From: an uncultured Bacteroidales bacterium
GTDB lineage: Bacteria; Bacteroidota; Bacteroidia; Bacteroidales; UBA932
Length of the DNA stretch: 64,000 nucleotides
NCBI GenBank assembly: GCA_949294195.1
Contig: CASFGK010000004.1
Location: 62,001-126,000 of the forward strand
Reading direction: 5' to 3'
This document shows positions 1-64,000 of this stretch, in pieces; the stretch's first letter is position 1; every line of letters begins with the position of its first letter. A model generated the notes under the pieces. It did no database searches. It worked only from the letters and a program-made list of their open reading frames with translations, and was not told the DNA's origin. The translations under genes and the position numbers were made by a program.

Positions 1-2
1 CC

Positions 3-245
3 CCTCCTTTCAAGAAAGCCGAGTTCGACATCGTATTCGGAGAAGGCATTTCCCATGTGGGAGAAGTCATTGATCTGGGTGTCGAGTTCGACATCATCAG
101 GAAGAGCGGGTCATGGTTCAGTTACAACGATTCCAAGCTTGCCCAGGGCCGGGAGGCTGTAAAACAGCTGCTTACTGACAATGTGGAGCTGTGTGACGAA
201 ATCGAGGCGAAGATCCGCGAAGCTCTTCAGAACGTACAGGACTGA
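3..245 (+). CDS. recA: RecA recombinase, C-terminal fragment
   Basis: The reading frame is open from the window edge and ends with TGA. The visible 80 residues start [20 protein letters not shown] and match the end of the RecA core, including the FGEGI segment and the [18 protein letters not shown] stretch. They finish in a short helical tail. RecA coats single-stranded DNA, drives strand exchange and triggers LexA-type cleavage. The N-terminal ATP-binding part lies outside the window. The tail ends soon after the core without the long acidic extension of E. coli RecA. A 57-base spacer with a small palindromic repeat separates it from the next gene. Confidence 0.93.
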
Positions 246-250
246 TCGTT

Positions 251-291
251 GTCATCCTGAACGCAGGCCGTCAGGCCTGAGCGAAGAATCT
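251..291. repeat. Small palindromic intergenic repeat
   Basis: The spacer after recA holds GTCATCCTGAACG, then a perfect 6-bp hairpin CAGGCC-gtca-GGCCTG at 264-279, then AGCGAAGAATCT. The outer arms TCATCCTGA and GCGAAGAATCT resemble the dispersed TCATCCTGAGCGAAG...GATCT intergenic repeats common in Bacteroidota genomes. Only one copy is visible here, so calling it a repeat rests on that resemblance. Confidence 0.4.
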
Positions 292-302
292 GCATAAAAA
301 CC

Positions 303-1838
303 ATGGTAGAGAATATATTAAATAAACAGAGAGCGTTTTTCCGCAGCGGGAGGACGCTCTCTGTGTCATATAGAAAGAATGCCCTTAAAAAACTGCGGGA
401 AGCTATCCTGAAAAACAGTGGGCGAATTTGCGACGCCCTCCAGACTGATCTCGGCAAAAGCCGCACAGAATCCTATATGTGCGAGACAGGAATGGTCCTT
501 TCAGAGCTTGATCATGCGGTCAGGCATATCCGCAGCTACTCAGGACGCAGAAAAGTCCGCACTCCCCTCGCCCAGTTTCCCGCAAGAAGCTACATCATTC
601 CGGAACCTTACGGCAACGTGCTGGTAATGAGCCCATGGAACTATCCTCTGCTTCTCAGTCTCGCTCCTGTAATAAGTGCAGTGGCTGCAGGCAATACGGT
701 GATCCTGAAGCCGAGCGCGTATTCTCCGGAAACTTCCGCCGTAGTGTCAGCCATTGTCCGTGAGGCATTTCCGGAAGAACATGTCGCTACAGTTGAAGGA
801 GGCAGGGATGTAAATTCAGACCTGCTGGAGCAGAAATTCGACTATATCTTCTTTACCGGAAGCAAGTCCGTAGGCCGTCTGGTGATGAGCAAGGCTTCGG
901 TGCATCTGACACCTGTCACTCTGGAGCTTGGAGGGAAAAGCCCCGTAATAGTAGACAGAAGTCTGGTAACAAGAAGCGGGAATGACAAAGACCGTAAGAG
1001 CGGCAGAAGCGGATACTTCCGGGATACCGGCTTGCGAACAGCTGCAAGAAGGATAGTATTCGGGAAATTCCTTAACTGCGGGCAGACATGTGTAGCTCCC
1101 GATTATGTCCTTGTGCACGAGGATGTGGCGGATGATTTTCTGGAAGCATGCAAGGAAGAGACTGCAAGGATGTTCGGAGAACATCCTCTTGACAACCGAG
1201 ACTACGGAAAAATCGTCAACGGAAAACATTTCGACAGGCTCTGCAGGGTGATTTCGGAACTTGCGGGACACGGTCCGGAGCTTGAGTCGCACAAGCATGA
1301 GACAGAATCTTCAGCGCCTGTAAGCGCCTCGTCCGGAGGAAACAGCTGCAGGATAATCCTAGGAGGAAAGAGCGAGCCTGAAAATCTCCGGATAGAGCCG
1401 ACCATCGCCCGTCTGGGAAACGTGACCGACAGCAGGCTGGACTCACTGGAAGTGATGCAGGATGAAATATTCGGACCGGTACTGCCTGTCCTTACCTACA
1501 GGGATATCGAAGACATTATAGGATACATTGATGAAAGGCCGAGACCTTTGGCGGCATACATTTTCACGGCAGACAATGATTTCAAGGAAACTCTGCTTGG
1601 CGGGCTGCATTTCGGAGGAGGCTGCATAAATGACACCGTCATACATCTTGCAACTGAGGAAATGCCGTTCGGAGGAGTCGGTGAAAGCGGTATGGGACGG
1701 TATCACGGGAAATACGGATTCGAGACTTTCTCGCACCTCAAAAGCATAGTCGACAAACCGTTATGGCTTGACCTGCCGATGCGCTACCAACCATACACAA
1801 AAGTGAAGGAAAAGCTGGTCAGGATGTTTCTCAAATAG
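303..1838 (+). CDS. NAD(P)-dependent aldehyde dehydrogenase, class 3-like
   Basis: This 511-residue protein oxidises aldehydes to acids. Family landmarks are clear: PWNYPLLLSL near 111, the FTGS cofactor-binding motif near 184, ELGGKSP at 208-214 with the general-base Glu208, the nucleophile Cys263 in NCGQTC, and EIFGP at 388-392. The C-terminal MPFGGVGESGMG signature is also present. Class 3 enzymes of this type (YwdH/AlkH-like) usually run about 450-460 residues. The surplus lies in two hydrophilic stretches, about 222-246 straight after ELGGKSP and about 325-350, both rich in Ser, Gly, Arg or Lys. The substrate cannot be told from sequence. The gene appears monocistronic. Confidence 0.88.
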   Translation: MVENILNKQRAFFRSGRTLSVSYRKNALKKLREAILKNSGRICDALQTDLGKSRTESYMCETGMVLSELDHAVRHIRSYSGRRKVRTPLAQFPARSYIIPEPYGNVLVMSPWNYPLLLSLAPVISAVAAGNTVILKPSAYSPETSAVVSAIVREAFPEEHVATVEGGRDVNSDLLEQKFDYIFFTGSKSVGRLVMSKASVHLTPVTLELGGKSPVIVDRSLVTRSGNDKDRKSGRSGYFRDTGLRTAARRIVFGKFLNCGQTCVAPDYVLVHEDVADDFLEACKEETARMFGEHPLDNRDYGKIVNGKHFDRLCRVISELAGHGPELESHKHETESSAPVSASSGGNSCRIILGGKSEPENLRIEPTIARLGNVTDSRLDSLEVMQDEIFGPVLPVLTYRDIEDIIGYIDERPRPLAAYIFTADNDFKETLLGGLHFGGGCINDTVIHLATEEMPFGGVGESGMGRYHGKYGFETFSHLKSIVDKPLWLDLPMRYQPYTKVKEKLVRMFLK

Positions 1839-1914
1839 GCGGCACAGCCAGCGGCAGCGACCGCCTCTGCGTATGCCGGACAGAAAGACAACAACAAAAC
1901 AAAAAACAACAAAT

Positions 1915-2913
1915 ATGAAAAAGACAGGACTTATTCTTATTTCATTGGCACTAGGTACTTCCATCTGGGCCGGGAATCCACAGGAAAAAGGGCTTGCGGC
2001 TATCAGCCGTGAAAATGCGGAAGCATACATCGGCTTTCTGGCAAGCGATGCCCTGCGAGGCAGAGAAGCCGGGACACAATGGGGTAAAATCGCAGGGGAA
2101 TACATTGTTTCAAATCTGAAGACACTTGGTGTAAAACCGCTTTTCGATTCATACTGCCAGCCATTTGAGGCATACAGAAAGGAACGGCAGAAAAAAGGTG
2201 AATTCCAGGTACATCCGGACTCTATTGCCGTACTGGCACAAGGAGTGCACCGTAAACTGTCCATGAACAATATCCTGTGCAGAATCGACGGACGCAATCC
2301 TGACGAATATATAATTGTAGGAGCACATTATGACCATCTCGGTTTTGACCCGATGCTGGACGGAGACTGCATCTACAACGGTGCGGATGACAACGCTTCC
2401 GGAGTATCAGCCGTACTGCAGCTTGTCAAGGCTTTTCTGGCTACGGGAGTGCAGCCGGAACGGACAGTGATTTTCGCGTTCTGGGACGGCGAGGAAAAAG
2501 GGCTTCTCGGCTCCGAGTATTTTGCACTTACATTTCCGTACCTTGACAAGGTCAAAGGATATCTGAACTATGATATGATCGGACGCAATACCGATGAATC
2601 CAACCCAGGATACCTGATGTATTTCTATACAGCATCCCATCCGGTATTCGGAGACTGGCTGAAAGAAAGCGTTGAAAAATACGGTCTGGACCTTGCTCCC
2701 GACTACCGGGCCTGGGACAGGCCGGTAGGAGGCAGTGACAACGCTTCATTCGCCCTGCGGGACATACCTGTCATCTGGTATCATACGGCCGGACATCCTG
2801 ACTACCACATGCCGGGCGACCATGCCGACAAAATCAACTGGGACAAAGTCGTGGACATCACCAAGGCTTCATTCATCAGTGCCTGGAACCTCGCCAACGA
2901 AAAGGAATACTGA
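1915..2913 (+). CDS. Exported M28-family zinc aminopeptidase
   Basis: This 332-residue protein starts with a signal peptide (MKKTGLILISLALGTSIWAG), so the ATG at 1915 is preferred to an upstream in-frame ATG at 1873 that would add a lysine-rich leader. The M28 zinc ligands are all visible: His138 in HYDHLG, Asp158 in ADDNASG, the catalytic Glu-Glu pair near 193 in DGEEKGLLGS, Asp220 in YDMIGR and His298 in YHMPGDHADK. The family removes N-terminal residues from peptides with two zinc ions. The protein should work in the periplasm, consistent with peptide scavenging. It ends 18 bases from the convergent helix-hairpin-helix gene. Confidence 0.9.
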   Translation: MKKTGLILISLALGTSIWAGNPQEKGLAAISRENAEAYIGFLASDALRGREAGTQWGKIAGEYIVSNLKTLGVKPLFDSYCQPFEAYRKERQKKGEFQVHPDSIAVLAQGVHRKLSMNNILCRIDGRNPDEYIIVGAHYDHLGFDPMLDGDCIYNGADDNASGVSAVLQLVKAFLATGVQPERTVIFAFWDGEEKGLLGSEYFALTFPYLDKVKGYLNYDMIGRNTDESNPGYLMYFYTASHPVFGDWLKESVEKYGLDLAPDYRAWDRPVGGSDNASFALRDIPVIWYHTAGHPDYHMPGDHADKINWDKVVDITKASFISAWNLANEKEY

Positions 2914-2931
2914 TTCTTCTTCCGAAATGCC

Positions 2932-3903
2932 CTATGGCCCGGCAATGCGGCATCGGGAAAGTCTCCCTGCATCTTCAGGACGAAGCACACCGGCAGCGGC
3001 CAATGCCTCTACAGTCCAGGAGGAAGAAGGGTTGTTTTCACGGAACAGGATGATTCCATGCGCAGCATACGGACCAATATACGGATGAAGCCGAAGAGAA
3101 TCCTCAGGAAGAGTCCACAGAGGATATGGATATACTGATGCCGAATCGATTGTAATCAGATCCGACAGGGCATCGAACTTCTCCCTGTCGAATTTCCATA
3201 TATCCATAAGCTGCTCTTTGTATGAATAGCTTCCTCCGAGCCGCCGTCGGTATTCTACCATCTTGGATGCAAAATATCCCCCTATGCCGGGCAAGGCATC
3301 GAAGGCTGCAGAATCGGCCAGATTCAGGTCCGTTAGCGGGATATCGATGTACGGCTCCAGCCTGCGATATACGGAATCAGCTACTACATAAGACTTTGCG
3401 AAGTCGCTTTTTCTGCGGAAACGGCCTCCCTTGAGGCGGTAGTTGACTATGGAGCGAGCCTGCTTTTCAGAAAAGCCGAGCCGCTCCAGTTCTTCCTGAG
3501 TAGCTGTATTGGGATCAAACCTGAAATTCTCGGTTTTCCTTGCAGCTACGGCTCTATAGACCGCTCTTGCAGCAGGGCTGTGATCCGACTGTCTTTTCAC
3601 CACGACATGGCCTGAGGTTCCGTCAGTATTCCCTTTGCGGACGTCACCTCCGTAACCGTTTTTTTCTCCTGCTACGGGAGCAGACACTCCGGATCCGAGC
3701 ACCTGCTCTGCAAGTGCCCGGTCTACGACATAGACAGTATCCGGGCGGTCCCGTTTGCTGACAATCGCTGTTACTGCAGCCTTATGGACAAACATGGCTG
3801 CCTGAAAGCCGATAATAAGAAATACCAATGCCACTGCACCTGTGGTTACGGACGCGGAATATACGTTCCTCTCCGTCTTTTCTCCGTTTTTCTCTCTCCT
3901 CAT
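2932..3903 (-). CDS. Membrane-anchored helix-hairpin-helix (ComEA-like) protein
   Basis: The 323-residue protein has a charged N-terminus, one membrane helix at about 19-39, a low-complexity linker to about 120, and then three helix-hairpin-helix units: about 129-172 (DPNTATQEELERLGF), 191-237 (LNLADSAAFDALPGIGGYFA) and 252-315. HhH units bind the DNA backbone without sequence specificity. In ComEA such units capture incoming DNA, but here the anchor and triple repeat could equally serve chromosome or envelope attachment. I chose ATG at 3903; an in-frame GTG lies three codons upstream. It sits 81 bases downstream of rsmI on the same strand and may be co-transcribed with it. Confidence 0.8.
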   Translation of the reverse strand: MRREKNGEKTERNVYSASVTTGAVALVFLIIGFQAAMFVHKAAVTAIVSKRDRPDTVYVVDRALAEQVLGSGVSAPVAGEKNGYGGDVRKGNTDGTSGHVVVKRQSDHSPAARAVYRAVAARKTENFRFDPNTATQEELERLGFSEKQARSIVNYRLKGGRFRRKSDFAKSYVVADSVYRRLEPYIDIPLTDLNLADSAAFDALPGIGGYFASKMVEYRRRLGGSYSYKEQLMDIWKFDREKFDALSDLITIDSASVYPYPLWTLPEDSLRLHPYIGPYAAHGIILFRENNPSSSWTVEALAAAGVLRPEDAGRLSRCRIAGP

Positions 3904-3993
3904 CTTGTTCACTTTCGCTCTTGCTCACTCCTGCTCTCTTGTGGCCCGGACTTCGGCCACACCTTGTTTCTGTCTCGGGAAACAGGTCTGAAA

Positions 3994-4734
3994 TCATTCT
4001 CCGTCCCGCACGGAATCCGTATCTTCTTCCACGCGATACCTTTTCCCGGACATCTTCTGCGGCTCTGCTCCTGCCACGACAATGACGATTTCTCCTTTCG
4101 GCTCATGATCGGCATACCAAGCTGCTACTTCTGAAAGTGTCCCACGCCTGTGCTCCTCATGAATCTTGGATATCTCACGGGCGACAGAACAGCCTCTGTC
4201 CGGTCCGAAAAACACGGAAAACTGCTCCAGTGTCTTCACCAGGCGGTACGGAGATTCGTAGAAAACCATTGTCCTGGTTTCCCGGGCTAGCTCGGCAAGC
4301 CTTGTCTGGCGGCCTTTCCTGACAGGTAAGAAACCTTCGAAGCAGAATCTGTCGCACGGAAATCCCGAACTTACCAGAGCCGGAACGAATGCTGTAGCCC
4401 CAGGCAGTGTCTCCACATCTATCCCCTCCTGCACACAGGTGCGGACAAGGAGAAAACCAGGATCCGATATCCCCGGTGTACCGGCATCGCTCACAAGTGC
4501 CACATTGAGACCGGCAAGAATGCGGTCCTTGATCATGGAAGCGGTTTTGTGTTCGTTGAACTTATGGTGGGACTCAAGCCTGCCGTGTATGTCATAATGT
4601 TTCAGAAGCACAGAACTGGTCCTGGTATCTTCCGCCAGGATAAGATCCGCACCTTTCAGGACCGACACAGCCCTGAATGTCATGTCTTCGAGATTCCCTA
4701 CAGGAGTAGGGACAATATAGAGTTTTCCGCTCAT
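3994..4734 (-). CDS. rsmI: 16S rRNA (cytidine-1402-2'-O)-methyltransferase
   Basis: The 246-residue protein carries the RsmI (YraL) signatures: [19 protein letters not shown] at the N-terminus, AEDTRTSS near 35 and [13 protein letters not shown] at about 81-93, plus the [15 protein letters not shown] segment. RsmI methylates the ribose of C1402 in the decoding centre of 16S rRNA using S-adenosylmethionine. The reading frame is open for 64 codons further upstream, but homology begins at MSGKLY, so the ATG at 4734 is the start. The C-terminus ends in a charged tail. It is divergent from tdk across a 79-base spacer. Confidence 0.95.
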
Positions 4735-4779
4735 TCCAAAATTTTGCCTTTTTGCTCCATGCCTTCGCTTATTTTTGGC

Positions 4780-4787
4780 TATCTTTG
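4780..4787 (+). promoter_or_regulatory. Promoter -7 box of tdk
   Basis: TATCTTTG fits the Bacteroidota -7 consensus TAnnTTTG, 27 bases before the tdk ATG. A TTTG at 4751-4754 could be the -33 element, though the 25-base spacing is long. Confidence 0.6.
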
Positions 4788-4813
4788 TTCCCGCAAAGCA
4801 CAAAAGTAAGGAA

Positions 4814-5377
4814 ATGTTTTTAGAAAACGCAAAAAAAGGTTGGATAGAAGTCATCTGCGGCTCCATGTTCTCAGGAAAGACAGAAGAACTGATCAGGAGA
4901 CTCAGACGTGCCCAGTTCGCGAACATGAAAGTGGAAATCTACAAGCCTGCGATAGACGTCAGGTATTCTGAAGACGAAGTGGTATCGCACGACTCCCACA
5001 GCATTCCGTCCACGCCTATCGATTCTCCGACAAGCATGCTGCTGCTTTCCGGTGATGTAGATGTTGTAGGCATAGATGAAGCCCAGTTTTTTGACGATAC
5101 GATAGTGGAGGTTGCACAGACACTGGCCGACAGAGGGATAAGGGTCATAATCGCAGGCCTTGACATGGATTTTGCCGGCAAGCCGTTCGGTCCTATGCCG
5201 GCCCTGATGGCCGTAGCGGAAGATGTGCAGAAAGTCCATGCCATCTGCGTAAAATGCGGCAGCATCGCCAACCATTCCCACAGGCTTTCTTCCAGTGACA
5301 AGCTGGTGGTGCTCGGAGAAAAAGACACTTACGAACCGCTTTGCAGGCATTGCTTCAATGAAGCGACGAAAAAATAG
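4814..5377 (+). CDS. tdk: Thymidine kinase
   Basis: This 187-residue protein is a type II thymidine kinase, which phosphorylates thymidine to dTMP with ATP in the salvage pathway. Visible features are the P-loop GSMFSGKT at 16-23, the Walker B-like DEAQFF at 88-93, and the four zinc cysteines C145/C148 (CVKC) and C177/C180 (CRHC). VHAICVKCG is typical of Bacteroidales enzymes. The frame opens 13 codons earlier, but that stretch would overlap the -7 box, so ATG 4814 is chosen. Thymidylate kinase (tmk), the next step, is encoded near 18 kb. Confidence 0.95.
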
Positions 5378-5436
5378 CACACTGGAAATCGCATCCGGCT
5401 CCGCCGAAGCACCGGCGGCACCTTTCCATGAGCACT

Positions 5437-6315
5437 TCACTTCCTCGGATGATGGGCCAGAACAGTATTCTGCCAGACACTTTTGTCTATATGCGTATAA
5501 ATCTCTGTTGTCAGGATGCTTTCATGTCCGAGCATTTCCTGGACGGCACGCAGGTCAGCACCGTTTTCAAGCAGATGTGTAGCAAATGAATGGCGGAAAG
5601 TATGCGGGGATATTTCCTTGCGGATACCGGCCAGGACAGCCTGTTTTTTTACCATATTGAATACAGAGACCCGGCTGAGCTTCCTGCCGAACCTGTTCAG
5701 GAACAATACGTCTTCGGAGTCCCTGTCATAAGGCTCCGGTCTCATTTGCAAATATTTGAGGACATATTCGAGCGCAATGCCGCCTATAGGGACAAGTCTC
5801 TGCTTGTCTCCCTTTCCCTTTACACGGACAAACTTCTCTTTCGCGAACACATCGGAAATCTTCAGCCCGACCAATTCCGAGACACGCAACCCGCATCCGT
5901 AAAGGACTTCCAGTATGGCCCTGTCCCTGACTCCGGCAGCATCGTCCGTCCGCACCGAATCCATGATTCTCTCCACTTCCCCGACTGAAAGCACCTCGGG
6001 CAGATACCGTCCTGTCTTGGGGGATTCCACAGTATCGCACGGATTTTCAAGGACAACCCTTTCAAGCACAAGATAATTGAAAAATGACCTCAATGCGCTC
6101 AGAAGTCTGGCCTGAGACCGTTTTGAATAGTCTGAACGTTTTGACAGATACGCGATTATATCATCCGCCACTATCTGCTCCGGAGGAATCCCGGCCGAAT
6201 CAAGGAAAAGGGCGACATCCGAACAATAGGCATCAGCCGTGTTCGGAGACATCGCCCTCTCGATTTTCAGATATCGGGAATAGTCATCCAGCAATATTCC
6301 GGCACTTCCTTTCAT
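5437..6315 (-). CDS. xerD: Tyrosine recombinase XerD
   Basis: The 292-residue protein has the N-terminal SAM-like core-binding domain (about 7-90) and a C-terminal catalytic domain with the full active-site set: Arg144 (GLRVSE), Lys168 (KGKGDK), His238 and Arg241 (SPHTFRHS), His264 (MLGHESI) and the nucleophile Tyr273 (EIYTH). Length and motifs match XerD, which resolves chromosome dimers at dif, rather than phage or transposon integrases. Nothing nearby looks like an integrated element. It lies 78 bases downstream of the M49 lipoprotein gene on the same strand and converges on tdk. A XerC paralogue could have been labelled XerD, as the two are hard to tell apart. Confidence 0.9.
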   Translation of the reverse strand: MKGSAGILLDDYSRYLKIERAMSPNTADAYCSDVALFLDSAGIPPEQIVADDIIAYLSKRSDYSKRSQARLLSALRSFFNYLVLERVVLENPCDTVESPKTGRYLPEVLSVGEVERIMDSVRTDDAAGVRDRAILEVLYGCGLRVSELVGLKISDVFAKEKFVRVKGKGDKQRLVPIGGIALEYVLKYLQMRPEPYDRDSEDVLFLNRFGRKLSRVSVFNMVKKQAVLAGIRKEISPHTFRHSFATHLLENGADLRAVQEMLGHESILTTEIYTHIDKSVWQNTVLAHHPRK

Positions 6316-6393
6316 TGCAGCAAATGATAGTCCGTAAAGAAACCCTTCCGGTCGTCATCCCGGATACCGGGCAGAGAATATTCCGGCAGACAG

Positions 6394-8406
6394 CTACAAA
6401 GTGGAATATTTCTGTCCGTACATAAGCATCTGGCCGAGATAGTCATCCGTATACTCGACCTTGTAGTCGACTATCCTGCCGTCTTTTTCCACAGGTACGA
6501 TTTCAGGATTCACGAATCCTCCGTAAGGTTTCAGGTTCAAAGCGTCATATCTGGCCTTCACTTCCCTGTGCAGTTCAGGATCGATATTGACGGCATAAGT
6601 CTCCACCAGTTTCTTCCCTGCTTCATAATCCCCTTCAGACTTGATTCTCTGGACCTCCGCGAGGAGTTTTCCGAACAGGCCGCGTAACGCTTCATAATCG
6701 TTTACGACAAAATATGTCTTTCCGTCACGGACTTTCTTTTCAATGACATTGCCGGCCTTTCCCTGCTCATAGCACCAGTCAGCGATAAGCTTCCTGTTCT
6801 GCATGTGGGCTTCCGTATTTTTCCTTCCAAGTTCGACACGGCTGAACTGCACCATCGCCCCATTTCTTATATAGTTGGAATACTGGGCTTTATATGCTTC
6901 ATTATCAGGAAGGATACCAAGCTCCACGAGTTTTGGGTCAGCTATGTAATACAGGCCGAAAAGGTCTGCTCTCGTTTCCTCCAGAGTCGAACTGTATTCT
7001 TTCAGGGCATTCGGGGATACTCCCGGAAGTATCTGTCCCGAACCGTGTCCGAGGCACTCGTGAAGGTCCGTATGGATCTCGTCTGTAACGGAAAGATACT
7101 TTTTGGCCATGGCTATTTCATTCTCATCCCACGCGAACTCGTTCAGAGTATTCTTGGGAGACTCCTGTGCGGCAAGGTCATAAGCATGCGTAATATTGGC
7201 AATGGTGACTGACTTCGAGCCATGTTCCTTTCTGATCCAATCCGCATTGGGAAGGTTGATCCCGATAGGGGTGGAAGGATAGCAGTCTCCTCCTAACGTG
7301 GTGGCATTGATCACCTTGGCGGAAATACCTTTTACCGACTTCTTCTTGAATCTCGCGTCAACAGGAGAATTGTCCTCGAACCACTGGGCATTTTCGCTAA
7401 GGATTTCAGTCCTTTCGGAAGCCGCATGGTCCTTGATATTGACGAGTCCTTCCCAGCTTGCCTTGCGTCCGAGCGGATCGCTGTAGTCCTCCACGAAACC
7501 GTTCACGAAGTCCACAGTCCCGAGGGTGTCCTGAACCCATTCGATATTGTACTTGTCCCACAGATTCAGGTCTCCTGTCCTGTAATATTCTATCAGTGTG
7601 GCTATATACTGCTTCTGAAGATCATTTTCGGCAACGGCAGCCGCCTTCTCAAGCTCGGATACTATCTTCTCCAGAGCCTTGGAGTAAAGTCCTCCTATCT
7701 TGTAGACCTCCTCGCGCACGACTCCGTCCCGGCCTTTGACCACCTTGCTGTTGAGTCCGTACGAAACCGGGGTCTCGTCGGAAGGATCCGTCATATCATG
7801 ATAGAACTTCTCCACTTCCGCCCTTGTGACATTCTCGTAGAAATTCACGGCAGAAAGCTTCACGATATCCCCGTCCGGGTCATTGGACTTTCTCTGAGGG
7901 AAGATTGAAGGATCGTAAATCACAGCCAGCAACCCGTCCGCGGAGTCCATGTCGCAGCCTGAAGCCTCCATCAGAGACCGGAAGTATTCCTCCGGGCAGC
8001 CGGGGAAAAACTTGTCTTCGGCATAATGGTGATGTATGCCGTTGCTGAAGAAAACTCTCTTCGCATATACTGTAAATTCTTGAAAATCCGCGCAATCTCT
8101 GTCTCCGGAATAGTTTTCAAGTATACGTTCGAGGACTTTCCTTACCTGAAGATTGTACTTGCAGTGCTGGTCCCACAGAATGTCCCGGCCGTATTTGGCG
8201 GCTTCTCCGAGATGATATACATACTCTTTCTGCTGAAGAGTCAGGTCGTCCCAGCCCGGAATACGGTAACGCATGACCTTCAGGTCAGCGAATTCGTCAA
8301 TCAGATACTTGAAATCCCCGCCCTGCTGCTCTCCTGTACGGTTTCCGCATGATACTGCAGCTGCGGCCAATGCTGTAATAGCTGTCATTTTCACAATCCT
8401 GTTCAT
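6394..8406 (-). CDS. M49-family (DPP III-like) peptidase lipoprotein
   Basis: The 670-residue product starts with a lipoprotein signal peptide ending AAAVSC, so it should be anchored in the envelope. The dipeptidyl peptidase III zinc motif HExxGH is present as HECLGH at about 449-454, followed by GSGQ. The second motif EExRAD is EETRAD near 476-481, giving the third ligand. M49 enzymes remove dipeptides from N-termini. An in-frame TTG four codons upstream is rejected for ATG 8406. Upstream on this strand TATCTTTA (plus-strand 8445-8452) is one base off the -7 consensus. A second, distant relative lies at 52.7-54.3 kb. Confidence 0.9.
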   Translation of the reverse strand: MNRIVKMTAITALAAAAVSCGNRTGEQQGGDFKYLIDEFADLKVMRYRIPGWDDLTLQQKEYVYHLGEAAKYGRDILWDQHCKYNLQVRKVLERILENYSGDRDCADFQEFTVYAKRVFFSNGIHHHYAEDKFFPGCPEEYFRSLMEASGCDMDSADGLLAVIYDPSIFPQRKSNDPDGDIVKLSAVNFYENVTRAEVEKFYHDMTDPSDETPVSYGLNSKVVKGRDGVVREEVYKIGGLYSKALEKIVSELEKAAAVAENDLQKQYIATLIEYYRTGDLNLWDKYNIEWVQDTLGTVDFVNGFVEDYSDPLGRKASWEGLVNIKDHAASERTEILSENAQWFEDNSPVDARFKKKSVKGISAKVINATTLGGDCYPSTPIGINLPNADWIRKEHGSKSVTIANITHAYDLAAQESPKNTLNEFAWDENEIAMAKKYLSVTDEIHTDLHECLGHGSGQILPGVSPNALKEYSSTLEETRADLFGLYYIADPKLVELGILPDNEAYKAQYSNYIRNGAMVQFSRVELGRKNTEAHMQNRKLIADWCYEQGKAGNVIEKKVRDGKTYFVVNDYEALRGLFGKLLAEVQRIKSEGDYEAGKKLVETYAVNIDPELHREVKARYDALNLKPYGGFVNPEIVPVEKDGRIVDYKVEYTDDYLGQMLMYGQKYSTL

Positions 8407-8495
8407 AATGGTGTCCAAGTCGTTTTATAATCAGTACAAACGTGTAAAGATACGATTTTTCAAGGAATTTCTATTGTAATCCGGAGTTTTAATGC

Positions 8496-8503
8496 TATTT
8501 TTG
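8496..8503 (+). promoter_or_regulatory. Promoter of clostripain-like gene
   Basis: TATTTTTG fits TAnnTTTG, with TTG at 8474-8476 and a 19-base spacer, 20 bases before the ATG. Confidence 0.55.
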
Positions 8504-8523
8504 TATGATTGGCACTTGTTTAT

Positions 8524-9720
8524 ATGAAAATACCTGCTGTAAAGATATTGGAAATCGCGGCAATCATCTGTGCGATGGCAGCCGCAGCCGCCTGCTGCAA
8601 AGTGGAACCGGAGCCCGAAGTCAAGGACCGCATACTCCTGTACTATGGGGCAGGGTTCAATGACCTGAGTGCCGAGATTTCCGCAGACATCAGCCAATTG
8701 TGCTCCTCAGATTATATTCCGGAAAAGAGCAGCGGCAATGTCCTTCTTGTATTCCAGAACCTTGCAGAAAAAAATTATTTGACCCCTTACACGCCTGTAT
8801 TATACAGAGTCTACAGGAACAGAAGCGGGGAAACCGTCAAGGAAACACTACTGACACTGGAACCAGGCACCATTGCGGCATCCGTATCGACCATCAACAG
8901 GGTCCTTTCCCATATTAAGTCGACATTCGTTTACAACACGTTCGGAATGATATTCTCTTCCCATGCGACCGGCTGGCTGCCGGCTGCCGGCAATACGGAA
9001 AACCCTTCAGGCAAGACTGTCTCGCCGCTTTCAATAGGAAATGAATTCAGCCCTGAGACAGGAACGAAAGTACAGTATGAGATGGATCTTGATGATTTTG
9101 CCGATGCCATACCGATGCATCTTGACTACATACTGTTCGATGCATGCTTCATGGGCGGAGTGGAAGTAGCCTATGAGCTGAAAGACGTATGTGACAGAGT
9201 GGCGTTCTCCCAGGCGGAAGTCCTCGCAGACGGATTCGACTACACGACAGTAACAGAGTATCTTCTGAAGTCGGACTCGGATCTGGAAGGCGTGTGCAGG
9301 GCATATTATGAGCATTATGACAAACTTACGGGAGAGTATCATTCAGCCACGGTCTCACTTGTAGAGTGCAGCCGGATGGACAGGCTCGCACAGACATGCA
9401 AGGAAATATACGGGAAACACAGGGACGAGCTGGACAGCATCAACCCGGACGACGTACAGTGCTTTGGAAGACATAAAATACATCAGTATTTCTATGATCT
9501 TGAAGATATAATGAACCAGCTGACACTCGACCAGGCAGAAAAAGAACAGTTCGGTTCAGCTCTTGATGAGTGCATCATATATGCGGCGACTACCGGACGC
9601 ATGGTCAATCTCAAAATCGACAAGTTCTGCGGACTCAGTTCCTACTGTCCCAACAGACTCACTTACGACGACTTCTACCGGACCCTTTCCTGGAACCAGG
9701 CTACAAACATGATACAATAA
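8524..9720 (+). CDS. Clostripain-family (C11) cysteine peptidase lipoprotein
   Basis: This 398-residue protein has a signal peptide ending in a lipobox (AAAACC, near residues 20-25). The C11 catalytic pair is visible: His147 in SSHATGW and Cys208 in DACFMGG. The following GGVEVAYEL and SQAEVLADGFDY segments are also typical. C11 peptidases cleave after Arg or Lys and many Bacteroidales members are surface lipoproteins; target proteins here are unknown. The ATG at 8524 is chosen over an in-frame ATT/TTG stretch upstream because the -7 box lies there. It is divergent from the M49 lipoprotein and ends in a strong terminator. Confidence 0.87.
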   Translation: MKIPAVKILEIAAIICAMAAAAACCKVEPEPEVKDRILLYYGAGFNDLSAEISADISQLCSSDYIPEKSSGNVLLVFQNLAEKNYLTPYTPVLYRVYRNRSGETVKETLLTLEPGTIAASVSTINRVLSHIKSTFVYNTFGMIFSSHATGWLPAAGNTENPSGKTVSPLSIGNEFSPETGTKVQYEMDLDDFADAIPMHLDYILFDACFMGGVEVAYELKDVCDRVAFSQAEVLADGFDYTTVTEYLLKSDSDLEGVCRAYYEHYDKLTGEYHSATVSLVECSRMDRLAQTCKEIYGKHRDELDSINPDDVQCFGRHKIHQYFYDLEDIMNQLTLDQAEKEQFGSALDECIIYAATTGRMVNLKIDKFCGLSSYCPNRLTYDDFYRTLSWNQATNMIQ

Positions 9721-9748
9721 AGACAGGGACCGGTTTTTCCCTGTCTTT
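9719..9748. terminator. Two-way terminator after clostripain-like gene
   Basis: An 11-bp stem (9719-9729 with 9738-9748; core AAGACAGGGA) overlaps the stop codon. It has A-rich and T-rich flanks, so it could also stop the convergent pth transcript. Confidence 0.75.
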
Positions 9749-9807
9749 ATTATCCTGTCAGCACAACCTGCCACACAGTCTGTCGCCGGAAATGGCAAAA
9801 ATCCCGG

Positions 9808-10413
9808 CTATTCCCGGCCGGATGCGTTATCTGCGGCAGGCTTTGGCTTGGTATTCAGTGTATTCATTGCCCTGTCGGGACCGACAACGGCAAATGCCTT
9901 GATACCTTCAATGACCCTGTCACATATCTGTGGCATCTGAGCCTTATCCTCGGGACTCAGCTCACCGAGGACAAAATCTATCTGGCCTCCACGACTGAAA
10001 TCATTCCCTATTCCCATACGGATACGCGCATAATCCTGCGTGCCGAGCATCTCGCTGATATTGGTCAGACCGTTGTGTCCTCCGGCGCTTCCCCCTTTTC
10101 TCAGACGCAAGGTTCCGAACGGAAGATTCAGGTCATCCGAAATGACGATAAGGTTCTCAAGAGGGACCTTGGACTCGTTCAACCAGTAACGGACTGCCTT
10201 GCCGCTCAGATTCATATAGGTAGAAGGCTTTATAAGTATGAACTTCCGCCCCTTGAAGCTTATCTCGGCCTTGCTTCCATATCTGGCGGTCTCAAAAACA
10301 GCATTGGATGCCTGAGCCCAGGCATCCAACACCATAAATCCCATATTATGTCTGGTATTCGCGTACTCGGCCCCGATGTTGCCAAGCCCAACTACCAAAA
10401 AAACGTTCGACAT
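9808..10413 (-). CDS. pth: Peptidyl-tRNA hydrolase
   Basis: The 201-residue protein frees tRNA from prematurely released peptidyl-tRNA. Conserved features are VVGLGNIGAEYANTRHNMGF with catalytic His22, the KPSTYMNLSG segment near 62-71, ISDDLNLPFG with Asp94, and KGGSAGGHNGL near 106-116. The C-terminal tail (KPKPAADNASGRE) is extra and probably disordered. It follows rplY by 24 bases on the same strand, a common pairing (rplY-pth) in many bacteria, so the two are likely one operon. Confidence 0.96.
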   Translation of the reverse strand: MSNVFLVVGLGNIGAEYANTRHNMGFMVLDAWAQASNAVFETARYGSKAEISFKGRKFILIKPSTYMNLSGKAVRYWLNESKVPLENLIVISDDLNLPFGTLRLRKGGSAGGHNGLTNISEMLGTQDYARIRMGIGNDFSRGGQIDFVLGELSPEDKAQMPQICDRVIEGIKAFAVVGPDRAMNTLNTKPKPAADNASGRE

Positions 10414-10437
10414 AATGCGTCAGTTCTCTTGTCCGGC

Positions 10438-11019
10438 TTATGCGTTAGCCTGTGCGGCAGCCTGTGCAGTAGCACGGGTAGGCCTTACAGAGCAGATGAT
10501 GGTAGCTTTCGGTGATACGATGGTCACACCCTCATAGTGAAGGTCACCTGCCACGATCTGCTTGCCGATCATGAGTGAAGTAACGTCTACCTCAAGCTCG
10601 TCAGGAAGCTCGTGAAGATGTGCGCTGATGCGGAGCTTGCGGCTTGAAACAAGAAGCTTGCCTCCCATCTTGACACCTTCGGAGTGTCCTGTAATCTTGA
10701 CAGGAACATCGATAGCCACCGGCTTGTCTTCAGATACTGCAAGGAAATCCACATGAAGGGCTTCATCGGTAACAGGATGCCACTGCACCTCATGGAGGAC
10801 CGCGTAGTATTTCTGACCGTTGTCAAGTTCAAGATCAACGATGTATGAATTCGGAGTATGGGTAAGGGCTTTAAGGGACTTTGAGTCGACTGTGAAAAGG
10901 ACGTTCTCCATTCCAAGTCCATAGATGTTGCATGGTACGAGACCTGCCTTGCGGATGCTCTTTACAACGGCTTTGTTGCCTACCTGACGTACAGAGCCTT
11001 TCAATTCGATGTGTTTCAT
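10438..11019 (-). CDS. rplY: 50S ribosomal protein bL25 (CTC form)
   Basis: This 193-residue protein is the long CTC-type bL25 that binds 5S rRNA: an N-terminal 5S-binding domain (about 1-90; GLVPCNIYG, YAVLHEVQWHPVTDEALHVD) followed by the beta-rich CTC domain (VPVKITGHSEGVKMGGKL, DVTSLMIGKQIVAGDL). The Ala-rich tail TAQAAAQANA is typical of the family. The gene leads the rplY-pth operon. Its transcript would start with two stem-loops, described separately. Confidence 0.96.
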   Translation of the reverse strand: MKHIELKGSVRQVGNKAVVKSIRKAGLVPCNIYGLGMENVLFTVDSKSLKALTHTPNSYIVDLELDNGQKYYAVLHEVQWHPVTDEALHVDFLAVSEDKPVAIDVPVKITGHSEGVKMGGKLLVSSRKLRISAHLHELPDELEVDVTSLMIGKQIVAGDLHYEGVTIVSPKATIICSVRPTRATAQAAAQANA

Positions 11020-11047
11020 GTTTTTTGATTTAAAAATGTGTTACTCA

Positions 11048-11100
11048 GTTCGTTGGAAACGAACCCCATTGCACCAAAAAGCACTGCGCTTTTTATGGGG
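11048..11100 (-). promoter_or_regulatory. Structured 5' leader of rplY, two stem-loops
   Basis: Between the -7 box and the rplY start are two adjacent hairpins. One is a perfect 7-bp stem, GTTCGTT-gga-AACGAAC at 11048-11064. The other is compound: CCCCAT (11064-11069) pairs with ATGGGG (11095-11100), enclosing a perfect AAAAAGC/GCTTTTT stem (11076-11082 with 11088-11094). The predicted start site falls at or next to the outer stem. Ribosomal protein genes are often controlled through leader structures, so a role in autoregulation or mRNA stability is an inference. Confidence 0.5.
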
Positions 11101-11103
11101 CTG

Positions 11104-11111
11104 CAAAGATA
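11104..11111 (-). promoter_or_regulatory. Promoter -7 box of rplY-pth
   Basis: On the minus strand the box reads TATCTTTG, with TTTG about 22 bases upstream as a possible -33 element. It places the transcript start at the edge of the leader hairpins. Confidence 0.6.
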
Positions 11112-11284
11112 GGTATAAATTATCTAATTCTGACAAAGTTTTTTCAAAAATTATCAATATGCTTGAAATGAGGCGGATAATGAATTCCCGGACTGAAATT
11201 TGTTTTGGTATTTGGATTTAAATGATTAACTTGCGCATGTTTTTGATGCTTAATGTTTAACGGACTTTTAAAATTTTAACTAAG

Positions 11285-11458
11285 ATGAAAGAGCTTGTAG
11301 ATCAGATCAAAGCTGAGTATGAAGTTTTCGAGAAGAATGCTGAGGCTCAGGTGGAGAAAGGAAACAAAGCAGCCGGAGCCCGCGCTCGTAAAGCAGCTTT
11401 GAACATCATGAAAATGATGAAAGATTTCAGGAAAGTCTCTGTCGAGAGTTCCAAGTAA
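11285..11458 (+). CDS. Histone H1-like protein (Hc1 family)
   Basis: A 57-residue protein beginning MKELVDQIKAEYEVFEKNAE and containing QVEKGNKAAGARARKAAL, then MMKDFRKVSVESSK. This matches the short Bacteroidetes Hc1/histone H1-like proteins, which are small, Lys/Ala-rich and helical. Chlamydial Hc1 condenses DNA, and a nucleoid role is inferred here. It is monocistronic, divergent from rplY across 265 bases, and followed by a clear terminator. The upstream region is AT-rich without a perfect -7 box; the best is GGTATTTG near 11207-11214. Confidence 0.88.
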   Translation: MKELVDQIKAEYEVFEKNAEAQVEKGNKAAGARARKAALNIMKMMKDFRKVSVESSK

Positions 11459-11485
11459 ATCACTTTCTCAAGCTTAAAGGCTAAA

Positions 11486-11517
11486 AAGCGGTCGGAATGA
11501 AGTCCTGCCGCTTTTTT
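11486..11517. terminator. Two-way terminator between the Hc1-like gene and the spacer
   Basis: AAAAAGCGGTCGGA pairs with TCCTGCCGCTTTTTT around a 6-base loop, with A-tract and T-tract on either side. It ends the Hc1 transcript and would work equally from the other strand. Confidence 0.75.
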
Positions 11518-11609
11518 ATTATTTTGGGTTGCCGATACAAAGGAAAAGGAGCCGGAACTGCTACGTAAACCGACTCCTAAACGTGTACTAAAACCTAAAC
11601 CTGACACAT
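11486..11609 (-). ncRNA. Candidate minus-strand small RNA
   Basis: The 268-base gap between the Hc1-like and TRIC genes has no coding sense on either strand. Read on the minus strand, a weak -7 box TTCCTTTG (11615-11622) is followed by about 120 bases. These contain a 9-bp hairpin (11547-11555 with 11570-11578, one G-U pair, 14-base loop) and finish at the GC-rich terminator shared with the Hc1 gene. A promoter, stem and terminator in order suggest a small RNA, but the promoter is one base off consensus and no family is recognised. Confidence 0.3.
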
Positions 11610-11696
11610 AGATGCAAAGGAAGGACGGAATGTTGCACCTTGCACGGAAAATTTTCAAAATATTATTCCGATAACAGACATTACGCCACATTTCAC

Positions 11697-11704
11697 TATC
11701 TTTG
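11697..11704 (+). promoter_or_regulatory. Promoter -7 box of TRIC-type gene
   Basis: TATCTTTG, an exact TAnnTTTG box, 22 bases before the ATG at 11727. Confidence 0.6.
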
Positions 11705-11726
11705 CCGCCCGAAAAACCGGACGGAA

Positions 11727-12365
11727 ATGGATTTCATCACCATTATAGACTATCTGGGAACATTCGCATTCGCCATAAGCGGAATAAGACTGGCTGCAGC
11801 CAAGAACTTCGACTGGTTCGGGGCCTACGTGGTAGGATTTGTGACTGCAGTCGGAGGGGGTACGCTCAGGGACGTCATGCTGGATGTAACCCCTTTTTGG
11901 ATGGAACAGCCTTCTTATGTGGTAATTACGGCACTGGCTCTGATATTCGTAGTCATATTCCGCCGGCAGGTAGTGCGGCTTGACAATACTTTCTTCATCT
12001 TCGATGCCATAGGCATAGGCCTGTTCACTGTTGTCGGAGTGGAAAAAAGCATCGCTGCAGACTATCCTGTCTGGGTGAATATCATTATGGGGGCCATAAC
12101 AGGAGCTGCCGGAGGCATGTTCCGGGACATCTTCATAAATGAAGTCCCACTGATTTTCAGGAAAGACATCTATGCCCTGGCTTGTGTAGGAGGCGGCATT
12201 GCATACTATGTCTGCTTCTGGCTGGGATGCTCGCACATATTCACCCAGATCACTGCAGCCGTTGCCGTGATTCTTATACGGATACTTTCAGTAAAGTTCG
12301 GCATCAGCCTCCCTTCCCTCCGCAGTATGGAAGAAGTGGAAGCGACCAGACCGAAAAAAGGATAG
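11727..12365 (+). CDS. TRIC/UPF0126-family membrane channel
   Basis: The 212-residue protein is almost wholly hydrophobic with about seven membrane helices. It carries the duplicated glycine-rich signature of UPF0126: TAVGGGTLRDVM in the first half and TGAAGGMFRDIF in the second, reflecting the inverted three-helix repeats of the TRIC fold. Prokaryotic TRIC homologues form trimeric monovalent-cation channels; whether this one does, or moves another solute such as glycine, is not shown by sequence. ATG 11727 fits the promoter and the start of homology. It converges on the nucleoside phosphorylase gene. Confidence 0.88.
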   Translation: MDFITIIDYLGTFAFAISGIRLAAAKNFDWFGAYVVGFVTAVGGGTLRDVMLDVTPFWMEQPSYVVITALALIFVVIFRRQVVRLDNTFFIFDAIGIGLFTVVGVEKSIAADYPVWVNIIMGAITGAAGGMFRDIFINEVPLIFRKDIYALACVGGGIAYYVCFWLGCSHIFTQITAAVAVILIRILSVKFGISLPSLRSMEEVEATRPKKG

Positions 12366-12410
12366 CCTCACCTGGCTTTTCTCCGGCTCAAGCGGGCAGA
12401 AAAGTCTGCT

Positions 12411-13244
12411 CTACAACGACTCGATCAGCTTGGTAAAGAGGACTGTCATCCTGTCAGCGGCTGCATCGGCAGCGGCTAAGACATCATCTCCGTCGTTCTT
12501 GTAATCATCCGCATAGTCGTCATGTGCCTCGTTTGTGATTACAGACATTCCGAACACCGGAACAGACATGTGACGCGCCACTATCACCTCGGGAATAGTG
12601 GACATTCCTACGGCATCGGCCCCTATCATTCTGAAATATTTGTATTCGGAAGGGGTTTCATACGAAGGTCCTGTCCCGGCAAGATAGACACCGGATTTCA
12701 GCTCGATTCCGTTTCCGGCTCCGATTATCTCGGCTTTCTTTATGAGCTGCGGATCGTACGGCCGGGTCATGTCAGGGAAGCGAGGGCCGAATTCGTCCAT
12801 GTTCTTCCCGACCAAAGGATTGGGCAACAAGTTGATATGGTCTCTGATAATCATCAGGTCCCCCACCCTGAAATCAAAGTTGACTCCCCCGGCAGCATTC
12901 GAGACGAAAAGATATTCTATGCCAAGCACTTTCATCACCCTTATCGGGAGTGTGACAAGATCCATCGGATATCCTTCATAATAATGGAAACGCCCCTGCA
13001 TGGCGACAACTGTTTTCCCGCCGAGATTCCCTATTATGAAATTTCCCTTATGGCCTACTGCCGTAGAAACAGGGAAACCCGGTATCTCCTTGTAAGGAAT
13101 GGTTACAGGATCCGTGATACGGTCTGCAAGCTTGCCAAGCCCGCTGCCGAGGACTATGCCTACCTGAGGTTTCCTGCCAGAGGACTTACGTGCTACATAT
13201 TCGGCGGCAGCACTGATTTTCTCTACTCTTGGGTCGGTATTCAT
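12411..13244 (-). CDS. Purine nucleoside phosphorylase, class II trimeric type
   Basis: The 277-residue protein cleaves purine (deoxy)ribonucleosides with phosphate to give the base and ribose-1-phosphate. It shows GIVLGSGLG (29-37) for phosphate, the GHKG His65, MQGRFHYYEGY at 82-92, the VSNAAGG loop, AGTGPSYETPSE and the base-contacting ITNEAHD. Length and motifs fit the trimeric PunA/XapA group rather than hexameric DeoD. It lies 53 bases downstream of an adenosine/SAH deaminase-like amidohydrolase, so the two probably form a purine-salvage operon in which deamination feeds phosphorolysis. Confidence 0.93.
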   Translation of the reverse strand: MNTDPRVEKISAAAEYVARKSSGRKPQVGIVLGSGLGKLADRITDPVTIPYKEIPGFPVSTAVGHKGNFIIGNLGGKTVVAMQGRFHYYEGYPMDLVTLPIRVMKVLGIEYLFVSNAAGGVNFDFRVGDLMIIRDHINLLPNPLVGKNMDEFGPRFPDMTRPYDPQLIKKAEIIGAGNGIELKSGVYLAGTGPSYETPSEYKYFRMIGADAVGMSTIPEVIVARHMSVPVFGMSVITNEAHDDYADDYKNDGDDVLAAADAAADRMTVLFTKLIESL

Positions 13245-13297
13245 GATTTGTGATTTATTAGTGTTATTGATAGCATGTCAGTTTCCCGAATGTTTTT

Positions 13298-14587
13298 TCA
13301 GCGTCTCCCGGATAACATCCGCAGCAGGACCTTACGCGCCTCCTGCAGAGTTTCCTTCTCTCCCGGAATCCGGTGCTGCCGCATGATGAACTTTCCGCCG
13401 CAGATCACCGATTCTATACAGTCACTATGGGCAGAATAGATGAAATTGGCAAGGAACGGCGCCGGGGAAAGGAAGAACGTATTGTCGGTATCGACTATAA
13501 GAATATCGGCAGCCTTGCCCTCCTCTATCTTTCCTGTATTCAGGCCGAGTGCCTTGGCTCCGGCGGCTGTGGCCATGTCGAGCAGTTCGTCCAGAGGCAT
13601 CGCAGACGGATCTTCCCTCCAGGCTTTCTGTACCATGGCGGATGTTTTCATCGCCTCGAGAATGTCCAGGTTGTTGGATGAGGCGCAGCCGTCCGTTCCC
13701 ATACAGATATTGGCTCCGGCGGTTTTAAGTTCCTTATAGAGGAATCGATAGCCTGAAGAAAGCTTGAGGTTTGAGTTTATGTTGTGGACACACGAAACGC
13801 CTCTGAGGCCCAGGGTCTCTATATCATTTCCGTCAAGCCAAAGGGTATGCGCCGCTACAGTGTCCGGCCCCAGCAGACCGAGCCTGTCCGCATACTGGAC
13901 AGGAGAAAGGCCGTGCGCCTTCTTGCAGTCTTCCACTTCCTTGAGTGTCTCACTGAGATGGATATGGAGCTTGAGTCCGTTACTGCGGGCAAATTCCGCT
14001 GCCCACAGCATGAGATCTTCCGATACAGAATATACCGAATGCACGCCGACTGCGAACGCCCCTTTCCGCCATTTCCCGGACCTGCCGTAGGCTTCAATGC
14101 ACCTGGTTTTCTCCTTCTCCGCTACTTTCCTGTCATTCCTGTCGCACAGGACATATGAATTCACAGACCTGACACCTGATTCTTCAGCCGCACTGTATCC
14201 CGAGTCCGGGAACCAGTAGTGGTCATTGAATGAAGTTGTCCCCGTACGGGCCATCTCTATGCATGCGACCTTTGTGCCCCAGTATACGAACTCCGGGTCT
14301 ATTCCCGACTCTGCGTCCCAGATTTCCTTGATCCACTGATGGAAAGCGACATCCTCACCTGTTCCGCGCATGAGGGTCATGGCTGCATGGGTATGCATGT
14401 TGACAAATCCAGGCACAGCCACTTTGCCATGACAGGACAATGTTTCGTGCACCATACCATCTTCAGTCCCGCATCCGGAAGCCCCGGACCGGGTGATTCC
14501 CGCTATCAGGCCGTCTCTGACGAGAATGTCATACTCGTCTTTTCCTTTTCCTGCTATCTGTATATTTTTCAGAAGTATCGTTTCCAT
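13298..14587 (-). CDS. Amidohydrolase, MTA/SAH deaminase-like
   Basis: The 429-residue protein belongs to the TrzN/MtaD branch of metal-dependent hydrolases. Metal ligands are visible: His65 and His67 in NMHTHAAMTLMRG, His208/His210 with Glu213 in LHIHLSET, His247 in AAHTLWL and Asp299 in CMGTDGCAS. The C-terminal GKIEEGKAADILIVD closes the composite beta-sandwich. Relatives deaminate 5'-methylthioadenosine, S-adenosylhomocysteine or adenosine, or act on chlorinated triazines. The adjacent purine nucleoside phosphorylase favours a purine nucleoside. An in-frame TTG eight codons upstream is rejected for ATG 14587. Confidence 0.87.
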   Translation of the reverse strand: METILLKNIQIAGKGKDEYDILVRDGLIAGITRSGASGCGTEDGMVHETLSCHGKVAVPGFVNMHTHAAMTLMRGTGEDVAFHQWIKEIWDAESGIDPEFVYWGTKVACIEMARTGTTSFNDHYWFPDSGYSAAEESGVRSVNSYVLCDRNDRKVAEKEKTRCIEAYGRSGKWRKGAFAVGVHSVYSVSEDLMLWAAEFARSNGLKLHIHLSETLKEVEDCKKAHGLSPVQYADRLGLLGPDTVAAHTLWLDGNDIETLGLRGVSCVHNINSNLKLSSGYRFLYKELKTAGANICMGTDGCASSNNLDILEAMKTSAMVQKAWREDPSAMPLDELLDMATAAGAKALGLNTGKIEEGKAADILIVDTDNTFFLSPAPFLANFIYSAHSDCIESVICGGKFIMRQHRIPGEKETLQEARKVLLRMLSGRR

Positions 14588-14682
14588 ATTTCCGTTGGTA
14601 AAATTTTCCAAAGATATAGAATCTGTTTTGATTTTCGTACAAGATTCATACTGATGTTGCGGAGGAAATCCGGATTTATATG

Positions 14683-14690
14683 TAAGTTTG
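14683..14690 (+). promoter_or_regulatory. Promoter -7 box of manA
   Basis: TAAGTTTG, an exact TAnnTTTG box, 20 bases before the ATG at 14711. Confidence 0.55.
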
Positions 14691-14710
14691 CACCGGATAA
14701 AAAAACGACA

Positions 14711-15883
14711 ATGGAAAGCAGGAAAAATCTCTATCCGTTAAAGTTCATCCCAGTGGCCGTGAAGGAGCCCTGGGGTGGGAATGCCCTGACAGAGAGGCTG
14801 GGCAAGGAGTTCGTGGAATGCGACAGCGAAGGAAATGAAGTCAGACTCACTTCAGAAGACCGGATCGGTGAAAGCTGGGAAATCTCCGATATGGGATTCA
14901 TTGATTCTGTCGTGGCCGAAGGATGGCTGGCCGGAAATACTTTTGAGGAAATAATGGAAACATACATCGAGAGAATTTCCGGAGAAAACGTCTATCAGTT
15001 TTACGGAAGGCAATTTCCCGTACTTGTTAAGTTTCTCGACATCAAGGGACGTACTCCGCTGCAGGTCCATCCTGACGATGAAGTGGCGGCCCAGAGATAT
15101 GATTCTTTGGGCAAATGCAAGATGTGGTATGTAATGGATGCTGCTCCCGATGCCAGAGTCTACATGGGATTCAGGGACGGGATCACTGCACAGGAACTTT
15201 ATGACAAATGTCAGGACGGGACTATCGGAGAGAAGCTCAATGTCATCAGACCGGCAAAGGGAGACTTCATACTGATACGGCCGGGGACAGTCCACGCCGC
15301 CGGGGGCGGTCTCCTGATAGCCGAGATCCAGGAATCTTCCGACTTGACCTTCAATCTGTTCGACTGGGACAAGGGAAAAGGAAAGACAGAAGACGGGGCC
15401 CTGCATCTGGAAGAGGCATTCGATATCATAGATATGGGCCCTTATGACATTTCAGACTACCACAGGCAGGAAGCCGGAAAAGCAGGCTCCGGAGAGGCTA
15501 CGGCAGAGATGGTTTCCGTTCCGCAGTTCTCCGTTTCCGGAATACAGGTGAGGGAACCGCTGAAAATTTCCAACGGACAGTCAGGCTCCTTCCTCATTTA
15601 TATTTGCGTGGAAGGGAAAGCCGGCATACAGGTTCCCGGCGTAAAGGATGACGGGAGCAAATGCATGGACAGTTACGGTCTGAAAAAAGGAGAGACAGTA
15701 CTTGTTCCTGCCGACATGCCGGATTTTTTCATCGTGCCGGAAGAGCGGGACACCATGCTTCTGGAAGTTCGGCTCGAAAAGCAGGAGGAAACCGACAGCT
15801 ATATCAACCCTGAAACAGAGCCGTACCTTGAAGGGGAGGACTACGGCGGAGTGGAAGACATCGAAGGAGAGGAAGACGAATAG
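14711..15883 (+). CDS. manA: Mannose-6-phosphate isomerase, class I
   Basis: The 390-residue protein is a cupin-fold zinc isomerase interconverting mannose-6-phosphate and fructose-6-phosphate, which feeds GDP-mannose and GDP-fucose synthesis. It shows KEPWGGNAL near the N-terminus, the zinc-binding LQVHPDDE at 117-124 and RPGTVHAAGGGLLIAEIQE in the central domain, plus a second cupin half to about 355. A short acidic tail (GVEDIEGEEDE) follows. The frame stays open far upstream, but homology starts at MESRKNLYPLKFIPV. It is followed after 43 bases by the Hsp15-like gene. Confidence 0.92.
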   Translation: MESRKNLYPLKFIPVAVKEPWGGNALTERLGKEFVECDSEGNEVRLTSEDRIGESWEISDMGFIDSVVAEGWLAGNTFEEIMETYIERISGENVYQFYGRQFPVLVKFLDIKGRTPLQVHPDDEVAAQRYDSLGKCKMWYVMDAAPDARVYMGFRDGITAQELYDKCQDGTIGEKLNVIRPAKGDFILIRPGTVHAAGGGLLIAEIQESSDLTFNLFDWDKGKGKTEDGALHLEEAFDIIDMGPYDISDYHRQEAGKAGSGEATAEMVSVPQFSVSGIQVREPLKISNGQSGSFLIYICVEGKAGIQVPGVKDDGSKCMDSYGLKKGETVLVPADMPDFFIVPEERDTMLLEVRLEKQEETDSYINPETEPYLEGEDYGGVEDIEGEEDE

Positions 15884-15885
15884 GA

Positions 15886-15908
15886 AACAGCCATAAACCA
15901 TGGCTGTT
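15886..15908 (+). other. Intercistronic hairpin manA/S4 gene
   Basis: A perfect 9-bp stem AACAGCCAT-aaacc-ATGGCTGTT sits between the manA stop and the next ATG. There is no T-tract, so it is more likely a processing or stability stem than a terminator. Confidence 0.45.
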
Positions 15909-15926
15909 CCACAAAATTGATTTTCA

Positions 15927-16382
15927 ATGTCAGACGAAACCAGAATCGACAAATACCTGTGGGCGGTAAGAGTCTTCAAGACACGGACCGATGCCACGGA
16001 TGCATGCAAAGGAGGAAAAATCCGGGTCAACGGAGCTGATGTCAAGCCTTCCAAGGCGATTAAGCCCGGGGATATCATAACTGCCCGTAAAGGTGCAGTC
16101 ACCTATACCTACAAGGTAATAGCACCTGTAGAAAAACGGCAGGGAGCCAAACTTGTTCCCCAATATGCGGAAAACATCACCCCTGAGGAGGAACTTGCAA
16201 AGCTCAAGGCTCCTGTAGAGACTTTCTTCCTCAAAAGAGACAGGGGTACAGGCCGGCCGACAAAAAAGGACAGACGCCAGATGGAATCTCTGTGGGACTC
16301 CCTCAGTTTCGACGATGTGCCTGATGATGTATCGGACATGTTCGCGTCCGAATTCGGCTTCGATGACGATCCGGAAGACTGA
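15927..16382 (+). CDS. Hsp15-like S4-domain RNA-binding protein
   Basis: The 151-residue protein has an N-terminal S4 fold (about 5-62: RIDKYLWAVRVFKTRTDAT, GGKIRVNGADVKPSKAIKPGD), then a basic stretch and an acidic C-terminal tail rich in Asp. E. coli Hsp15 (HslR) binds stalled 50S subunits carrying nascent chains and helps recycle them; a similar role is inferred. The tail SDMFASEFGFDDDPED is unlike E. coli. It probably shares the manA transcript and abuts the convergent DoxX-like gene with no spacer. Confidence 0.85.
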   Translation: MSDETRIDKYLWAVRVFKTRTDATDACKGGKIRVNGADVKPSKAIKPGDIITARKGAVTYTYKVIAPVEKRQGAKLVPQYAENITPEEELAKLKAPVETFFLKRDRGTGRPTKKDRRQMESLWDSLSFDDVPDDVSDMFASEFGFDDDPED

Positions 16383-17612
16383 TCAGAGAAGGAGCATCAC
16401 GGCAAAGCAATAGAGAAGAAATCCCTTGAAGGAAAGGTTGCCGTAAGTGCTGAAGCTGAGCAATGTCTCCGTAATGTCACCGGATTCGAGCCCGGCAAGC
16501 CTCCCGGTATCGGGAATGTTCCTGTATGACCATTTGCGGACCAGATAGCCGTGGTCGAAATAGGTCACGCCTCCATTTGACCGGTTCATCGAGACAAGAG
16601 ACTTGTAGTCGGCATAGTATGCACTGCCATACAGATATTTCCATTCCTGCGCTTCCAGACCTGAATTTTCCATGATTTTCTGGAATTCTTCCGGATAGGA
16701 TGCCGTGACAAGCAGAGGGGAAAATCCGTGCATCTGCGCGTTTGCCATGAAGTGCGCAATCTTTTCCCACTTGCCCTTATCCGCCTTCCCGACATCAAAT
16801 ACGGATACAACCATTACCTGCCTTCCAACGGCCAGTTCGCTCATATATTCGCCATCGGCATCGGTAAATGTGAGTTCCGGGAACACTTCCTGTCTGTACC
16901 CTGATTTCAGCACAGCTTTGGATTCCACGAATGTCCATGTAGAATCCGGAATGTTGTCCAGTGAAAACTCCCTTTTCCTGCCGTCTTTTTCATATATCAG
17001 GACATATTCGTACATATCCTCTCCGGCTGCTTCATGTTCCCTTTCTGCGGCAAGAAGTCTTGAGGCCGGCTTGAAGTCGGTATAGTCTACCATCGGAATG
17101 TAGAGCAGATTGTAAACGGTAAAGCAGGCTACACCTGTCATAACCATGGTGAAAGCCACGTATTTCCGTCTCCTGTTGCTGCCGAAATCCCTGTACGGCA
17201 GGAAAGCTGCCAGAGCAAGCGCGCACAGTATCAGGTTCTTGATGAATGTCTGCATGTGCGTCAGATGGATTACTTCTCCGAAACACCCGCAGTCCATGAC
17301 AGGATTGGATATAACAAGTATCAATGCAAGCAGGGTGAAGAATGCCAGGAAAACGGATGCGACTATCGCCGTTGTCTTGCGCCAGAGTCCTGTAATGAGG
17401 GCAGCCCCTGTTGCAGTCTCTAACAGGGCCAGCAGCAGGGCGACCGGTTTGGATGAAAATTCCAGGAAACCCAGATGGAAGAATTTATAGTAGTCAGCCA
17501 TTACCAGGCCGGCTCCTGTCGGGTCCAGCAGCTTGAATATTCCTGACAGAAAAAAGACGATTCCGGTCAGGAAGGCGCAGAAGCGGCGGATTCTTAATGG
17601 CAGAGGTTTCAT
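16383..17612 (-). CDS. DoxX/MauE-like membrane protein (BT_3928 type)
   Basis: The 409-residue protein begins with a four-to-five-helix DoxX/MauE-like region (helices near 14-30, 55-75, 82-102, 118-140 and 152-172) containing VMDCGCFGE, the cysteine motif typical of MauE-like redox proteins. A soluble domain of about 200 residues follows, with a thioredoxin-like pattern (VMVVSVFDVGKADKGKWEKI, HGFSPLLVTASYPEEF) but no CxxC, and a final hydrophobic segment at the C-terminus. The layout matches the BT_3928 family of Bacteroidales. It may shuttle electrons or quinols at the inner membrane; function is unproven. tmk lies upstream on the same strand across a repeat-bearing spacer. Confidence 0.75.
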   Translation of the reverse strand: MKPLPLRIRRFCAFLTGIVFFLSGIFKLLDPTGAGLVMADYYKFFHLGFLEFSSKPVALLLALLETATGAALITGLWRKTTAIVASVFLAFFTLLALILVISNPVMDCGCFGEVIHLTHMQTFIKNLILCALALAAFLPYRDFGSNRRRKYVAFTMVMTGVACFTVYNLLYIPMVDYTDFKPASRLLAAEREHEAAGEDMYEYVLIYEKDGRKREFSLDNIPDSTWTFVESKAVLKSGYRQEVFPELTFTDADGEYMSELAVGRQVMVVSVFDVGKADKGKWEKIAHFMANAQMHGFSPLLVTASYPEEFQKIMENSGLEAQEWKYLYGSAYYADYKSLVSMNRSNGGVTYFDHGYLVRKWSYRNIPDTGRLAGLESGDITETLLSFSTYGNLSFKGFLLYCFAVMLLL

Positions 17613-17642
17613 ATTTTTGTCTGTTATATTTGTTTCAACTTC

Positions 17643-17676
17643 TTTCTTTCATTTTTTCGGGAAAGGTCCTTCCGTC
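17643..17676. repeat. 34-bp direct repeat, copy 1
   Basis: The sequence TTTCTTTCATTTTTTC then GGGAAAGGTCCTTCCGTC is repeated at 17827-17861 with one extra T. This copy lies in the leader of the DoxX-like gene. On the minus strand it would encode the same residues RKDLSRK as the tmk C-terminus. Confidence 0.8.
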
Positions 17677-17826
17677 TATACGGCAGAATCTGACAAAAAT
17701 ATGAAACTTTCAAATCCCCACCGCTGCGCGGAGCCCCTTGTGAAGGGGCGCCTCCCCCACCGCCCCCTCGCCGGGGGCCCGTCGCAGGTACACCTGCTCC
17801 ATATCCTGTCATTTCCCTGTCCCGAC
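17677..17826. repeat. GC-rich palindromic insert between direct repeats
   Basis: The 150 bases between the two 34-35-bp repeats differ from the surroundings. They hold three hairpins: GCCCCTT-gtg-AAGGGGC, GCCCCC-tcgcc-GGGGGC, and GCAGGT-ac-ACCTGC at 17784-17797. The last contains ACACCTGC, the core found in the RAYT-flanking repeats 1-2.5 kb away. No coding sense was seen. This looks like an inserted REP-type intergenic element. Confidence 0.5.
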
Positions 17827-17861
17827 TTTCTTTCATTTTTTTCGGGAAAGGTCCTTCCGTC
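17827..17861. repeat. 34-bp direct repeat, copy 2 (35 bp)
   Basis: Second copy, one T longer. It overlaps the tmk stop codon and encodes the last residues of the kinase (RKDLSRKK). Confidence 0.8.
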
Positions 17862-18564
17862 CGGAGGAATCAGCCTGAGTCAGAACAGCGACAGTTTGAT
17901 CCACCTCCGCTTTCACCTTCGCGAATATATCATCAGGAGGAAGCATCATCCCATCAGAATCCGAACAATCAATGCGGATAAACTTCGGATCACTGGCGCA
18001 CTGGTCCAAATAGACCTGCCGGACACGTTTCTGAAATGACATGTCAGCCTCGTGTATATCATGTCCGCCTGCAAGATAGCTGCGGTCATCTCCCTGGCGG
18101 TCAGCCGACAGCTTCTTCTCGACAAAGGAAATCGGGACATCAAGGAAAAGGTTGAGATCAGGCACAGGCAGGCCAAAGTCTCCGTACTCGGTATCGAAGA
18201 TCCACTGTCTGAGCCTCTCTTTTTCCTGATGACCGGATACTTTCGCACACTGGTAGGCTATATTCGAATACACATATCTGTCCAGAAGTATCGACCCGCC
18301 CTGCTCCAGAACCTTACGCATCCGAGGGGCTGCACCATGACGGTCTTCTGCATACAGAAGCGCTACCAGCTGAGGATGCACTGTCTCGTTGGAGCCGAAA
18401 TCACCTCTCAGGAACCTGCTGATCAAATCACCGTACACCGGAGCGTCATATCTTGGAAAATGAATGTATTCCAAGGATTTGCAGATAGTCTCCAGATATT
18501 TTCTCAACTTTTTGACCTGGGTGGACTTCCCTGCCCCGTCAAGGCCTTCCAAAACTATAAGCAT
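17833..18564 (-). CDS. tmk: Thymidylate kinase
   Basis: The 243-residue protein phosphorylates dTMP to dTDP. It shows the P-loop GLDGAGKST at 7-15, the substrate segment HFPRYDAPVYG, DRYVYSNIAYQ near 97-107 and LNLFLDVPISFVEKKL. At 243 residues it is longer than the usual 205-215. The C-terminal extension VLTQADSSGRKDLSRKK is partly encoded by a 35-bp direct repeat whose other copy lies 150 bases away, so the natural stop may have been altered by insertion of the GC-rich element. Confidence 0.93.
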   Translation of the reverse strand: MLIVLEGLDGAGKSTQVKKLRKYLETICKSLEYIHFPRYDAPVYGDLISRFLRGDFGSNETVHPQLVALLYAEDRHGAAPRMRKVLEQGGSILLDRYVYSNIAYQCAKVSGHQEKERLRQWIFDTEYGDFGLPVPDLNLFLDVPISFVEKKLSADRQGDDRSYLAGGHDIHEADMSFQKRVRQVYLDQCASDPKFIRIDCSDSDGMMLPPDDIFAKVKAEVDQTVAVLTQADSSGRKDLSRKK

Positions 18565-18809
18565 TTTACAGACAATTGATTATACATCTTTTCTTCCAGC
18601 ACGGCATCGAGTCCGCTGCTTCCTGTCTTCTTCTGTCTTTTCCCCGAACCGCGCACAAATTTACATAATTTCCCGTTTGCTGAAAACTCTTCACCCGTTC
18701 CGAACCAAATCCATCCGACCGGTTTTGCCCGCATTCCATCTTCGAAAAGCATCCGCACGTCCTCTCAGCCCGGACATCTTCCGCTTTTTGTGAATTAATG
18801 ACACCCGCC
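18565..18809. other. Non-coding spacer upstream of tmk
   Basis: About 245 bases with no plausible gene on either strand. Its one recognisable element is the tmk -7 box at 18656-18663. The rest is mixed sequence without repeats or strong hairpins, up to where the left RAYT repeat begins. Confidence 0.5.
18656..18663 (-). promoter_or_regulatory. Promoter -7 box of tmk
   Basis: On the minus strand the box reads TAAATTTG, matching TAnnTTTG, 92 bases before the tmk ATG. No good -33 element was seen. Confidence 0.4.
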
Positions 18810-19047
18810 CGGCACACCTGGAAATGGATGATTCCAGAAACCGCTTCACTGTCAATAACTTTCCCCAATGCGCCTGCTGCAGGTGTAACATTTCCCGGCA
18901 CACCTGCAGTAACGAAACCCCATTCCAGGCATCTGCAGGGCGTATCAGGCACTGAAGGTGTGCTTAAATGTGTTACACCTGGAAAAATTGTATTTCCGCA
19001 ATACATTATATTTCAGCACATTCGTGAAAAATCACAACTGCAGGTGT
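18810..19047. repeat. 238-bp direct repeat flanking RAYT, left copy
   Basis: This block is repeated at 20079-20316 with three mismatches. It contains six copies of a core in alternating orientation: CACACCTG at 18813, CTGCAGGTGTAAC at 18877, GGCACACCTGCAG at 18897, AAGGTGTGC at 18955, TTACACCTGG at 18973 and CTGCAGGTGTAAC at 19038. The second and third form a perfect 10-bp inverted repeat, CTGCAGGTGT (18877-18886) and ACACCTGCAG (18900-18909), with a 13-base loop. This resembles a BIME-like cluster of REP palindromes. It ends 71 bases before the transposase start. Confidence 0.9.
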
Positions 19048-19118
19048 AACAATGCTTTGTGTAAACGGATAATGAAATATAGCTTTGAGGCATTCAAAAC
19101 AATAAAACAAGATAAATT

Positions 19119-19985
19119 ATGTCTCTGTATCATATCTGCACGAAAGGATTTCCAGATAGGGTCCTGTTCAAAGACAAAACAGATTTTATTCAAGGGGTAA
19201 ATAGAACCGCCTTGGCATTCAACGGACTTTGCAAGCTGGCTGCCGTATGCCTGATGTCAAACCACGTGCACTATATTGCGGAAGGGAATGAAACAAATGC
19301 AGAAAAAGCGATAGTCAGATTCAAAAAGGCATACAGCATGTGGTTCTCCTCCAGATATGGAGACAGTAAAATTTTCCGCAGATGGCCTCATGCTTTACTC
19401 AAGTGTTCAGACGTGGACTATATGAAAGAAGCTATCTGCTACGTATATAAAAATCCGGCAGGGCATTCAGAAACAAACAACCCCTATTATTATCCGTGGA
19501 GTTCCATCAATACACATTTTCATGACCAGACCTTCGACCAGGTCGGCAAATACATTGATTTCAAAGGACATCCTGCAGAAATATCCGGATTGAAGCAATG
19601 GCAGAAAAAAGAGATTCTCCGGACAAAGGATGAAGTGCCTGAATCATGGCACTTCACTTCCGACGGGATGGTGACATTTGATTCTTTTGTAGACAAGACC
19701 ATTGCAGAAAAGCTGTTCCGGACAGAAAGAAGTTTCAACTATTTCATCCAGAAAAGAGACAAAGACAGTATGAACAGGAACATTATACATCTGGACATGG
19801 AAGAGGAACAACTTTGCTGCGATGTCACTGCCATGAAAAGAGCCTTTGATATTTCATTCCACAAGTTTGGAACCGCTGACTTGCAAACATTAGAAGCAAA
19901 CCAGAAACAAGAAATCATGCTGGAACTTGTCATCAGGTACGGCACTCCCGACTCTATTGCGAGAAGAATCCTTTGTATAAGGTAA
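19119..19985 (+). CDS. REP-associated tyrosine transposase (RAYT, Y1/IS200-like)
   Basis: The 288-residue protein has the HUH single-strand nuclease signatures of TnpA_REP: His49-Val-His51 in CLMSNHVHYI, the catalytic tyrosine region YVYKNPAG at about 108-115, and PWSS at 126-129. RAYTs are domesticated relatives of IS200/IS605 transposases that nick REP palindromes. The C-terminal 150 residues extend beyond the core, ending RYGTPDSIARRILCIR, which looks like the start of a helix-turn-helix cut by the TAA. The gene sits alone between two near-identical 238-bp repeats packed with palindromic cores, the expected substrate of such an enzyme. The codons look less GC-rich than the neighbours. Confidence 0.88.
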   Translation: MSLYHICTKGFPDRVLFKDKTDFIQGVNRTALAFNGLCKLAAVCLMSNHVHYIAEGNETNAEKAIVRFKKAYSMWFSSRYGDSKIFRRWPHALLKCSDVDYMKEAICYVYKNPAGHSETNNPYYYPWSSINTHFHDQTFDQVGKYIDFKGHPAEISGLKQWQKKEILRTKDEVPESWHFTSDGMVTFDSFVDKTIAEKLFRTERSFNYFIQKRDKDSMNRNIIHLDMEEEQLCCDVTAMKRAFDISFHKFGTADLQTLEANQKQEIMLELVIRYGTPDSIARRILCIR

Positions 19986-20040
19986 CGCAATAAGACGACT
20001 TTACCGATCCTGATGCGCCTATAGCCACCAATAACAGTTG

Positions 20041-20074
20041 CCTGTAGGCTTATCCAGCACTGAAGGTATGCACG
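20041..20074. repeat. Degenerate partial copy of the RAYT repeat
   Basis: CCTGTAGGCTTATCCAGCAC then TGAAGGTATGC resembles the CTGCAGGGCGTATCAGGCAC then TGAAGGTGTGC segment inside the 238-bp repeats. It lies just before the right copy and suggests an older, decayed unit. Confidence 0.55.
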
Positions 20075-20078
20075 AACT

Positions 20079-20316
20079 CGGCACACCTGGAAATGGATGA
20101 TTCCAGAAACCGCTTCACTGTCAATGACTTTCCCCAATGCGCCTGCTGCAGGTGTAACATTTCCCGGCACACCTGCAGTAACGAAACCCCATTCCAGGCA
20201 TCTGCAGGGCATATCAGACACTGAAGGTGTGCTTAAATGTGTTACACCTGGAAAAATTGTATTTCCGCAATACATTATATTTCAGCACATTCGTGAAAAA
20301 TCACAACTGCAGGTGT
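20079..20316. repeat. 238-bp direct repeat flanking RAYT, right copy
   Basis: Same orientation as the left copy, offset 1269 bases, three substitutions in 238. The 10-bp inverted repeat is intact at 20146-20155 and 20169-20178. Identity stops at the same CAGGTGT core at the right end, where the left copy continues AACAATG and this copy GTCAAAG, so the core marks a real boundary. Confidence 0.9.
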
Positions 20317-20367
20317 GTCAAAGATGCGGTATGAAAAAATATCCTCATACTGAGTCTGGGCTGTGAT

Positions 20368-20556
20368 TGTCTGCCGTAATCGTTCGGGACAGTTCAGAGG
20401 CCATTGGCCACGGAAAGGCGTGGCCGGCCGCGGCCTCGTGAGCGGCTCCCGACAGGACGGGAGAGGCAGCTGTCGAACTCGTCCGAAGGGTGGATGGAGG
20501 CGAAGCCGGAACCTTTCCGGGACAACGGCAGGAACACGAACTGATTACGGCAGACA
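20368..20556. other. 189-bp element with 14-bp terminal inverted repeats and nested stems
   Basis: Ends are perfect inverted repeats: TGTCTGCCGTAATC (20368-20381) and GATTACGGCAGACA (20543-20556). Inside are GTTCGggACAG (20382-20392) pairing with CTGTCGAAC (20470-20478) with a 2-base bulge. Within that helix are GGCCACG/CGTGGCC (20406-20412 with 20419-20425) and CTCCCG/CGGGAG (20446-20451 with 20458-20463). A separate CCGGAA/TTCCGG hairpin lies at 20506-20520. No obvious target-site duplication flanks it and it lacks RNase P, tmRNA or SRP RNA hallmarks. It may be a structured RNA or a MITE-like element. Confidence 0.55.
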
Positions 20557-20686
20557 TACCCCCGGCATAAACATAGGAACTATTGCGGATAACGATAATA
20601 ATATTACGGAGGATGCCCCTGCTCAGGTAACCCGGTATTTCCGAAAAAATTATCCGGAATAATTTGGTTTATAAAATAAAGTAGTT

Positions 20687-20694
20687 TATATTTG
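20687..20694 (+). promoter_or_regulatory. Promoter of membrane protein/regulator operon
   Basis: TATATTTG with TTTG at 20663-20666 and a 20-base spacer fits the -33/-7 consensus well. Confidence 0.65.
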
Positions 20695-20766
20695 CAAAAA
20701 GAACGGGAAAGTTGCGCATATCCTGTTCAAATGGCAACAACGCCGCAAATTCAAAAAACAAATGCC

Positions 20767-21381
20767 ATGGAAGCGAAAAATTTTACAAGTAAAGAAAGTC
20801 TGGAACTGATTGCCCAAATGATCAGTGAAACAAAAAAAGGAATCGCCGCCGGAAGCGGGAATCCGTTCCTTTGTTACGGATATACGGCTTTAGCCATTTC
20901 AGTGGCAACTTTCCTGATTCCTCAATTCGGAGGTAGCTGGAAATGGAATCTGCTGTGGCTGATGATGTTCCTGCCAGCAGTAATCCTCTGGGCAAAAGAC
21001 CGCAAGGAAAAGCCGGAAATTGTAAGTTATATTGACAAAATGATTTCTAATACCTGGACTGTCGTACTAGAACTGATGATCCTGTCTCTCGTAGTGATAG
21101 TCTTTTCAGGACTGGCCTCCGGGGTCATAAACCTCATGCTGATGCTGCCGCTCGCACTCATATTCGTATGTACCGGCACCCTGATCACAAGCCTTACCAT
21201 CAACGAAGGAAGCATAACCGGAATGACATGCATCAGCTTTACAATGCCGGTACTGCTGCTTATAAGCATGGTTTCCGGGGACGAATACCTTCCGATATGG
21301 AATCTGGCAGGCGGCCTTTCATTCCTGTTCTCACTTGTAATCCCGGGACATATCCTCAACTACAAAGCCAGGAAGTCATGA
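20767..21381 (+). CDS. Multi-pass membrane protein paired with a regulator
   Basis: The 204-residue protein has a short soluble N-terminus (SKESLELIAQMISETKKGIA) and then about six hydrophobic segments: near 38-52, 62-77, 99-118, 122-142, 148-168 and 175-195. No enzyme or transporter motif is recognised. It overlaps the next gene by four bases (ATGA), so the two are translationally coupled. Such membrane protein/winged-helix pairs are common in Bacteroidales, where the regulator likely controls its own operon. ATG 20767 is chosen; an in-frame ATG 12 codons upstream is also possible. Confidence 0.7.
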   Translation: MEAKNFTSKESLELIAQMISETKKGIAAGSGNPFLCYGYTALAISVATFLIPQFGGSWKWNLLWLMMFLPAVILWAKDRKEKPEIVSYIDKMISNTWTVVLELMILSLVVIVFSGLASGVINLMLMLPLALIFVCTGTLITSLTINEGSITGMTCISFTMPVLLLISMVSGDEYLPIWNLAGGLSFLFSLVIPGHILNYKARKS

Positions 21382-21659
21382 AAGAACTGGACCCGTTGCT
21401 CCACTCCCAGCTCCGGCTGGCTATAATGTCTCTTCTACTCAGTGTAGAAGAGGCTGATTTCGTGTGGCTTAAGGAAAAGACAGAGGCTACTGCAGGGAAT
21501 CTCAGCGTACAGATCGAGAAACTTTCAGAGGCCGGCTACATCAGCGTAAGGAAAGAAATAGTCGGAAAAAAGCCGCGCACCACATGCTCGATTACCGAGA
21601 AAGGGCGCACGGCTCTGGATGAATATGTCAGGACTCTGAAAGAGTACCTGCATATTTGA
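21378..21659 (+). CDS. Winged-helix transcriptional regulator
   Basis: The 93-residue protein is a compact winged helix of the MarR/ArsR-like HTH_34 type: LHSQLRLAIMSLLL as first helix, FVWLKEKTEATAGNLSVQIE as the helix-turn-helix with recognition helix, then a wing with YISVRKEIVGKKPRTTCSIT and a dimerisation helix RTALDEYVRTLKEYL. Relatives regulate adjacent membrane-protein genes. Its ATG overlaps the stop of the upstream membrane-protein gene. It ends six bases before the convergent tricorn-like gene. Confidence 0.85.
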   Translation: MKELDPLLHSQLRLAIMSLLLSVEEADFVWLKEKTEATAGNLSVQIEKLSEAGYISVRKEIVGKKPRTTCSITEKGRTALDEYVRTLKEYLHI

Positions 21660-21665
21660 AATTTA

Positions 21666-24600
21666 CTACCAAACATCAGGATCGGCATCAATCTGCTTGA
21701 GCAGTTCGCGGACAGCGACTTCCAGCTGCTCATCCCGTCCGTTTACGGCATCCTCCGGCTTGTTCCTTACGATGAAATCCGGCTGGAGCTGTGAATTTTC
21801 CAGATAATGCCCGTCACGAGTACGGTAGCCTATGACAGGAATGCCGAAATACATTGACGGATCCTGCAGGGTCTCCCAGTTCACGGAAGTCATTGTGCCC
21901 GGCACAGGCATACCTACTATTGAGCCCAGACCCTGGTGCTGGTAGACCCAAGGAGTTCCGTGGGCATTGGAATAATTGTCCTCACTGACAAGCATGATGG
22001 AATGCTTGTTATACCGGCGGGACGGCATATCGCAGACCACTATCCCCTGAATGACTTGTTCGAGGTATTTCTCACCGCTGAACAGAATCTCTATGTCTTC
22101 GTGCAGACGTCCGCCGCCGTTGTGACGGGTATCGATGACTATGCCGTCACGGAGGTTGTACTTGCCAAGAATATCGGCATAGACGTCACGGTAGCTTTCA
22201 TCTCCCATCGAGCGGATATGCACATACCCGAGGCGTCCTCCGGAAAGGCTGTCTACTGCAGCCGCACGGCTCTTTACCCATCTCTGGTAAAGAAGTTCAT
22301 TCTGAACTCCGGAAGAAACCGGTTTGGCAGCGACTTCCCAGCGCTCCCCTGTCTCAGGATTATAGAAAGAAAACAGAGTCAGGACACCCTGCTTGCCGTT
22401 TATCAGAGGGAACCAGTCTTCACCGGCCAGTATCAGTTCACCGTCTATTTTCTCCAGTATTACGCCAGGAGCGACTTTGGAGCCGGATACGGAGAACGGT
22501 CCCCGATCCAGGACTTCATCCACCCTGAGCCCGTCACCGTCATATTCCAGGTCAAAAAGAAGACCCAGCGCAGGGGTCGGTTTTTCAGCGCCTCCGGCTC
22601 TGTAACCGGAACCGGTATGAGACACATTGAGTTCCCCGAGAATCTCGGACAGAAGTTCCGAAAAGTCATAATTGTTGTTGATATGGGCAAGGAAAGGTTC
22701 GTAGTCTTTCTGCAGCTTGTCCAGATCCACCCCGTGGTAATCCGCACTATAGAACTTGCGCTTCTCCTGCTTGAACACATGGTCGAACATATAAGCCCGT
22801 TCGGCAGCGCGGTCAAGTTCCATGCTCATATTGAAATCCACAGGTTTGATCTGCTTGTTTCCGAGTGTCATGACCTGAGGACGGCGCCCGAGGATATAGA
22901 GTTTCTTTCCATCCTTGTCCAGCAGCATCCGGCCGGCGGAAACTCCTTTCTTAAGCTGGGTGATTTCACCTGTACGGGTCTTCAGTTCCCACAAATCGAA
23001 TCCTTTCTCAAAAGAACTCAGGAAATAAAGAGTCTCACCGTCTTCCGTCATGGCCGCGGCCATGAGATTCGAAGACATGGGAGTGAGGCGGATGATACGG
23101 TCCTCCAGACCGTCAAATTCGACAACTATATCCTTGTCCCCGTCCTTTTCTCCGTCAGAAGACTTGTCCTTTTTGCCTTTTTCCGGTTTTGCATTCCCGC
23201 TCTCCGCTTTCTTCGCCTCTTCCTCCTTCTTTTCTGCAGCTTCCTTCTGCTCCTTATACAGAGCATGTTCCTCTTCACTCATATTGAACTCATCATAAGC
23301 CTTCCTGTTCATGAATGCGATGAATACGTCGTCCTGGCTGCCCCAGGAAGCATGCGAGCGCATTCCCAGACGGTTTGAAACGAAAATGACAGCATTCCCG
23401 TCCATCACCCATTTCGGGGAGACATCTATATACCCGCTGTTGGTTATGTTATGGATTTTCCCGTCTCCGGAAGCGGACACTATACCTATGTCACTGTACG
23501 GGTCACGGCGGTTGGTAATCAAGGTAAGGGCAAACCATTTGCCGTCAGGCGACCAGTCGTACTCGAACTCGCCGTAATGCTGTGTGCCGTCGGTTATCTG
23601 ACGGACCTTCCCGGATTCGAGATCAAGTACTTTCAGTACGCTTCTGTTCTCTATAAACGCTATTTCCTTGCCGTCCGGAGAGAATGACGGGTACATACGT
23701 TCCGCACTCTCATCCTTGAAAAGAGGTTCTTCGTCTATCAGTGTGGCATATGCGAAGTGCAGTTCTTCTTCCCTTGCCTTGGTCGCCTTGTAAAGATTCC
23801 ACCGGCCGGTCCTCTCGGAAGCATATACGATGGTCTTGCCGTCCGGAGATACCGTCACCCCCTCTTCCGCTGCGGCAGTGCGGGTGACCTGTCTGGTAGT
23901 ACCGTATTCGCCCGTAGTGGCGAACACCTCTCCACGGCTCAGGAGGATTATCTCGTCACCGTCTTCCGATACCGCCATCTCGTCTACTGCGCCGAGCCTG
24001 ATTTCAGACGGATGGTTGATATTGTCATTGGAAATACTGATATTCACTTTCTCCGGCTGTTTCCCGGATGCCATGGTATAAATCTCTCCCTGATAACCGA
24101 AGCAAAGAGTGCCGTCTTCCGCCCTGCTGAGGAAACGGACCGGATGATCCTTGAAATGCGTAAGCGCTACGGCATTGCCGGCATCATCTACAGGCGCGGT
24201 ATAGACATTGAAAGACCCGCCGTCCCGCTCGCTCAGGAACACCATCTGCCCGTCACCCGAAAAAATCGGGTCGCGGTCCTCTCCGGGATTGGTAGTAATC
24301 TGCGTGTGTGTTTCCTCTGCGGCATCATAGTAGAATATATTGCGGGCAACGGAAGAAGTATGATGCTTGCGCCAGATGTTCTCGCTGCCGGTACGGTCAT
24401 AGTAAAGGAAAGACTCCCCGTCAGGTCCGAAACTTACCGAGCAGACAGGAGTGGCTGTGATCTGCTCCGGACGTCCTCCTTCAGCCCTTACCTTATAAAG
24501 TTCGGTAACCCAGGATGAAGACCACATCACACTCGACGCCGGATCCTGGATGGCGGCAGAAAAATAAATGTACCTGTCGTCAGGAGAAAATGCCAGAGGA

Positions 24601-24968
24601 GTCTCTGTCCCTGAATGGGTAGTGATTCTCAGAGCCTTGCCTCCCTCAACCCCGACAGTAAAAATGTCCTGGCTTCCGAAACGGTCCGACACGAACGCTA
24701 TGGTCCGAGAGTCGTTCGACCATATCGGCTGCGACTCATAAGCATCAGCAGATGTGAGCCTTACAGCTTTACCCCCGCCAACAGGGACATAATAAATGTC
24801 ACCCTGATAGGAAAATGCGATCTTGCTGCCGTCCGGTGAGATTTTCGGGTATCTCATCCATAGAGGTGTGCCGTTCCGGCCTGCAGGAGCTTCGCCGGGA
24901 GCAGCATAAACTGTCAGAGAGCCCAGCATGAGGAATGCCGAAAGCGTGAACGAAAATATTCTCTTCAT
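21666..24968 (-). CDS. Tricorn-like S41 protease, exported
   Basis: The 1100-residue protein has a signal peptide (to about 22) and then a long beta-propeller region with repeated SPDG motifs (KISPDGSKIAF, SFSPDGKEIAF, DWSPDGKWFAL) to about 560. A Lys/Glu-rich linker at about 570-620 follows, then a second propeller part, a PDZ-like segment and the S41 catalytic domain. NVSHTGSGY supplies the catalytic-site His. The serine region is EDNYSNAHGTPW, followed by GLGSIVGMPVPGTMTSVNWE. Relatives usually read NYSDAH, so Asn replaces Asp next to the likely nucleophile. Tricorn degrades peptides into small fragments; here in the periplasm. Confidence 0.9.
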   Translation of the reverse strand: MKRIFSFTLSAFLMLGSLTVYAAPGEAPAGRNGTPLWMRYPKISPDGSKIAFSYQGDIYYVPVGGGKAVRLTSADAYESQPIWSNDSRTIAFVSDRFGSQDIFTVGVEGGKALRITTHSGTETPLAFSPDDRYIYFSAAIQDPASSVMWSSSWVTELYKVRAEGGRPEQITATPVCSVSFGPDGESFLYYDRTGSENIWRKHHTSSVARNIFYYDAAEETHTQITTNPGEDRDPIFSGDGQMVFLSERDGGSFNVYTAPVDDAGNAVALTHFKDHPVRFLSRAEDGTLCFGYQGEIYTMASGKQPEKVNISISNDNINHPSEIRLGAVDEMAVSEDGDEIILLSRGEVFATTGEYGTTRQVTRTAAAEEGVTVSPDGKTIVYASERTGRWNLYKATKAREEELHFAYATLIDEEPLFKDESAERMYPSFSPDGKEIAFIENRSVLKVLDLESGKVRQITDGTQHYGEFEYDWSPDGKWFALTLITNRRDPYSDIGIVSASGDGKIHNITNSGYIDVSPKWVMDGNAVIFVSNRLGMRSHASWGSQDDVFIAFMNRKAYDEFNMSEEEHALYKEQKEAAEKKEEEAKKAESGNAKPEKGKKDKSSDGEKDGDKDIVVEFDGLEDRIIRLTPMSSNLMAAAMTEDGETLYFLSSFEKGFDLWELKTRTGEITQLKKGVSAGRMLLDKDGKKLYILGRRPQVMTLGNKQIKPVDFNMSMELDRAAERAYMFDHVFKQEKRKFYSADYHGVDLDKLQKDYEPFLAHINNNYDFSELLSEILGELNVSHTGSGYRAGGAEKPTPALGLLFDLEYDGDGLRVDEVLDRGPFSVSGSKVAPGVILEKIDGELILAGEDWFPLINGKQGVLTLFSFYNPETGERWEVAAKPVSSGVQNELLYQRWVKSRAAAVDSLSGGRLGYVHIRSMGDESYRDVYADILGKYNLRDGIVIDTRHNGGGRLHEDIEILFSGEKYLEQVIQGIVVCDMPSRRYNKHSIMLVSEDNYSNAHGTPWVYQHQGLGSIVGMPVPGTMTSVNWETLQDPSMYFGIPVIGYRTRDGHYLENSQLQPDFIVRNKPEDAVNGRDEQLEVAVRELLKQIDADPDVW

Positions 24969-25000
24969 TGCGATAATATGATAATTAAAGATTCAAGGCG

Positions 25001-25008
25001 CAAAGATA
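25001..25008 (-). promoter_or_regulatory. Promoter -7 box of tricorn-like gene
   Basis: On the minus strand the box reads TATCTTTG, 32 bases before the ATG at 24968. Confidence 0.6.
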
Positions 25009-25123
25009 TTCAAAATAGTGTATAATCCGGCTTCATCATCCCGTACTGTCGGCAATATCCTGTTCCATTCAGTGCCGGATGCAATTTCTTTTCAGAATCC
25101 CATCCGGATGCGTGTGATTTTGC

Positions 25124-25131
25124 TATCTTTG
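25124..25131 (+). promoter_or_regulatory. Promoter -7 box of small lipoprotein gene
   Basis: TATCTTTG, an exact -7 box, upstream of the ATG at 25205. Confidence 0.55.
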
Positions 25132-25204
25132 CTCCCCGAATATGTCAAACCCATGCAGCTGCGGGACGGAATACGCCTCCCGGCTGTATCATCAGCATCT
25201 GATT

Positions 25205-25570
25205 ATGAAGCATAAAGGCACTATCGTTTTTGCTGCGGCAGCAGTACTGACACTCTCTTCATGCGGAGGGACGTCGCACATGATATCGAACTATAACGTG
25301 GCGCAGACCACGCTGCACCTTTCCCGGGAAAATTTCCGGGTGGTGGGGAATGTCGAAGGTTCCGCCCACGCCACATACGTATTCGGGATAGGAGGTGTAT
25401 CCAGAAGAGCTGTCAGGGAAAACGCGATAGCGGACATGTACAGGAATGCACACCTTACCGGAGCGCAGGCCGTGACAAACGTCACGACTACGGTAAAGAC
25501 CAGGTTCTACCTCTTCTGGTGGGAGCATGACTTCATTGCATCAGGACAGATAATCGAATTTACGGAGTAG
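25205..25570 (+). CDS. Small lipoprotein, DUF6567-like
   Basis: The 121-residue protein has a lipoprotein signal peptide ending TLSSC at about residue 20. The mature part, with ENFRVVGNVEGSAHATYVFGIGG then AVRENAIADMYRNAHLTGAQAVTNVTT, resembles small Bacteroidales lipoproteins (DUF6567-like) that pair a glycine-rich hairpin with an amphipathic helix. Function is unknown. The frame is open further upstream, but only the ATG at 25205 gives a signal peptide. It is followed after 57 bases by an outer-membrane protein gene. Confidence 0.75.
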   Translation: MKHKGTIVFAAAAVLTLSSCGGTSHMISNYNVAQTTLHLSRENFRVVGNVEGSAHATYVFGIGGVSRRAVRENAIADMYRNAHLTGAQAVTNVTTTVKTRFYLFWWEHDFIASGQIIEFTE

Positions 25571-25627
25571 GAAACACCGGACCCCGGGGAAACGGCAGCC
25601 ATGCCGAAAAGGAGGAATTATTTTACA

Positions 25628-26488
25628 ATGAAGAAACTGATATTTACAGCCATTCTTGCCGTCTCAGCCGTGACCGCAGCTTCCGCACAGATAAAGGTGG
25701 ATGTCATCAGACTGGAAAATGGAAAGACTCTCAAAGGTGAAATCGTGGCAAGAAGCGATTCTTCGGTCTATTTCAGGACAGCTGACGGCACTCTGTCCAA
25801 ACAGATAGACTGCAGCGACATAGCTGACTGCAGCCAGGAAACTCTGTCAAAGTGGGAATACCGCATGCTGAGAGGCTATGTCCGCGGTGCGGAAATGCCG
25901 AAAAACTATATCCCGTCTTCCAGAAAGTCCGGTTACGGAGCATTTGTCGAGGCTCTCGGAGGGGGATTCAGCGGCATGTATTACGGCTGGTTCGACATCA
26001 CCACTTCCCACGGATACTATTTCACGCCACGGACATTTGTCGGCGGCGGCACAGGGGTGAATCTTAAAATCGCCTATACGGACAGATATTACAGCGGGTC
26101 TCCAAGAATGACTTCCATGTGTGTCCCTGTTTTCGCCACGGCCAGGCATTATTTCATAAACAGCAGGAACTGCAGCCCCTACATAGACGGGAAAATAGGA
26201 TATGCCATTCCGTTGTATGATGCCGTAGGTGCTACCGGAGCCTACGAAAACCGGCATCTGTATCAGTCAATCAGGACAAGAGGCCTGTATTTCAACATAT
26301 CGGTCGGAGTCGAACTCAACCGTGTGACCATCGCGGCAGGTCTGACAGGAGCCGAATCCGAGGAGATAGATTTCAACGAGGATATATATATCGATTACCC
26401 CGGCATGCGCAACCGGTGGAACAATTACAGCGCATACTACAGATATATGGACACAGCCTGGCACCTGAGCGTCGGATACCGGTTCTAA
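25628..26488 (+). CDS. Outer-membrane beta-barrel-like protein
   Basis: The 286-residue protein has a signal peptide cut after ASAQ (about residue 20), then a small beta domain (about 22-70: DVIRLENGKTLKGEIVARSD, VYFRTADG). From about 105 a glycine- and aromatic-rich region of alternating hydrophobic strands ends in WHLSVGYRF, the terminal Phe recognised by the BAM machinery. It probably forms an 8-12-strand barrel. No ligand is indicated. It follows the small lipoprotein and precedes folP by 20 bases, so the three may share a transcript. Confidence 0.72.
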   Translation: MKKLIFTAILAVSAVTAASAQIKVDVIRLENGKTLKGEIVARSDSSVYFRTADGTLSKQIDCSDIADCSQETLSKWEYRMLRGYVRGAEMPKNYIPSSRKSGYGAFVEALGGGFSGMYYGWFDITTSHGYYFTPRTFVGGGTGVNLKIAYTDRYYSGSPRMTSMCVPVFATARHYFINSRNCSPYIDGKIGYAIPLYDAVGATGAYENRHLYQSIRTRGLYFNISVGVELNRVTIAAGLTGAESEEIDFNEDIYIDYPGMRNRWNNYSAYYRYMDTAWHLSVGYRF

Positions 26489-26508
26489 GGAAAAGACAGA
26501 AGCAGGAA

Positions 26509-27327
26509 ATGACAGACAAAAACCGCAGAATAGAGATAATGGGAATCGTCAACATCACTGACGATTCCTATTTTGCAGACAGCCGCTGCCTCGGGAAAGA
26601 CGGACTGCCGGAAACGGGCAAGGTCATTGAAAAGGCAGCGGGGATGATGGAAGAGGGTGCGGATATAATAGACTTGGGAGCATGCTCCACAAGACCAGGT
26701 TCTGCAGCTGTAGGAGCAGACGAAGAATGGAAAAGGCTGGCTCCGGCACTGGACGCAGTCAGGAAAAATTTCCCGAATGCGAAAATCTCCGTAGACACAT
26801 ACTGGAGTTCCGTGGTCAGAAAAGCGTATGACCTCATCGGACCTTTCATGGTCAACGACATATCCGCAGGAGAAGATGATCCTGACATGCTCCCCACTGT
26901 CGGCAGACTGGGACTGGAATACATCGCCATGCACAAGAGGGGCAATCCGGCCACGATGCAGAATCTCTGCCGGTATACTGATGTTGCTGAAGAGGTGCTG
27001 GACTATTTCCGCAAGTTCGGGATAAAGGCCGCAAGAGCAGGCATCAAAGACTGGATACTTGATCCGGGGTTCGGGTTTGCAAAGGACATCGGACAGAACT
27101 ACCGGCTACTCTCAGACCTCGGAAAGTTCACTGCAACAGGCCATCGGATACTGGTAGGGATTTCACGCAAAAGCATGATATACAAACTATTGGGAATCAC
27201 CCCGGAAGAATCTCTCCCCCAGACGCAGGTCCTTCATCTTGCCGCACTGGAGCGGGGGGCCGATATCCTGAGGGTACATGATGTCGCGGAAGCCGTACGT
27301 ACGGTACGTATTTACAGACAGTTGTAG
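26509..27327 (+). CDS. folP: Dihydropteroate synthase
   Basis: The 272-residue enzyme joins 6-hydroxymethyl-7,8-dihydropterin diphosphate to p-aminobenzoate for folate synthesis and is the sulfonamide target. Motifs are MGIVNITDDSYFA (usually NVTPDSF), GADIIDLGACSTRPGS, KISVDTYWSSVV, NDISAG, MHKRG, DPGFGFAKDIGQNY, GISRKSMI and the final RGADILRVHDV. ATG 26509 is chosen because homology starts there; an earlier ATG lies inside the upstream gene. It sits 20 bases after the barrel gene. Confidence 0.95.
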   Translation: MTDKNRRIEIMGIVNITDDSYFADSRCLGKDGLPETGKVIEKAAGMMEEGADIIDLGACSTRPGSAAVGADEEWKRLAPALDAVRKNFPNAKISVDTYWSSVVRKAYDLIGPFMVNDISAGEDDPDMLPTVGRLGLEYIAMHKRGNPATMQNLCRYTDVAEEVLDYFRKFGIKAARAGIKDWILDPGFGFAKDIGQNYRLLSDLGKFTATGHRILVGISRKSMIYKLLGITPEESLPQTQVLHLAALERGADILRVHDVAEAVRTVRIYRQL

Positions 27328-27410
27328 CGAATGCCCGGGCTGAGGTCCGTTCCATTTCCGGCAGCTTGAATTATTTCTCGGAAATATATCCGTATGTGGG
27401 CGAGTTTTAC

Positions 27411-27418
27411 TATCTTCG
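27411..27418 (+). promoter_or_regulatory. Promoter -7 box of purB
   Basis: TATCTTCG is one base from TAnnTTTG and lies 28 bases before the purB ATG. Confidence 0.4.
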
Positions 27419-27445
27419 CATGTTTGATTTTATAGACGGAACGAA

Positions 27446-28786
27446 ATGGACAATCACGCTTTACTGGCAGTATCTCCGGTCGATGGAAGATATGCACGAC
27501 AGACAGAATCCCTAAGGGAATATTTCAGCGAATATGCACTGATAAGGTACAGGGTCAGAGTCGAAATAGAGTACTTCATCGCGCTTTGCGAGATTCCTCT
27601 GCCGCAGCTTTCGGATTTCGACCGCAGCAAGTTCGAAGCACTGAGGGACATCTACCGCAGCCTTACCCCGGATGACGCCGCCAGGGTAAAGGAAATTGAA
27701 AAGGTCACAAACCATGACGTAAAGGCCGTAGAATATTTCATAAAGGAAAGGTTCAAGGAATACGGCATTGAAAAATGGGGTGAATTCGTCCATTTCGGGC
27801 TTACCTCCCAGGATATAAACAACACTTCGGTACCCCTTTCGCTCAAGGAAGCGATAGAAAATGCGTATCTTCCCCTTTTGAACGAAGTGCTCGGCATAAT
27901 ACGTACAATGGCCGGAGAGTGGAAAGACATCCCCATGCTGGCCAAGACGCACGGCCAGCCGGCATCCCCTACCCGTCTGGGCAAAGAGTTCAAGGTATTC
28001 CAGGTCAGAGTGGAAGAGCAGCTCAGGCAGCTTTCCCTGCTGAGCTATCCTGCAAAGTTCGGCGGAGCCACAGGGAACATGAATGCCCACAAAGCGGCTT
28101 ATCCGCATATCGACTGGATCGCATTCGGAGACAGGTTCGTATCATCCCTCGGGCTGAAGAGGTCATTTCCGACCACACAGATTGAACATTATGACAATCT
28201 GGCGGCAATCTTCGACAACATCCGCCGGATAAATACCGTCCTCATAGATCTCAGCAGGGACATATGGACATACATCTCAATGGAATATTTCCATCAGAAA
28301 GTCAACAGGAACGAAGTGGGATCATCAGCCATGCCGCACAAGGTCAACCCGATAGATTTCGAGAATGCAGAGGGCAACCTCGGAATGGCCGACGCCATAT
28401 TCACCCATCTGTCAATGAAACTGCCTGTTTCAAGGCTCCAGAGGGATCTTACCGACTCCACCGTACTCAGGAACATCGGTGTTCCGCTGGCTCATACAAT
28501 GATTGCCCTGAATTCGCTGAAGAAGGGACTCGGCAAGCTGATTCTCAACGAACCCGCAATCAATGCGGATCTGGAAAGGAACTGGGCGGTAGTCGCAGAA
28601 GCGATCCAGACCATTCTGCGCAGGGAAAACTACCCGAATCCTTATGAAACGCTCAAGGCCCTGACCAGAACGGGAGAGGCGATAAACCACAAGACCATTT
28701 CCGACTTTATCGAGACTCTGGATATCAGTGAAAGCGTCAAGGAAGAACTGAGGTCGATATCGCCTATGACGTATACAGGCTTTTAA
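27446..28786 (+). CDS. purB: Adenylosuccinate lyase
   Basis: The 446-residue enzyme splits fumarate from SAICAR and from adenylosuccinate in purine synthesis. It shows the N-terminal SPVDGRYARQTESLREYFSE, TSQDINNTS near 126-134, AKTHGQPASPTRLGKE near 166-181 and the superfamily signature SSAMPHKVNPIDFENAEGN near 293-311, whose loop carries the catalytic Ser. SPVDGRY and the length of about 450 match the E. coli-type PurB group. It has its own -7 box (TATCTTCG). Confidence 0.96.
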   Translation: MDNHALLAVSPVDGRYARQTESLREYFSEYALIRYRVRVEIEYFIALCEIPLPQLSDFDRSKFEALRDIYRSLTPDDAARVKEIEKVTNHDVKAVEYFIKERFKEYGIEKWGEFVHFGLTSQDINNTSVPLSLKEAIENAYLPLLNEVLGIIRTMAGEWKDIPMLAKTHGQPASPTRLGKEFKVFQVRVEEQLRQLSLLSYPAKFGGATGNMNAHKAAYPHIDWIAFGDRFVSSLGLKRSFPTTQIEHYDNLAAIFDNIRRINTVLIDLSRDIWTYISMEYFHQKVNRNEVGSSAMPHKVNPIDFENAEGNLGMADAIFTHLSMKLPVSRLQRDLTDSTVLRNIGVPLAHTMIALNSLKKGLGKLILNEPAINADLERNWAVVAEAIQTILRRENYPNPYETLKALTRTGEAINHKTISDFIETLDISESVKEELRSISPMTYTGF

Positions 28787-28813
28787 GTAACAGCAAACAC
28801 TACGCTCCGGCAC

Positions 28814-29137
28814 ATGAAATTCTTCCTGAAACTGTTGTTCATACTATTTGTCACTGTCAGCCTCCAGCCGGCCGTGTACGGTTCTGTATCCGCTTCCGAT
28901 ACGGTTACGGTCAGCCAGTACGAGACATCACCAGGCACAGTCGACAACACATTAAGGACACGGCAGACAAGACTCAGGATATTTTTTTCATACATCAACC
29001 TGAAGAAAAATACGGACGACATGTCTGTACCGGCATACAGCCGTACAGTGAATACGGTCATGGGGAAATCCCCCATGACTGCAGACACGTCAGGGGGCAG
29101 AAAGACATTGCCGATGTTCTGTTCTTTCCTTATCTGA
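28814..29137 (+). CDS. Small secreted protein of unknown function
   Basis: The 107-residue frame begins with a convincing signal peptide, MKFFLKLLFILFVTVSLQPA, then a short hydrophilic region rich in Ser, Thr and Arg (VTVSQYETSPGTVDN). It ends in PMFCSFLI. No family is recognised. It starts 27 bases after purB and is followed by a strong terminator, which supports it as the last gene of the purB transcript. The mature part shows no clear domain, so it could be a decayed gene. Confidence 0.5.
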   Translation: MKFFLKLLFILFVTVSLQPAVYGSVSASDTVTVSQYETSPGTVDNTLRTRQTRLRIFFSYINLKKNTDDMSVPAYSRTVNTVMGKSPMTADTSGGRKTLPMFCSFLI

Positions 29138-29155
29138 AATAAGGAACCATAATAC

Positions 29156-29202
29156 ACGGTGACAGGGAAACCATCAGTCAGGGTTTTCCTGTCACCGTTT
29201 TC
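29156..29202 (+). terminator. Terminator before efflux operon
   Basis: CGGTGACAGGGAAACC pairs with GGTTTTCCTGTCACCG around 29157-29199, followed by TTTT. It separates the purB transcript from the RND operon. Confidence 0.7.
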
Positions 29203-29249
29203 CGTGAACTGAACCTTAATAGAAAAATAACCTAATCAACAATACAATA

Positions 29250-30443
29250 ATGAAATCTATCAGATTGATGCTCAAGGCATCTGTTTTGTCCTGCCTTGTC
29301 GCGGCCGCTGCATCCGGCTGCCGGGAAGGAGGGACAACCGTATCTTCGGAAGACAGGAACATACCTGTAAAAAGACTTTATCCGGAATCCATTGAAGTCC
29401 CCAGGTCATTCGTGGCTGACATCCAGGCAATCCAGTTTGTGGAAGTAAAATCCAAAGTAGGAGGCTTTATCAAGGAAATCCATGTCGATGAAGGACAGGA
29501 AGTCAGAAAGGGAGACGTACTTTTCAAACTGGATGCCATAGAATATTATGAAGCTGTAAGAGAGGCGGAGGCTGCCCTGAAGCAAGCTGAAGCGGAATAC
29601 CAGATGACAGCCTATGACGTAGACCGCATTAGCAAACTCGTAGAAAAGGAAATCCTTGCGGAAGTGCGGCTGAAACAGGCTCAGGCCGAGCTGGCCGTAG
29701 CCGAACTCGAAGTGGAACAGGCGAAAGTCAAGATGCAAAGGGCACAGCTTGACTATAGCTACACGACCATAACCGCACCGATAGACGGATACGTAGACAG
29801 GATACCGTATAAAGTGGGTAGTCTCGTCGGCACCGAGACGCTTCTTACCAACATAAGCAATGTGGCCGAAGTGTTCGCATACTTCAAGATGAACGAAACC
29901 GAATACCTGAAATTCCGCAGGGCCATTATCCGGGGAGAGGAAGACAGCAGGGCGGATACGGTACAGCTTGTACTTGCCGACGGAACCCTGTACGAACATG
30001 CCGGGATAGTGGAAACCGTAGAAGGCGATTTCGAAAGACAGACAGGCTCCATAGCATTCCGCGCCAGGTTCCCGAATCCGGAAGGACTGCTCAAGCACGG
30101 AGTTTCCGGCAAGATAAACATGATGACCAAGATGGATGATGTGTATCTCATTCCGCAGCAGGCCACTTTCGAAATCCAGGAATTCACTTATGTATACACC
30201 ATAAATGAAGAAGATATAGCCAAGATACGCAGTTTCGAGCCGCTTGCCAGATTCAACGGATACTATGTCGCCGAAAACTTCATGCCGGGTACGGAAATCG
30301 CCTTTTCAGGCATACAGAGGCTGAAGGACGGAATGAAGATAAAGCCTGTCGATGCCGGGGAAAACAGCAACCCGAATGAAAGTGAAGGCCACGTCCGGGA
30401 AATGCCGGACAGCACGCAGGCAAACCCGGACACAGAAAAATAA
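29250..30443 (+). CDS. RND efflux periplasmic adaptor lipoprotein
   Basis: The 397-residue protein is a membrane-fusion (AcrA/MexA) adaptor. It has a lipobox ending ASGC (Cys24), a first barrel-sandwich half with VEVKSKVGGFIKEIHVDEGQ, a coiled-coil hairpin at about 95-160 rich in Glu, Ala and Gln (AEAALKQAEAEYQ, VRLKQAQAELAVAELEVEQA), then TITAPIDGYVDRI and beta-barrel domains. It bridges the inner-membrane pump and the outer-membrane channel. The gene leads a three-gene operon, 6 bases before the pump gene. Substrate is unknown; the nearby MATE or TetR genes that sometimes hint at drugs are absent. Confidence 0.93.
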   Translation: MKSIRLMLKASVLSCLVAAAASGCREGGTTVSSEDRNIPVKRLYPESIEVPRSFVADIQAIQFVEVKSKVGGFIKEIHVDEGQEVRKGDVLFKLDAIEYYEAVREAEAALKQAEAEYQMTAYDVDRISKLVEKEILAEVRLKQAQAELAVAELEVEQAKVKMQRAQLDYSYTTITAPIDGYVDRIPYKVGSLVGTETLLTNISNVAEVFAYFKMNETEYLKFRRAIIRGEEDSRADTVQLVLADGTLYEHAGIVETVEGDFERQTGSIAFRARFPNPEGLLKHGVSGKINMMTKMDDVYLIPQQATFEIQEFTYVYTINEEDIAKIRSFEPLARFNGYYVAENFMPGTEIAFSGIQRLKDGMKIKPVDAGENSNPNESEGHVREMPDSTQANPDTEK

Positions 30444-30449
30444 CATGCC

Positions 30450-33400
30450 ATGTTCAAGATGTTCATCAAAAGGCCGATACTTTCGGCCGCCATATCGGTA
30501 CTCATTACATGTCTGGGACTGATAGCGCTGAACTCTCTGCCTATCACACAGTTTCCTGACATCGTCCCGCCGTCCGTCACTGTGACGGCACGGTACACCG
30601 GAGCCAGTGCCGACGTAATGTCCAAGACAGTCGCCACTCCTCTGGAAAGAGCCATCAACGGCGTTCCGGGAATGACATACATGACCACAGTCTGCACCAA
30701 TGACGGAATGTCCCTCACTACCATTTATTTCCAGGTCGGTACGGATCCTGACGTAGCGGCAGTGAATGTCCAGAACAGAGTTTCCACCATTTTGGACGAG
30801 CTGCCTGAAGAAGTCATCCGGGCAGGAGTCGTCACGGAAAAGGAAGTGAACAGCATGCTCATGTATCTGAACATTTTCAGTACAGACAGCACGCATACGG
30901 AAAAGTTCGTCTATAACTTTGCGGATATCAACATCCTGCGTGAACTCAAGCGTATCAACGGAGTGGGATTCGTGGAGATAATGGGGCGACGCGACTACGC
31001 CATGCGCGTGTGGCTCAATCCTGACAGACTGGCTGCATACGGGATGTCCCCGCAGGACGTGACGGAAGCCATCCGGAAGCAGAATGTGGAAGCCGCCCCG
31101 GGAAAGACCGGAGTCAGTTCCGACAAACTGCCGCAGCAGCTGCAGTATGTGCTCCAGTATACAGGCAAATTCAGCACGCCGGAAGAATACGGGGAAATAG
31201 TACTGAAAGCCCTTCCTGACGGCTCTCTCCTGCGGCTTGCCGACGTGGCGGACATCGAGTTCGACTCGGAAGACTACAAAATGGTATCGATGACGGACGG
31301 CAAGCCTTCCGCATCCATCATGATCAAGCAAAGGCCGGGGTCAAACGCACGCGAGGTCATCAACGACATCAAGGCCAAGATGGCGGAAATCAAGGAAAGC
31401 AGCTTTGTCCCGGGAATGGACTACAATATCTCCTATGATGTGTCACGCTTCCTGGACGCTTCCATATCATCAGTCCTGAGGACACTCGTAGAAGCATTCC
31501 TGCTCGTTTTCCTGGTAGTTTTCATTTTTCTCCAGGACTTCCGTTCCACGCTTATTCCGGCTATTGCGGTACCGGTATCTCTTGTGGGAACGTTTTTCTT
31601 CATGCAGGCCCTCGGGTTCTCGATCAACATGCTGACCCTCTTCGCACTGGTACTTGCCATAGGTATTGTGGTGGACAATGCGATAGTGGTAGTAGAGGCC
31701 GTACATGTGAAAATGCATGACCAGGGTCTGTCGCCATTCAAGGCATCTGTGGCGGCAATGAAAGAAATCGGAGGGGCCATTGTCTCCATTACTCTCGTCA
31801 TGTCGGCTGTATTCGTACCGGTAGCCTTCATGCAGGGCAGTGTGGGAATATTCTACCGGCAGTTTTCTCTGACTCTGGCCGTCGCCATCATTATATCGGG
31901 AGTAAATGCGCTCACCCTCTCCCCTGCCCTGTGCGCCGTGCTCATAAAGAAAGAGAAGAAAGGAGAAGGAAGCAGGAAAGGACTTCTGTCAGGATTCTTC
32001 GGATGGTTCAACAGGAAATACGATGCACTTGAAGGCGCATATTCCAGAAGTCTGGGGCGTTTCCTCAGAAAAAAGAGATACACCGTCCTGACATTCCTGC
32101 TGTCTGTCGCCGGTGTAGCGGTCATCTCCATGTTCCTTCCGACAGGATTCATACCGAATGAAGACCAGGGTATGATCTACGTCAATGTAGACTCCCCTCC
32201 CGGAGCTACACTGGAACGGAGTGAAGCCACACTCAACAAGATACAGGCAGAGCTACTCCCTCTGGAGGAAGTGGAGAACATCTCCACTCTGGCAGGCTAC
32301 AGCCTTATGACCGAGACAGAGGGAGCAAGTTTCGGAATGGGCATGATCAATCTCATCCCGTGGGACAGGAGGGACAAGACTGTCCACGAGCTGATAAAAG
32401 ACTACGAAGAAAGGGTATCCCATATCAAGGATGCCGACATACAGTTCTTCCTGCCTCCGACTGTACCGGGATTCGGAAACGCCAGCGGATTCGAACTCAG
32501 ACTCCAGGACAAGACATCCGGAACATTCCAGGACTTGGACAACATCATAAAAGGTTTCATCGGAAAGCTTGAGGAAGACCCGAGAATCGAAGGCGTAAGT
32601 ACTGGATTCAACCCGAACTTCCCGCAATACATGCTGAAAGTGGACCTGCAGAAGGCGGCAAAACTCGGAATAGACATAGATGAGGCGATGGAGACTCTCC
32701 AAAGCTACATCGGAAGCTTCTATTCATCGAACTTCGTAAGGTTCGGGCAGATGTACAAGGTAATGATCCAGGCCTCTCCGGAATACAGGATGAATCCGGA
32801 CGATGTATTCAGGTTCTTCGCCAAGAACGCTCAGGGACAGATGGTCCCGTACTCCAATTTCCTGACCATGGAAAGGGTCTACGGTCCAAGCCAGATTACC
32901 AGGTACAACATGTTCACCTCTGCACTGATTACCGGAGAAGCGGCCGCCGGTGTCAGCTCGGGGGAAGTCATCGAAGCGGTAGAGGAAATAGCGAAGGATT
33001 ACCTTCCGAGAGGATATGATATCGAATGGTCGGGAGTGACCAGGGAGGAAAAGGAGAGCGGAGGCCAGACCATGATGATATACGGAATATGCCTGCTGTT
33101 CGTATTCATCCTCCTGTCGGCCCAGTATGAAAGCGTACTCCTTCCGTTCCCCGTAATCCTTTCGCTTCCGGCGGGAGTGTTCGGATCCTACCTGTTCCTG
33201 CAGATGCTGGGAATAGAGAACAACATCTACGCGCAGGTCGCTCTGGTGATGCTGATAGGGCTGCTCGGAAAGAACGCCATCCTGATTGTAGAGATGGCAT
33301 CGCAGTTCCGCAGGAGTGAAGGCATGCCGGTAGCGGAGGCCGCGCTTAAAGGGGCGGTGAGCCGTCTGAGACCTATCCTCATGACCTCGTTTGCATTCAT

Positions 33401-33599
33401 CTGCGGTCTTATCCCGCTTGTTTTCGCCCACGGCGCCGGAGCACTCGGAAACAGGTCTATCGGCACGGCTGCTGCCGGAGGAATGCTTATAGGGACGCTT
33501 ATCGGCCTGTTCCTGATACCGGGACTGTATGTGATATTTGAGAAAATCGGAAGCAGATTCACCAACAACAAGGAGGAAGAAGATGAAGATGACCAATAG
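30450..33599 (+). CDS. RND multidrug efflux pump, HAE-1 (AcrB) type
   Basis: The 1049-residue inner-membrane protein has the AcrB layout: helix 1 near 10-30 (FIKRPILSAAISVLITCLG), a large periplasmic porter loop, helices 2-6 near 340-490, a second loop, and helices 8-12 at the end. The proton-relay region LAIGIVVDNAIVVVEAV in helix 4 carries the conserved Asp pair. GASADVMSKTVATPLE and LPITQFPDIVPPSV are typical of HAE-1 pumps. It expels hydrophobic drugs or bile-like compounds using proton influx. Its 3' end overlaps the outer-membrane channel gene by 17 bases, indicating coupled translation. Confidence 0.95.
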   Translation: MFKMFIKRPILSAAISVLITCLGLIALNSLPITQFPDIVPPSVTVTARYTGASADVMSKTVATPLERAINGVPGMTYMTTVCTNDGMSLTTIYFQVGTDPDVAAVNVQNRVSTILDELPEEVIRAGVVTEKEVNSMLMYLNIFSTDSTHTEKFVYNFADINILRELKRINGVGFVEIMGRRDYAMRVWLNPDRLAAYGMSPQDVTEAIRKQNVEAAPGKTGVSSDKLPQQLQYVLQYTGKFSTPEEYGEIVLKALPDGSLLRLADVADIEFDSEDYKMVSMTDGKPSASIMIKQRPGSNAREVINDIKAKMAEIKESSFVPGMDYNISYDVSRFLDASISSVLRTLVEAFLLVFLVVFIFLQDFRSTLIPAIAVPVSLVGTFFFMQALGFSINMLTLFALVLAIGIVVDNAIVVVEAVHVKMHDQGLSPFKASVAAMKEIGGAIVSITLVMSAVFVPVAFMQGSVGIFYRQFSLTLAVAIIISGVNALTLSPALCAVLIKKEKKGEGSRKGLLSGFFGWFNRKYDALEGAYSRSLGRFLRKKRYTVLTFLLSVAGVAVISMFLPTGFIPNEDQGMIYVNVDSPPGATLERSEATLNKIQAELLPLEEVENISTLAGYSLMTETEGASFGMGMINLIPWDRRDKTVHELIKDYEERVSHIKDADIQFFLPPTVPGFGNASGFELRLQDKTSGTFQDLDNIIKGFIGKLEEDPRIEGVSTGFNPNFPQYMLKVDLQKAAKLGIDIDEAMETLQSYIGSFYSSNFVRFGQMYKVMIQASPEYRMNPDDVFRFFAKNAQGQMVPYSNFLTMERVYGPSQITRYNMFTSALITGEAAAGVSSGEVIEAVEEIAKDYLPRGYDIEWSGVTREEKESGGQTMMIYGICLLFVFILLSAQYESVLLPFPVILSLPAGVFGSYLFLQMLGIENNIYAQVALVMLIGLLGKNAILIVEMASQFRRSEGMPVAEAALKGAVSRLRPILMTSFAFICGLIPLVFAHGAGALGNRSIGTAAAGGMLIGTLIGLFLIPGLYVIFEKIGSRFTNNKEEEDEDDQ

Positions 33600-35049
33600 A
33601 ATGGCAATACTTGCCGCAGTATGTACGGCAGCAGCATGCGCGCCTGCCGTGGAGCTGACCGACAGTACGCTGGAACTTCCGGACAGCTATCCGGAAGCGG
33701 TTTCGGCGGATACGGTTACAATAGCCGACATTTCCTGGGAGAAATTCTTCCCTGACACCGTACTGCAAAGACACATAAGGACAGCGCTGGAAGGGAACCA
33801 CTCCTTCCTGAACTGCATCGAAAGGATAAAACTGGCGGAGAACGGTCTCCGTACGGCAAGGCTGGGATACTGGCCTTCAGTTTCCGCAGGACTTTCAGCA
33901 GGACTTGAAAGATTCGGGGAATATACCATGGACGGAGTAGGAAACGCGACTACCAACACTCCTGACCTGGACCGGTCAAAGCATATCCCTGATCCGTACC
34001 CTGATTTCGGACTCGGGGTATCGTTCAGCTGGGAAGTGGATCTGTGGGGTAAGGTGACGCAGAAGAAAAGGGCTGCACTGAGTCGGTGGATAGCCTCAAG
34101 AGAGGCTGCCTCGTTCGCCCAGTCGCTCCTTGTTTCTGAAATAGCAAGGACATACTTTGATCTGGTGAATCTGGACATGAAGCGTCAGATCACGACAGAT
34201 GCCATAGACTTTATAAGCAATTCCTGCAAACTCACCGAAGATCTGAAGGATGCCGGGGAAATGACCCAGCTTGCGGTAGACCAGTTCAACTCCAGGCTGC
34301 TGGAACTCAAAGGGGAACTTCTGGAAACAGAGAACGGCATCGCTTCTGCGGAACGCTCCCTGTGCATGCTCATGGGAAAGTTTCCCGGCCATGTGGAACG
34401 GAGAAATTTCTACGAACTCCGGAGAATGCAGTACCTCAGCGACACCGGGTTTCCCGATCTGCTGCTTACCAGAAGACCGGATATCAGGGAAGCCGAGATG
34501 GAACTTGTTGCAGCGGAATGCGACCTGAAGGCCGCACGGAGAGCGTTTTATCCCGGACTGACAATAGGAGGCAGCGGCGGATTCAATGCATTTGACATAG
34601 GGAAATTCTTCCTTGCCCCGGCTTCTCTGGCTTATGGAATCGCGGCCGGACTTACCGCACCTGTCTTCAATGCAGGACAGATCAGGAACGAATATTCAAA
34701 CGCTGCAGTCCGAAGGAACATTGTCGTGAATGACTACAAGGAGACTGTCATCAAAGCATATTCCGAGGTTACGGGACTTATAGAGAGCAATGAAAACATC
34801 CTGAAGCGCATCTCGGTAAAAAGAGAAGAAATGAGCACAGGGAAGAAGGCTACGGCCAGCGCCAACGAACTGTTCAGGATGCAGTTCATAGGATATCTGG
34901 AAGTACTGTCTGCCGACAGGGACTACTTCGAATGCTGCGAGTCGTACGTAAATCTTGAAATAGAAAGGATGAAACTTCAGGCAGACCTGTACAGGGCTCT
35001 GGGAGGAGGAGGCTTCCGCCAGCCGGAAGCGGCGTCTAAGGCCCGGTAA
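33583..35049 (+). CDS. TolC-like outer-membrane efflux lipoprotein
   Basis: The 488-residue protein is an OprM/NodT-type channel with a lipobox ending TAAAC (Cys19). It shows the duplicated helical-barrel pattern: NGLRTARLGYWPSVSAGLSA in the first half and DIREAEMELVAAECDLKAAR then RAFYPGLTIGGSGGF in the second, with LLLTRRPDIREAE at the domain link. It provides the outer-membrane exit for the RND pump. ATG 33583 gives the lipoprotein signal; it overlaps the pump gene end by 17 bases and the convergent FtsB-like gene by 14. Confidence 0.93.
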   Translation: MKMTNRMAILAAVCTAAACAPAVELTDSTLELPDSYPEAVSADTVTIADISWEKFFPDTVLQRHIRTALEGNHSFLNCIERIKLAENGLRTARLGYWPSVSAGLSAGLERFGEYTMDGVGNATTNTPDLDRSKHIPDPYPDFGLGVSFSWEVDLWGKVTQKKRAALSRWIASREAASFAQSLLVSEIARTYFDLVNLDMKRQITTDAIDFISNSCKLTEDLKDAGEMTQLAVDQFNSRLLELKGELLETENGIASAERSLCMLMGKFPGHVERRNFYELRRMQYLSDTGFPDLLLTRRPDIREAEMELVAAECDLKAARRAFYPGLTIGGSGGFNAFDIGKFFLAPASLAYGIAAGLTAPVFNAGQIRNEYSNAAVRRNIVVNDYKETVIKAYSEVTGLIESNENILKRISVKREEMSTGKKATASANELFRMQFIGYLEVLSADRDYFECCESYVNLEIERMKLQADLYRALGGGGFRQPEAASKAR

Positions 35050-35341
35050 TATAGACATCGTCGCCAGGTTCAGCGAAGTAGAACTCCTCTCTGGCGAATT
35101 CTTCCAAGGTATCGCGATCGGATGTGAGCATCTCTATACGGTGCTCCATCCGGTCGATTTCTTCCCTGTACATCCTCATCTGCTTTTCCTGACGGCGGAT
35201 TTCCATAGCGGACTGCACCCAGCGTATCACATTCGTTCCCGGCTTGAATGTAATCCATAAGGCGAACACGGCTGTCAGCACCGCGGCATATATGAAGAAT
35301 CCGCGGTGAGGGCCTCTGAATATTTTCCACTGTCTGCCCAC
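35036..35341 (-). CDS. FtsB/DivIC-family septum protein
   Basis: The 101-residue protein has a short cytoplasmic N-terminus, one membrane helix at about 17-34 (FIYAAVLTAVFALWITF), a coiled coil at about 42-75 (AMEIRRQEKQMRMYREEIDR) and the conserved end TLEEFAREEFYFAEPGDDVY. FtsB/DivIC bridges FtsL and FtsQ/DivIB in the divisome. No ATG gives the membrane helix; the start is the GTG at 35341, as TGA lies five codons upstream. Its 3' end overlaps the convergent TolC-like gene by 14 bases. Confidence 0.85.
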   Translation of the reverse strand: MGRQWKIFRGPHRGFFIYAAVLTAVFALWITFKPGTNVIRWVQSAMEIRRQEKQMRMYREEIDRMEHRIEMLTSDRDTLEEFAREEFYFAEPGDDVYITGP

Positions 35342-35454
35342 TTTTATTGCTTTTCATGAAGTTTTCTCCGCAAAAATAGTTATTTTTGAGAGATTTTCGG
35401 ACTTATACCGGATGAATTGGCAAAGAAACTGATAACATCATAAAACACAAGAAC

Positions 35455-36387
35455 ATGAAACCAACACTACTTGTACTTGCTGCCGGAATGGGCAGCCGCT
35501 ACGGCGGGCTTAAACAGATGGACGGTCTCGGACCGAACGGAGAAACAATCATCGACTATTCGATATACGATGCGGTCCGGTCAGGATTCGGCAAAGTCGT
35601 ATATGTGGTCAGGAATTCTTTCAGAGACCAGTTCGAGCAGCTTGTAAAGGAAAAATACAGCCATGTGAAATGTACTGACGGGACCCCGTTGCAGTTCGAG
35701 TTCGTAATCCAGGAACTCGACAAGATTCCGGCAGGCTATACGCTCAACCCTGAAAGACAGAAACCTTGGGGTACGGCACATGCGGTCCTCATGGCAAAGG
35801 ATGTCATCAAGGAACCTTTCGCTGTCATAAACGGAGACGACTACTACGGAAAAGAGTCTTTCAGGATCATAGCCGACTGGCTCAGGGCCCACGAAAACAC
35901 TACAGGACGCTACTGCATGGTAGGATTTGAACTGGACCATACACTTTCAGAGTCCGGTGGAGTATCAAGGGGAATATGCAAGGCGGACGCAGAGAACATC
36001 CTCACCCATGTGGAGGAGCACCACAACATCGCCAAAGCCGCTGACGGAAAAGTTTACGGCGACAACAGCAAGGGAGAAAAAGTGGAGCTCGACGGAAAGG
36101 CACTGGCTTCCATGAACATGTGGGGCTTCACTCCGGATTATTTCGAAAAAAGCGCAAAAGTTTTCGAAGAGTTCATCGCCAGGAACATCAACGAGCTGAA
36201 AGCCGAATTCTACATACCTTACGCAATCGACTGCATGATAAGGGACAACAGCGCCAAGACCGAGCTTCTCTCCACTCCGTCCCACTGGTTCGGAGTCACT
36301 TTCAAGGAAGACAGGCCAGGAGTAGTGGCAAAGTTCCAGGAATTTGCAGACAACGGAGTCTATCCTACACCGCTGTATAACAAATAA
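35455..36387 (+). CDS. Sugar-1-phosphate nucleotidyltransferase-like protein
   Basis: The 310-residue protein opens with LLVLAAGMGSRYGGLKQMDG, the glycine-rich nucleotide-binding loop of NTP transferases, and has KPWGTAHAVLMAKD near 103-116 and the metal-binding INGDDYYG near 125-132. The C-terminal region (PSHWFGVTFKEDRPGVVAKF) is typical of a Bacteroidales group. Related enzymes make NDP-sugars for cell-wall or glycan synthesis; the exact sugar is not determinable. It precedes the CPBP protease gene by 17 bases, likely one operon. Confidence 0.82.
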   Translation: MKPTLLVLAAGMGSRYGGLKQMDGLGPNGETIIDYSIYDAVRSGFGKVVYVVRNSFRDQFEQLVKEKYSHVKCTDGTPLQFEFVIQELDKIPAGYTLNPERQKPWGTAHAVLMAKDVIKEPFAVINGDDYYGKESFRIIADWLRAHENTTGRYCMVGFELDHTLSESGGVSRGICKADAENILTHVEEHHNIAKAADGKVYGDNSKGEKVELDGKALASMNMWGFTPDYFEKSAKVFEEFIARNINELKAEFYIPYAIDCMIRDNSAKTELLSTPSHWFGVTFKEDRPGVVAKFQEFADNGVYPTPLYNK

Positions 36388-36404
36388 CGGCAATCCATAG
36401 AATC

Positions 36405-37319
36405 ATGTCGAATTTCTTCCGTCGATCAAGGACTAAATCCTACGACCTGCTTTCAGGCTTTTCATTCTATGTCCCCGGGATAGGCGGGACTCTGATGCTG
36501 CTTGTCATGCTGCTTGCAGGAGCTTGTCTGGGGAATCTGGCAACTGCCCTGCTTATAATTCTTACCGATCTTCAGACAGCCCGGGACTACGGTATGCTGC
36601 TGTCATATCCTGTCATGTTCCTGCCTCCGATATGGTATGCTTCCTATCAGAGCAGGAGAAACCAGTTCTTCGGTCCCGGATATACGCTTGACAGCAGCCA
36701 CTTCGGCAGGCTCAAGGGATGGGGCGCCGCACTGATGGCGGCAGTCGTGACCCTGGCGGGAAGCATAATAACGGACCCGGTCGTGGCAGCACTGCCTCCA
36801 ATGCCGGAGCATCTTGAAGCCGTATTCGAGCAGATGATGCAGGACAGTCCGTTATTGGTAACTGTCGTCTCGACCGTGATATTCGCCCCTGTATTCGAGG
36901 AATGGCTGTGCCGTGGTATGGTGCTCAGGGGGCTTCTGCAGAAAGTGCATCCGGCGTGGGCAATGGTGATTTCATCCTTATTCTTCGCATTGATACACAT
37001 GAATCCGTGGCAGGCGGTTCCGGCCTTCGTTCTCGGAATGCTGTTTGCCTATGTCTACTATATGACAGGCTCCCTCAAACTCACAATGCTCATGCATGCC
37101 GTGAACAACGGAGCCTCAGTCCTTATGAGCCAGACACAAGTGATGAAGGAACTGGGGACAGACGCATCCCTGCTCGATATACTTGAAAAATGGCAGTATA
37201 TCGGACTTATGGCAGCCAGCCTGTTCATCATTGTCATATTCATAGACATAGTAAGAAAGAACATCCCGCTATGCTCTGAAAGGGGCAACTGCGATGTCAT
37301 AAACCCTGACGAAGCATAG
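36405..37319 (+). CDS. CPBP-family intramembrane metalloprotease
   Basis: The 304-residue protein has about eight membrane segments. The CPBP (CaaX protease and bacteriocin-processing, Abi) motifs are present: Glu165-Glu166 with Arg170 in FEEWLCRGMVLRGLL, His198 in FFALIHMNPW and His231/Asn235 in MLMHAVNN. These glutamates and histidines bind the zinc. Bacterial members cleave prenylated or membrane proteins or give bacteriocin immunity; no bacteriocin gene is next to it, so its substrate is unknown. It follows the nucleotidyltransferase by 17 bases. Confidence 0.9.
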   Translation: MSNFFRRSRTKSYDLLSGFSFYVPGIGGTLMLLVMLLAGACLGNLATALLIILTDLQTARDYGMLLSYPVMFLPPIWYASYQSRRNQFFGPGYTLDSSHFGRLKGWGAALMAAVVTLAGSIITDPVVAALPPMPEHLEAVFEQMMQDSPLLVTVVSTVIFAPVFEEWLCRGMVLRGLLQKVHPAWAMVISSLFFALIHMNPWQAVPAFVLGMLFAYVYYMTGSLKLTMLMHAVNNGASVLMSQTQVMKELGTDASLLDILEKWQYIGLMAASLFIIVIFIDIVRKNIPLCSERGNCDVINPDEA

Positions 37320-37374
37320 CGTTTTTCAGGATAACAAGATTTTGATTTTACACACTTAAACCAATAATTCACAT

Positions 37375-39369
37375 ATGAAAAAGAAATTAGCGATACTGAC
37401 ATGCCTGCTTGCTTTCGGCTTCAGCGCCATGGCACAGGCTGTACCGCAGGTAATTCCGGCCCTTCAGGAGTGGGAAGGCAAAAAAGGCAGGCTCGTGCTG
37501 TCTGAAACAGGACGCATCGTACTGGATCCGGCTTCAGCCGAAGCTCTTCAGGATGCCGCTTCAGTTCTGGCAGAAGACCTCAAGACCATGTTCGGCATGG
37601 AATACGTGACCGTGACAGGCAAGGCCAAGGCAGGAGATATCCATTTGACTATCAATGACAGCGATTCGGAGTACGGAGAAGAAAGCTACCGTCTTAAAGT
37701 CGCATCGAACGTAAGCATATCGGCTCCGGCAGCAAAAGGAGCATTCTGGGGGACACGCACACTGCTGCAGATGCTGCATAACCAGCCGGAAGGACTGCAG
37801 AAAGGAGAAGCCCTAGACTATCCACTGTATGAAAACCGCGGCTTCATGATCGATACCGGCAGGAAATTCTTCACTCTGGAATACCTGAAGCAGTACGTAA
37901 AAATCATGTCATTCTACAAGATGAATGTCCTCCAGGTACACCTCAACGACAACGGCTTCGTACAGTTCTTCGACAATGACTGGAACAAGACATACGCCGC
38001 GTTCCGTCTTGAAAGCGACAGTTTTCCCGGACTGACAGCAAAGGACGGTTCATATACCAAAGACGAATTCAGACAGTTCCAGAAGGATGCTGCCAGATAC
38101 GGCATCACCGTAATCCCTGAAATAGACGTTCCGGCACACTCCCTGGCGTTCACCCACTACAACCCGGAGCTTGCAGCTGACAACAAGGCTTACGGAATGG
38201 ACCATCTGGACCTTTACAAGAAAGAGGTTTATGATTTCCTTGACACCCTGTTTGCCGAATATATCGGAGGCGACGACCCGGTTTTCGTAGGACCTTACGT
38301 ACACATCGGAACAGACGAATACAACCGGAAGGAAGCCGAGCAGTTCAGACATTTCACCAATTACTATATCAACTACATAAAGAAGTTCGGGAAGACTCCC
38401 GTAATCTGGGGAAGCCTTGACGTGATGCAGGGAAAGACGGAAGTCGATCTCGACGGATGCTATGTGAACGCATGGAACTATGACTGGATGAACATCCAGT
38501 CGGCTCTGAATCAGGGCGCGAAAGTGTTCAACTTCTGTGATGCATTTCTCTATATAGTGCCTGGAGCCAACTACTACTATGATTTTCTGGACTACCGCAT
38601 GCTGTATGAGAAATGGTCTGCAGGCATGATGCACAAAGGGGAAACTGCAGATGCGGATACTCCCGGCTTCATGGGATCGATGTTCGCCGTATGGAATGAC
38701 CATGTCGGAAACGGAATAAGCCAGCAGGATGTACACTACAGGACATTCCCTGCACTTCAGCTGATGTCCGACAAGCTATGGAAAGGGAACAATGCAGAGA
38801 GTGTTCCTTACGGACAGTTCGAAGCCCTGTGCAAGACAACTCCGGAAGCCCCTGGCATCAACATGCTCGCCAAAGTGGAAGGCAAGGTGGAAGTGACACA
38901 AGCCGGTACTCCTGTCTCTCTTGACGGCAGCAGTGCTGTCTGCACCCCAGTGGCAGAAATAGGCTATCCTTACAGCGTAGAGTTCAGCATCTGCCCTGAC
39001 GCGAAGCCGGCTGTCGATGCAGTCCTGTTCCAGGGACCTAATGCAGAGTTCATCACCAACTGGGAAAATACCGGAAAGTTCGCTTTCAGACGCGACGGAT
39101 ACGAATTCGTTTTCCACAACTACAGGCTTCCTGCAGGGGAATGGACAAAGATACGCGTAGAAGGTGATGCTGACGGGACTTCTCTGTACGTCAACGGAGA
39201 GCTGGCCGAAAGACTCGAAGGCCGCATACGCGAAGTCTACAACAGGACCTACAACAGGAAAGACCGCATGTTCTACCATGAAACCCTCGTATTCCCTCTC
39301 CAGCAGATCGGAGACGGACACATGGGATTCAAGGGACAGATATCCGATGTGGTAGCAGAGCAGAAATAG
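37375..39369 (+). CDS. GH20 beta-N-acetylhexosaminidase, exported
   Basis: The 664-residue protein has a signal peptide ending AMAQ (about 21), a GH20 N-terminal domain (about 25-140), the TIM-barrel catalytic domain (about 150-490) and a C-terminal LamG-like sandwich (about 500-660). The substrate-assisted catalytic pair is Asp314-Glu315 in HIGTDEYN. NENRGFMIDTGRKFF-like and YKMNVLQVHLNDN segments are typical, and the barrel carries aromatic residues such as WNYDWMN. The enzyme removes terminal GlcNAc or GalNAc from host or microbial glycans. No SusC/D pair lies in the window, so it is not a visible PUL member. Confidence 0.93.
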   Translation: MKKKLAILTCLLAFGFSAMAQAVPQVIPALQEWEGKKGRLVLSETGRIVLDPASAEALQDAASVLAEDLKTMFGMEYVTVTGKAKAGDIHLTINDSDSEYGEESYRLKVASNVSISAPAAKGAFWGTRTLLQMLHNQPEGLQKGEALDYPLYENRGFMIDTGRKFFTLEYLKQYVKIMSFYKMNVLQVHLNDNGFVQFFDNDWNKTYAAFRLESDSFPGLTAKDGSYTKDEFRQFQKDAARYGITVIPEIDVPAHSLAFTHYNPELAADNKAYGMDHLDLYKKEVYDFLDTLFAEYIGGDDPVFVGPYVHIGTDEYNRKEAEQFRHFTNYYINYIKKFGKTPVIWGSLDVMQGKTEVDLDGCYVNAWNYDWMNIQSALNQGAKVFNFCDAFLYIVPGANYYYDFLDYRMLYEKWSAGMMHKGETADADTPGFMGSMFAVWNDHVGNGISQQDVHYRTFPALQLMSDKLWKGNNAESVPYGQFEALCKTTPEAPGINMLAKVEGKVEVTQAGTPVSLDGSSAVCTPVAEIGYPYSVEFSICPDAKPAVDAVLFQGPNAEFITNWENTGKFAFRRDGYEFVFHNYRLPAGEWTKIRVEGDADGTSLYVNGELAERLEGRIREVYNRTYNRKDRMFYHETLVFPLQQIGDGHMGFKGQISDVVAEQK

Positions 39370-39389
39370 CAGATAGCTGAATCAGGAAG

Positions 39390-39429
39390 AAATGCCGACG
39401 GCAGATGGAATGATCTGTCGTCGGCATTT
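39390..39429. terminator. Two-way terminator between GH20 and DUF3737 genes
   Basis: A perfect 11-bp stem AAATGCCGACG (39390-39400) with CGTCGGCATTT (39419-39429), enclosing a further GCAGAT/ATCTGT stem, lies between the convergent genes. Confidence 0.8.
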
Positions 39430-39446
39430 CTGTTATATCCATTATA

Positions 39447-40295
39447 TTACCTGTGTCTCCGCTCTATAATGCAGTCCGCCGGAGCTTCTATGTTACCGTC
39501 AATAGTGACGGATCCGATTTCATCCGCGACTATATGTCCTGAAACAGGGTTTTTGATGTTTGTGACCGCCCCTTTGATATCCGCTATCAGAGTAGAGTAT
39601 TCAAAAGCCCTGTCGCAGGAAGGGTCGAACGTACAGTTCTCAAGGACCAGATCATGGGCATGGCACAGGGGCTGCTCACCCGAAATACGGCAGTTCACAA
39701 GTCTGAGGTTGCGTGAATGCCATCCCAGATATTCGCCATTAAGCTCGGAATCATAGATTGTCACGTTCTCCACTTCCCAGAAAGCATCCTTGGTGGTAAT
39801 CTTCGCATTGTGTATTTCCGCATTTTTCACATACTGGAACACGTATTTGCTGTCACTCTCCAGCCCGTCCACATATATGTCGCTGCTGAACATGAAAGGA
39901 TATGTGCCTCCGTGAAGCGTGAGGTTGCGGATTTTTATACCGGTGCATTTCCAGAAAACCTCATCGGCATCATTCATTACGACATTCTTGATGTCAATAT
40001 CGTTCATTTCACGGAACATCTTGGGAGCATCTATTACCGTATCCGACATTTTGAGATGGTCCGAATACCATAGGGCGGAACGGCCGCCTACAGCAAAGTA
40101 ACAGCTGCTTATAGTAAATCCGTGGACATGCCAGAACGGATAGTTCCCCTCAAAACGGCAGTCGGTTGCTACTATATTGCTGCATTTCTTGATGGCGGAC
40201 TCGCCTTCACGGATGGTCACGTGGTCCAGATGAACGTCATGAACGGCAAACAGAGGACGCTCGCCGCCAAATTCAGTATCCTTTATCAGTTGCAT
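39447..40295 (-). CDS. DUF3737 right-handed beta-helix protein
   Basis: The 282-residue protein has no signal peptide and consists of repeated short beta turns (IVATDCRFEGNYPFWHVHG, VTIYDSELNGEYLGWHSRN, RNLTLHGGTYPFMFSS), the pattern of DUF3737, a right-handed parallel beta-helix family resembling pectate lyases. Bacteroidales and Firmicutes members are cytoplasmic and uncharacterised; no catalytic residues can be assigned. ATG 40295 is chosen since homology starts MQLIKDTEFGGERPLF. It has a good -7 box (TATATTTG) upstream and lies downstream of rmuC on the same strand. Confidence 0.82.
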   Translation of the reverse strand: MQLIKDTEFGGERPLFAVHDVHLDHVTIREGESAIKKCSNIVATDCRFEGNYPFWHVHGFTISSCYFAVGGRSALWYSDHLKMSDTVIDAPKMFREMNDIDIKNVVMNDADEVFWKCTGIKIRNLTLHGGTYPFMFSSDIYVDGLESDSKYVFQYVKNAEIHNAKITTKDAFWEVENVTIYDSELNGEYLGWHSRNLRLVNCRISGEQPLCHAHDLVLENCTFDPSCDRAFEYSTLIADIKGAVTNIKNPVSGHIVADEIGSVTIDGNIEAPADCIIERRHR

Positions 40296-40319
40296 ATACA
40301 AAATTTTAAATTCACTGCG

Positions 40320-40327
40320 CAAATATA
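40320..40327 (-). promoter_or_regulatory. Promoter -7 box of DUF3737 gene
   Basis: On the minus strand the box reads TATATTTG, an exact TAnnTTTG, 24 bases before ATG 40295. Confidence 0.6.
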
Positions 40328-40441
40328 TATCCTTCCACCCGTTTTTATACTAAATGGATTACCGGAAGTATTACCCGTTTTACCGGATAATCATTTCACA
40401 TGCAGTCATGCGTATGGAAGATACGGAAACATCCGTGCACT

Positions 40442-41806
40442 TCATTCCGTCAGGCGAGGGGTCTCGAGTTCTTTGGGGATGACGGATTCCGGTCCGCTCT
40501 TGCGCCCGGAAATCCGGACTTTGCCCTTCGAACGTTTCGGAGAAAGTCCGAGAGACTCCAGCTTGGCGATTTTCCTTACGACAGACTGCTGCGAATCCAC
40601 CAGTTTGGATTTGGACTCCGAATACGCTCTGACCGTCCTGTCAAGGTTGTCTCCGACAGCGACGAAAGCGGACATCCAGCCCTGAAGCTGCCCCATCAGC
40701 TCTGATGCCGTCCTGTACACCTGCTCGATATCTTTCTCCTGCCGGGCCTGCTTCCAGCTCATCTGAATCATATTCAGCACTATCACCAGAGTCATCTGAC
40801 TGACAATAAGCACATTGTTGTCCTTGGCCGTCTGCCATAGCAGAGGAGCCTCCTCCAGCATCAGCCGGAAAGCTCCTTCGACAGGGATGAACATGATGTT
40901 ATAGTCCACCTTGCGTTTGCCTTCAGGAATATATGAAGCGTAATCCTTGGACTTGAGCCCGTCCACATGGCTCCTCACGCTTTCCACATGCTCCTTTGCA
41001 TATTTTTCCCTGTCCGCTGCGGAAGTACTCACCATATACTTGCTGAAAGCTGTAAGACTGACCTTGGAATCCACCACAACAACAGTATCATCAGGGTAGT
41101 TTATAAGTATATCCGGAATCATCGCCGCTCCGTTCTCGCTCCTGATCTCATGTCCGTTCTCGTCAGTGATCACGCCCTGACTTACAAAATGCTCCCCTTC
41201 CCTGAGCCCGGCATTCTTCAGAATATCCTTAAGCAGCATCTCCCCGAAATCCCCCTGCACTTTCGATCTGCCGGACAGCGCATCCGCCAGGTTTCTTGCT
41301 TCTTCACCGACCTGACGGGACTGTTCCATGACAAGTCTGATAGAAGCCGAAAGCTCCGAATTGTATTTTACGGAACTCTCATGAGAAGCTTTCATAGTCC
41401 TGTCAAGCTCGGAAAACCTCTCCTTGACCGGAGCCAGTATTTCGGCTATGCGCACTGCACTCTGCTCACGGAACTCCCTGCTGTTGGCAGACGATATTTC
41501 CGCAGCGGCAGTCCTGAACTGCTCTTTCATTGCCTCCATGTCCTTCCTGTGCCTGGCATCAGCCGCCGCAAGATACTGCTCGTTCATACGCCTTATCTCA
41601 TCCGCTGTCCTCCTGTGCATCTCCTCGGACGCATCAGCGGCCCTGCGTGAAGCATCCAGACTGTTCCGGAGCACGGCATTCTCTTTTTCCAGCTCCGCAA
41701 TTCTCAGTTTCAGACCGTTCCTGTCGTTCAAAGCCTTCAATAAAAAGGCAATGGCGGCCGCAATGGACACCACTGCTACCGTCAGAATTATTGCCGTAGG
41801 GTTCAC
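40442..41806 (-). CDS. rmuC: DNA recombination protein RmuC homologue
   Basis: The 454-residue protein has an N-terminal membrane helix (about 5-25), a long coiled coil to about 180 (RIAELEKENAVLRNSLDASR), then the RmuC nuclease-like domain with QGDFGEMLLKDILKNAGLREG, DILINYPDDTVVVVDSKVSL and the SYIPEGKRKVDYNIMFIPVE segment. RmuC limits inversions and rearrangements at short repeats in E. coli. No in-frame ATG lies upstream, so GTG at 41806 is taken as the start, about 30 bases after its -7 box. Low-complexity basic tail at the end. Confidence 0.9.
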   Translation of the reverse strand: MNPTAIILTVAVVSIAAAIAFLLKALNDRNGLKLRIAELEKENAVLRNSLDASRRAADASEEMHRRTADEIRRMNEQYLAAADARHRKDMEAMKEQFRTAAAEISSANSREFREQSAVRIAEILAPVKERFSELDRTMKASHESSVKYNSELSASIRLVMEQSRQVGEEARNLADALSGRSKVQGDFGEMLLKDILKNAGLREGEHFVSQGVITDENGHEIRSENGAAMIPDILINYPDDTVVVVDSKVSLTAFSKYMVSTSAADREKYAKEHVESVRSHVDGLKSKDYASYIPEGKRKVDYNIMFIPVEGAFRLMLEEAPLLWQTAKDNNVLIVSQMTLVIVLNMIQMSWKQARQEKDIEQVYRTASELMGQLQGWMSAFVAVGDNLDRTVRAYSESKSKLVDSQQSVVRKIAKLESLGLSPKRSKGKVRISGRKSGPESVIPKELETPRLTE

Positions 41807-41834
41807 TGTAATTTCAAATTTACCGTTCTCCTGA

Positions 41835-41842
41835 CAAAGGTA
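41835..41842 (-). promoter_or_regulatory. Promoter -7 box of rmuC
   Basis: On the minus strand the box reads TACCTTTG, an exact TAnnTTTG, 28 bases before the GTG start. Confidence 0.6.
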
Positions 41843-41953
41843 GGCTATATCGCTGGAATATCCGACATTTTCGGCAGAAAAGCGAATTTGAAATTGGAGA
41901 TTGTCCCAATATTTTTATTTATTTGCATTCAGTTTGATTTCAGAATCTTGTCA

Positions 41954-41961
41954 TAATTTTG
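41954..41961 (+). promoter_or_regulatory. Promoter of two-component system
   Basis: TAATTTTG with TTTG at 41933-41936 and a 17-base spacer, 45 bases before the response-regulator ATG. Confidence 0.55.
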
Positions 41962-42006
41962 CAGTTGCCTGTCAGGCATTATGCCGGACATAAGACTTAC
42001 GGTGTT

Positions 42007-42690
42007 ATGAAAATTTTGGTTGTCGAAGATGAGGCCGGTCTGCAGGATCTGATGACCCGGACCCTCAGAAAAGAAGGTTTCATAGTGGAAAATGCAACTG
42101 ATTTCGACTCTGCTGTCGGAAAGCTGGACGTGTATGCCTATGACTGCGTGCTTCTGGATATAATGCTTCCGGGAGGAAGCGGGCTGGATATATTGTCACA
42201 TATAAAGGAGATGAACCGGAAAGTCAATGTCATCATCATTTCCGCCAAGGATTCGATAGACGACAAGGTACGGGGACTTGAACTCGGTGCCGACGACTAT
42301 CTGGCCAAGCCGTTCCATGTGGCCGAACTGGTGGCCAGGATCCGCAGTGTGGCCCGGCGCAGCATGGCTGACGGTGATTTTGCTTTCCGTCTTGGAAACG
42401 TGGTGCTTGAACCGGAGACCCGCCGCCTTCAGGTCGCAGGCAGGGACGTACCTCTTCTCAAGAAGGAGTTTGACATCCTCAATTATTTCATGCAGCGGCC
42501 AGACCATCTTGTGGACAAGTCTGTCCTCGCAGAGGCTGTATGGGGAGACCATATCGACCAGGCGGACAATTTCCAGTTTGTCTACGCACAGATGAAGAAC
42601 CTGCGCCGCAAACTTGCCGAAGCCGGTGCCGATATAGAGATCCGTGCGGTATACGGGTTCGGTTACAGGCTGACGGTCAAAGAACTGTAG
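42007..42690 (+). CDS. OmpR-family response regulator
   Basis: The 227-residue protein has a receiver domain with acidic Asp8, phosphorylation site Asp51 (LLDIMLPGGSG), Ser79 and Lys101 (KPF), followed by a winged-helix DNA-binding domain (about 127-225; LLKKEFDILNYFMQRPDHLVDKS, VYGFGYRL at the wing). It is three bases from the histidine kinase gene, a cognate pair. The PepSY-like gene that follows is a frequent neighbour and probable target in Bacteroidales. ATG 42007 is where the receiver starts. Confidence 0.95.
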   Translation: MKILVVEDEAGLQDLMTRTLRKEGFIVENATDFDSAVGKLDVYAYDCVLLDIMLPGGSGLDILSHIKEMNRKVNVIIISAKDSIDDKVRGLELGADDYLAKPFHVAELVARIRSVARRSMADGDFAFRLGNVVLEPETRRLQVAGRDVPLLKKEFDILNYFMQRPDHLVDKSVLAEAVWGDHIDQADNFQFVYAQMKNLRRKLAEAGADIEIRAVYGFGYRLTVKEL

Positions 42691-42693
42691 AAT

Positions 42694-43965
42694 ATGAAGT
42701 TCATTTACAGGATAATACTTTCCCTTTCCGCTCTCATGCTCGTCTTCATGACGGTGTGGGGCATATTCTTTTTCCGTGCGATGGAGTCCGAGATTACGGA
42801 CGAGACGGACGACATGCTGGAGACCTACTCGGCGGATATCATCATGAAATGGCTCTCCGGCGCCGAAATCCCGGCTATTGACAACGGTTCCAACAACACT
42901 TACTATATCCGCAAAGTCTCTCCCGAGTACGCGGCTTCGGTTCCGAGAATTTCGTATGAGAATGCCGAAATCTACATAGCCAGCAAGAAAGAGAACGAGC
43001 CTGCCAGGATCCGTCACCACATATTCATGGATGAGGATGATTCCTACTATGAGCTGACGGTGGCCGTACCGTCATTCGAGCGGCAGGATCTGATTGATGC
43101 GATATTGAAATGGATGGTTTTCCTGTATTTCATACTTCTTGCAGCATGTATAGGCATAACCGTAGCTGTCGTGGAATATAACTTCCGGCCTTTCAAAGCC
43201 ATTCTGAAATGGATCGATTCCTATACCCCGGGCAAACCCCATGACCCTGTGCCGTGCGACACTTCAATAGAAGAGTTCAGGCGGCTGTCCCAGGCTACCA
43301 GGAACGCTTCCGAAAGGTTTGAAAAGCAGTATGAGCTCCAGAATCAGTTCATAGGCAATGCCTCTCATGAACTGCAGACGCCTCTTGCCATCTGCACCGG
43401 GCGTATAGAGATGCTGTTGGACTCCGATACTCTGTCACCGCGGCAGGCTGAAGAACTGGCCGGCATAAACAGGACTCTACAGAGAATGGTCCGCCTGAAC
43501 AGGACTCTGCTTCTGATGACAAGAATAGATAACGGACAGTATATGGATGTGACAGAAGTTGACATTGTCACTCTCGTGAAGGAATCGGCCGGAGCATTCG
43601 ACGAAATTTACGGATACAAGGGAATCAGTACCGTTCTTGACTGTGCGCAAGGACCTGTGCCTGTCATGATGAACGAGCAGCTTTCCTCTGTTCTTGTTTC
43701 CAATCTTCTGAAGAACGCCTACGTACACAGTCCTGCAGACTCTCAGGTCCGTATTTCTGTCAGCAGCGGGAAACTGTCAGTATCCAATGCCGGTGACACA
43801 CCTCTGGACAAAGACCGGATATTCGAGCGGTTCTATCACGGGCAGGACAGGAAGGAAGGCTCGACAGGACTCGGACTTGCTCTGGTAAAGTCCGTCTGTG
43901 ACAGATACTCCTTTTCTGTGGAATATGTCTATGACGGACGGCACGAATTTACCGTCAGATTCTGA
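42694..43965 (+). CDS. Sensor histidine kinase
   Basis: The 423-residue protein has a membrane helix at about 8-28, an extracytoplasmic sensor of about 110 residues (29-138), a second helix at about 140-162, then a dimerisation domain with phospho-acceptor His225 in GNASHELQTPLA and an ATPase domain with the N box LVSNLLKNAYVHSP and G box GSTGLGLALVK. The sensor domain shows no recognised fold; it has an acidic patch FMDEDDSYYEL. Stimulus unknown; the PepSY-like genes nearby suggest envelope or metal-related sensing. Confidence 0.94.
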   Translation: MKFIYRIILSLSALMLVFMTVWGIFFFRAMESEITDETDDMLETYSADIIMKWLSGAEIPAIDNGSNNTYYIRKVSPEYAASVPRISYENAEIYIASKKENEPARIRHHIFMDEDDSYYELTVAVPSFERQDLIDAILKWMVFLYFILLAACIGITVAVVEYNFRPFKAILKWIDSYTPGKPHDPVPCDTSIEEFRRLSQATRNASERFEKQYELQNQFIGNASHELQTPLAICTGRIEMLLDSDTLSPRQAEELAGINRTLQRMVRLNRTLLLMTRIDNGQYMDVTEVDIVTLVKESAGAFDEIYGYKGISTVLDCAQGPVPVMMNEQLSSVLVSNLLKNAYVHSPADSQVRISVSSGKLSVSNAGDTPLDKDRIFERFYHGQDRKEGSTGLGLALVKSVCDRYSFSVEYVYDGRHEFTVRF

Positions 43966-44006
43966 CCGTTTGTCCCCCGTTTCATTTTAATTTCAGAAAT
44001 TGCAGG

Positions 44007-44014
44007 TAAATTTG
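44007..44014 (+). promoter_or_regulatory. Promoter -7 box of PepSY-like gene
   Basis: TAAATTTG, an exact TAnnTTTG, 28 bases before ATG 44043, suggesting its own promoter rather than simple read-through. Confidence 0.55.
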
Positions 44015-44042
44015 TGCCGTAAACTTAAAATCCAGATACAAA

Positions 44043-44480
44043 ATGAAAAGATTCATGACAATACTTGCTTCCATACTGACATTCGCGTGTGTGGCTTCTG
44101 CGGACAATGAAAGGGCCGTGTCTTTTGAAAGGCTTCCGGACAATGCCAGGAATTTCATATTGACCGCCTTTCCCGGAGAAAAGCTTGCCTATGCAAGACA
44201 GGAAAGGGATTTTCTGGAGGTCCACTATGAAGTGGTGCTGGTCGGAGGCGCCAAGATCGAGTTTGACCGGCGCGGGAACTGGACCAGTATCGAGTGCAGG
44301 TATTCCACGCTGGACCCTGATCTGATACCAGTGCCCATAAGGAATTATGTCGACAGCGCTTATGCCGGGGCCGGATACAGGGAGATTTCCAGAGACAGAC
44401 GGGAATATGAGGTCAAGCTCACTTATGGCATAGAATTGACATTCGACCGCAATTTCAACCTGATGGACATAGACGACTGA
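44043..44480 (+). CDS. Periplasmic PepSY-like protein
   Basis: The 145-residue protein has a signal peptide (to about 21, ACVASA) and two PepSY-like (PF11396-type) repeats, about 30-75 (LPDNARNFILTAFPGEKLAYA, YEVVLVGGAKIEFDRRGNWT) and about 95-140 (IPVPIRNYVDSAYAGAGYRE, YGIELTFDRNFNLM). Such proteins are periplasmic, bind or inhibit unknown ligands, and in Bacteroidales lie next to two-component systems. It follows the histidine kinase by 77 bases but has its own -7 box, so it may be regulated by the pair. Confidence 0.85.
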   Translation: MKRFMTILASILTFACVASADNERAVSFERLPDNARNFILTAFPGEKLAYARQERDFLEVHYEVVLVGGAKIEFDRRGNWTSIECRYSTLDPDLIPVPIRNYVDSAYAGAGYREISRDRREYEVKLTYGIELTFDRNFNLMDIDD

Positions 44481-44573
44481 AAATATCATAGAGATGCTTT
44501 ATACTTAAGTGGAATTTCTCCATTCTTCAGGAAGCATACTGCACTTTCTTTTTCATTTGAACTTAAAAAAACG

Positions 44574-44581
44574 TATCTTTG
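44574..44581 (+). promoter_or_regulatory. Promoter -7 box of polA operon
   Basis: TATCTTTG, an exact TAnnTTTG, 25 bases before the polA ATG; TTTG at 44556-44559 is a weak -33 candidate (14-base spacer). Confidence 0.6.
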
Positions 44582-44606
44582 AAAGTTTGAAACTCACTTT
44601 CTGCGA

Positions 44607-47261
44607 ATGGACAAGAAACTCTTTCTGATAGATGGGCATGCCCTTATTTTCAAAATGTACTATGCATTTCTGAAACGCCCGATGATAAACTCCAAAGGTG
44701 CGGACATGTCTATCCTTTTCGGATTCACAAAATACATTCTGGAACTCATCGAGAAGGAAAAGCCGACCCATCTGGCCGTAGCGTTCGACCCTCCGGGAGG
44801 GACGTTCCGGCACAAACTGTTCCCGGAATACAAAGGTACGAGGGAGGAGACTCCCCGGCTGGTCATAGATGCGCTGGAGCCTCTTACAGAACTTTGCAAT
44901 GCCATGCATATTCCTGTGCTCATGGTAGCGGGATATGAGGCTGACGATGTCATAGGGACAGTAGCCGGGAAAGCGGAAAAGAAAGGCTTCAAGGTATATA
45001 TGGTAACTCCCGACAAGGATTACGGACAGCTGATTACCGACAGCATCCTTCAGTTCAAGCCCGGCAAGGCAGGTTCGGATGCTGAAATCATAGACAGAGA
45101 CGCCGTATGCGGCAAATACGGAATCGGACGCCCGTCGCAGGTCATCGACATGCTGACCATCTGCGGGGATACATCCGACAACGTACCCGGAGTCAAGGGA
45201 GTAGGCGAAAAAGGGGCAGGCAGGCTCATCGCCAGATACGGCAGTATAGAGAACATTTATGCCCACCTGGACGAACTGCCTCCAAAACAGAAAGAGGCTT
45301 TCAAGGCTGCGGAAGGACATATCGGGCTCAGCAAGGAGCTTGTCACCATCAGGACCGATGTACCTGTGGACATTACGGAGCAGCAAATGGCTGTAGACAT
45401 GAACTACGACCTGGCCATAGCGGAACTTTTCGACAAATACGAATTCGGATCCCTCCGGAAATACATAAGCCATCTGGGGATTTCCGGGAAAAAGCAGGAA
45501 GGTAATGCCATACGTTTCATACCTGTGCCTGCCGGAAAGGCTGTCGGAAAGGCCTTGAAAGCAAAGAAGTGCTCTGTCGTGACGGAAAGCTACGGGGACA
45601 GCATATTCTCCGGAGTAAGAAGCGTCACTGTCGGAATACCCGAAGGAAATTCAATCTGTACCTGCAGCGGTACTGCCGCAGAATTGTCCGGTATACTCTC
45701 AGCCGCAGAAATAGAAAAATACGGATATGACCTCAAGCGCCAGTGCAATCTGCTGGCCGCCGCCGGATACTCCCTTGAAGGAAAGCTTCTGGACATAGAA
45801 CTTATGCACTATGTTATAAACCCTGAGAAGAGTCACAAGGCGGATATTCTGGCCGGAAGCTATCTGGACATCGACCTTTCGCAGGAAACCGGAGACAGGC
45901 AGCAGGAGCGGAGCCTGTTCGACAGCCAGGACAGTGCAGGAAACGGTGAATCCCAGCAGAAAGAAGCTGCCGTACTGGCGATGCTGGGGGAAAAGGTGCG
46001 CAACGATATGGCAAAATCCGGATTGTCCCGGCTCTATGACCAGATAGAAGAGCCTCTCATCTATGTACTTTCAAAGATGGAACTTGCCGGAGTAAAAGTC
46101 GACCTCACCCAGCTCAGGAACTATGCGGCCCAGCTGAACAGGGAACTGGAAGAGATCCAGCAGAAAATCCGTGAAATGGCCGGGGAACCCGACCTCAACA
46201 TACTATCTCCCAAACAGATAGGAAAACTTTTGTTTGAGAAACTCGCTCTGGATCCGAAAATGAAGGCCAAAAGCGGGGTCAGGTATAGCTACCCCACGGA
46301 CGAAGAAACACTTGCAGCTCTGTCGGACAAACATCCTATAATAAAGGAAATACTGGAATACCGTGCTGTCAGAAAGCTCTTGTCCACGTACATCGAGCCT
46401 TTCCACAATTTCGTGTCGCAGAAAACAGGAAAAATACACACGACTTTCAACCAGGCCCTCACGGCTACAGGCAGGCTGAGTTCCTCGAAGCCGAACCTGC
46501 AGAACATCCCTGTCCGGACGGAGCGCGGAAAGGAAATCAGAAAAGCCTTCGTCCCGAGCAGGCCTGACGGAATCATAATGTCCGCCGACTACTCGCAGAT
46601 AGAGCTCAGGATAATGGCTCATCTGAGCCAGGACAGGCACCTTACAGATGCTTTCCTGCACAACCAGGATGTCCATGCAATGACCGCCTCCAGGATTTTC
46701 GGCATTGACATACATGACGTCACTCCGGACCAGAGACGGATAGCCAAGACAGCCAACTTCGGGATAATGTACGGGATATCATCTTTCGGACTGGCGCAAA
46801 GGCTGGGAATCCCGAGACTGCAGGCCAAAAAGATAATCGATGACTATTTTGCCAACTTCCCTTCCATATCCACATATATAAAGGAAACAATCGCTTCCGC
46901 AAGGGAACTCGGATATGTAAAGACGCTTTTCGGAAGGCGCAGATACCTTCCGGACATAACATCCGGAAATGCCACGGTCCGCTCACTGGCAGAAAGGAAC
47001 GCCATAAACGCACCCATCCAGGGAACATCGGCAGACATCATCAAGAAAGCGATGATAGGCGTTGACCGCAGGATAACCGAAGCCGGACTCGGGAGCAGGA
47101 TGGTGCTGCAGATACATGACGAACTTGTGTTCGACGCTCTGGAAGAAGAAAAGGATGTGCTGAAGAAAATCGTAGTGAATGAAATGGAAAATGTAGTCCG
47201 TCTGTCAATACCGCTCACTGTTGAATGCAATTATGGAAAAAACTGGCTCGAAGCTCACTAA
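44607..47261 (+). CDS. polA: DNA polymerase I, proofreading domain degenerate
   Basis: The 884-residue enzyme has the 5'-3' exonuclease domain (about 1-290; YEADDVIGTVAGKAE, TPDKDYGQL, GVKGVGEKGAG), a middle domain (about 305-480) and the polymerase domain. Motif A (SADYSQIELRIMAHLS), motif B (RRIAKTANFGIMYGISSFG) and motif C with Asp838-Glu839 (QIHDELVFD) are intact. The middle domain lacks the exo I DxE (it reads KCSVVTESYGDSIFSG) and the exo II Asn/Asp (YGYDLKRQCNLL), so 3'-5' proofreading is probably lost, as in Taq and Bacillus Pol I. It fills gaps in repair and Okazaki processing. It overlaps the sigma-factor gene. Confidence 0.95.
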   Translation: MDKKLFLIDGHALIFKMYYAFLKRPMINSKGADMSILFGFTKYILELIEKEKPTHLAVAFDPPGGTFRHKLFPEYKGTREETPRLVIDALEPLTELCNAMHIPVLMVAGYEADDVIGTVAGKAEKKGFKVYMVTPDKDYGQLITDSILQFKPGKAGSDAEIIDRDAVCGKYGIGRPSQVIDMLTICGDTSDNVPGVKGVGEKGAGRLIARYGSIENIYAHLDELPPKQKEAFKAAEGHIGLSKELVTIRTDVPVDITEQQMAVDMNYDLAIAELFDKYEFGSLRKYISHLGISGKKQEGNAIRFIPVPAGKAVGKALKAKKCSVVTESYGDSIFSGVRSVTVGIPEGNSICTCSGTAAELSGILSAAEIEKYGYDLKRQCNLLAAAGYSLEGKLLDIELMHYVINPEKSHKADILAGSYLDIDLSQETGDRQQERSLFDSQDSAGNGESQQKEAAVLAMLGEKVRNDMAKSGLSRLYDQIEEPLIYVLSKMELAGVKVDLTQLRNYAAQLNRELEEIQQKIREMAGEPDLNILSPKQIGKLLFEKLALDPKMKAKSGVRYSYPTDEETLAALSDKHPIIKEILEYRAVRKLLSTYIEPFHNFVSQKTGKIHTTFNQALTATGRLSSSKPNLQNIPVRTERGKEIRKAFVPSRPDGIIMSADYSQIELRIMAHLSQDRHLTDAFLHNQDVHAMTASRIFGIDIHDVTPDQRRIAKTANFGIMYGISSFGLAQRLGIPRLQAKKIIDDYFANFPSISTYIKETIASARELGYVKTLFGRRRYLPDITSGNATVRSLAERNAINAPIQGTSADIIKKAMIGVDRRITEAGLGSRMVLQIHDELVFDALEEEKDVLKKIVVNEMENVVRLSIPLTVECNYGKNWLEAH

Positions 47262-47832
47262 TCTTTCCGACACGGAACTCATAGGAATGGCCCTGCAGCA
47301 GGATCAGGGAGCATTCATCGTTCTTTACACCAGATACCACGCCGGCGTAAAGAACCATATCGCCAGATATATCGCCCAGAAAGAAGACGTCGAAGACATC
47401 ACGCTGGAGAGTTTCCAGAAAGCGTTCAGCCAGATAGACTCCTACAACCCCGAATACAAATTCTCCACATGGCTGTACAGGATTGCAAGGAACACGGCGT
47501 TCGACCACATGAGCCGCAAAGACAGGGAAAAGAACAATCTTCCGACAACCTCCATAAGCGAGCAGCTCTCCGAAGTCAACGAGATTCCGGCAGTTTTCCA
47601 CAATCCCGAAGAAGACATCATCAAGCAGCAGGAATACGACAAGTGGCTTGAAAACATCGAAAAGCTCAAGGACGACTACAGGACCGTAGCCAAAATGAAC
47701 CTTATAGACAACTTCGGATACAAGGAAATAGCGGAAGCCCTGGACATTCCCATCAATACTGTCAAGACCAAGATCAGGAGGGCCAAAGCCCAGCTGCTCA
47801 AGATGATGGACATTTCCGACGAACTGAGATGA
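47233..47832 (+). CDS. ECF-type sigma-70 factor
   Basis: The 199-residue protein has sigma region 2 (about 20-88; AFIVLYTRYHAGVKNHIARY, DVEDITLESFQKAF, FSTWLYRIARNTAFDHMSR) and region 4 (about 135-190; NFGYKEIAEALDIPINTVKT, KIRRAKAQLL), with no regions 1 or 3, the ECF layout. Bacteroidales carry a conserved RpoE-like factor of this type not adjacent to an anti-sigma gene, as here. The TTG at 47221 is rejected for ATG 47233. It overlaps the polA end by 29 bases and precedes rsmG by 48. Confidence 0.9.
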   Translation: MEKTGSKLTNLSDTELIGMALQQDQGAFIVLYTRYHAGVKNHIARYIAQKEDVEDITLESFQKAFSQIDSYNPEYKFSTWLYRIARNTAFDHMSRKDREKNNLPTTSISEQLSEVNEIPAVFHNPEEDIIKQQEYDKWLENIEKLKDDYRTVAKMNLIDNFGYKEIAEALDIPINTVKTKIRRAKAQLLKMMDISDELR

Positions 47833-47880
47833 CCCGGACATCAATATTTTGACGCGACAAGACAAAAGAAAAACAGGACT

Positions 47881-48567
47881 ATGGACTTTACAGAATTCGA
47901 AACGGTACTGAAAGAGAAATTTCCCGGCATCAGCCAGGATAAAATGGAGAAATTCAGGAAACTGGAGCCACTTTACAGGGACTGGAACTCAAAAATAAAT
48001 GTCATTTCCAGAAAAGATATAGATATGCTGTATCTGCATCATGTACTTCACTCTCTTGCCATTGCGGAATATATCAGGGCCAGTTTCCCGGAGCAGTATG
48101 AAGTCATGGCGGCAGATGCCCGTGAAGGAGTGCAGGATACATGCAGAATCCTCGATGTAGGCACCGGAGGAGGCTTCCCGGGCATTCCTCTGGCTATCAT
48201 GTTTCCGTCAGCCCGCTTCACGCTGTGCGATTCCATAGGGAAAAAGATCACCGTCACGTCAGAAGTAGCCAAAGCGCTGGAGCTTGGCAACGTAGAGACT
48301 GTAAACGCACGCGCGGAGTCGCTCCGCGGCAGATATGACTATGTGGTTTCAAGAGCAGTCACTTCACTTGAGAATTTCCTGCCGTGGGTAAAAGGCAAAT
48401 ACAGTAAAGGGATCCTGTATCTCAAGGGAGGGGATGTAGTGGAAGAAGTCACCAGAGCGGCAGGACTTTTCCGGCTCAGAAACGATGCAGTCAGTCTCTG
48501 GCCTATAGGTGACTGGCTTAAAGACCCGTATTTTGACGGCAAACTTGTCATATTCATACGGGCATGA
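47881..48567 (+). CDS. rsmG: 16S rRNA (guanine-527-N7)-methyltransferase
   Basis: The 228-residue protein methylates N7 of G527 in 16S rRNA using SAM; its loss gives low-level streptomycin resistance in other bacteria. It shows the RsmG pattern: WNSKINVISRKDIDMLYLHH, the SAM loop ILDVGTGGGFPGIPLAIMFP near 91-110, FTLCDSIGKK, NARAESL and SRAVTSLENFLPWV. In many bacteria rsmG pairs with mnmG; here it ends the polA-sigma operon, followed by rpmH with its own promoter. Confidence 0.94.
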   Translation: MDFTEFETVLKEKFPGISQDKMEKFRKLEPLYRDWNSKINVISRKDIDMLYLHHVLHSLAIAEYIRASFPEQYEVMAADAREGVQDTCRILDVGTGGGFPGIPLAIMFPSARFTLCDSIGKKITVTSEVAKALELGNVETVNARAESLRGRYDYVVSRAVTSLENFLPWVKGKYSKGILYLKGGDVVEEVTRAAGLFRLRNDAVSLWPIGDWLKDPYFDGKLVIFIRA

Positions 48568-48610
48568 CTTTATTTTCATGAAAATAATTTGCAATTAAAG
48601 TGAAAAACAC

Positions 48611-48618
48611 TACCTTTG
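48611..48618 (+). promoter_or_regulatory. Promoter of rpmH
   Basis: TACCTTTG with TTTG at 48588-48591 and exactly 19 bases between them: the best -33/-7 pair in the window. Confidence 0.75.
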
Positions 48619-48658
48619 CACTCCCAAAAGTTTTTGAAAATATAAAAAGCAAAAAATA

Positions 48659-48811
48659 ATGAAAAGAACATTCCAACCATCACAGCGCAAGCGCCGTAAC
48701 AAACACGGTTTCCGCGAGCGCATGTCTACACCGAACGGACGCCGTGTCCTGGCTGCGCGCCGCCGTCATGGCCGCAAGAAACTGACTGTCTCATCTGAAG
48801 ACAGATTCTAG
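48659..48811 (+). CDS. rpmH: 50S ribosomal protein bL34
   Basis: A 50-residue, strongly basic protein, [20 protein letters not shown] then [20 protein letters not shown], ending [10 protein letters not shown]. This is bL34, an rRNA-binding protein of the large subunit. It usually lies beside rnpA and the origin region; here neither rnpA nor dnaA is adjacent, as expected for some Bacteroidota. It has a consensus promoter and a strong terminator, so is monocistronic. Confidence 0.98.
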
Positions 48812-48857
48812 CAGCAGGCTTTCCATCAGGAAGGATGTTCCTTCTGCACAAGGAAAA

Positions 48858-48898
48858 ATATATCCGGTCCATCTTTCGGGACCGGATATATTTTTTTC
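48858..48898 (+). terminator. Terminator of rpmH
   Basis: A perfect stem TATATCCGGTCC (48859-48870) with GGACCGGATATA (48879-48890) around an 8-base loop, then TTTTTTT. Confidence 0.9.
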
Positions 48899-48915
48899 AT
48901 TCCGGAAGTACGGCA

Positions 48916-49347
48916 TCAGAGTTCCCGTACAGGAAATACGGCAGCGCCGATCATGGACGAAGAATTCCACAGCCAAAGGACACCGGCAGAAGAATCCGCC
49001 CTTACCACCTTGAATTCGAGCTTGCGCTTTTTCTTCACATCCGAGTATGTAGTCCACTCGACATCGCAGGTGACCGTACTGCCTTCCTCATGCGGGACAC
49101 TGTCGCAACGGAGCATATAATAATCCGACATATTGTCGCTGCATACGACAAACCGGCAAGGTGAAGGACTGAAGACAGACTGCCATGACAGAGGGTCAAA
49201 CCTGTGTTCGACCTTGCCCCGGACAGAGAAGCATATCTGTCCGCTTTCACGGAACTCCTGCTCAAGGGCAGGACCGTCATGTATACAGCCCGACATCAGA
49301 AGCACTGACAGAACCGAAGATAATAAAAGTGAAGTCCTTCCTGTCAT
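48916..49347 (-). CDS. Small lipoprotein coupled to the M6 protease
   Basis: The 143-residue protein has a lipoprotein signal peptide with lipobox LMSGC at about residue 21. The mature part has two short beta-rich segments (QICFSVRGKVEHRFDPLSWQ, TVTCDVEWTTYSDVKKKRKL) and ends AAVFPVREL. No family is recognised. Its ATG begins one base after the stop of the M6 peptidase gene, so they are co-translated; it could be a partner or inhibitor of the peptidase (inference). Confidence 0.7.
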   Translation of the reverse strand: MTGRTSLLLSSVLSVLLMSGCIHDGPALEQEFRESGQICFSVRGKVEHRFDPLSWQSVFSPSPCRFVVCSDNMSDYYMLRCDSVPHEEGSTVTCDVEWTTYSDVKKKRKLEFKVVRADSSAGVLWLWNSSSMIGAAVFPVREL

Positions 49348-49348
49348 A

Positions 49349-51550
49349 TCACTGCTCCCCTCCTTTTATTTCTATACGTTTGGACACCCTGTATTCCGTT
49401 CCGTCCGGGAAGAAAGCCGTGGCCTGCAACATTCCGGAATGCTCCGGAACGTAGTATCCGTCTGCACCGACAGATATCCTGCTGCCGTCCATGGTCCACT
49501 CAATCTCCTCAGCATCAGTTGCGTTGTACAGTCTCAGAGGGAGTCTGGTCCCGCGAGGAAAGCTTCCGTCGTTGTTCCGGGGGACTCCATGAAGATAAAT
49601 ATACGGCTGGTAGCGTGTTGCCGGATGCGTACTGATCTGCCTGAACTGTACGCGTCCGGTTATGCCCCCTATCGAATATCCTATTGCGACCGAATAGGTC
49701 CAGGACGGCCTGAGATGCTCGAATGTAACGGAATATTTGCCGTACTCATAAGGTTCTACTTCAAGAAAGGTTTTCCGGTCGCCGTCATCCGAAAGCACGA
49801 CGCTTGCAGGAGATTCCGTCCCTGCAGACCATGTAATGATGGCAGCATCCTGAAATACATCGACATAAATTCCCGTCGCGGCAGGAATCCCGGAATATTC
49901 GTTATCATACACTTGAAACCTCACTGATCCGTCTTCATATCTTATATCAGCTACAGACATCTCTGAAGCCTCTCCTGACCATGATTCGAAAGCAGGAGAC
50001 GATGCCGGAGTGAAAGCATCGTTTTCACCGTACGGGTAGAATATCCTCCTCAAATACTCTTCAGGAGTGCCGGCACCCTGGAATACCACAGTAGGATCCG
50101 CTTCCTGAAGGTCCGCACATTGGTGGCCGGAATGGGAATTCACAGTGTTGGCATACGGACCGGACATAAGCCACCGGTCACACGCCCGGACGCCGGCTAC
50201 CGGATTGGCGGAACTGTCGACATGATAGACCAGCATACCCGAACCTCCTATATATGAATCCCATCCGGATGCCTCCCTGCACTCGAACAAGAAATACTCC
50301 CCCTCCGTACCGGTCCCGGAATACAGACATTCTCCATCCAGATTTACAGGATGCAGCATGTACTGTCCCGGCTTGAGCGTATCGGTCCGGGAGAGTCCCA
50401 GAATACGGCGTTCCAAAGCATTAAGGTTTGGAGGAGTCCTTCCTTCGTTATTCAAGTTTCCCCTGTCCATTATCGAGGTTTTCCCCCAGAACGCCTCTGA
50501 CAGGCCGTTCTTGTCGTAGAAATCCGGAAGGCCGAGAGTATGGAGGTATTCATGGCAGAAAGTGCCTATGTTTGTTATAAGGTCACCCGCGGAACCGTCC
50601 GTAAGCAGCTCGGACGTACACGCATAGCAGTTCACCTTCACTCCGTCGCAAGTCAGCGAGAGGTTCCTTTCGTCATTGAGGAACCCTGATTGGGACCATA
50701 TATGGTCCGAGCCTGCCCCTGAAGCTTCATCCCCGCCGGCAAAAATCACCATTACGCTTTCCAGTTCGCCGTCCCCGTCGTTGTCATATCTGGAAAAATC
50801 GACGGTTCTGTCCGCAGCCATACATGCATCATATATCATTCTCCCGACCCTAACATCACTGCCTGCCGCATCAAGGTTGTCGTTGCGTCCGTAATAACTG
50901 AAAGCATTCGGAAGGGTGACTATTTCACTGACATCGAACCTGAAATCGCACCTGCCCCCGAACTGGTCCAGAAAATAGTCACGGACACTGCCGGCAGACC
51001 CGTTCACACTGTATCCGGGGTCGTTGAGCATTGCCAGAAAATCCTCTCTGGCATATGTGAAAGGCAAGTCCTTGAAAGCAGCAAGTATGACGATGACATT
51101 CACTGTCCCGGAAGTTATCCTGCGGGATCCCCCGCTCCGGTATGAAGACATATGTCCGGCCCTCATGGCTTTCCCGAGCAGGGTTTCATAAGGGACTGCA
51201 CCTGCTCTTGCGACAGACGGGGCTGCAGCATCTGCCCGCTGTCCCGTACTGTGCAGTCCGCCGTCACTGTCGTAGAATGCATGGCAATAGAAGCCGTCCT
51301 CCTGCTGTACGACAGGCGTGCCGACAGGCGTGACAAGCACTTTCACATGCTCGTCTCCGCTGAGGAATGCCGTAAATGAAGTGCCGTCAGGCTGGGTAAG
51401 GAAGATTCTGGCACGCCTGACAGGAGAAGAGAAAAGGTCATATGATACGGACAGCGTAATGAACAATGAAAGGAGGGCAACGAACAAGGCGCCTCGCAGC
51501 GGTTTCCCTGCAGTCTCCGGTGTATGAATAAAAGTCCTGTCCGTGTCCAT
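49349..51550 (-). CDS. M6-family (immune inhibitor A-like) metalloprotease
   Basis: The 733-residue protein has a hydrophobic N-terminal segment (about 20-38, LFVALLSLFITLSVSYD) acting as signal peptide or anchor, a propeptide-like region, and an M6 catalytic domain with the extended zinc motif CHEYLHTLGLPDFYD: His333, Glu334, His337 and Asp343. After the catalytic part come fibronectin-like and Ig-like stretches to the C-terminus. InhA-type enzymes degrade extracellular and host proteins. ATG 51550 is chosen over an in-frame start 10 codons upstream. The gene is coupled to a small lipoprotein. Confidence 0.87.
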   Translation of the reverse strand: MDTDRTFIHTPETAGKPLRGALFVALLSLFITLSVSYDLFSSPVRRARIFLTQPDGTSFTAFLSGDEHVKVLVTPVGTPVVQQEDGFYCHAFYDSDGGLHSTGQRADAAAPSVARAGAVPYETLLGKAMRAGHMSSYRSGGSRRITSGTVNVIVILAAFKDLPFTYAREDFLAMLNDPGYSVNGSAGSVRDYFLDQFGGRCDFRFDVSEIVTLPNAFSYYGRNDNLDAAGSDVRVGRMIYDACMAADRTVDFSRYDNDGDGELESVMVIFAGGDEASGAGSDHIWSQSGFLNDERNLSLTCDGVKVNCYACTSELLTDGSAGDLITNIGTFCHEYLHTLGLPDFYDKNGLSEAFWGKTSIMDRGNLNNEGRTPPNLNALERRILGLSRTDTLKPGQYMLHPVNLDGECLYSGTGTEGEYFLFECREASGWDSYIGGSGMLVYHVDSSANPVAGVRACDRWLMSGPYANTVNSHSGHQCADLQEADPTVVFQGAGTPEEYLRRIFYPYGENDAFTPASSPAFESWSGEASEMSVADIRYEDGSVRFQVYDNEYSGIPAATGIYVDVFQDAAIITWSAGTESPASVVLSDDGDRKTFLEVEPYEYGKYSVTFEHLRPSWTYSVAIGYSIGGITGRVQFRQISTHPATRYQPYIYLHGVPRNNDGSFPRGTRLPLRLYNATDAEEIEWTMDGSRISVGADGYYVPEHSGMLQATAFFPDGTEYRVSKRIEIKGGEQ

Positions 51551-51645
51551 AATTATAGTATATTTGACTTTCGGCCACATATACTGCTCACGCCGCGGCT
51601 ATGAAATTCAAACAAGTTTGATTTGCATTGATCTCGGCTTCTGCG

Positions 51646-51653
51646 TATATTTA
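51646..51653 (+). promoter_or_regulatory. Promoter of PCMD gene
   Basis: TATATTTA is one base off TAnnTTTG, with TTTG at 51622-51625 and a 20-base spacer, 36 bases before the ATG. Confidence 0.5.
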
Positions 51654-51689
51654 CGCCTCGGAAATATTCTGCATATATAATGATTTTTT

Positions 51690-52664
51690 ATGAGACGGAC
51701 AATTAAGGATTCAATAACCATCATCGCAGGGATTCTGTCCTGCTTAAGTTTATCAGCTCAAAACCAGACAGTTGAACTTCTCAATAAATTTGGAAATCTC
51801 GATTCCTGGTCAGTACGCGAAATAAAAGAATCAGGCATTATCGGAGGAAAGACCAAACACCTCTATGAGTTCTTCGGAAATCAGGATACGGTCAGGACCA
51901 AAGAGCCTTACACCGCACCGGAAGGCTACCTGTGGAGGACAAACAACGTGATGGCTGTCGTGGCAGGCATCACAAAGACCAACAACACGGTCTTTCCGGA
52001 AAAGCGGGGCGAAGGTTACTGCGCACGTATAGAAACCCACGTCGAGACAGTCAAGGCCATAGGAATCATAAACATGGATGTGGTCTGCCAGGGCGCATTC
52101 TTGCTTGGCGAGCTGCCTGAGCCTATAAAGGACACAAAGAATCCGATGGCCAAAGTCTTCTACGGAATCCCGTTCGAAGGCCGGCCGTCCGCAATGGTGT
52201 TCGACTACAAGGCGGACGTAGGACATGAAGCGGTCCGAGGCACAGGGTTTTCCAAACTCAAGAACCTAGGATATCCGGACTATCCGGAAATATCCATCAT
52301 TCTGCAGAAAAGATGGGAAGACGAAAACGGCGATGTCCATGCGCTGCGTGTCGGCACCGGGATTGAAAGAATCACTGAAAATATTCCGGAATGGGTCAAC
52401 GGACACCGTATCGATGTCCATTACGGTGACATTACCGGCGAGCCGTTCTTCAAGGACTACATGGACCTCAACAACGACCCCGAAAGGGCTTTCCATACGC
52501 TCAACAGCAAAGGCAGGAACGTAACTGTCACAGAAGAAGGATGGGCATCCGGTGACGAACAGCCCAACTTCATGATCATAAAATTCATATCCAGCTGCGG
52601 GAAAGCCTTTTACGGAGGTGTGGGAAACATACTCTGGATAGACAACATCCGCATAGAAATGTAA
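51690..52664 (+). CDS. Exported PCMD-domain protein
   Basis: The 324-residue protein has a signal peptide ending LSLSAQ (about 24) and a beta-rich body resembling the PCMD (putative carbohydrate metabolism) domain: FGNLDSWSVREIKESGIIGG, a central sandwich with MVFDYKADVGHEAVRGTGFS and IDVHYGDITGEP, and the end SSCGKAFYGGVGNILWIDNI. PCMD proteins of Bacteroidales are extracellular or surface-bound with likely glycan-binding or lyase-like roles; none is well characterised. It is monocistronic with its own promoter and terminator. Confidence 0.78.
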   Translation: MRRTIKDSITIIAGILSCLSLSAQNQTVELLNKFGNLDSWSVREIKESGIIGGKTKHLYEFFGNQDTVRTKEPYTAPEGYLWRTNNVMAVVAGITKTNNTVFPEKRGEGYCARIETHVETVKAIGIINMDVVCQGAFLLGELPEPIKDTKNPMAKVFYGIPFEGRPSAMVFDYKADVGHEAVRGTGFSKLKNLGYPDYPEISIILQKRWEDENGDVHALRVGTGIERITENIPEWVNGHRIDVHYGDITGEPFFKDYMDLNNDPERAFHTLNSKGRNVTVTEEGWASGDEQPNFMIIKFISSCGKAFYGGVGNILWIDNIRIEM

Positions 52665-52684
52665 TCCGGACAAACCGGACAACG

Positions 52685-52723
52685 GATAAGGGGAACTTCA
52701 GGCCGTCTGAAGTTCCCCTTATC
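52685..52723. terminator. Two-way terminator between PCMD and DPP III-like genes
   Basis: A perfect 16-bp stem GATAAGGGGAACTTCA (52685-52700) with TGAAGTTCCCCTTATC (52708-52723) around a 7-base loop, between convergent genes. Confidence 0.85.
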
Positions 52724-52737
52724 ATGTTTTACCTTAT

Positions 52738-54348
52738 TTACCAGACGAAATCGAACCTGATGTCGCGAGGAATATTATGTCCGTTAACATTTGCTATGTC
52801 AGCAGCCAGAGGCTCATGTATCACGGCATTCTTTTCCGTATATGACCTGGCGAATTCATAATCTCCGGTAGCCTGGGTCTTAAGGATCAGACCTGCCCAT
52901 GAGTTAATGACTTCCTGAGCTTTGGCATAGTCGATATGATAGAGACCGTCGCTGTTTCTGGTGAAAGCGCCGTTGTCCTTCATATAATTGTAGCACATCA
53001 TGTTGGCCTTGCCATGTGATGATGCGGTACCGAAACGTACAGAACGCACCAGACCGGCAATGAAAGTAGTGATGGCGTCTTCTTTGGATATGAGAGGTAT
53101 CTCTTTCCTGTCAATAAGGTTGCAGACCATGAAAAGTCCGAGGATATCTGCCTTAGCCTCTTCCCATGTAGTCTTTTCATCCTTGAGAGCCTCATCTACA
53201 GACCCCTTTCCGTTAACGGTCTCCTTGACCCCGAGCCCGTGTGCCACTTCATGGAAAGTTACATTCCAGAAAAATGCCTCGGAACGCAGATGTTTCTGCT
53301 GCTCAGGCTCTATGAGGATACGCCCTATCGGAAGAAGTATCTTGCCGAACTTCGCTGTTATGCTGTTGTGCAGCTGAAGACGGCGCGTCCCCTTGACGGC
53401 TTGTACGCGGTCGTCATTCGGAAGGTTGATGGCAATGGTCTTGCTGCCGGCATTGCAGTCTCCCGCATAGTAAACCGCATCATACACGTTGAGGTCGGAA
53501 GATGTCCCCGGAACAAAAGTCTTGTATTCCTCCGGACATGGAAGGATTTTCTGAAGGTCCGGAAGCATCGACACATACTTGGCAAGCTCGGCGCTGCGCT
53601 CCTCGTCCTTCAGGAGAATGAAGCATTCGTATGAAGTCTTGAGCTCGTTCAGCTGGTCATCATAGTTCTCTATAGGGCCGATTACTATGTCCAGTTTGCT
53701 GTCTTTCATATCCATCCATGCCAGGTCGCTCTCGTAGTACTCGTCGGTACGGAAAGCCTCGACTCTTTTCAGAAGATAGTTCCTGAGACCTTCGTTCTCG
53801 GTAATCATCGCGGCCTCTTCAAGATATTTGCAGATCCTGTCAAGAGACTCCCTGTATTCGTCCCTGTACCAGACACACTTGAGGTTTCCGTTTTCATCCC
53901 TGCGGAGCACTGTGTACTGGCTGTTCTTTGCCGGGTCATCAAACGCGGCGAATTCTTCGGGAGTGATGTCCTGCGGATAGTAGTTCGCCCCTGCCGGCTT
54001 GGCGCCATATCCGTCTACGAAAGGAGAGTTGTCCGCGAGACGGTCCCATGGTCCGTAATTTATCATCGCATAATCTCTGGCCGCCTGGTCTTCAAGGTTT
54101 TCCATCAGAGCCTTGTCTCCGAAAGTCTGCTGCCAGAAAAGCCCGTCCGTCACGACTGCCGCTGCCCTGAAAAGGTTAAGCACCTGCTTGTCCTTGTCAG
54201 ATAGGGTCTCCATAAGAGGGGAATTGAGCTTCACTACAGCATATTCATCGACTTTCTGCTGAAGGTCCACTTTTTCATTGCTCGAGCATGAGGTAAAGGT
54301 TGCCACGCCTACAGCCGCGGCAACACATAGAGTACGTACTTGAATCAT
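52738..54348 (-). CDS. DPP III-related metallopeptidase lipoprotein
   Basis: The 536-residue protein has a lipobox ending FTSC (Cys21). Its zinc motif is HExxH: His366-Glu367-Val-Ala-His370 in TFHEVAHGLG, with EEAKADILGL (Glu396/397) as the third ligand region. This differs from the six-residue HExxGH of canonical M49 enzymes such as the one at 6.4-8.4 kb; the two proteins align only loosely. It belongs to the bacterial DPP III-like family sometimes labelled MutT/NUDIX by mistake. Probably an envelope peptidase. ATG 54348 gives the signal; an upstream ATG adds 12 residues. Confidence 0.8.
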   Translation of the reverse strand: MIQVRTLCVAAAVGVATFTSCSSNEKVDLQQKVDEYAVVKLNSPLMETLSDKDKQVLNLFRAAAVVTDGLFWQQTFGDKALMENLEDQAARDYAMINYGPWDRLADNSPFVDGYGAKPAGANYYPQDITPEEFAAFDDPAKNSQYTVLRRDENGNLKCVWYRDEYRESLDRICKYLEEAAMITENEGLRNYLLKRVEAFRTDEYYESDLAWMDMKDSKLDIVIGPIENYDDQLNELKTSYECFILLKDEERSAELAKYVSMLPDLQKILPCPEEYKTFVPGTSSDLNVYDAVYYAGDCNAGSKTIAINLPNDDRVQAVKGTRRLQLHNSITAKFGKILLPIGRILIEPEQQKHLRSEAFFWNVTFHEVAHGLGVKETVNGKGSVDEALKDEKTTWEEAKADILGLFMVCNLIDRKEIPLISKEDAITTFIAGLVRSVRFGTASSHGKANMMCYNYMKDNGAFTRNSDGLYHIDYAKAQEVINSWAGLILKTQATGDYEFARSYTEKNAVIHEPLAADIANVNGHNIPRDIRFDFVW

Positions 54349-54383
54349 ATTGCAACTGTTTTCGTTATTGAGTTCCACTTCCA

Positions 54384-54418
54384 AAAAAGACGGCAGAAGG
54401 ACTTTCTGCCGTCTTTTT
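54384..54418 (-). terminator. Terminator of tpiA
   Basis: A perfect 15-bp stem AAAAAGACGGCAGAA (54384-54398) with TTCTGCCGTCTTTTT (54404-54418), loop of 5, downstream of tpiA. Confidence 0.85.
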
Positions 54419-54437
54419 CAGATTTCCCGCAAAAATC

Positions 54438-55190
54438 CTAGTACGACTGTGCGATGGCGATGAAATCATCGGCCTTAAGAGCCGCGCCTCCGATAAGTCC
54501 GCCGTCGATGTCAGGACACGCGAACAGTTCCTTTGCATTTGAAGGCTTGCAGCTTCCTCCGTAAAGGATGGTGATTTCCTCTGCAAGTGCGCCGAATTTC
54601 TCTGCGAGCACCTTACGGATGCATGCATGGATTTCCTGAGCCTGCTCTGCAGTTGCTGTCTTGCCGGTTCCGATAGCCCATACAGGCTCGTATGCTACGA
54701 CTACCTTGGCCATTTCCTCGGCAGAAAGGGTATAGAGCACATTCTTTACCTGACCGGATACCACATCGAAATGACGCCCTGCCTCTCTCTCTTCGAGGTT
54801 CTCACCCACACAGAAAATAGGTGAAAGCCCTTCTGCGATAGCGAGCTTCACTTTCTCGACGAGCTTGGCATCGGTCTCTCCGTAGTACTGTCTTCTCTCG
54901 GAGTGTCCGAGGATAGTGTACCCGCATCCTACTGATGAAAGCATCTTCACTGACACCTCGCCAGTATAGGCACCTTTCTCCTTGTCTGCGCAGTTCTGGG
55001 CTGAAAGTCCGACTGCTGAACCCTTTACCACTTCTGCAACAGGGTACAGGTGAGTGAAAGGAGGAGCGATGACGAGCTTGACGTCTGCAGGCACCTCTGA
55101 TACCTTTGCAACTACTGCTTTTGCGAGTTCAACGCCTTCTGGAACCGTAGTATTCATTTTCCAGTTTCCGGCAACGATTTTCTTTCTCAT
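54438..55190 (-). CDS. tpiA: Triosephosphate isomerase
   Basis: The 250-residue glycolytic enzyme interconverts dihydroxyacetone phosphate and glyceraldehyde-3-phosphate. Catalytic residues are Lys11 (NWKMN), His96 (ILGHSERR) and Glu168 (AYEPVWAIGTGKTAT), with loop 6 intact. The C-terminal GGAALKADDFIAIA is typical. It has its own -7 box (TAAATTTG) and a strong terminator, divergent from tyrS. Confidence 0.98.
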   Translation of the reverse strand: MRKKIVAGNWKMNTTVPEGVELAKAVVAKVSEVPADVKLVIAPPFTHLYPVAEVVKGSAVGLSAQNCADKEKGAYTGEVSVKMLSSVGCGYTILGHSERRQYYGETDAKLVEKVKLAIAEGLSPIFCVGENLEEREAGRHFDVVSGQVKNVLYTLSAEEMAKVVVAYEPVWAIGTGKTATAEQAQEIHACIRKVLAEKFGALAEEITILYGGSCKPSNAKELFACPDIDGGLIGGAALKADDFIAIAQSY

Positions 55191-55235
55191 ATTCTTATAA
55201 GATTAAATTGTTTCCCTGATTTCCATTCAAACGTG

Positions 55236-55243
55236 CAAATTTA
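55236..55243 (-). promoter_or_regulatory. Promoter -7 box of tpiA
   Basis: On the minus strand the box reads TAAATTTG, an exact TAnnTTTG, 45 bases before the ATG. Confidence 0.55.
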
Positions 55244-55291
55244 AGAATATTTCTTCAATTTCGGGATGGATTCATATATGATATTTTTGTT

Positions 55292-55299
55292 TACCTTTG
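55292..55299 (+). promoter_or_regulatory. Promoter -7 box of tyrS
   Basis: TACCTTTG, an exact TAnnTTTG, 25 bases before the tyrS ATG. Confidence 0.65.
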
Positions 55300-55324
55300 C
55301 AGGTTGGAATAAAAAAATCATCCG

Positions 55325-56614
55325 ATGAAGAATTTTGTTGAAGAACTCAAATGGAGAGGCATGATTCAGGACATCATGCCCGGTACTGAGGAAAAACTTA
55401 TGGAAGGACCTACAGCCGCTTATGTCGGAATCGACCCTACGGCTGATTCACTGCATATAGGACATCTGGTGAGTGTAATGATTCTCAAGCACTTCCAGAA
55501 CTGTGGGCACAAACCATTCGCACTTGTCGGAGGAGCGACCGGCATGATCGGCGACCCTTCGATGAAGTCGCAGGAAAGAAACCTTCTCGACGAAGAGACC
55601 CTCGCCCACAATGTAGCGTGCATCAAGAAGCAGCTTTCAAGATTCCTTGACTTTGAATCCGATGCACCCAACAGGGCCGAGCTGGTAAACAACTACGACT
55701 GGATGAAAGACTACTCTTTCATCAATTTCGCCCGTGACATAGGAAAGCACATCACTGTCAACTACATGATGGCAAAGGATTCCGTGAAGAAGAGACTTTC
55801 TTCGGAATCGCGCGAGGGAATGTCCTTCACAGAGTTTACATACCAGCTTCTCCAGGGCTACGACTATCTGTGGCTCTACGAGCACAAAGGCTGTACACTC
55901 CAGATGGGAGGAAGCGACCAGTGGGGAAACATCACCACAGGTGCGGAACTCATCCGCAGGAAACTCGGGAAAGAAGCCTTCGCACTCACCTGCCCTCTGA
56001 TAACCAAGTCCGACGGGGGGAAGTTCGGAAAGACAGAGAAAGGAAACATCTGGCTCGATCCTGAAAGGACAAGCCCATACCAGTTCTACCAGTTCTGGCT
56101 AAACGTATCTGACGAAGATGCAGCACGTTACATCAAGATTTTCACCATGCTCAGCCGCGAGGAAATCGAACAGGCCATTGCAAGGCATGCCGAAGCTCCG
56201 CACCTGAGAAACCTGCAGAGACTGCTGGCAAAGGAGGTGACTGTCATGGTTCACGGAGAGCAGGAATACAACAATGCTGTCGCCGCTTCCGAAGTCCTGT
56301 TCGGCAACGCCACATCCGAGACTCTCCATTCTCTTGACGAGAAGACTTTCCTGCAGGTATTCGACGGAGTGCCTACTTTCGATATCCATGCAGACAGGCT
56401 TCCGGCCAACATCCTCGACCTGCTGGCTGTCGAGACACAGGTGTTCCCTTCAAAAGGCGAATGCCGCAAGATGGCCCAGGCCAACGGAGTGAGCATCAAC
56501 AAGGAAAAAGTCTCCGACATCAACGCCATGATAGGCAATGAGGCTGTCCTCAACGGAAAGTACATCCTCGCGCAGAAAGGGAAGAAGAATTATTTTATCA
56601 TAAAGGTAATTTGA
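55325..56614 (+). CDS. tyrS: Tyrosyl-tRNA synthetase
   Basis: The 429-residue class I synthetase charges tRNA-Tyr. It shows the signature HIGH at 44-47 ([10 protein letters not shown]), the tyrosine-binding GGSDQWGNI near 195-203, the KMSKS-equivalent KFGKT near 237-241 and a C-terminal S4-like domain ([20 protein letters not shown]). It heads an apparent operon with rbfA (71 bases) and a LolC/E-like permease. Confidence 0.97.
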
Positions 56615-56685
56615 TGACTTGTCTGCATCCTGATGACGGAAGACAATAAAATGGTTTCTGGATAACAAAAACACGGAGTATTATT

Positions 56686-57033
56686 ATGGAACATACCGAA
56701 TCTACAAGACAGCTGAAGGTAGCGAAGGAGCTGCAGAAAGACATGGCGGAGATAATCCGCAGCAAGGGTATGGCGGTCTTCGACGGCGCAATGATTACCG
56801 TCAGCGGAGTGAGAATCAGTCCGGACCTGTCTGTAGCCAAAGTGTATGTCAGCATCTTCCCTTCAGAAAAAGCCGGAAAAGTGATGGAAATACTGAAGGA
56901 GAATACCAGAAATCTGCGCGGCGAACTCGGGAACAAGGTAGCCAAGCAGCTGAGGATCGTCCCTGAACTGACGTTCTTTCTGGACAGCTCCCTCGACTAC
57001 GTCGCACATATCGAAGAGCTTCTGAAGAAATAA
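56686..57033 (+). CDS. rbfA: Ribosome-binding factor A
   Basis: The 115-residue protein has the KH-like RbfA fold: RQLKVAKELQKDMAEIIRSK, MITVSGVRISPDLSVAKVYV and LGNKVAKQLRIVPELTFFLD. It matures the 30S subunit around the 16S 5' helix and aids cold adaptation. Its stop codon overlaps the start of the permease gene by one base (TAATG), so the two are coupled. Confidence 0.95.
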   Translation: MEHTESTRQLKVAKELQKDMAEIIRSKGMAVFDGAMITVSGVRISPDLSVAKVYVSIFPSEKAGKVMEILKENTRNLRGELGNKVAKQLRIVPELTFFLDSSLDYVAHIEELLKK

Positions 57034-58283
57034 TGAACCTTCCGTTTTTCATAGCCCGCAGATATCTTTTCGCCAGGAAATCGCACAATGTGATAAACAT
57101 CATTTCGGCGATAAGCGCTATCGGCATGGCTATCGGAACGGCGGCTCTGATTATTGTCCTGTCCATATATAACGGGTTCGACTCGCTGGTCAAAAGCATG
57201 CTCAGCAATGTCGAGCCCGATATTCTTATAACTCCGGCAGAAGGAAAGACATTCGTTCCCCGGGGAGACGCTTACGACTGGATATACGGGCAGAAGTCGG
57301 TGAGTAACATGTGCTGCGTCCTGGAAGAGAATGTTTTCATCAACTATGACGGGCGTCAGGGACTGGCGGTAGCCAAGGGTGTCGACATGATTTACGAAGA
57401 AGAATCCCCTCTGCGCAACCACATGACAGAAGGCAGGTTCTCCCTGCACCGCGGTGATGTACTCATGGCATGTGTCGGGGCAGGTCTTGCTTCAACAATG
57501 GGAATAAATCCGAGATTTGTCTCCCCGATAGAAATATACTACCCATCCAGGACACGGAGTATATCACTCAGCAACCCTGCAGCTTCTCTTGAGTCCATAA
57601 ATGTTTATCCTTCAGGCATTTTTTCTATCAACAACGACATTGACAGCAGATACATGATCCTGCCGATAGAAGCGATGCAGGAACTTCTTGAATATGAAGG
57701 AGATGTCGCATCAGGGGTAGAAATCAGGCTTGTGGAGGGATGCCCGCAGAGCGAGGTCAGAAGGTTGCAGCAGGAAATATCCGCGAGACTGGGAGAAGGA
57801 TTCCGAGTAAGTGACAGGTTCCAGCAGAACGAATCACTGTACAAGATGATGAAATACGAGAAACTGTCCATATACATGATATTGATTTTCATCATCATAA
57901 TCATAGCATTCAATATTTTCGGGTCACTATCCATGCTGATTATAGAAAAGCGCGGGGATATCCGGACTCTCCGGAGCATGGGTGCACAAGACCGCCTGCT
58001 CAGGAATGTCTTCATCCTCGAAGGCTGGATGATTTCCCTGCTCGGCCTTGCCGCAGGACTGGTGCTGGGGATTTCCTTTTCTCTGATACAGCAGCACTTC
58101 GGCCTGATAAAAATGCCGGGAAATTTCGTTGTGCAGGCCTACCCTGTCATCCTTTCCTGGAAAGACATCCTTGCGACGGCAGGGTGTGTAGCCGTCATCG
58201 GATATCTGATAGCCCTGCTGCCTGTCGCGTCATTCTACCGGAAAGAAAAAAGACAGGTGTATACGGATTCCGGAAATTTGTAA
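57033..58283 (+). CDS. FtsX-like ABC permease, LolC/E type
   Basis: The 416-residue protein has the MacB/FtsX permease layout: membrane helix near 20-45 (NVINIISAISAIGMAIGTAA), a large periplasmic domain (about 48-265), then three helices near 270-295, 320-345 and 370-395. LolC/E-like permeases release lipoproteins from the inner membrane. ARRYLFARKSHNVINIISAI is a typical start. The partner ATPase (LolD) is not in the window. It is coupled to rbfA. Confidence 0.87.
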   Translation: MNLPFFIARRYLFARKSHNVINIISAISAIGMAIGTAALIIVLSIYNGFDSLVKSMLSNVEPDILITPAEGKTFVPRGDAYDWIYGQKSVSNMCCVLEENVFINYDGRQGLAVAKGVDMIYEEESPLRNHMTEGRFSLHRGDVLMACVGAGLASTMGINPRFVSPIEIYYPSRTRSISLSNPAASLESINVYPSGIFSINNDIDSRYMILPIEAMQELLEYEGDVASGVEIRLVEGCPQSEVRRLQQEISARLGEGFRVSDRFQQNESLYKMMKYEKLSIYMILIFIIIIIAFNIFGSLSMLIIEKRGDIRTLRSMGAQDRLLRNVFILEGWMISLLGLAAGLVLGISFSLIQQHFGLIKMPGNFVVQAYPVILSWKDILATAGCVAVIGYLIALLPVASFYRKEKRQVYTDSGNL

Positions 58284-58334
58284 TGCCTTTACGGCTTTGG
58301 GTGCCGCAGGAGCAGACATTTGATACAAAACCAG

Positions 58335-58342
58335 TATATTTG
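58335..58342 (+). promoter_or_regulatory. Promoter -7 box of AraC-type gene
   Basis: TATATTTG, an exact TAnnTTTG, 20 bases before ATG 58362. Confidence 0.55.
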
Positions 58343-58361
58343 CAGTCAAACAACCGGAAAA

Positions 58362-59267
58362 ATGGAAAACAGAATCATCAAAGTCGACACTATCGACCAG
58401 TACAACAAACTCTACGGACTGAAGACGCTCCACCCGCTTGTCTCGGTAGTGGATCTGAACAAAGCCAGGCAGAGCATTCCCCAGGACTGCACCATCAACT
58501 ACGGAGTCTACGCCCTGTTCCTGAAACAAGTCAAATGCGGAGACATAAGATACGGAAGGCAACCGTATGACTATCAGGAAGGTACCATCACAAGTTTCGC
58601 CCCAGGCCAGGTGGTTACCGTCCATCAGGACCCAAGTGTAACGAAGCTGGATGTACTCGGACTGCTTTTCCATCCGGATCTGATCAGAGGGACCGCCCTG
58701 GGAAAAGAAATCAGAAGGTATTCCTTCTTTTCATACAACTCCACTGAAGCGCTCCATCTTTCCGAAGACGAAAAACATCTTTTCAAGGACTGTCTCAAAA
58801 AAATTGAAATGGAAATAAGCCGTCCTGTCGACAAGCATAGCAAACGTCTGATTTCCATGAACATCGAGCTTCTCCTCGACTACTGTATGAGATTCTACGA
58901 CAGGCAGTTCATCACCCGAAGCGATGTGAACCGGAATGTCCTGATACGCTTCGACGAGATGCTGGACGAATATTTTGAAAGCGGAAAAGCCGAATCGGAA
59001 GGACTGCCTACGGTCAGGTATTTCGCTGACAAGGCATGTCTCTCCCCCAACTATTTCGGAGACCTGATAAAGAAAGAGTCCGGAAGGACGGCCCAGGAAT
59101 ACATCCAGAACAAGATCATAGACCTGGCAAAAGACAAGATGCTTGGCAGCGACAAGACTGTCAGCCAGATAGCCTACGAGCTCGGCTTCCAGTACTCCCA
59201 GCATTTCAGCCGCCTTTTCAAGAAACTCACAGGCCACACTCCCATGGAGTACCGGCGCCCGTCATAG
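58362..59267 (+). CDS. AraC-family regulator
   Basis: The 301-residue protein has an N-terminal effector/dimerisation domain (about 1-190; cupin-like YGVYALFLKQVKCGDIRYGR) and a C-terminal double helix-turn-helix (about 195-300; YFADKACLSPNYFGDLIKKE, and VSQIAYELGFQYSQHFSRLF) ending HTPMEYR, the AraC signature. A TTG 14 codons upstream is rejected because the -7 box lies between. It is 53 bases upstream of the GH29 gene and may regulate it (inference). AraC regulators usually respond to sugars or small effectors. Confidence 0.88.
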   Translation: MENRIIKVDTIDQYNKLYGLKTLHPLVSVVDLNKARQSIPQDCTINYGVYALFLKQVKCGDIRYGRQPYDYQEGTITSFAPGQVVTVHQDPSVTKLDVLGLLFHPDLIRGTALGKEIRRYSFFSYNSTEALHLSEDEKHLFKDCLKKIEMEISRPVDKHSKRLISMNIELLLDYCMRFYDRQFITRSDVNRNVLIRFDEMLDEYFESGKAESEGLPTVRYFADKACLSPNYFGDLIKKESGRTAQEYIQNKIIDLAKDKMLGSDKTVSQIAYELGFQYSQHFSRLFKKLTGHTPMEYRRPS

Positions 59268-59320
59268 AGGCACTCCGTTCCTATATACACACTGGGATAT
59301 CCGACTAAAAATTAAAACAT

Positions 59321-61504
59321 ATGACACGAATGACCATTAAGTACAGACTCCATGCACTGACTGCAGCGGCTTTTGCCGCATGCACGCTTCATTTTTGCCC
59401 GGCAAGCATCGCACAGACGGTCCCTCCACCTGAACCATACGGAGCCCTTCCGTCCGAAAGGCAGCTGCTATGGCACGAGATGGAAATGTATAATATGATA
59501 GAATTCAATCAGATAAACTATCTGGACAAGGACTGGGGCTGGGGAAATGAATCTCCGGAAATCGTAAATCCATATAAATTCGATGCTGAAGAAATCGTCC
59601 TTCGGGCAAAAAAAGCAGGGTCCAAAGGATTTCTCATCAATGCCAAACATCACGGAGGATTCTGCATGTGGCCTACTGCGACTACGGAGTACAACATCTC
59701 GAAATCCCCGTGGAGAGACGGCAAGGGAGACTGGGTCGGAGAATGGGAAGCCGCCTGCAGAAAGCATGGGCTCAAATTCGGGATCTACCTTTCTCCATGG
59801 GACCGGAATACGGCCAAGTTCGGGACACAGGAATATCTGGACATGTTCAAGGCCCAGCTTCGCGAACTGCTGACAAACTACGGTGAACTTTTCATCATCT
59901 GGTTCGACGGTGCTCCGGGCGAAGGAGGAGACGGATATTATGGAGGGGCAAACGAATACAGAGGCGGTTTTCTGGAGTACTACGACTGGGAAAACATCTA
60001 TGCACTTTGCCGGGAACTCCAGCCGGATGCAGTCATTTTCGGAGACCCGGGTCCTGATGTGAGATGGGTCGGGAACGAAAAGGGATATGCCGGAGAAACC
60101 TGCTGGTCCACTCTGTTTTATCCCGAAGACAACTGGAACGGACGTCCTATTCCCACCGGCAGCCCGGAACACCGCAAAAGAATCAATGAAGGCAACCGCA
60201 ACGGGATGTACTGGATACCGGCAGAAGCGGATTTCTCTCTCAGACGCCGCTTTACATGGCATGCTGCAGACAGTTTTTCAGTCAAGACCCCGCAGAAGCT
60301 TTTCGATATCTACATCAACAGTGTGGGCCGGGGCCAGGACTGGGACCTTAATCTTCCCATCAATCCGGAAGGCCGGCAGGACGAAGCCGACAGACTTGCT
60401 CTGGAAGAATTCGGACGTTATCTTGAAGAGACGTTCAGCCGTGACCTCGCCTTGAATAGCAGAATCCAGGCATCTGATATCCGTGGTAGAGACAGCATCC
60501 GTTACGGTACGGACATGCTGACAGACGGAGACCGCTATTCATACTGGGCTACGGACGATGATGTCACTTCTGCAGAACTAGTAATCAGCTTCCCGGCAAA
60601 AGAAGTATTCAACATTATCAAGATCCGTGAAAACATAAAGCTCGGACAAAGAATCGATTCTGTCCGGATAGACATAGAAGACAACGGCGTATGGCATGAG
60701 ACAGCCGGTGCGACAAGCATAGGGGCATGCCGTCTCATCCGCCTGAAAAACTACGTGGAGGCAGACAGGGTACGTATGAGATTCTATGCTCCGGTTGCAT
60801 TGGCCGTCAGCGAGATAGGATTCTACAAAGAGCCTGAGGCTCCGGTAGCGCCAGTCATTGTCAGGTCAAAAGACGGTATGGTCTCCTTGCAGATTGAGCG
60901 TCCTGCCGCTGAAATCAGATATACTCTCGACGGCTCTGTTCCGGACCGGACATCCCTGCTGTACACAGGAGAATTCGACTTCAGCCGGGAAGGAGTAGTA
61001 CGGGCGGCGGCTTTCCTGTCGGACGGGACCAGAGGCGAGACTGCCGCCAGGACATTCGATGCCTGCAAACGGGGCTGGAAAATACTCGGTACAGACTATG
61101 GTACAGGCTCTTCCGCAGAAAACCTTATCGATGACAGCGAGCAGACTTTCTGGAGTACTGCGGGGAATGCCGGTCCTGATGGAAAGTTTTCACCGCAGTC
61201 AGTCATTATCGACACCGGAAGTGAAATCCATGTAAAGGGATTCTCGTACACACCCCGCCAGGACGGCAGCAGCGAAGGTGTAATCGACCGCATCCGGCTC
61301 GAAACAAGTGCCGACGGCAAGGTATGGAGAACAGTATATGAGGATTTCATCCCCAATATCCGCCAGGCGCCTGTATACCGCTCATTCCTTCTGGAGGAAA
61401 CCGTCAGCTGCAGGTATATCAGGGTTACAGCTCTCAGGGTTCTTGAAGGCAATTACGCTACCGGTGCGGAATTCGGACTGATAACGGCAGATTCCGCCAG
61501 ATAA
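59321..61504 (+). CDS. GH29 alpha-L-fucosidase, exported
   Basis: The 727-residue protein has a signal peptide (to about 32) and a GH29 TIM barrel (about 40-370). HHGGFCMWPTATTEYN near 110-125 holds the substrate-binding His pair, and the nucleophile is Asp196 in IIWFDGAPGEGG. After the barrel come a beta domain and one or two galactose-binding-like or F5/8C modules (about 440-720; DGDRYSYWATDDD, LIDDSEQTFWSTAG). The enzyme cleaves terminal fucose from host glycans or milk oligosaccharides. The acid/base residue cannot be placed with confidence. An AraC-type gene lies upstream. Confidence 0.9.
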   Translation: MTRMTIKYRLHALTAAAFAACTLHFCPASIAQTVPPPEPYGALPSERQLLWHEMEMYNMIEFNQINYLDKDWGWGNESPEIVNPYKFDAEEIVLRAKKAGSKGFLINAKHHGGFCMWPTATTEYNISKSPWRDGKGDWVGEWEAACRKHGLKFGIYLSPWDRNTAKFGTQEYLDMFKAQLRELLTNYGELFIIWFDGAPGEGGDGYYGGANEYRGGFLEYYDWENIYALCRELQPDAVIFGDPGPDVRWVGNEKGYAGETCWSTLFYPEDNWNGRPIPTGSPEHRKRINEGNRNGMYWIPAEADFSLRRRFTWHAADSFSVKTPQKLFDIYINSVGRGQDWDLNLPINPEGRQDEADRLALEEFGRYLEETFSRDLALNSRIQASDIRGRDSIRYGTDMLTDGDRYSYWATDDDVTSAELVISFPAKEVFNIIKIRENIKLGQRIDSVRIDIEDNGVWHETAGATSIGACRLIRLKNYVEADRVRMRFYAPVALAVSEIGFYKEPEAPVAPVIVRSKDGMVSLQIERPAAEIRYTLDGSVPDRTSLLYTGEFDFSREGVVRAAAFLSDGTRGETAARTFDACKRGWKILGTDYGTGSSAENLIDDSEQTFWSTAGNAGPDGKFSPQSVIIDTGSEIHVKGFSYTPRQDGSSEGVIDRIRLETSADGKVWRTVYEDFIPNIRQAPVYRSFLLEETVSCRYIRVTALRVLEGNYATGAEFGLITADSAR

Positions 61505-61746
61505 GGCAGTATATTAGTCTGATGCCGGGCAACAGTCTTTTATAATTGACATGGAACAACCTTCCTGACAGCACACTTTGCATCTGTCTAACAGTCATAC
61601 ACTTGCGTTTAACAGCATTAGGACGGTCCCGTCACGCAACATGGGACCGTCCTAAAAAGTAAATTCACAAACATTTGACAATCAACAGTTTTTTGTCACA
61701 GCATCAGGAAGGTTGGGACGCCAGCTGATGTGTCGCCATCTCGTCT
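61505..61746. other. Spacer between convergent GH29 and flavodoxin genes
   Basis: About 240 bases with no gene. Apart from the terminator at 61619-61654 I see no repeat, RNA or box in it. Confidence 0.5.
61619..61654 (+). terminator. Terminator of GH29 gene
   Basis: A perfect 12-bp stem TAGGACGGTCCC (61619-61630) with GGGACCGTCCTA (61643-61654) and a 12-base loop. The downstream run is A-rich rather than T-rich, so it may also serve the minus strand. Confidence 0.7.
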
Positions 61747-62325
61747 CTATGGCTCAATTAAAAGCATCACATCACTGATCCAGTTCTGAATGGTATTCCG
61801 GTTTGCTCCGTTCAGCAGTTTGCCGTCCTGCCATTCCAATTCGGGATATGCTTTCCTCAACTCTTTCACGCTATTACTTATTCCGCTTCCTCCGGATGTG
61901 GCAAACGGGACGAGTGTTTTGCCTTTCAGGTCGTGGCTCTCAATGAATGTGTTGATGATTCGCGGAGCCTGATCCCACCAGATGGGATAGCCGATGAAAA
62001 TGACATCGCAGGTAGTGACATCCAGTTTCGTATCTTTTAATGCCGGACGTGCCTGCGGATTGTTCATCTCCACCGAACTGCGCGACTGCCTGTCGTTCCA
62101 ATCCAAATCTTTGGAAGTGTAGGCCTGTTGCGGGACAATTTCGTACAAAGTACCGCCTGTAACGTCCGCAATCGTCCGGGCTGTTTTGGCGGTCGTGCCT
62201 GTGGCAGAGAAATACACGACCAATAGTTTGTTTTCGGCTTGCATACTTTTTTCTCCTTTGTTTTGGGCGCAGGCGGCAAAGCTCAGTGTCATTACCGCTG
62301 TCAATGTCAAAATAATCCTGTTCAT
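61747..62325 (-). CDS. Exported flavodoxin-like lipoprotein
   Basis: The 192-residue protein has a lipoprotein-type signal (FAAC at Cys19) and a flavodoxin fold: KLLVVYFSATGTTAKTART (FMN phosphate loop near 34-52), VIFIGYPIWWDQAP near 108-121 and VPFATSGGSGISNSV near 139-153. Periplasmic flavodoxins are typical of Bacteroidales and carry electrons with FMN. It lies last in a minus-strand set with CMD-like and cupin genes, all exported, and 20 bases after the CMD gene. Confidence 0.85.
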   Translation of the reverse strand: MNRIILTLTAVMTLSFAACAQNKGEKSMQAENKLLVVYFSATGTTAKTARTIADVTGGTLYEIVPQQAYTSKDLDWNDRQSRSSVEMNNPQARPALKDTKLDVTTCDVIFIGYPIWWDQAPRIINTFIESHDLKGKTLVPFATSGGSGISNSVKELRKAYPELEWQDGKLLNGANRNTIQNWISDVMLLIEP

Positions 62326-62345
62326 AAACCAGTTACCTTATAATG

Positions 62346-63173
62346 TCACTTGGCATATTCCTCCTTGATGATGCGCAACGCCTTGATAGCGGCAGGGAAG
62401 CCGATGTAGGGCAGGCACTGGATGACGGCGGCGGTCAATGTTTCGGGCGAGTTACCGGCGTTGATATTGCCGTGATAGTGCGAGTGGAGCTGGCTCTCGG
62501 CTTCCAAGGTGGTCAACACGCAGTAGCCGAGCAGCTCACGTGTCTGCAAGTCAAGTGCGCCACGGCTGTATATCTCGCCGAAGAAATAGTCGGTCAGGAA
62601 CTGTTCTACATTCTTGCCCATATCTCCGGGCATACCTGACATGACGGATGACACGCCGCCGGGATATTGCTTGTCCTGAATGGCTTTGCCAGTCTCGTGG
62701 CGTGTTTCCTCCGTCACCGTGCCTTGCTTTTCCAAAGGCAGGCTGATGCCACGCTCCTTGAACACTTCGTTCACCGTGGCCACAGCGTTCAGCATCTTGG
62801 GGAAGCCGATGAACGGCGCAGTGAGATACATCACCTCGCGCAGTTCCTCCGGGGTAACACCCACATTGAGAGCTGCTCCGGCATGGGCTTTCAGTTGCGG
62901 CAGGGTCTGCATCGAGGCGAGGGTGATGCAGGTAATCATTTCCCGCTGTTTCAATGTAAGATCGCCCGTCTGGAACACCTCGCCGAAGATGAACTTCTGA
63001 AGGATGTCCATCATTTCCGGGTCTGTACCCTGTCCGGTCAGGGCTTCACCGCCGAACAGGGTGCTGTAATTCTGCTTGCATACTTCGATTCTGTCCATAT
63101 TTTCCATCGTTTGTGCCGTTGCGGACAGGCTTCCTGCCAGCACAAGGGCGATTATACCTATTACTTTTTTCAT
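62346..63173 (-). CDS. Exported carboxymuconolactone decarboxylase-like protein
   Basis: The 275-residue protein has a signal peptide ending ATAQ (about 21) and two CMD-type helical domains, about 35-135 (LKQREMITCITLASMQTLPQ, AHAGAALNVGVTPEEL) and about 185-270 (LQTRELLGYCVLTTLEAESQ, HYHGNINAGNSPETL). CMD relatives include gamma-carboxymuconolactone decarboxylases and AhpD-like alkylhydroperoxidases. The first domain lacks the CxxC of AhpD, so a peroxidase role is doubtful. Neighbours are cupin and flavodoxin genes. Confidence 0.85.
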   Translation of the reverse strand: MKKVIGIIALVLAGSLSATAQTMENMDRIEVCKQNYSTLFGGEALTGQGTDPEMMDILQKFIFGEVFQTGDLTLKQREMITCITLASMQTLPQLKAHAGAALNVGVTPEELREVMYLTAPFIGFPKMLNAVATVNEVFKERGISLPLEKQGTVTEETRHETGKAIQDKQYPGGVSSVMSGMPGDMGKNVEQFLTDYFFGEIYSRGALDLQTRELLGYCVLTTLEAESQLHSHYHGNINAGNSPETLTAAVIQCLPYIGFPAAIKALRIIKEEYAK

Positions 63174-63192
63174 CCGGTTCTCTGATAAAAGA

Positions 63193-63714
63193 TTATAAAC
63201 TCTTGCCCAACCGGTTATATTCTTCGTCGGTCACTGGCTCCAGCCATTCGTTGGACGTGTTTTCTCCCGGAACTTCAAAGGCGAGATGCGCAAACCAGCT
63301 GTCCGCCGCCGCTCCATGCCAATGCTTCACGTTGGCAGGGATGTGGATGACATCGCCAGGAAGCATCTGTACGGCCGGCGTGCCTTCCTCCTGATACCAG
63401 CCCTTACCGGCTACACAGACCAGCATCTGCCCGCCTCCTTTAGTCGCACGGTGAATGTGCCAGTTGTTGCGGCATCCCGGCTCGAAAGTGACATTGCTGA
63501 ACGGTATCTGCGCCTTGGATATGGGAGCCAGATAGCTGTTGCCGATGAAGTACTTGGCATATGCGGTGTTCGGTTCGCCGATTGGGAATACCATTTCCTT
63601 CTGAAATGCCTCCCTGCCATCTGTTGCAGTTGTCTCTGTAATTTTTTCCTGTGCCATAATTACTTGAATATTAGTCATTGTTGCCACTAATAATAAATAC
63701 AGTATCTTTTTCAT
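63193..63714 (-). CDS. Exported cupin-domain protein
   Basis: The 173-residue protein has a signal peptide (MKKILYLLLVATMTNIQVIM then AQ) and one cupin domain. CRNNWHIHRATKGGGQMLVC carries the His-x-His metal pair, then GKGWYQEEGTPAVQMLPGDV and IPANVKHWHGAAADS form the second motif. Small periplasmic cupins often pair with CMD and flavodoxin proteins in Bacteroidetes clusters. Function is unknown; a role with oxidised organic compounds is possible. Confidence 0.85.
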   Translation of the reverse strand: MKKILYLLLVATMTNIQVIMAQEKITETTATDGREAFQKEMVFPIGEPNTAYAKYFIGNSYLAPISKAQIPFSNVTFEPGCRNNWHIHRATKGGGQMLVCVAGKGWYQEEGTPAVQMLPGDVIHIPANVKHWHGAAADSWFAHLAFEVPGENTSNEWLEPVTDEEYNRLGKSL

Positions 63715-63737
63715 GTGTCGAACATTTTATATCATAC

Positions 63738-64000
63738 TTAAATCATAGGCTTCTCCCAAGACCCGCGTGTATCAACTCCCGTTTCTTCCGCTGTTGTCTC
63801 CATTTGATTGATTTCCGCTACGGTAAGGGAAATACGCATCGCTTTCACCGCATCCTGCACTTGCGACACTTTTGTCACTCCGATTATCGGCGTAGTACCT
63901 TTGGCGATAGCCCAAGCCAATGCTACCTGTGCAGGCGATACGACGTACTTCTCGCCGATGGTGCGTATCACGCTTACCAACTGTTCTATCTGCGGAAGCA
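63738..64000 (-). CDS. Aldo/keto reductase, C-terminal fragment
   Basis: The frame is open to the window edge on the 5' side. The visible residues, LPQIEQLVSVIRTIGEKYVV then SPAQVALAWAIAKGTTPIIG and VTKVSQVQDAVKAMRISLTV, end KPMI and match the C-terminal NADPH-binding part of aldo/keto reductases (the P-I-P/I-G-V-T-K phosphate-contact region). The catalytic Tyr/His are outside the window. It starts the minus-strand set with the cupin, CMD and flavodoxin genes. Confidence 0.85.
   Translation of the reverse strand, partial: LPQIEQLVSVIRTIGEKYVVSPAQVALAWAIAKGTTPIIGVTKVSQVQDAVKAMRISLTVAEINQMETTAEETGVDTRGSWEKPMI

Follow-up and report, generated by a model that had tools for sequence, protein, structure and literature searches.

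The window analysed here, 64,000 nucleotides of contig CASFGK010000004.1 from an uncultured Bacteroidales bacterium, carries a gene for a RAYT-type transposase beside tmk (Table 1). The gene stands between two 238-bp direct repeats, offset by 1269 and differing at three positions. These coordinates and counts agree with an earlier note on this DNA, which also described the transposase as alone between the repeats. Indeed, the interval holds a single intact open reading frame, encoding 288 aa, and no other gene. Each repeat has six positions for a heptameric core, ACACCTG or CAGGTGT. Six cores per repeat had been claimed, and six positions are there, but in the left copy five are exact and the sixth contains a mismatch. 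(Exact cores in 2000 Markov shuffles averaged 0.05, with a maximum of 2.) At its start, the right copy overlaps a third unit, partial and degenerate. Nearer to tmk, a 36-bp direct repeat, 97% identical, lies by the 3' end of that gene (17642-17676 and 17826-17861). The proposed Bacteroidales origin is borne out by a 95% relative, at the same locus, in an uncultured Bacteroidales MAG (CALVAJ010000023.1).

Table 1. Positions of the features discussed (window coordinates unless a contig, C, or locus, L, is given)
Feature	Position	Strand	Remarks
Left six-core unit copy	18810..19047	+	core to core 18813-19047, 235 bp
RAYT-type Y1/HUH transposase	19119..19985	+	288 aa; NHVH and YVYKNP motifs
Degenerate partial third unit	20029..20093	+	20047-20093 74% of 47 nt; E 3.6e-4
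Right six-core unit copy	20079..20316	+	core to core 20082-20316, 235 bp
Putative divergent copy of hairpin element	20368..20556	+	14-bp perfect outer arms; core motif and position
Dispersed unit sites, own genome	C4:129439, C27:67909, C14:82735, C26:43626, C18:25283
Further hairpin element copies, own genome	L006 1721-1830; L007 1678-1788		about 110 nt
Loci of hairpin core inversion	L006 vs L142/L248; L242 vs L193

The open reading frame has the HUH (HxH) motif and catalytic tyrosine of Y1 transposases, and both histidines and the tyrosine are invariant in all 32 sequences of the protein alignment. It scores 23.4 bits against Pfam Y1_Tnp (cut-off 23) and 28.2 bits against NCBIfam REP_Tyr_transpos (NF047646; cut-off 80). 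A profile of the 32 sequences, searched against the PDB, ranked TnpArep (4er8) first, as a weak match (E 0.025); searching with the protein alone gave no hit. Its tyrosine motif is YVYKNP, that of the RAYT alignment consensus (A4) YVLRNP. We read the protein as a divergent RAYT, with weak sequence evidence for membership. In other respects the gene behaves as RAYTs do, which PMC8049555 describes as single-copy and vertically inherited: its genome (G000) holds one cognate copy, the next match there being only 30% identical, and inheritance is mostly vertical, with the gene at the same site in genome G227 and a shared neighbourhood for 27 of the 35 close pairs (at least 60% identity). A second RAYT of the same genome (contig C9, L015/L097) is 347 aa long, with 30% identity across 133 residues; no core of the six-core unit lies in the surrounding 3.4 kb, and two related open reading frames, sigma-factor-like by eye, stand on either side of it. 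Viral contigs hold four distant relatives (22-29% identical).

The repeats define a single unit. Its core spacings, 66/20/55/20/66, are mirror-symmetric and recur in nearly every copy with recognised cores, the relative spacing in nearly all of these being constant to about 2 bp. From first to last core, the length is exactly 235 bp in 36 of 42 aligned copies from five genomes (alignment A6, with 42 of 44 listed unit places; two partial G264 copies, C11 and C2b, were dropped). Mean pairwise identity is 63% (820 pairs from 41 rows, G000_C18 omitted). Over these pairs, gap events per substitution number 0.0028, compared to 5/67 in nearby intergenic DNA, a small control of eight alignments obtained from ten comparisons tried; units at orthologous sites show 3 gap events per 369 substitutions (15 pairs). 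The unit length is locked. Fixed core spacing and a rigid 235-bp unit rule out an open-ended BIME array of small REPs, so the BIME-like arrays of the earlier description give way to one unit of fixed layout.

Base-pair covariation was tested for in the unit, and none was found. A nested structure pairs 90.9% of the unit, yet its covariation is lower than in shuffles; among nine pairings of core-adjacent bases, eight have z values from -1.7 to 0.1, and the remaining one (p2-m3, 2.4) was discounted among nine tests. The unit may act either folded or as a protein-bound duplex. Nor is a GT(A/G)G head, placed in REPs at the hairpin's 5' foot, conserved: no alignment column has GTAG in more than 15 of the 42 copies, or GTGG in more than two, and GTAG stands 3' of a core pair. 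A canonical REP would be a palindrome of 20-40 nt with inverted flanks; this unit is 235 bp long and flanks the gene in direct orientation.

As in a canonical REPtron, the repeats are dispersed. The genome-wide search called for by the earlier note finds seven sites in the source genome: the two around the RAYT, and five elsewhere. Of 121 congeneric genomes (a subset of a larger group), seven match a sequence model of the central unit: five clearly, and two (G277 and G280) weakly. With strands merged, unit places number 7 in the source genome, 12 in G227, 17 in G249, and 7 in G264, with one clear place in G270. The cognate RAYT (95-100%) is present in two of the 121, the source genome and G227, after which the best match in this set is 42%. 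It was not found in the unit-bearing G249, G264, and G270, drafts that are 91, 96, and 77% complete. The highest unit count is that of G249, one of these three; its one other Y1_Tnp match has no exact unit core within 1.5 kb. The earlier note had counted two outcomes against its proposal. One, repeats widespread in genomes lacking the RAYT, is seen in part, in these three relatives; the other, a repeat absent elsewhere in its own genome, is not. Many units occupy sites that are orthologous between two or three of the genomes, so the distribution is partly one of inheritance. Viral contigs, searched with one exact unit pattern, gave no match. The C27 unit of the source genome has a tRNA gene about 155 bp upstream (L004 1273-1346).

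Units without their RAYT invite another reading: the unit is an independent element of fixed length (a six-site protein-binding array, for example, or a regulatory element) that some other factor spreads, and the RAYT either inserted into it or simply lies between two copies. Three of the five clearly unit-bearing genomes, those where the cognate RAYT was not found, speak for this, as do cores conserved in the face of absent base-pair covariation. Moreover, at least two units, those at L192 (G249 C57) and L004 (G000 C27), are embedded in larger elements that have terminal inverted repeats of their own. The evidence on the other side comes from the wider family, where flanking repeats go with the transposase, and on balance this reading appears unlikely.

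In a sample of 199 genomes from the family, at least 113 contain RAYT homologues. At E<=0.01, direct repeats bridge the gene at 36 of 58 RAYT loci chosen among the matches listed, but only 2 of 175 genes that lie in the same stretches and served as controls (Fisher p 1.2e-24, for loci that are not all independent: six belong to one orthologous group). Four of the 58 were kept despite a flank shorter than 500 bp, and one positive, L097, probably arises from paralogous genes on both sides. At E<=1e-10, the counts are 22 of 58 and 1 of 175. A bridging direct repeat went undetected at 22 loci (E<=0.01). Inverted repeats bridge 14 of the 58, against 2 of 175 controls. In a further tally, made on RAYT loci alone, 24 of 59 show a perfect stem of at least nine whose 8-mer recurs in the other flank; before filtering, the flank-stem tally was swamped by an N run in L139. 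Loops of 12-14 nt are the commonest in these flanking hairpins, and a universal loop geometry was rejected.

Repeat sharing follows RAYT identity, as the earlier note had suggested should be checked. Where protein identity is at least 60%, flank repeats are common to all 27 pairs with a shared neighbourhood and to 2 of the 8 without; below 60%, at different sites, they are common to 1 of 1654 pairs. By this comparison, flank repeats are private to each RAYT lineage. A second unit, unrelated in sequence, likewise flanks the RAYT of G109, from another genus, and is dispersed, being found in 13 of 17 genomes of its genus (in several by short, weak matches) and in none of four outside. Its length was taken as the longest match at 12 loci, selected by a pattern with a length limit of its own: ten loci give 172 bp, one gives 171, and one 173. 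For this unit there is modest support for folding: across 13 related sequences, a nested structure is 92.3% paired and has 17 cells changed on both sides, versus 9.7 in shuffles (0 of 500 reach 17). (Pairs with changes on both sides number seven, a count that 128 of 500 shuffles reach.)

This suggests a model, which we think somewhat probable, in which the locus is a REPtron of a Bacteroidales-type RAYT, with the 235-bp six-core unit as cognate element and a pair of units bracketing the gene. The earlier assignment of a RAYT-type gene in a REPtron-like layout is supported. The Y1/HUH enzyme would be a single-copy, probably domesticated transposase, and the unit the non-autonomous element that it recognises, probably on single-stranded, folded DNA during replication. 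Occasionally, the RAYT would copy the unit to new sites. This mobilisation is inferred; at the sole insertion boundary examined, G249 C57, there is no clean empty site, as the source genome and G264 hold remnants of the larger element there. The gene lies between two units of the same orientation; recombination between these would delete the RAYT and leave one unit, and units would persist as orphans once their RAYT was lost. Each RAYT lineage would have its own unit sequence, such that cores turn over and the layout is kept.

Could the whole bracketed block instead be an autonomous element of the IS200/IS605 kind, with the repeats as its ends? Folded repeats of the same orientation at both ends recall those elements, and a second species has a near-identical RAYT. 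But that species carries it at the same site, close homologues (at least 60% identity) mostly share a neighbourhood, and there is one copy per genome, which together make the proposal very improbable.

In the REPtron model, bracketing by two units predicts a means of loss, and the tmk-adjacent locus is present in three states. The window and G227 (L046) both have the RAYT and two units; the pair differs at 3 positions in the window and at 24 in G227. The orthologous site in G249 has one unit and no RAYT, joined on one side to the window's left flank and on the other to its right flank as far as 20388. (Beyond that lies other DNA, and similarity to the window resumes at 20641.) Orthologous copies in the window and G227 have 20 and 19 differences. 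Since the pair occupies one and the same site in both, the close match of the window pair is read from the divergence pattern as homogenisation, most likely by gene conversion.

The G227 units are as diverged from each other as from the G249 unit (21 and 21 differences), so the two-unit state would be about as old as the split, and the duplication no younger. Loss in G249 is therefore favoured over later gain. The opposite polarity, a single ancestral unit in G249 and a RAYT gained later, draws on the presence of this RAYT in only two of the five genomes clearly with units, and on exchange between species around the locus, which could have spread it. Given the ages of the two-unit state and the split, we hold this order of events to be doubtful. 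Across window positions 16401-22801, identity to G227 climbs from 70% to 98% at the RAYT and then declines to 77%, which suggests recent exchange of the stretch between species and blurs the polarity of loss and gain. Moreover, the G249 unit is a mosaic of the left and right variants: 14 positions resemble one and 11 the other, interleaved. This is a warning of exchange between species, and it rules out a simple single crossover as the origin of that unit. The earlier note had held that the flanking repeats would permit loss by recombination, and proposed a look for empty sites; a one-unit, RAYT-less site is consistent with such loss, but its derivation by a single crossover does not stand. 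Identity peaks centred on units are present at some loci and flat at others, in a survey made with no control loci, and were rejected as a general rule.

How does this system compare to those described? As in REPtrons, the palindromic repeats on either side of a Y1/HUH gene recur across the genome and follow the transposase lineage (PMC2817692, PMC8266576). A REP there is a short palindrome headed by GT(A/G)G, and flanks the gene in inverted orientation, whereas this unit is direct, 235 bp long, and six-cored, with no conserved head. TnpAREP cleaves single-stranded REPs (PMC8266576). Gammaproteobacterial REPs usually exceed 100 per genome (PMC2817692); here, the four genomes with most copies have 7-17 sites. 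TnpAY1 subclass 2.6 is likewise from Bacteroidetes, with atypical flanking secondary structures that have copies elsewhere in the genome (PMC6006769). Its description, YIH[QN]NP and a median of 179 aa, sets it apart from the present YVYKNP and 288 aa. TIRtrons (TIRYTs) have RAYT-like genes and long flanks other than GTAG REPs, some of them self-complementary and repeated in the genome (PMC3733652); these flanks are terminal inverted repeats, whereas here they are direct. Both orientations are represented in the family counts above.

REPINs are another point of reference. The unit's six cores, fixed spacing, 235-bp length, and want of a conserved GTAG head all distinguish it from them. REPINs are paired inverted REPs that form one mobile unit. 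The likeness is in a composite, quasi-palindromic unit that goes with a RAYT present in single copy and inherited vertically (PMC8049555). A literature search, with subscription papers mostly outside it and supplements excluded, found no description of the unit, the direct-repeat bracketing, or the length lock, and so the system is taken as a REPtron variant not yet described.

These comparisons bear on what keeps domesticated RAYTs in place, on how they come by their repeats, and on how they are lost, questions for which the prior work found deals mainly with proteobacteria. The present data supply, across an entire bacterial family, many pairs of transposase and repeat that are unrelated in sequence and alike in layout, together with one locus that is seen with a homogenised pair, with a diverged pair, and with a single unit. 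Co-evolution, gene conversion, and loss are therefore testable by comparison, and the length lock is a quantitative constraint for any model of recognition. A broader proposal is offered tentatively, as one that may well prove wrong: Bacteroidales would have a distinct RAYT branch, whose cognate elements are long (in the two measured cases, about 172 to 235 bp), length-locked, quasi-palindromic, and private to each lineage, each acting as one folded or nucleoprotein substrate, with bracketing pairs as a built-in route to RAYT loss that leaves orphans.

A separate hairpin element accompanies some units. The window copy, which starts fifty-one bases past the right repeat, looks like a divergent member, assigned by core motif and position; covariance model R1 does not match it at E 0.01. 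Pattern search finds three copies in the source genome, all just 3' of a six-core unit, and the model, built from three copies other than the window one, reports five matches there. The element is present in 86 of the 121 congeneric genomes, with up to 30 matches in one. Rfam has no match to it in the window at gathering scores, and nothing up to E 5 that overlaps the two copies examined; nor was the element found in phages, in plasmids, or, with one exact 23-base pattern, in viral contigs. Association with RAYTs was rejected, as 18 same-genus RAYT loci (L080-L097) hold no match, and so was dependence on a Y1 gene, since G183, with 13 matches to the element, gave no Y1_Tnp hit.

The outer stem of the hairpin is copy-specific, all 19 of its pairs changing on both sides (34 distinct rows). 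Over the whole structure, 329 cells are changed on both sides, versus 98 in shuffles, in an alignment fitted to the model and including a few weak or reverse-strand matches; the core is nearly constant. At two orthologous sites, G000 C26/G264 C25 and G227 C17/G264 C53, the core is inverted relative to the adjoining unit. Template switching that corrects and flips the arms could account for the copy-specific stems as well as for the inversion, with no RNA function involved.
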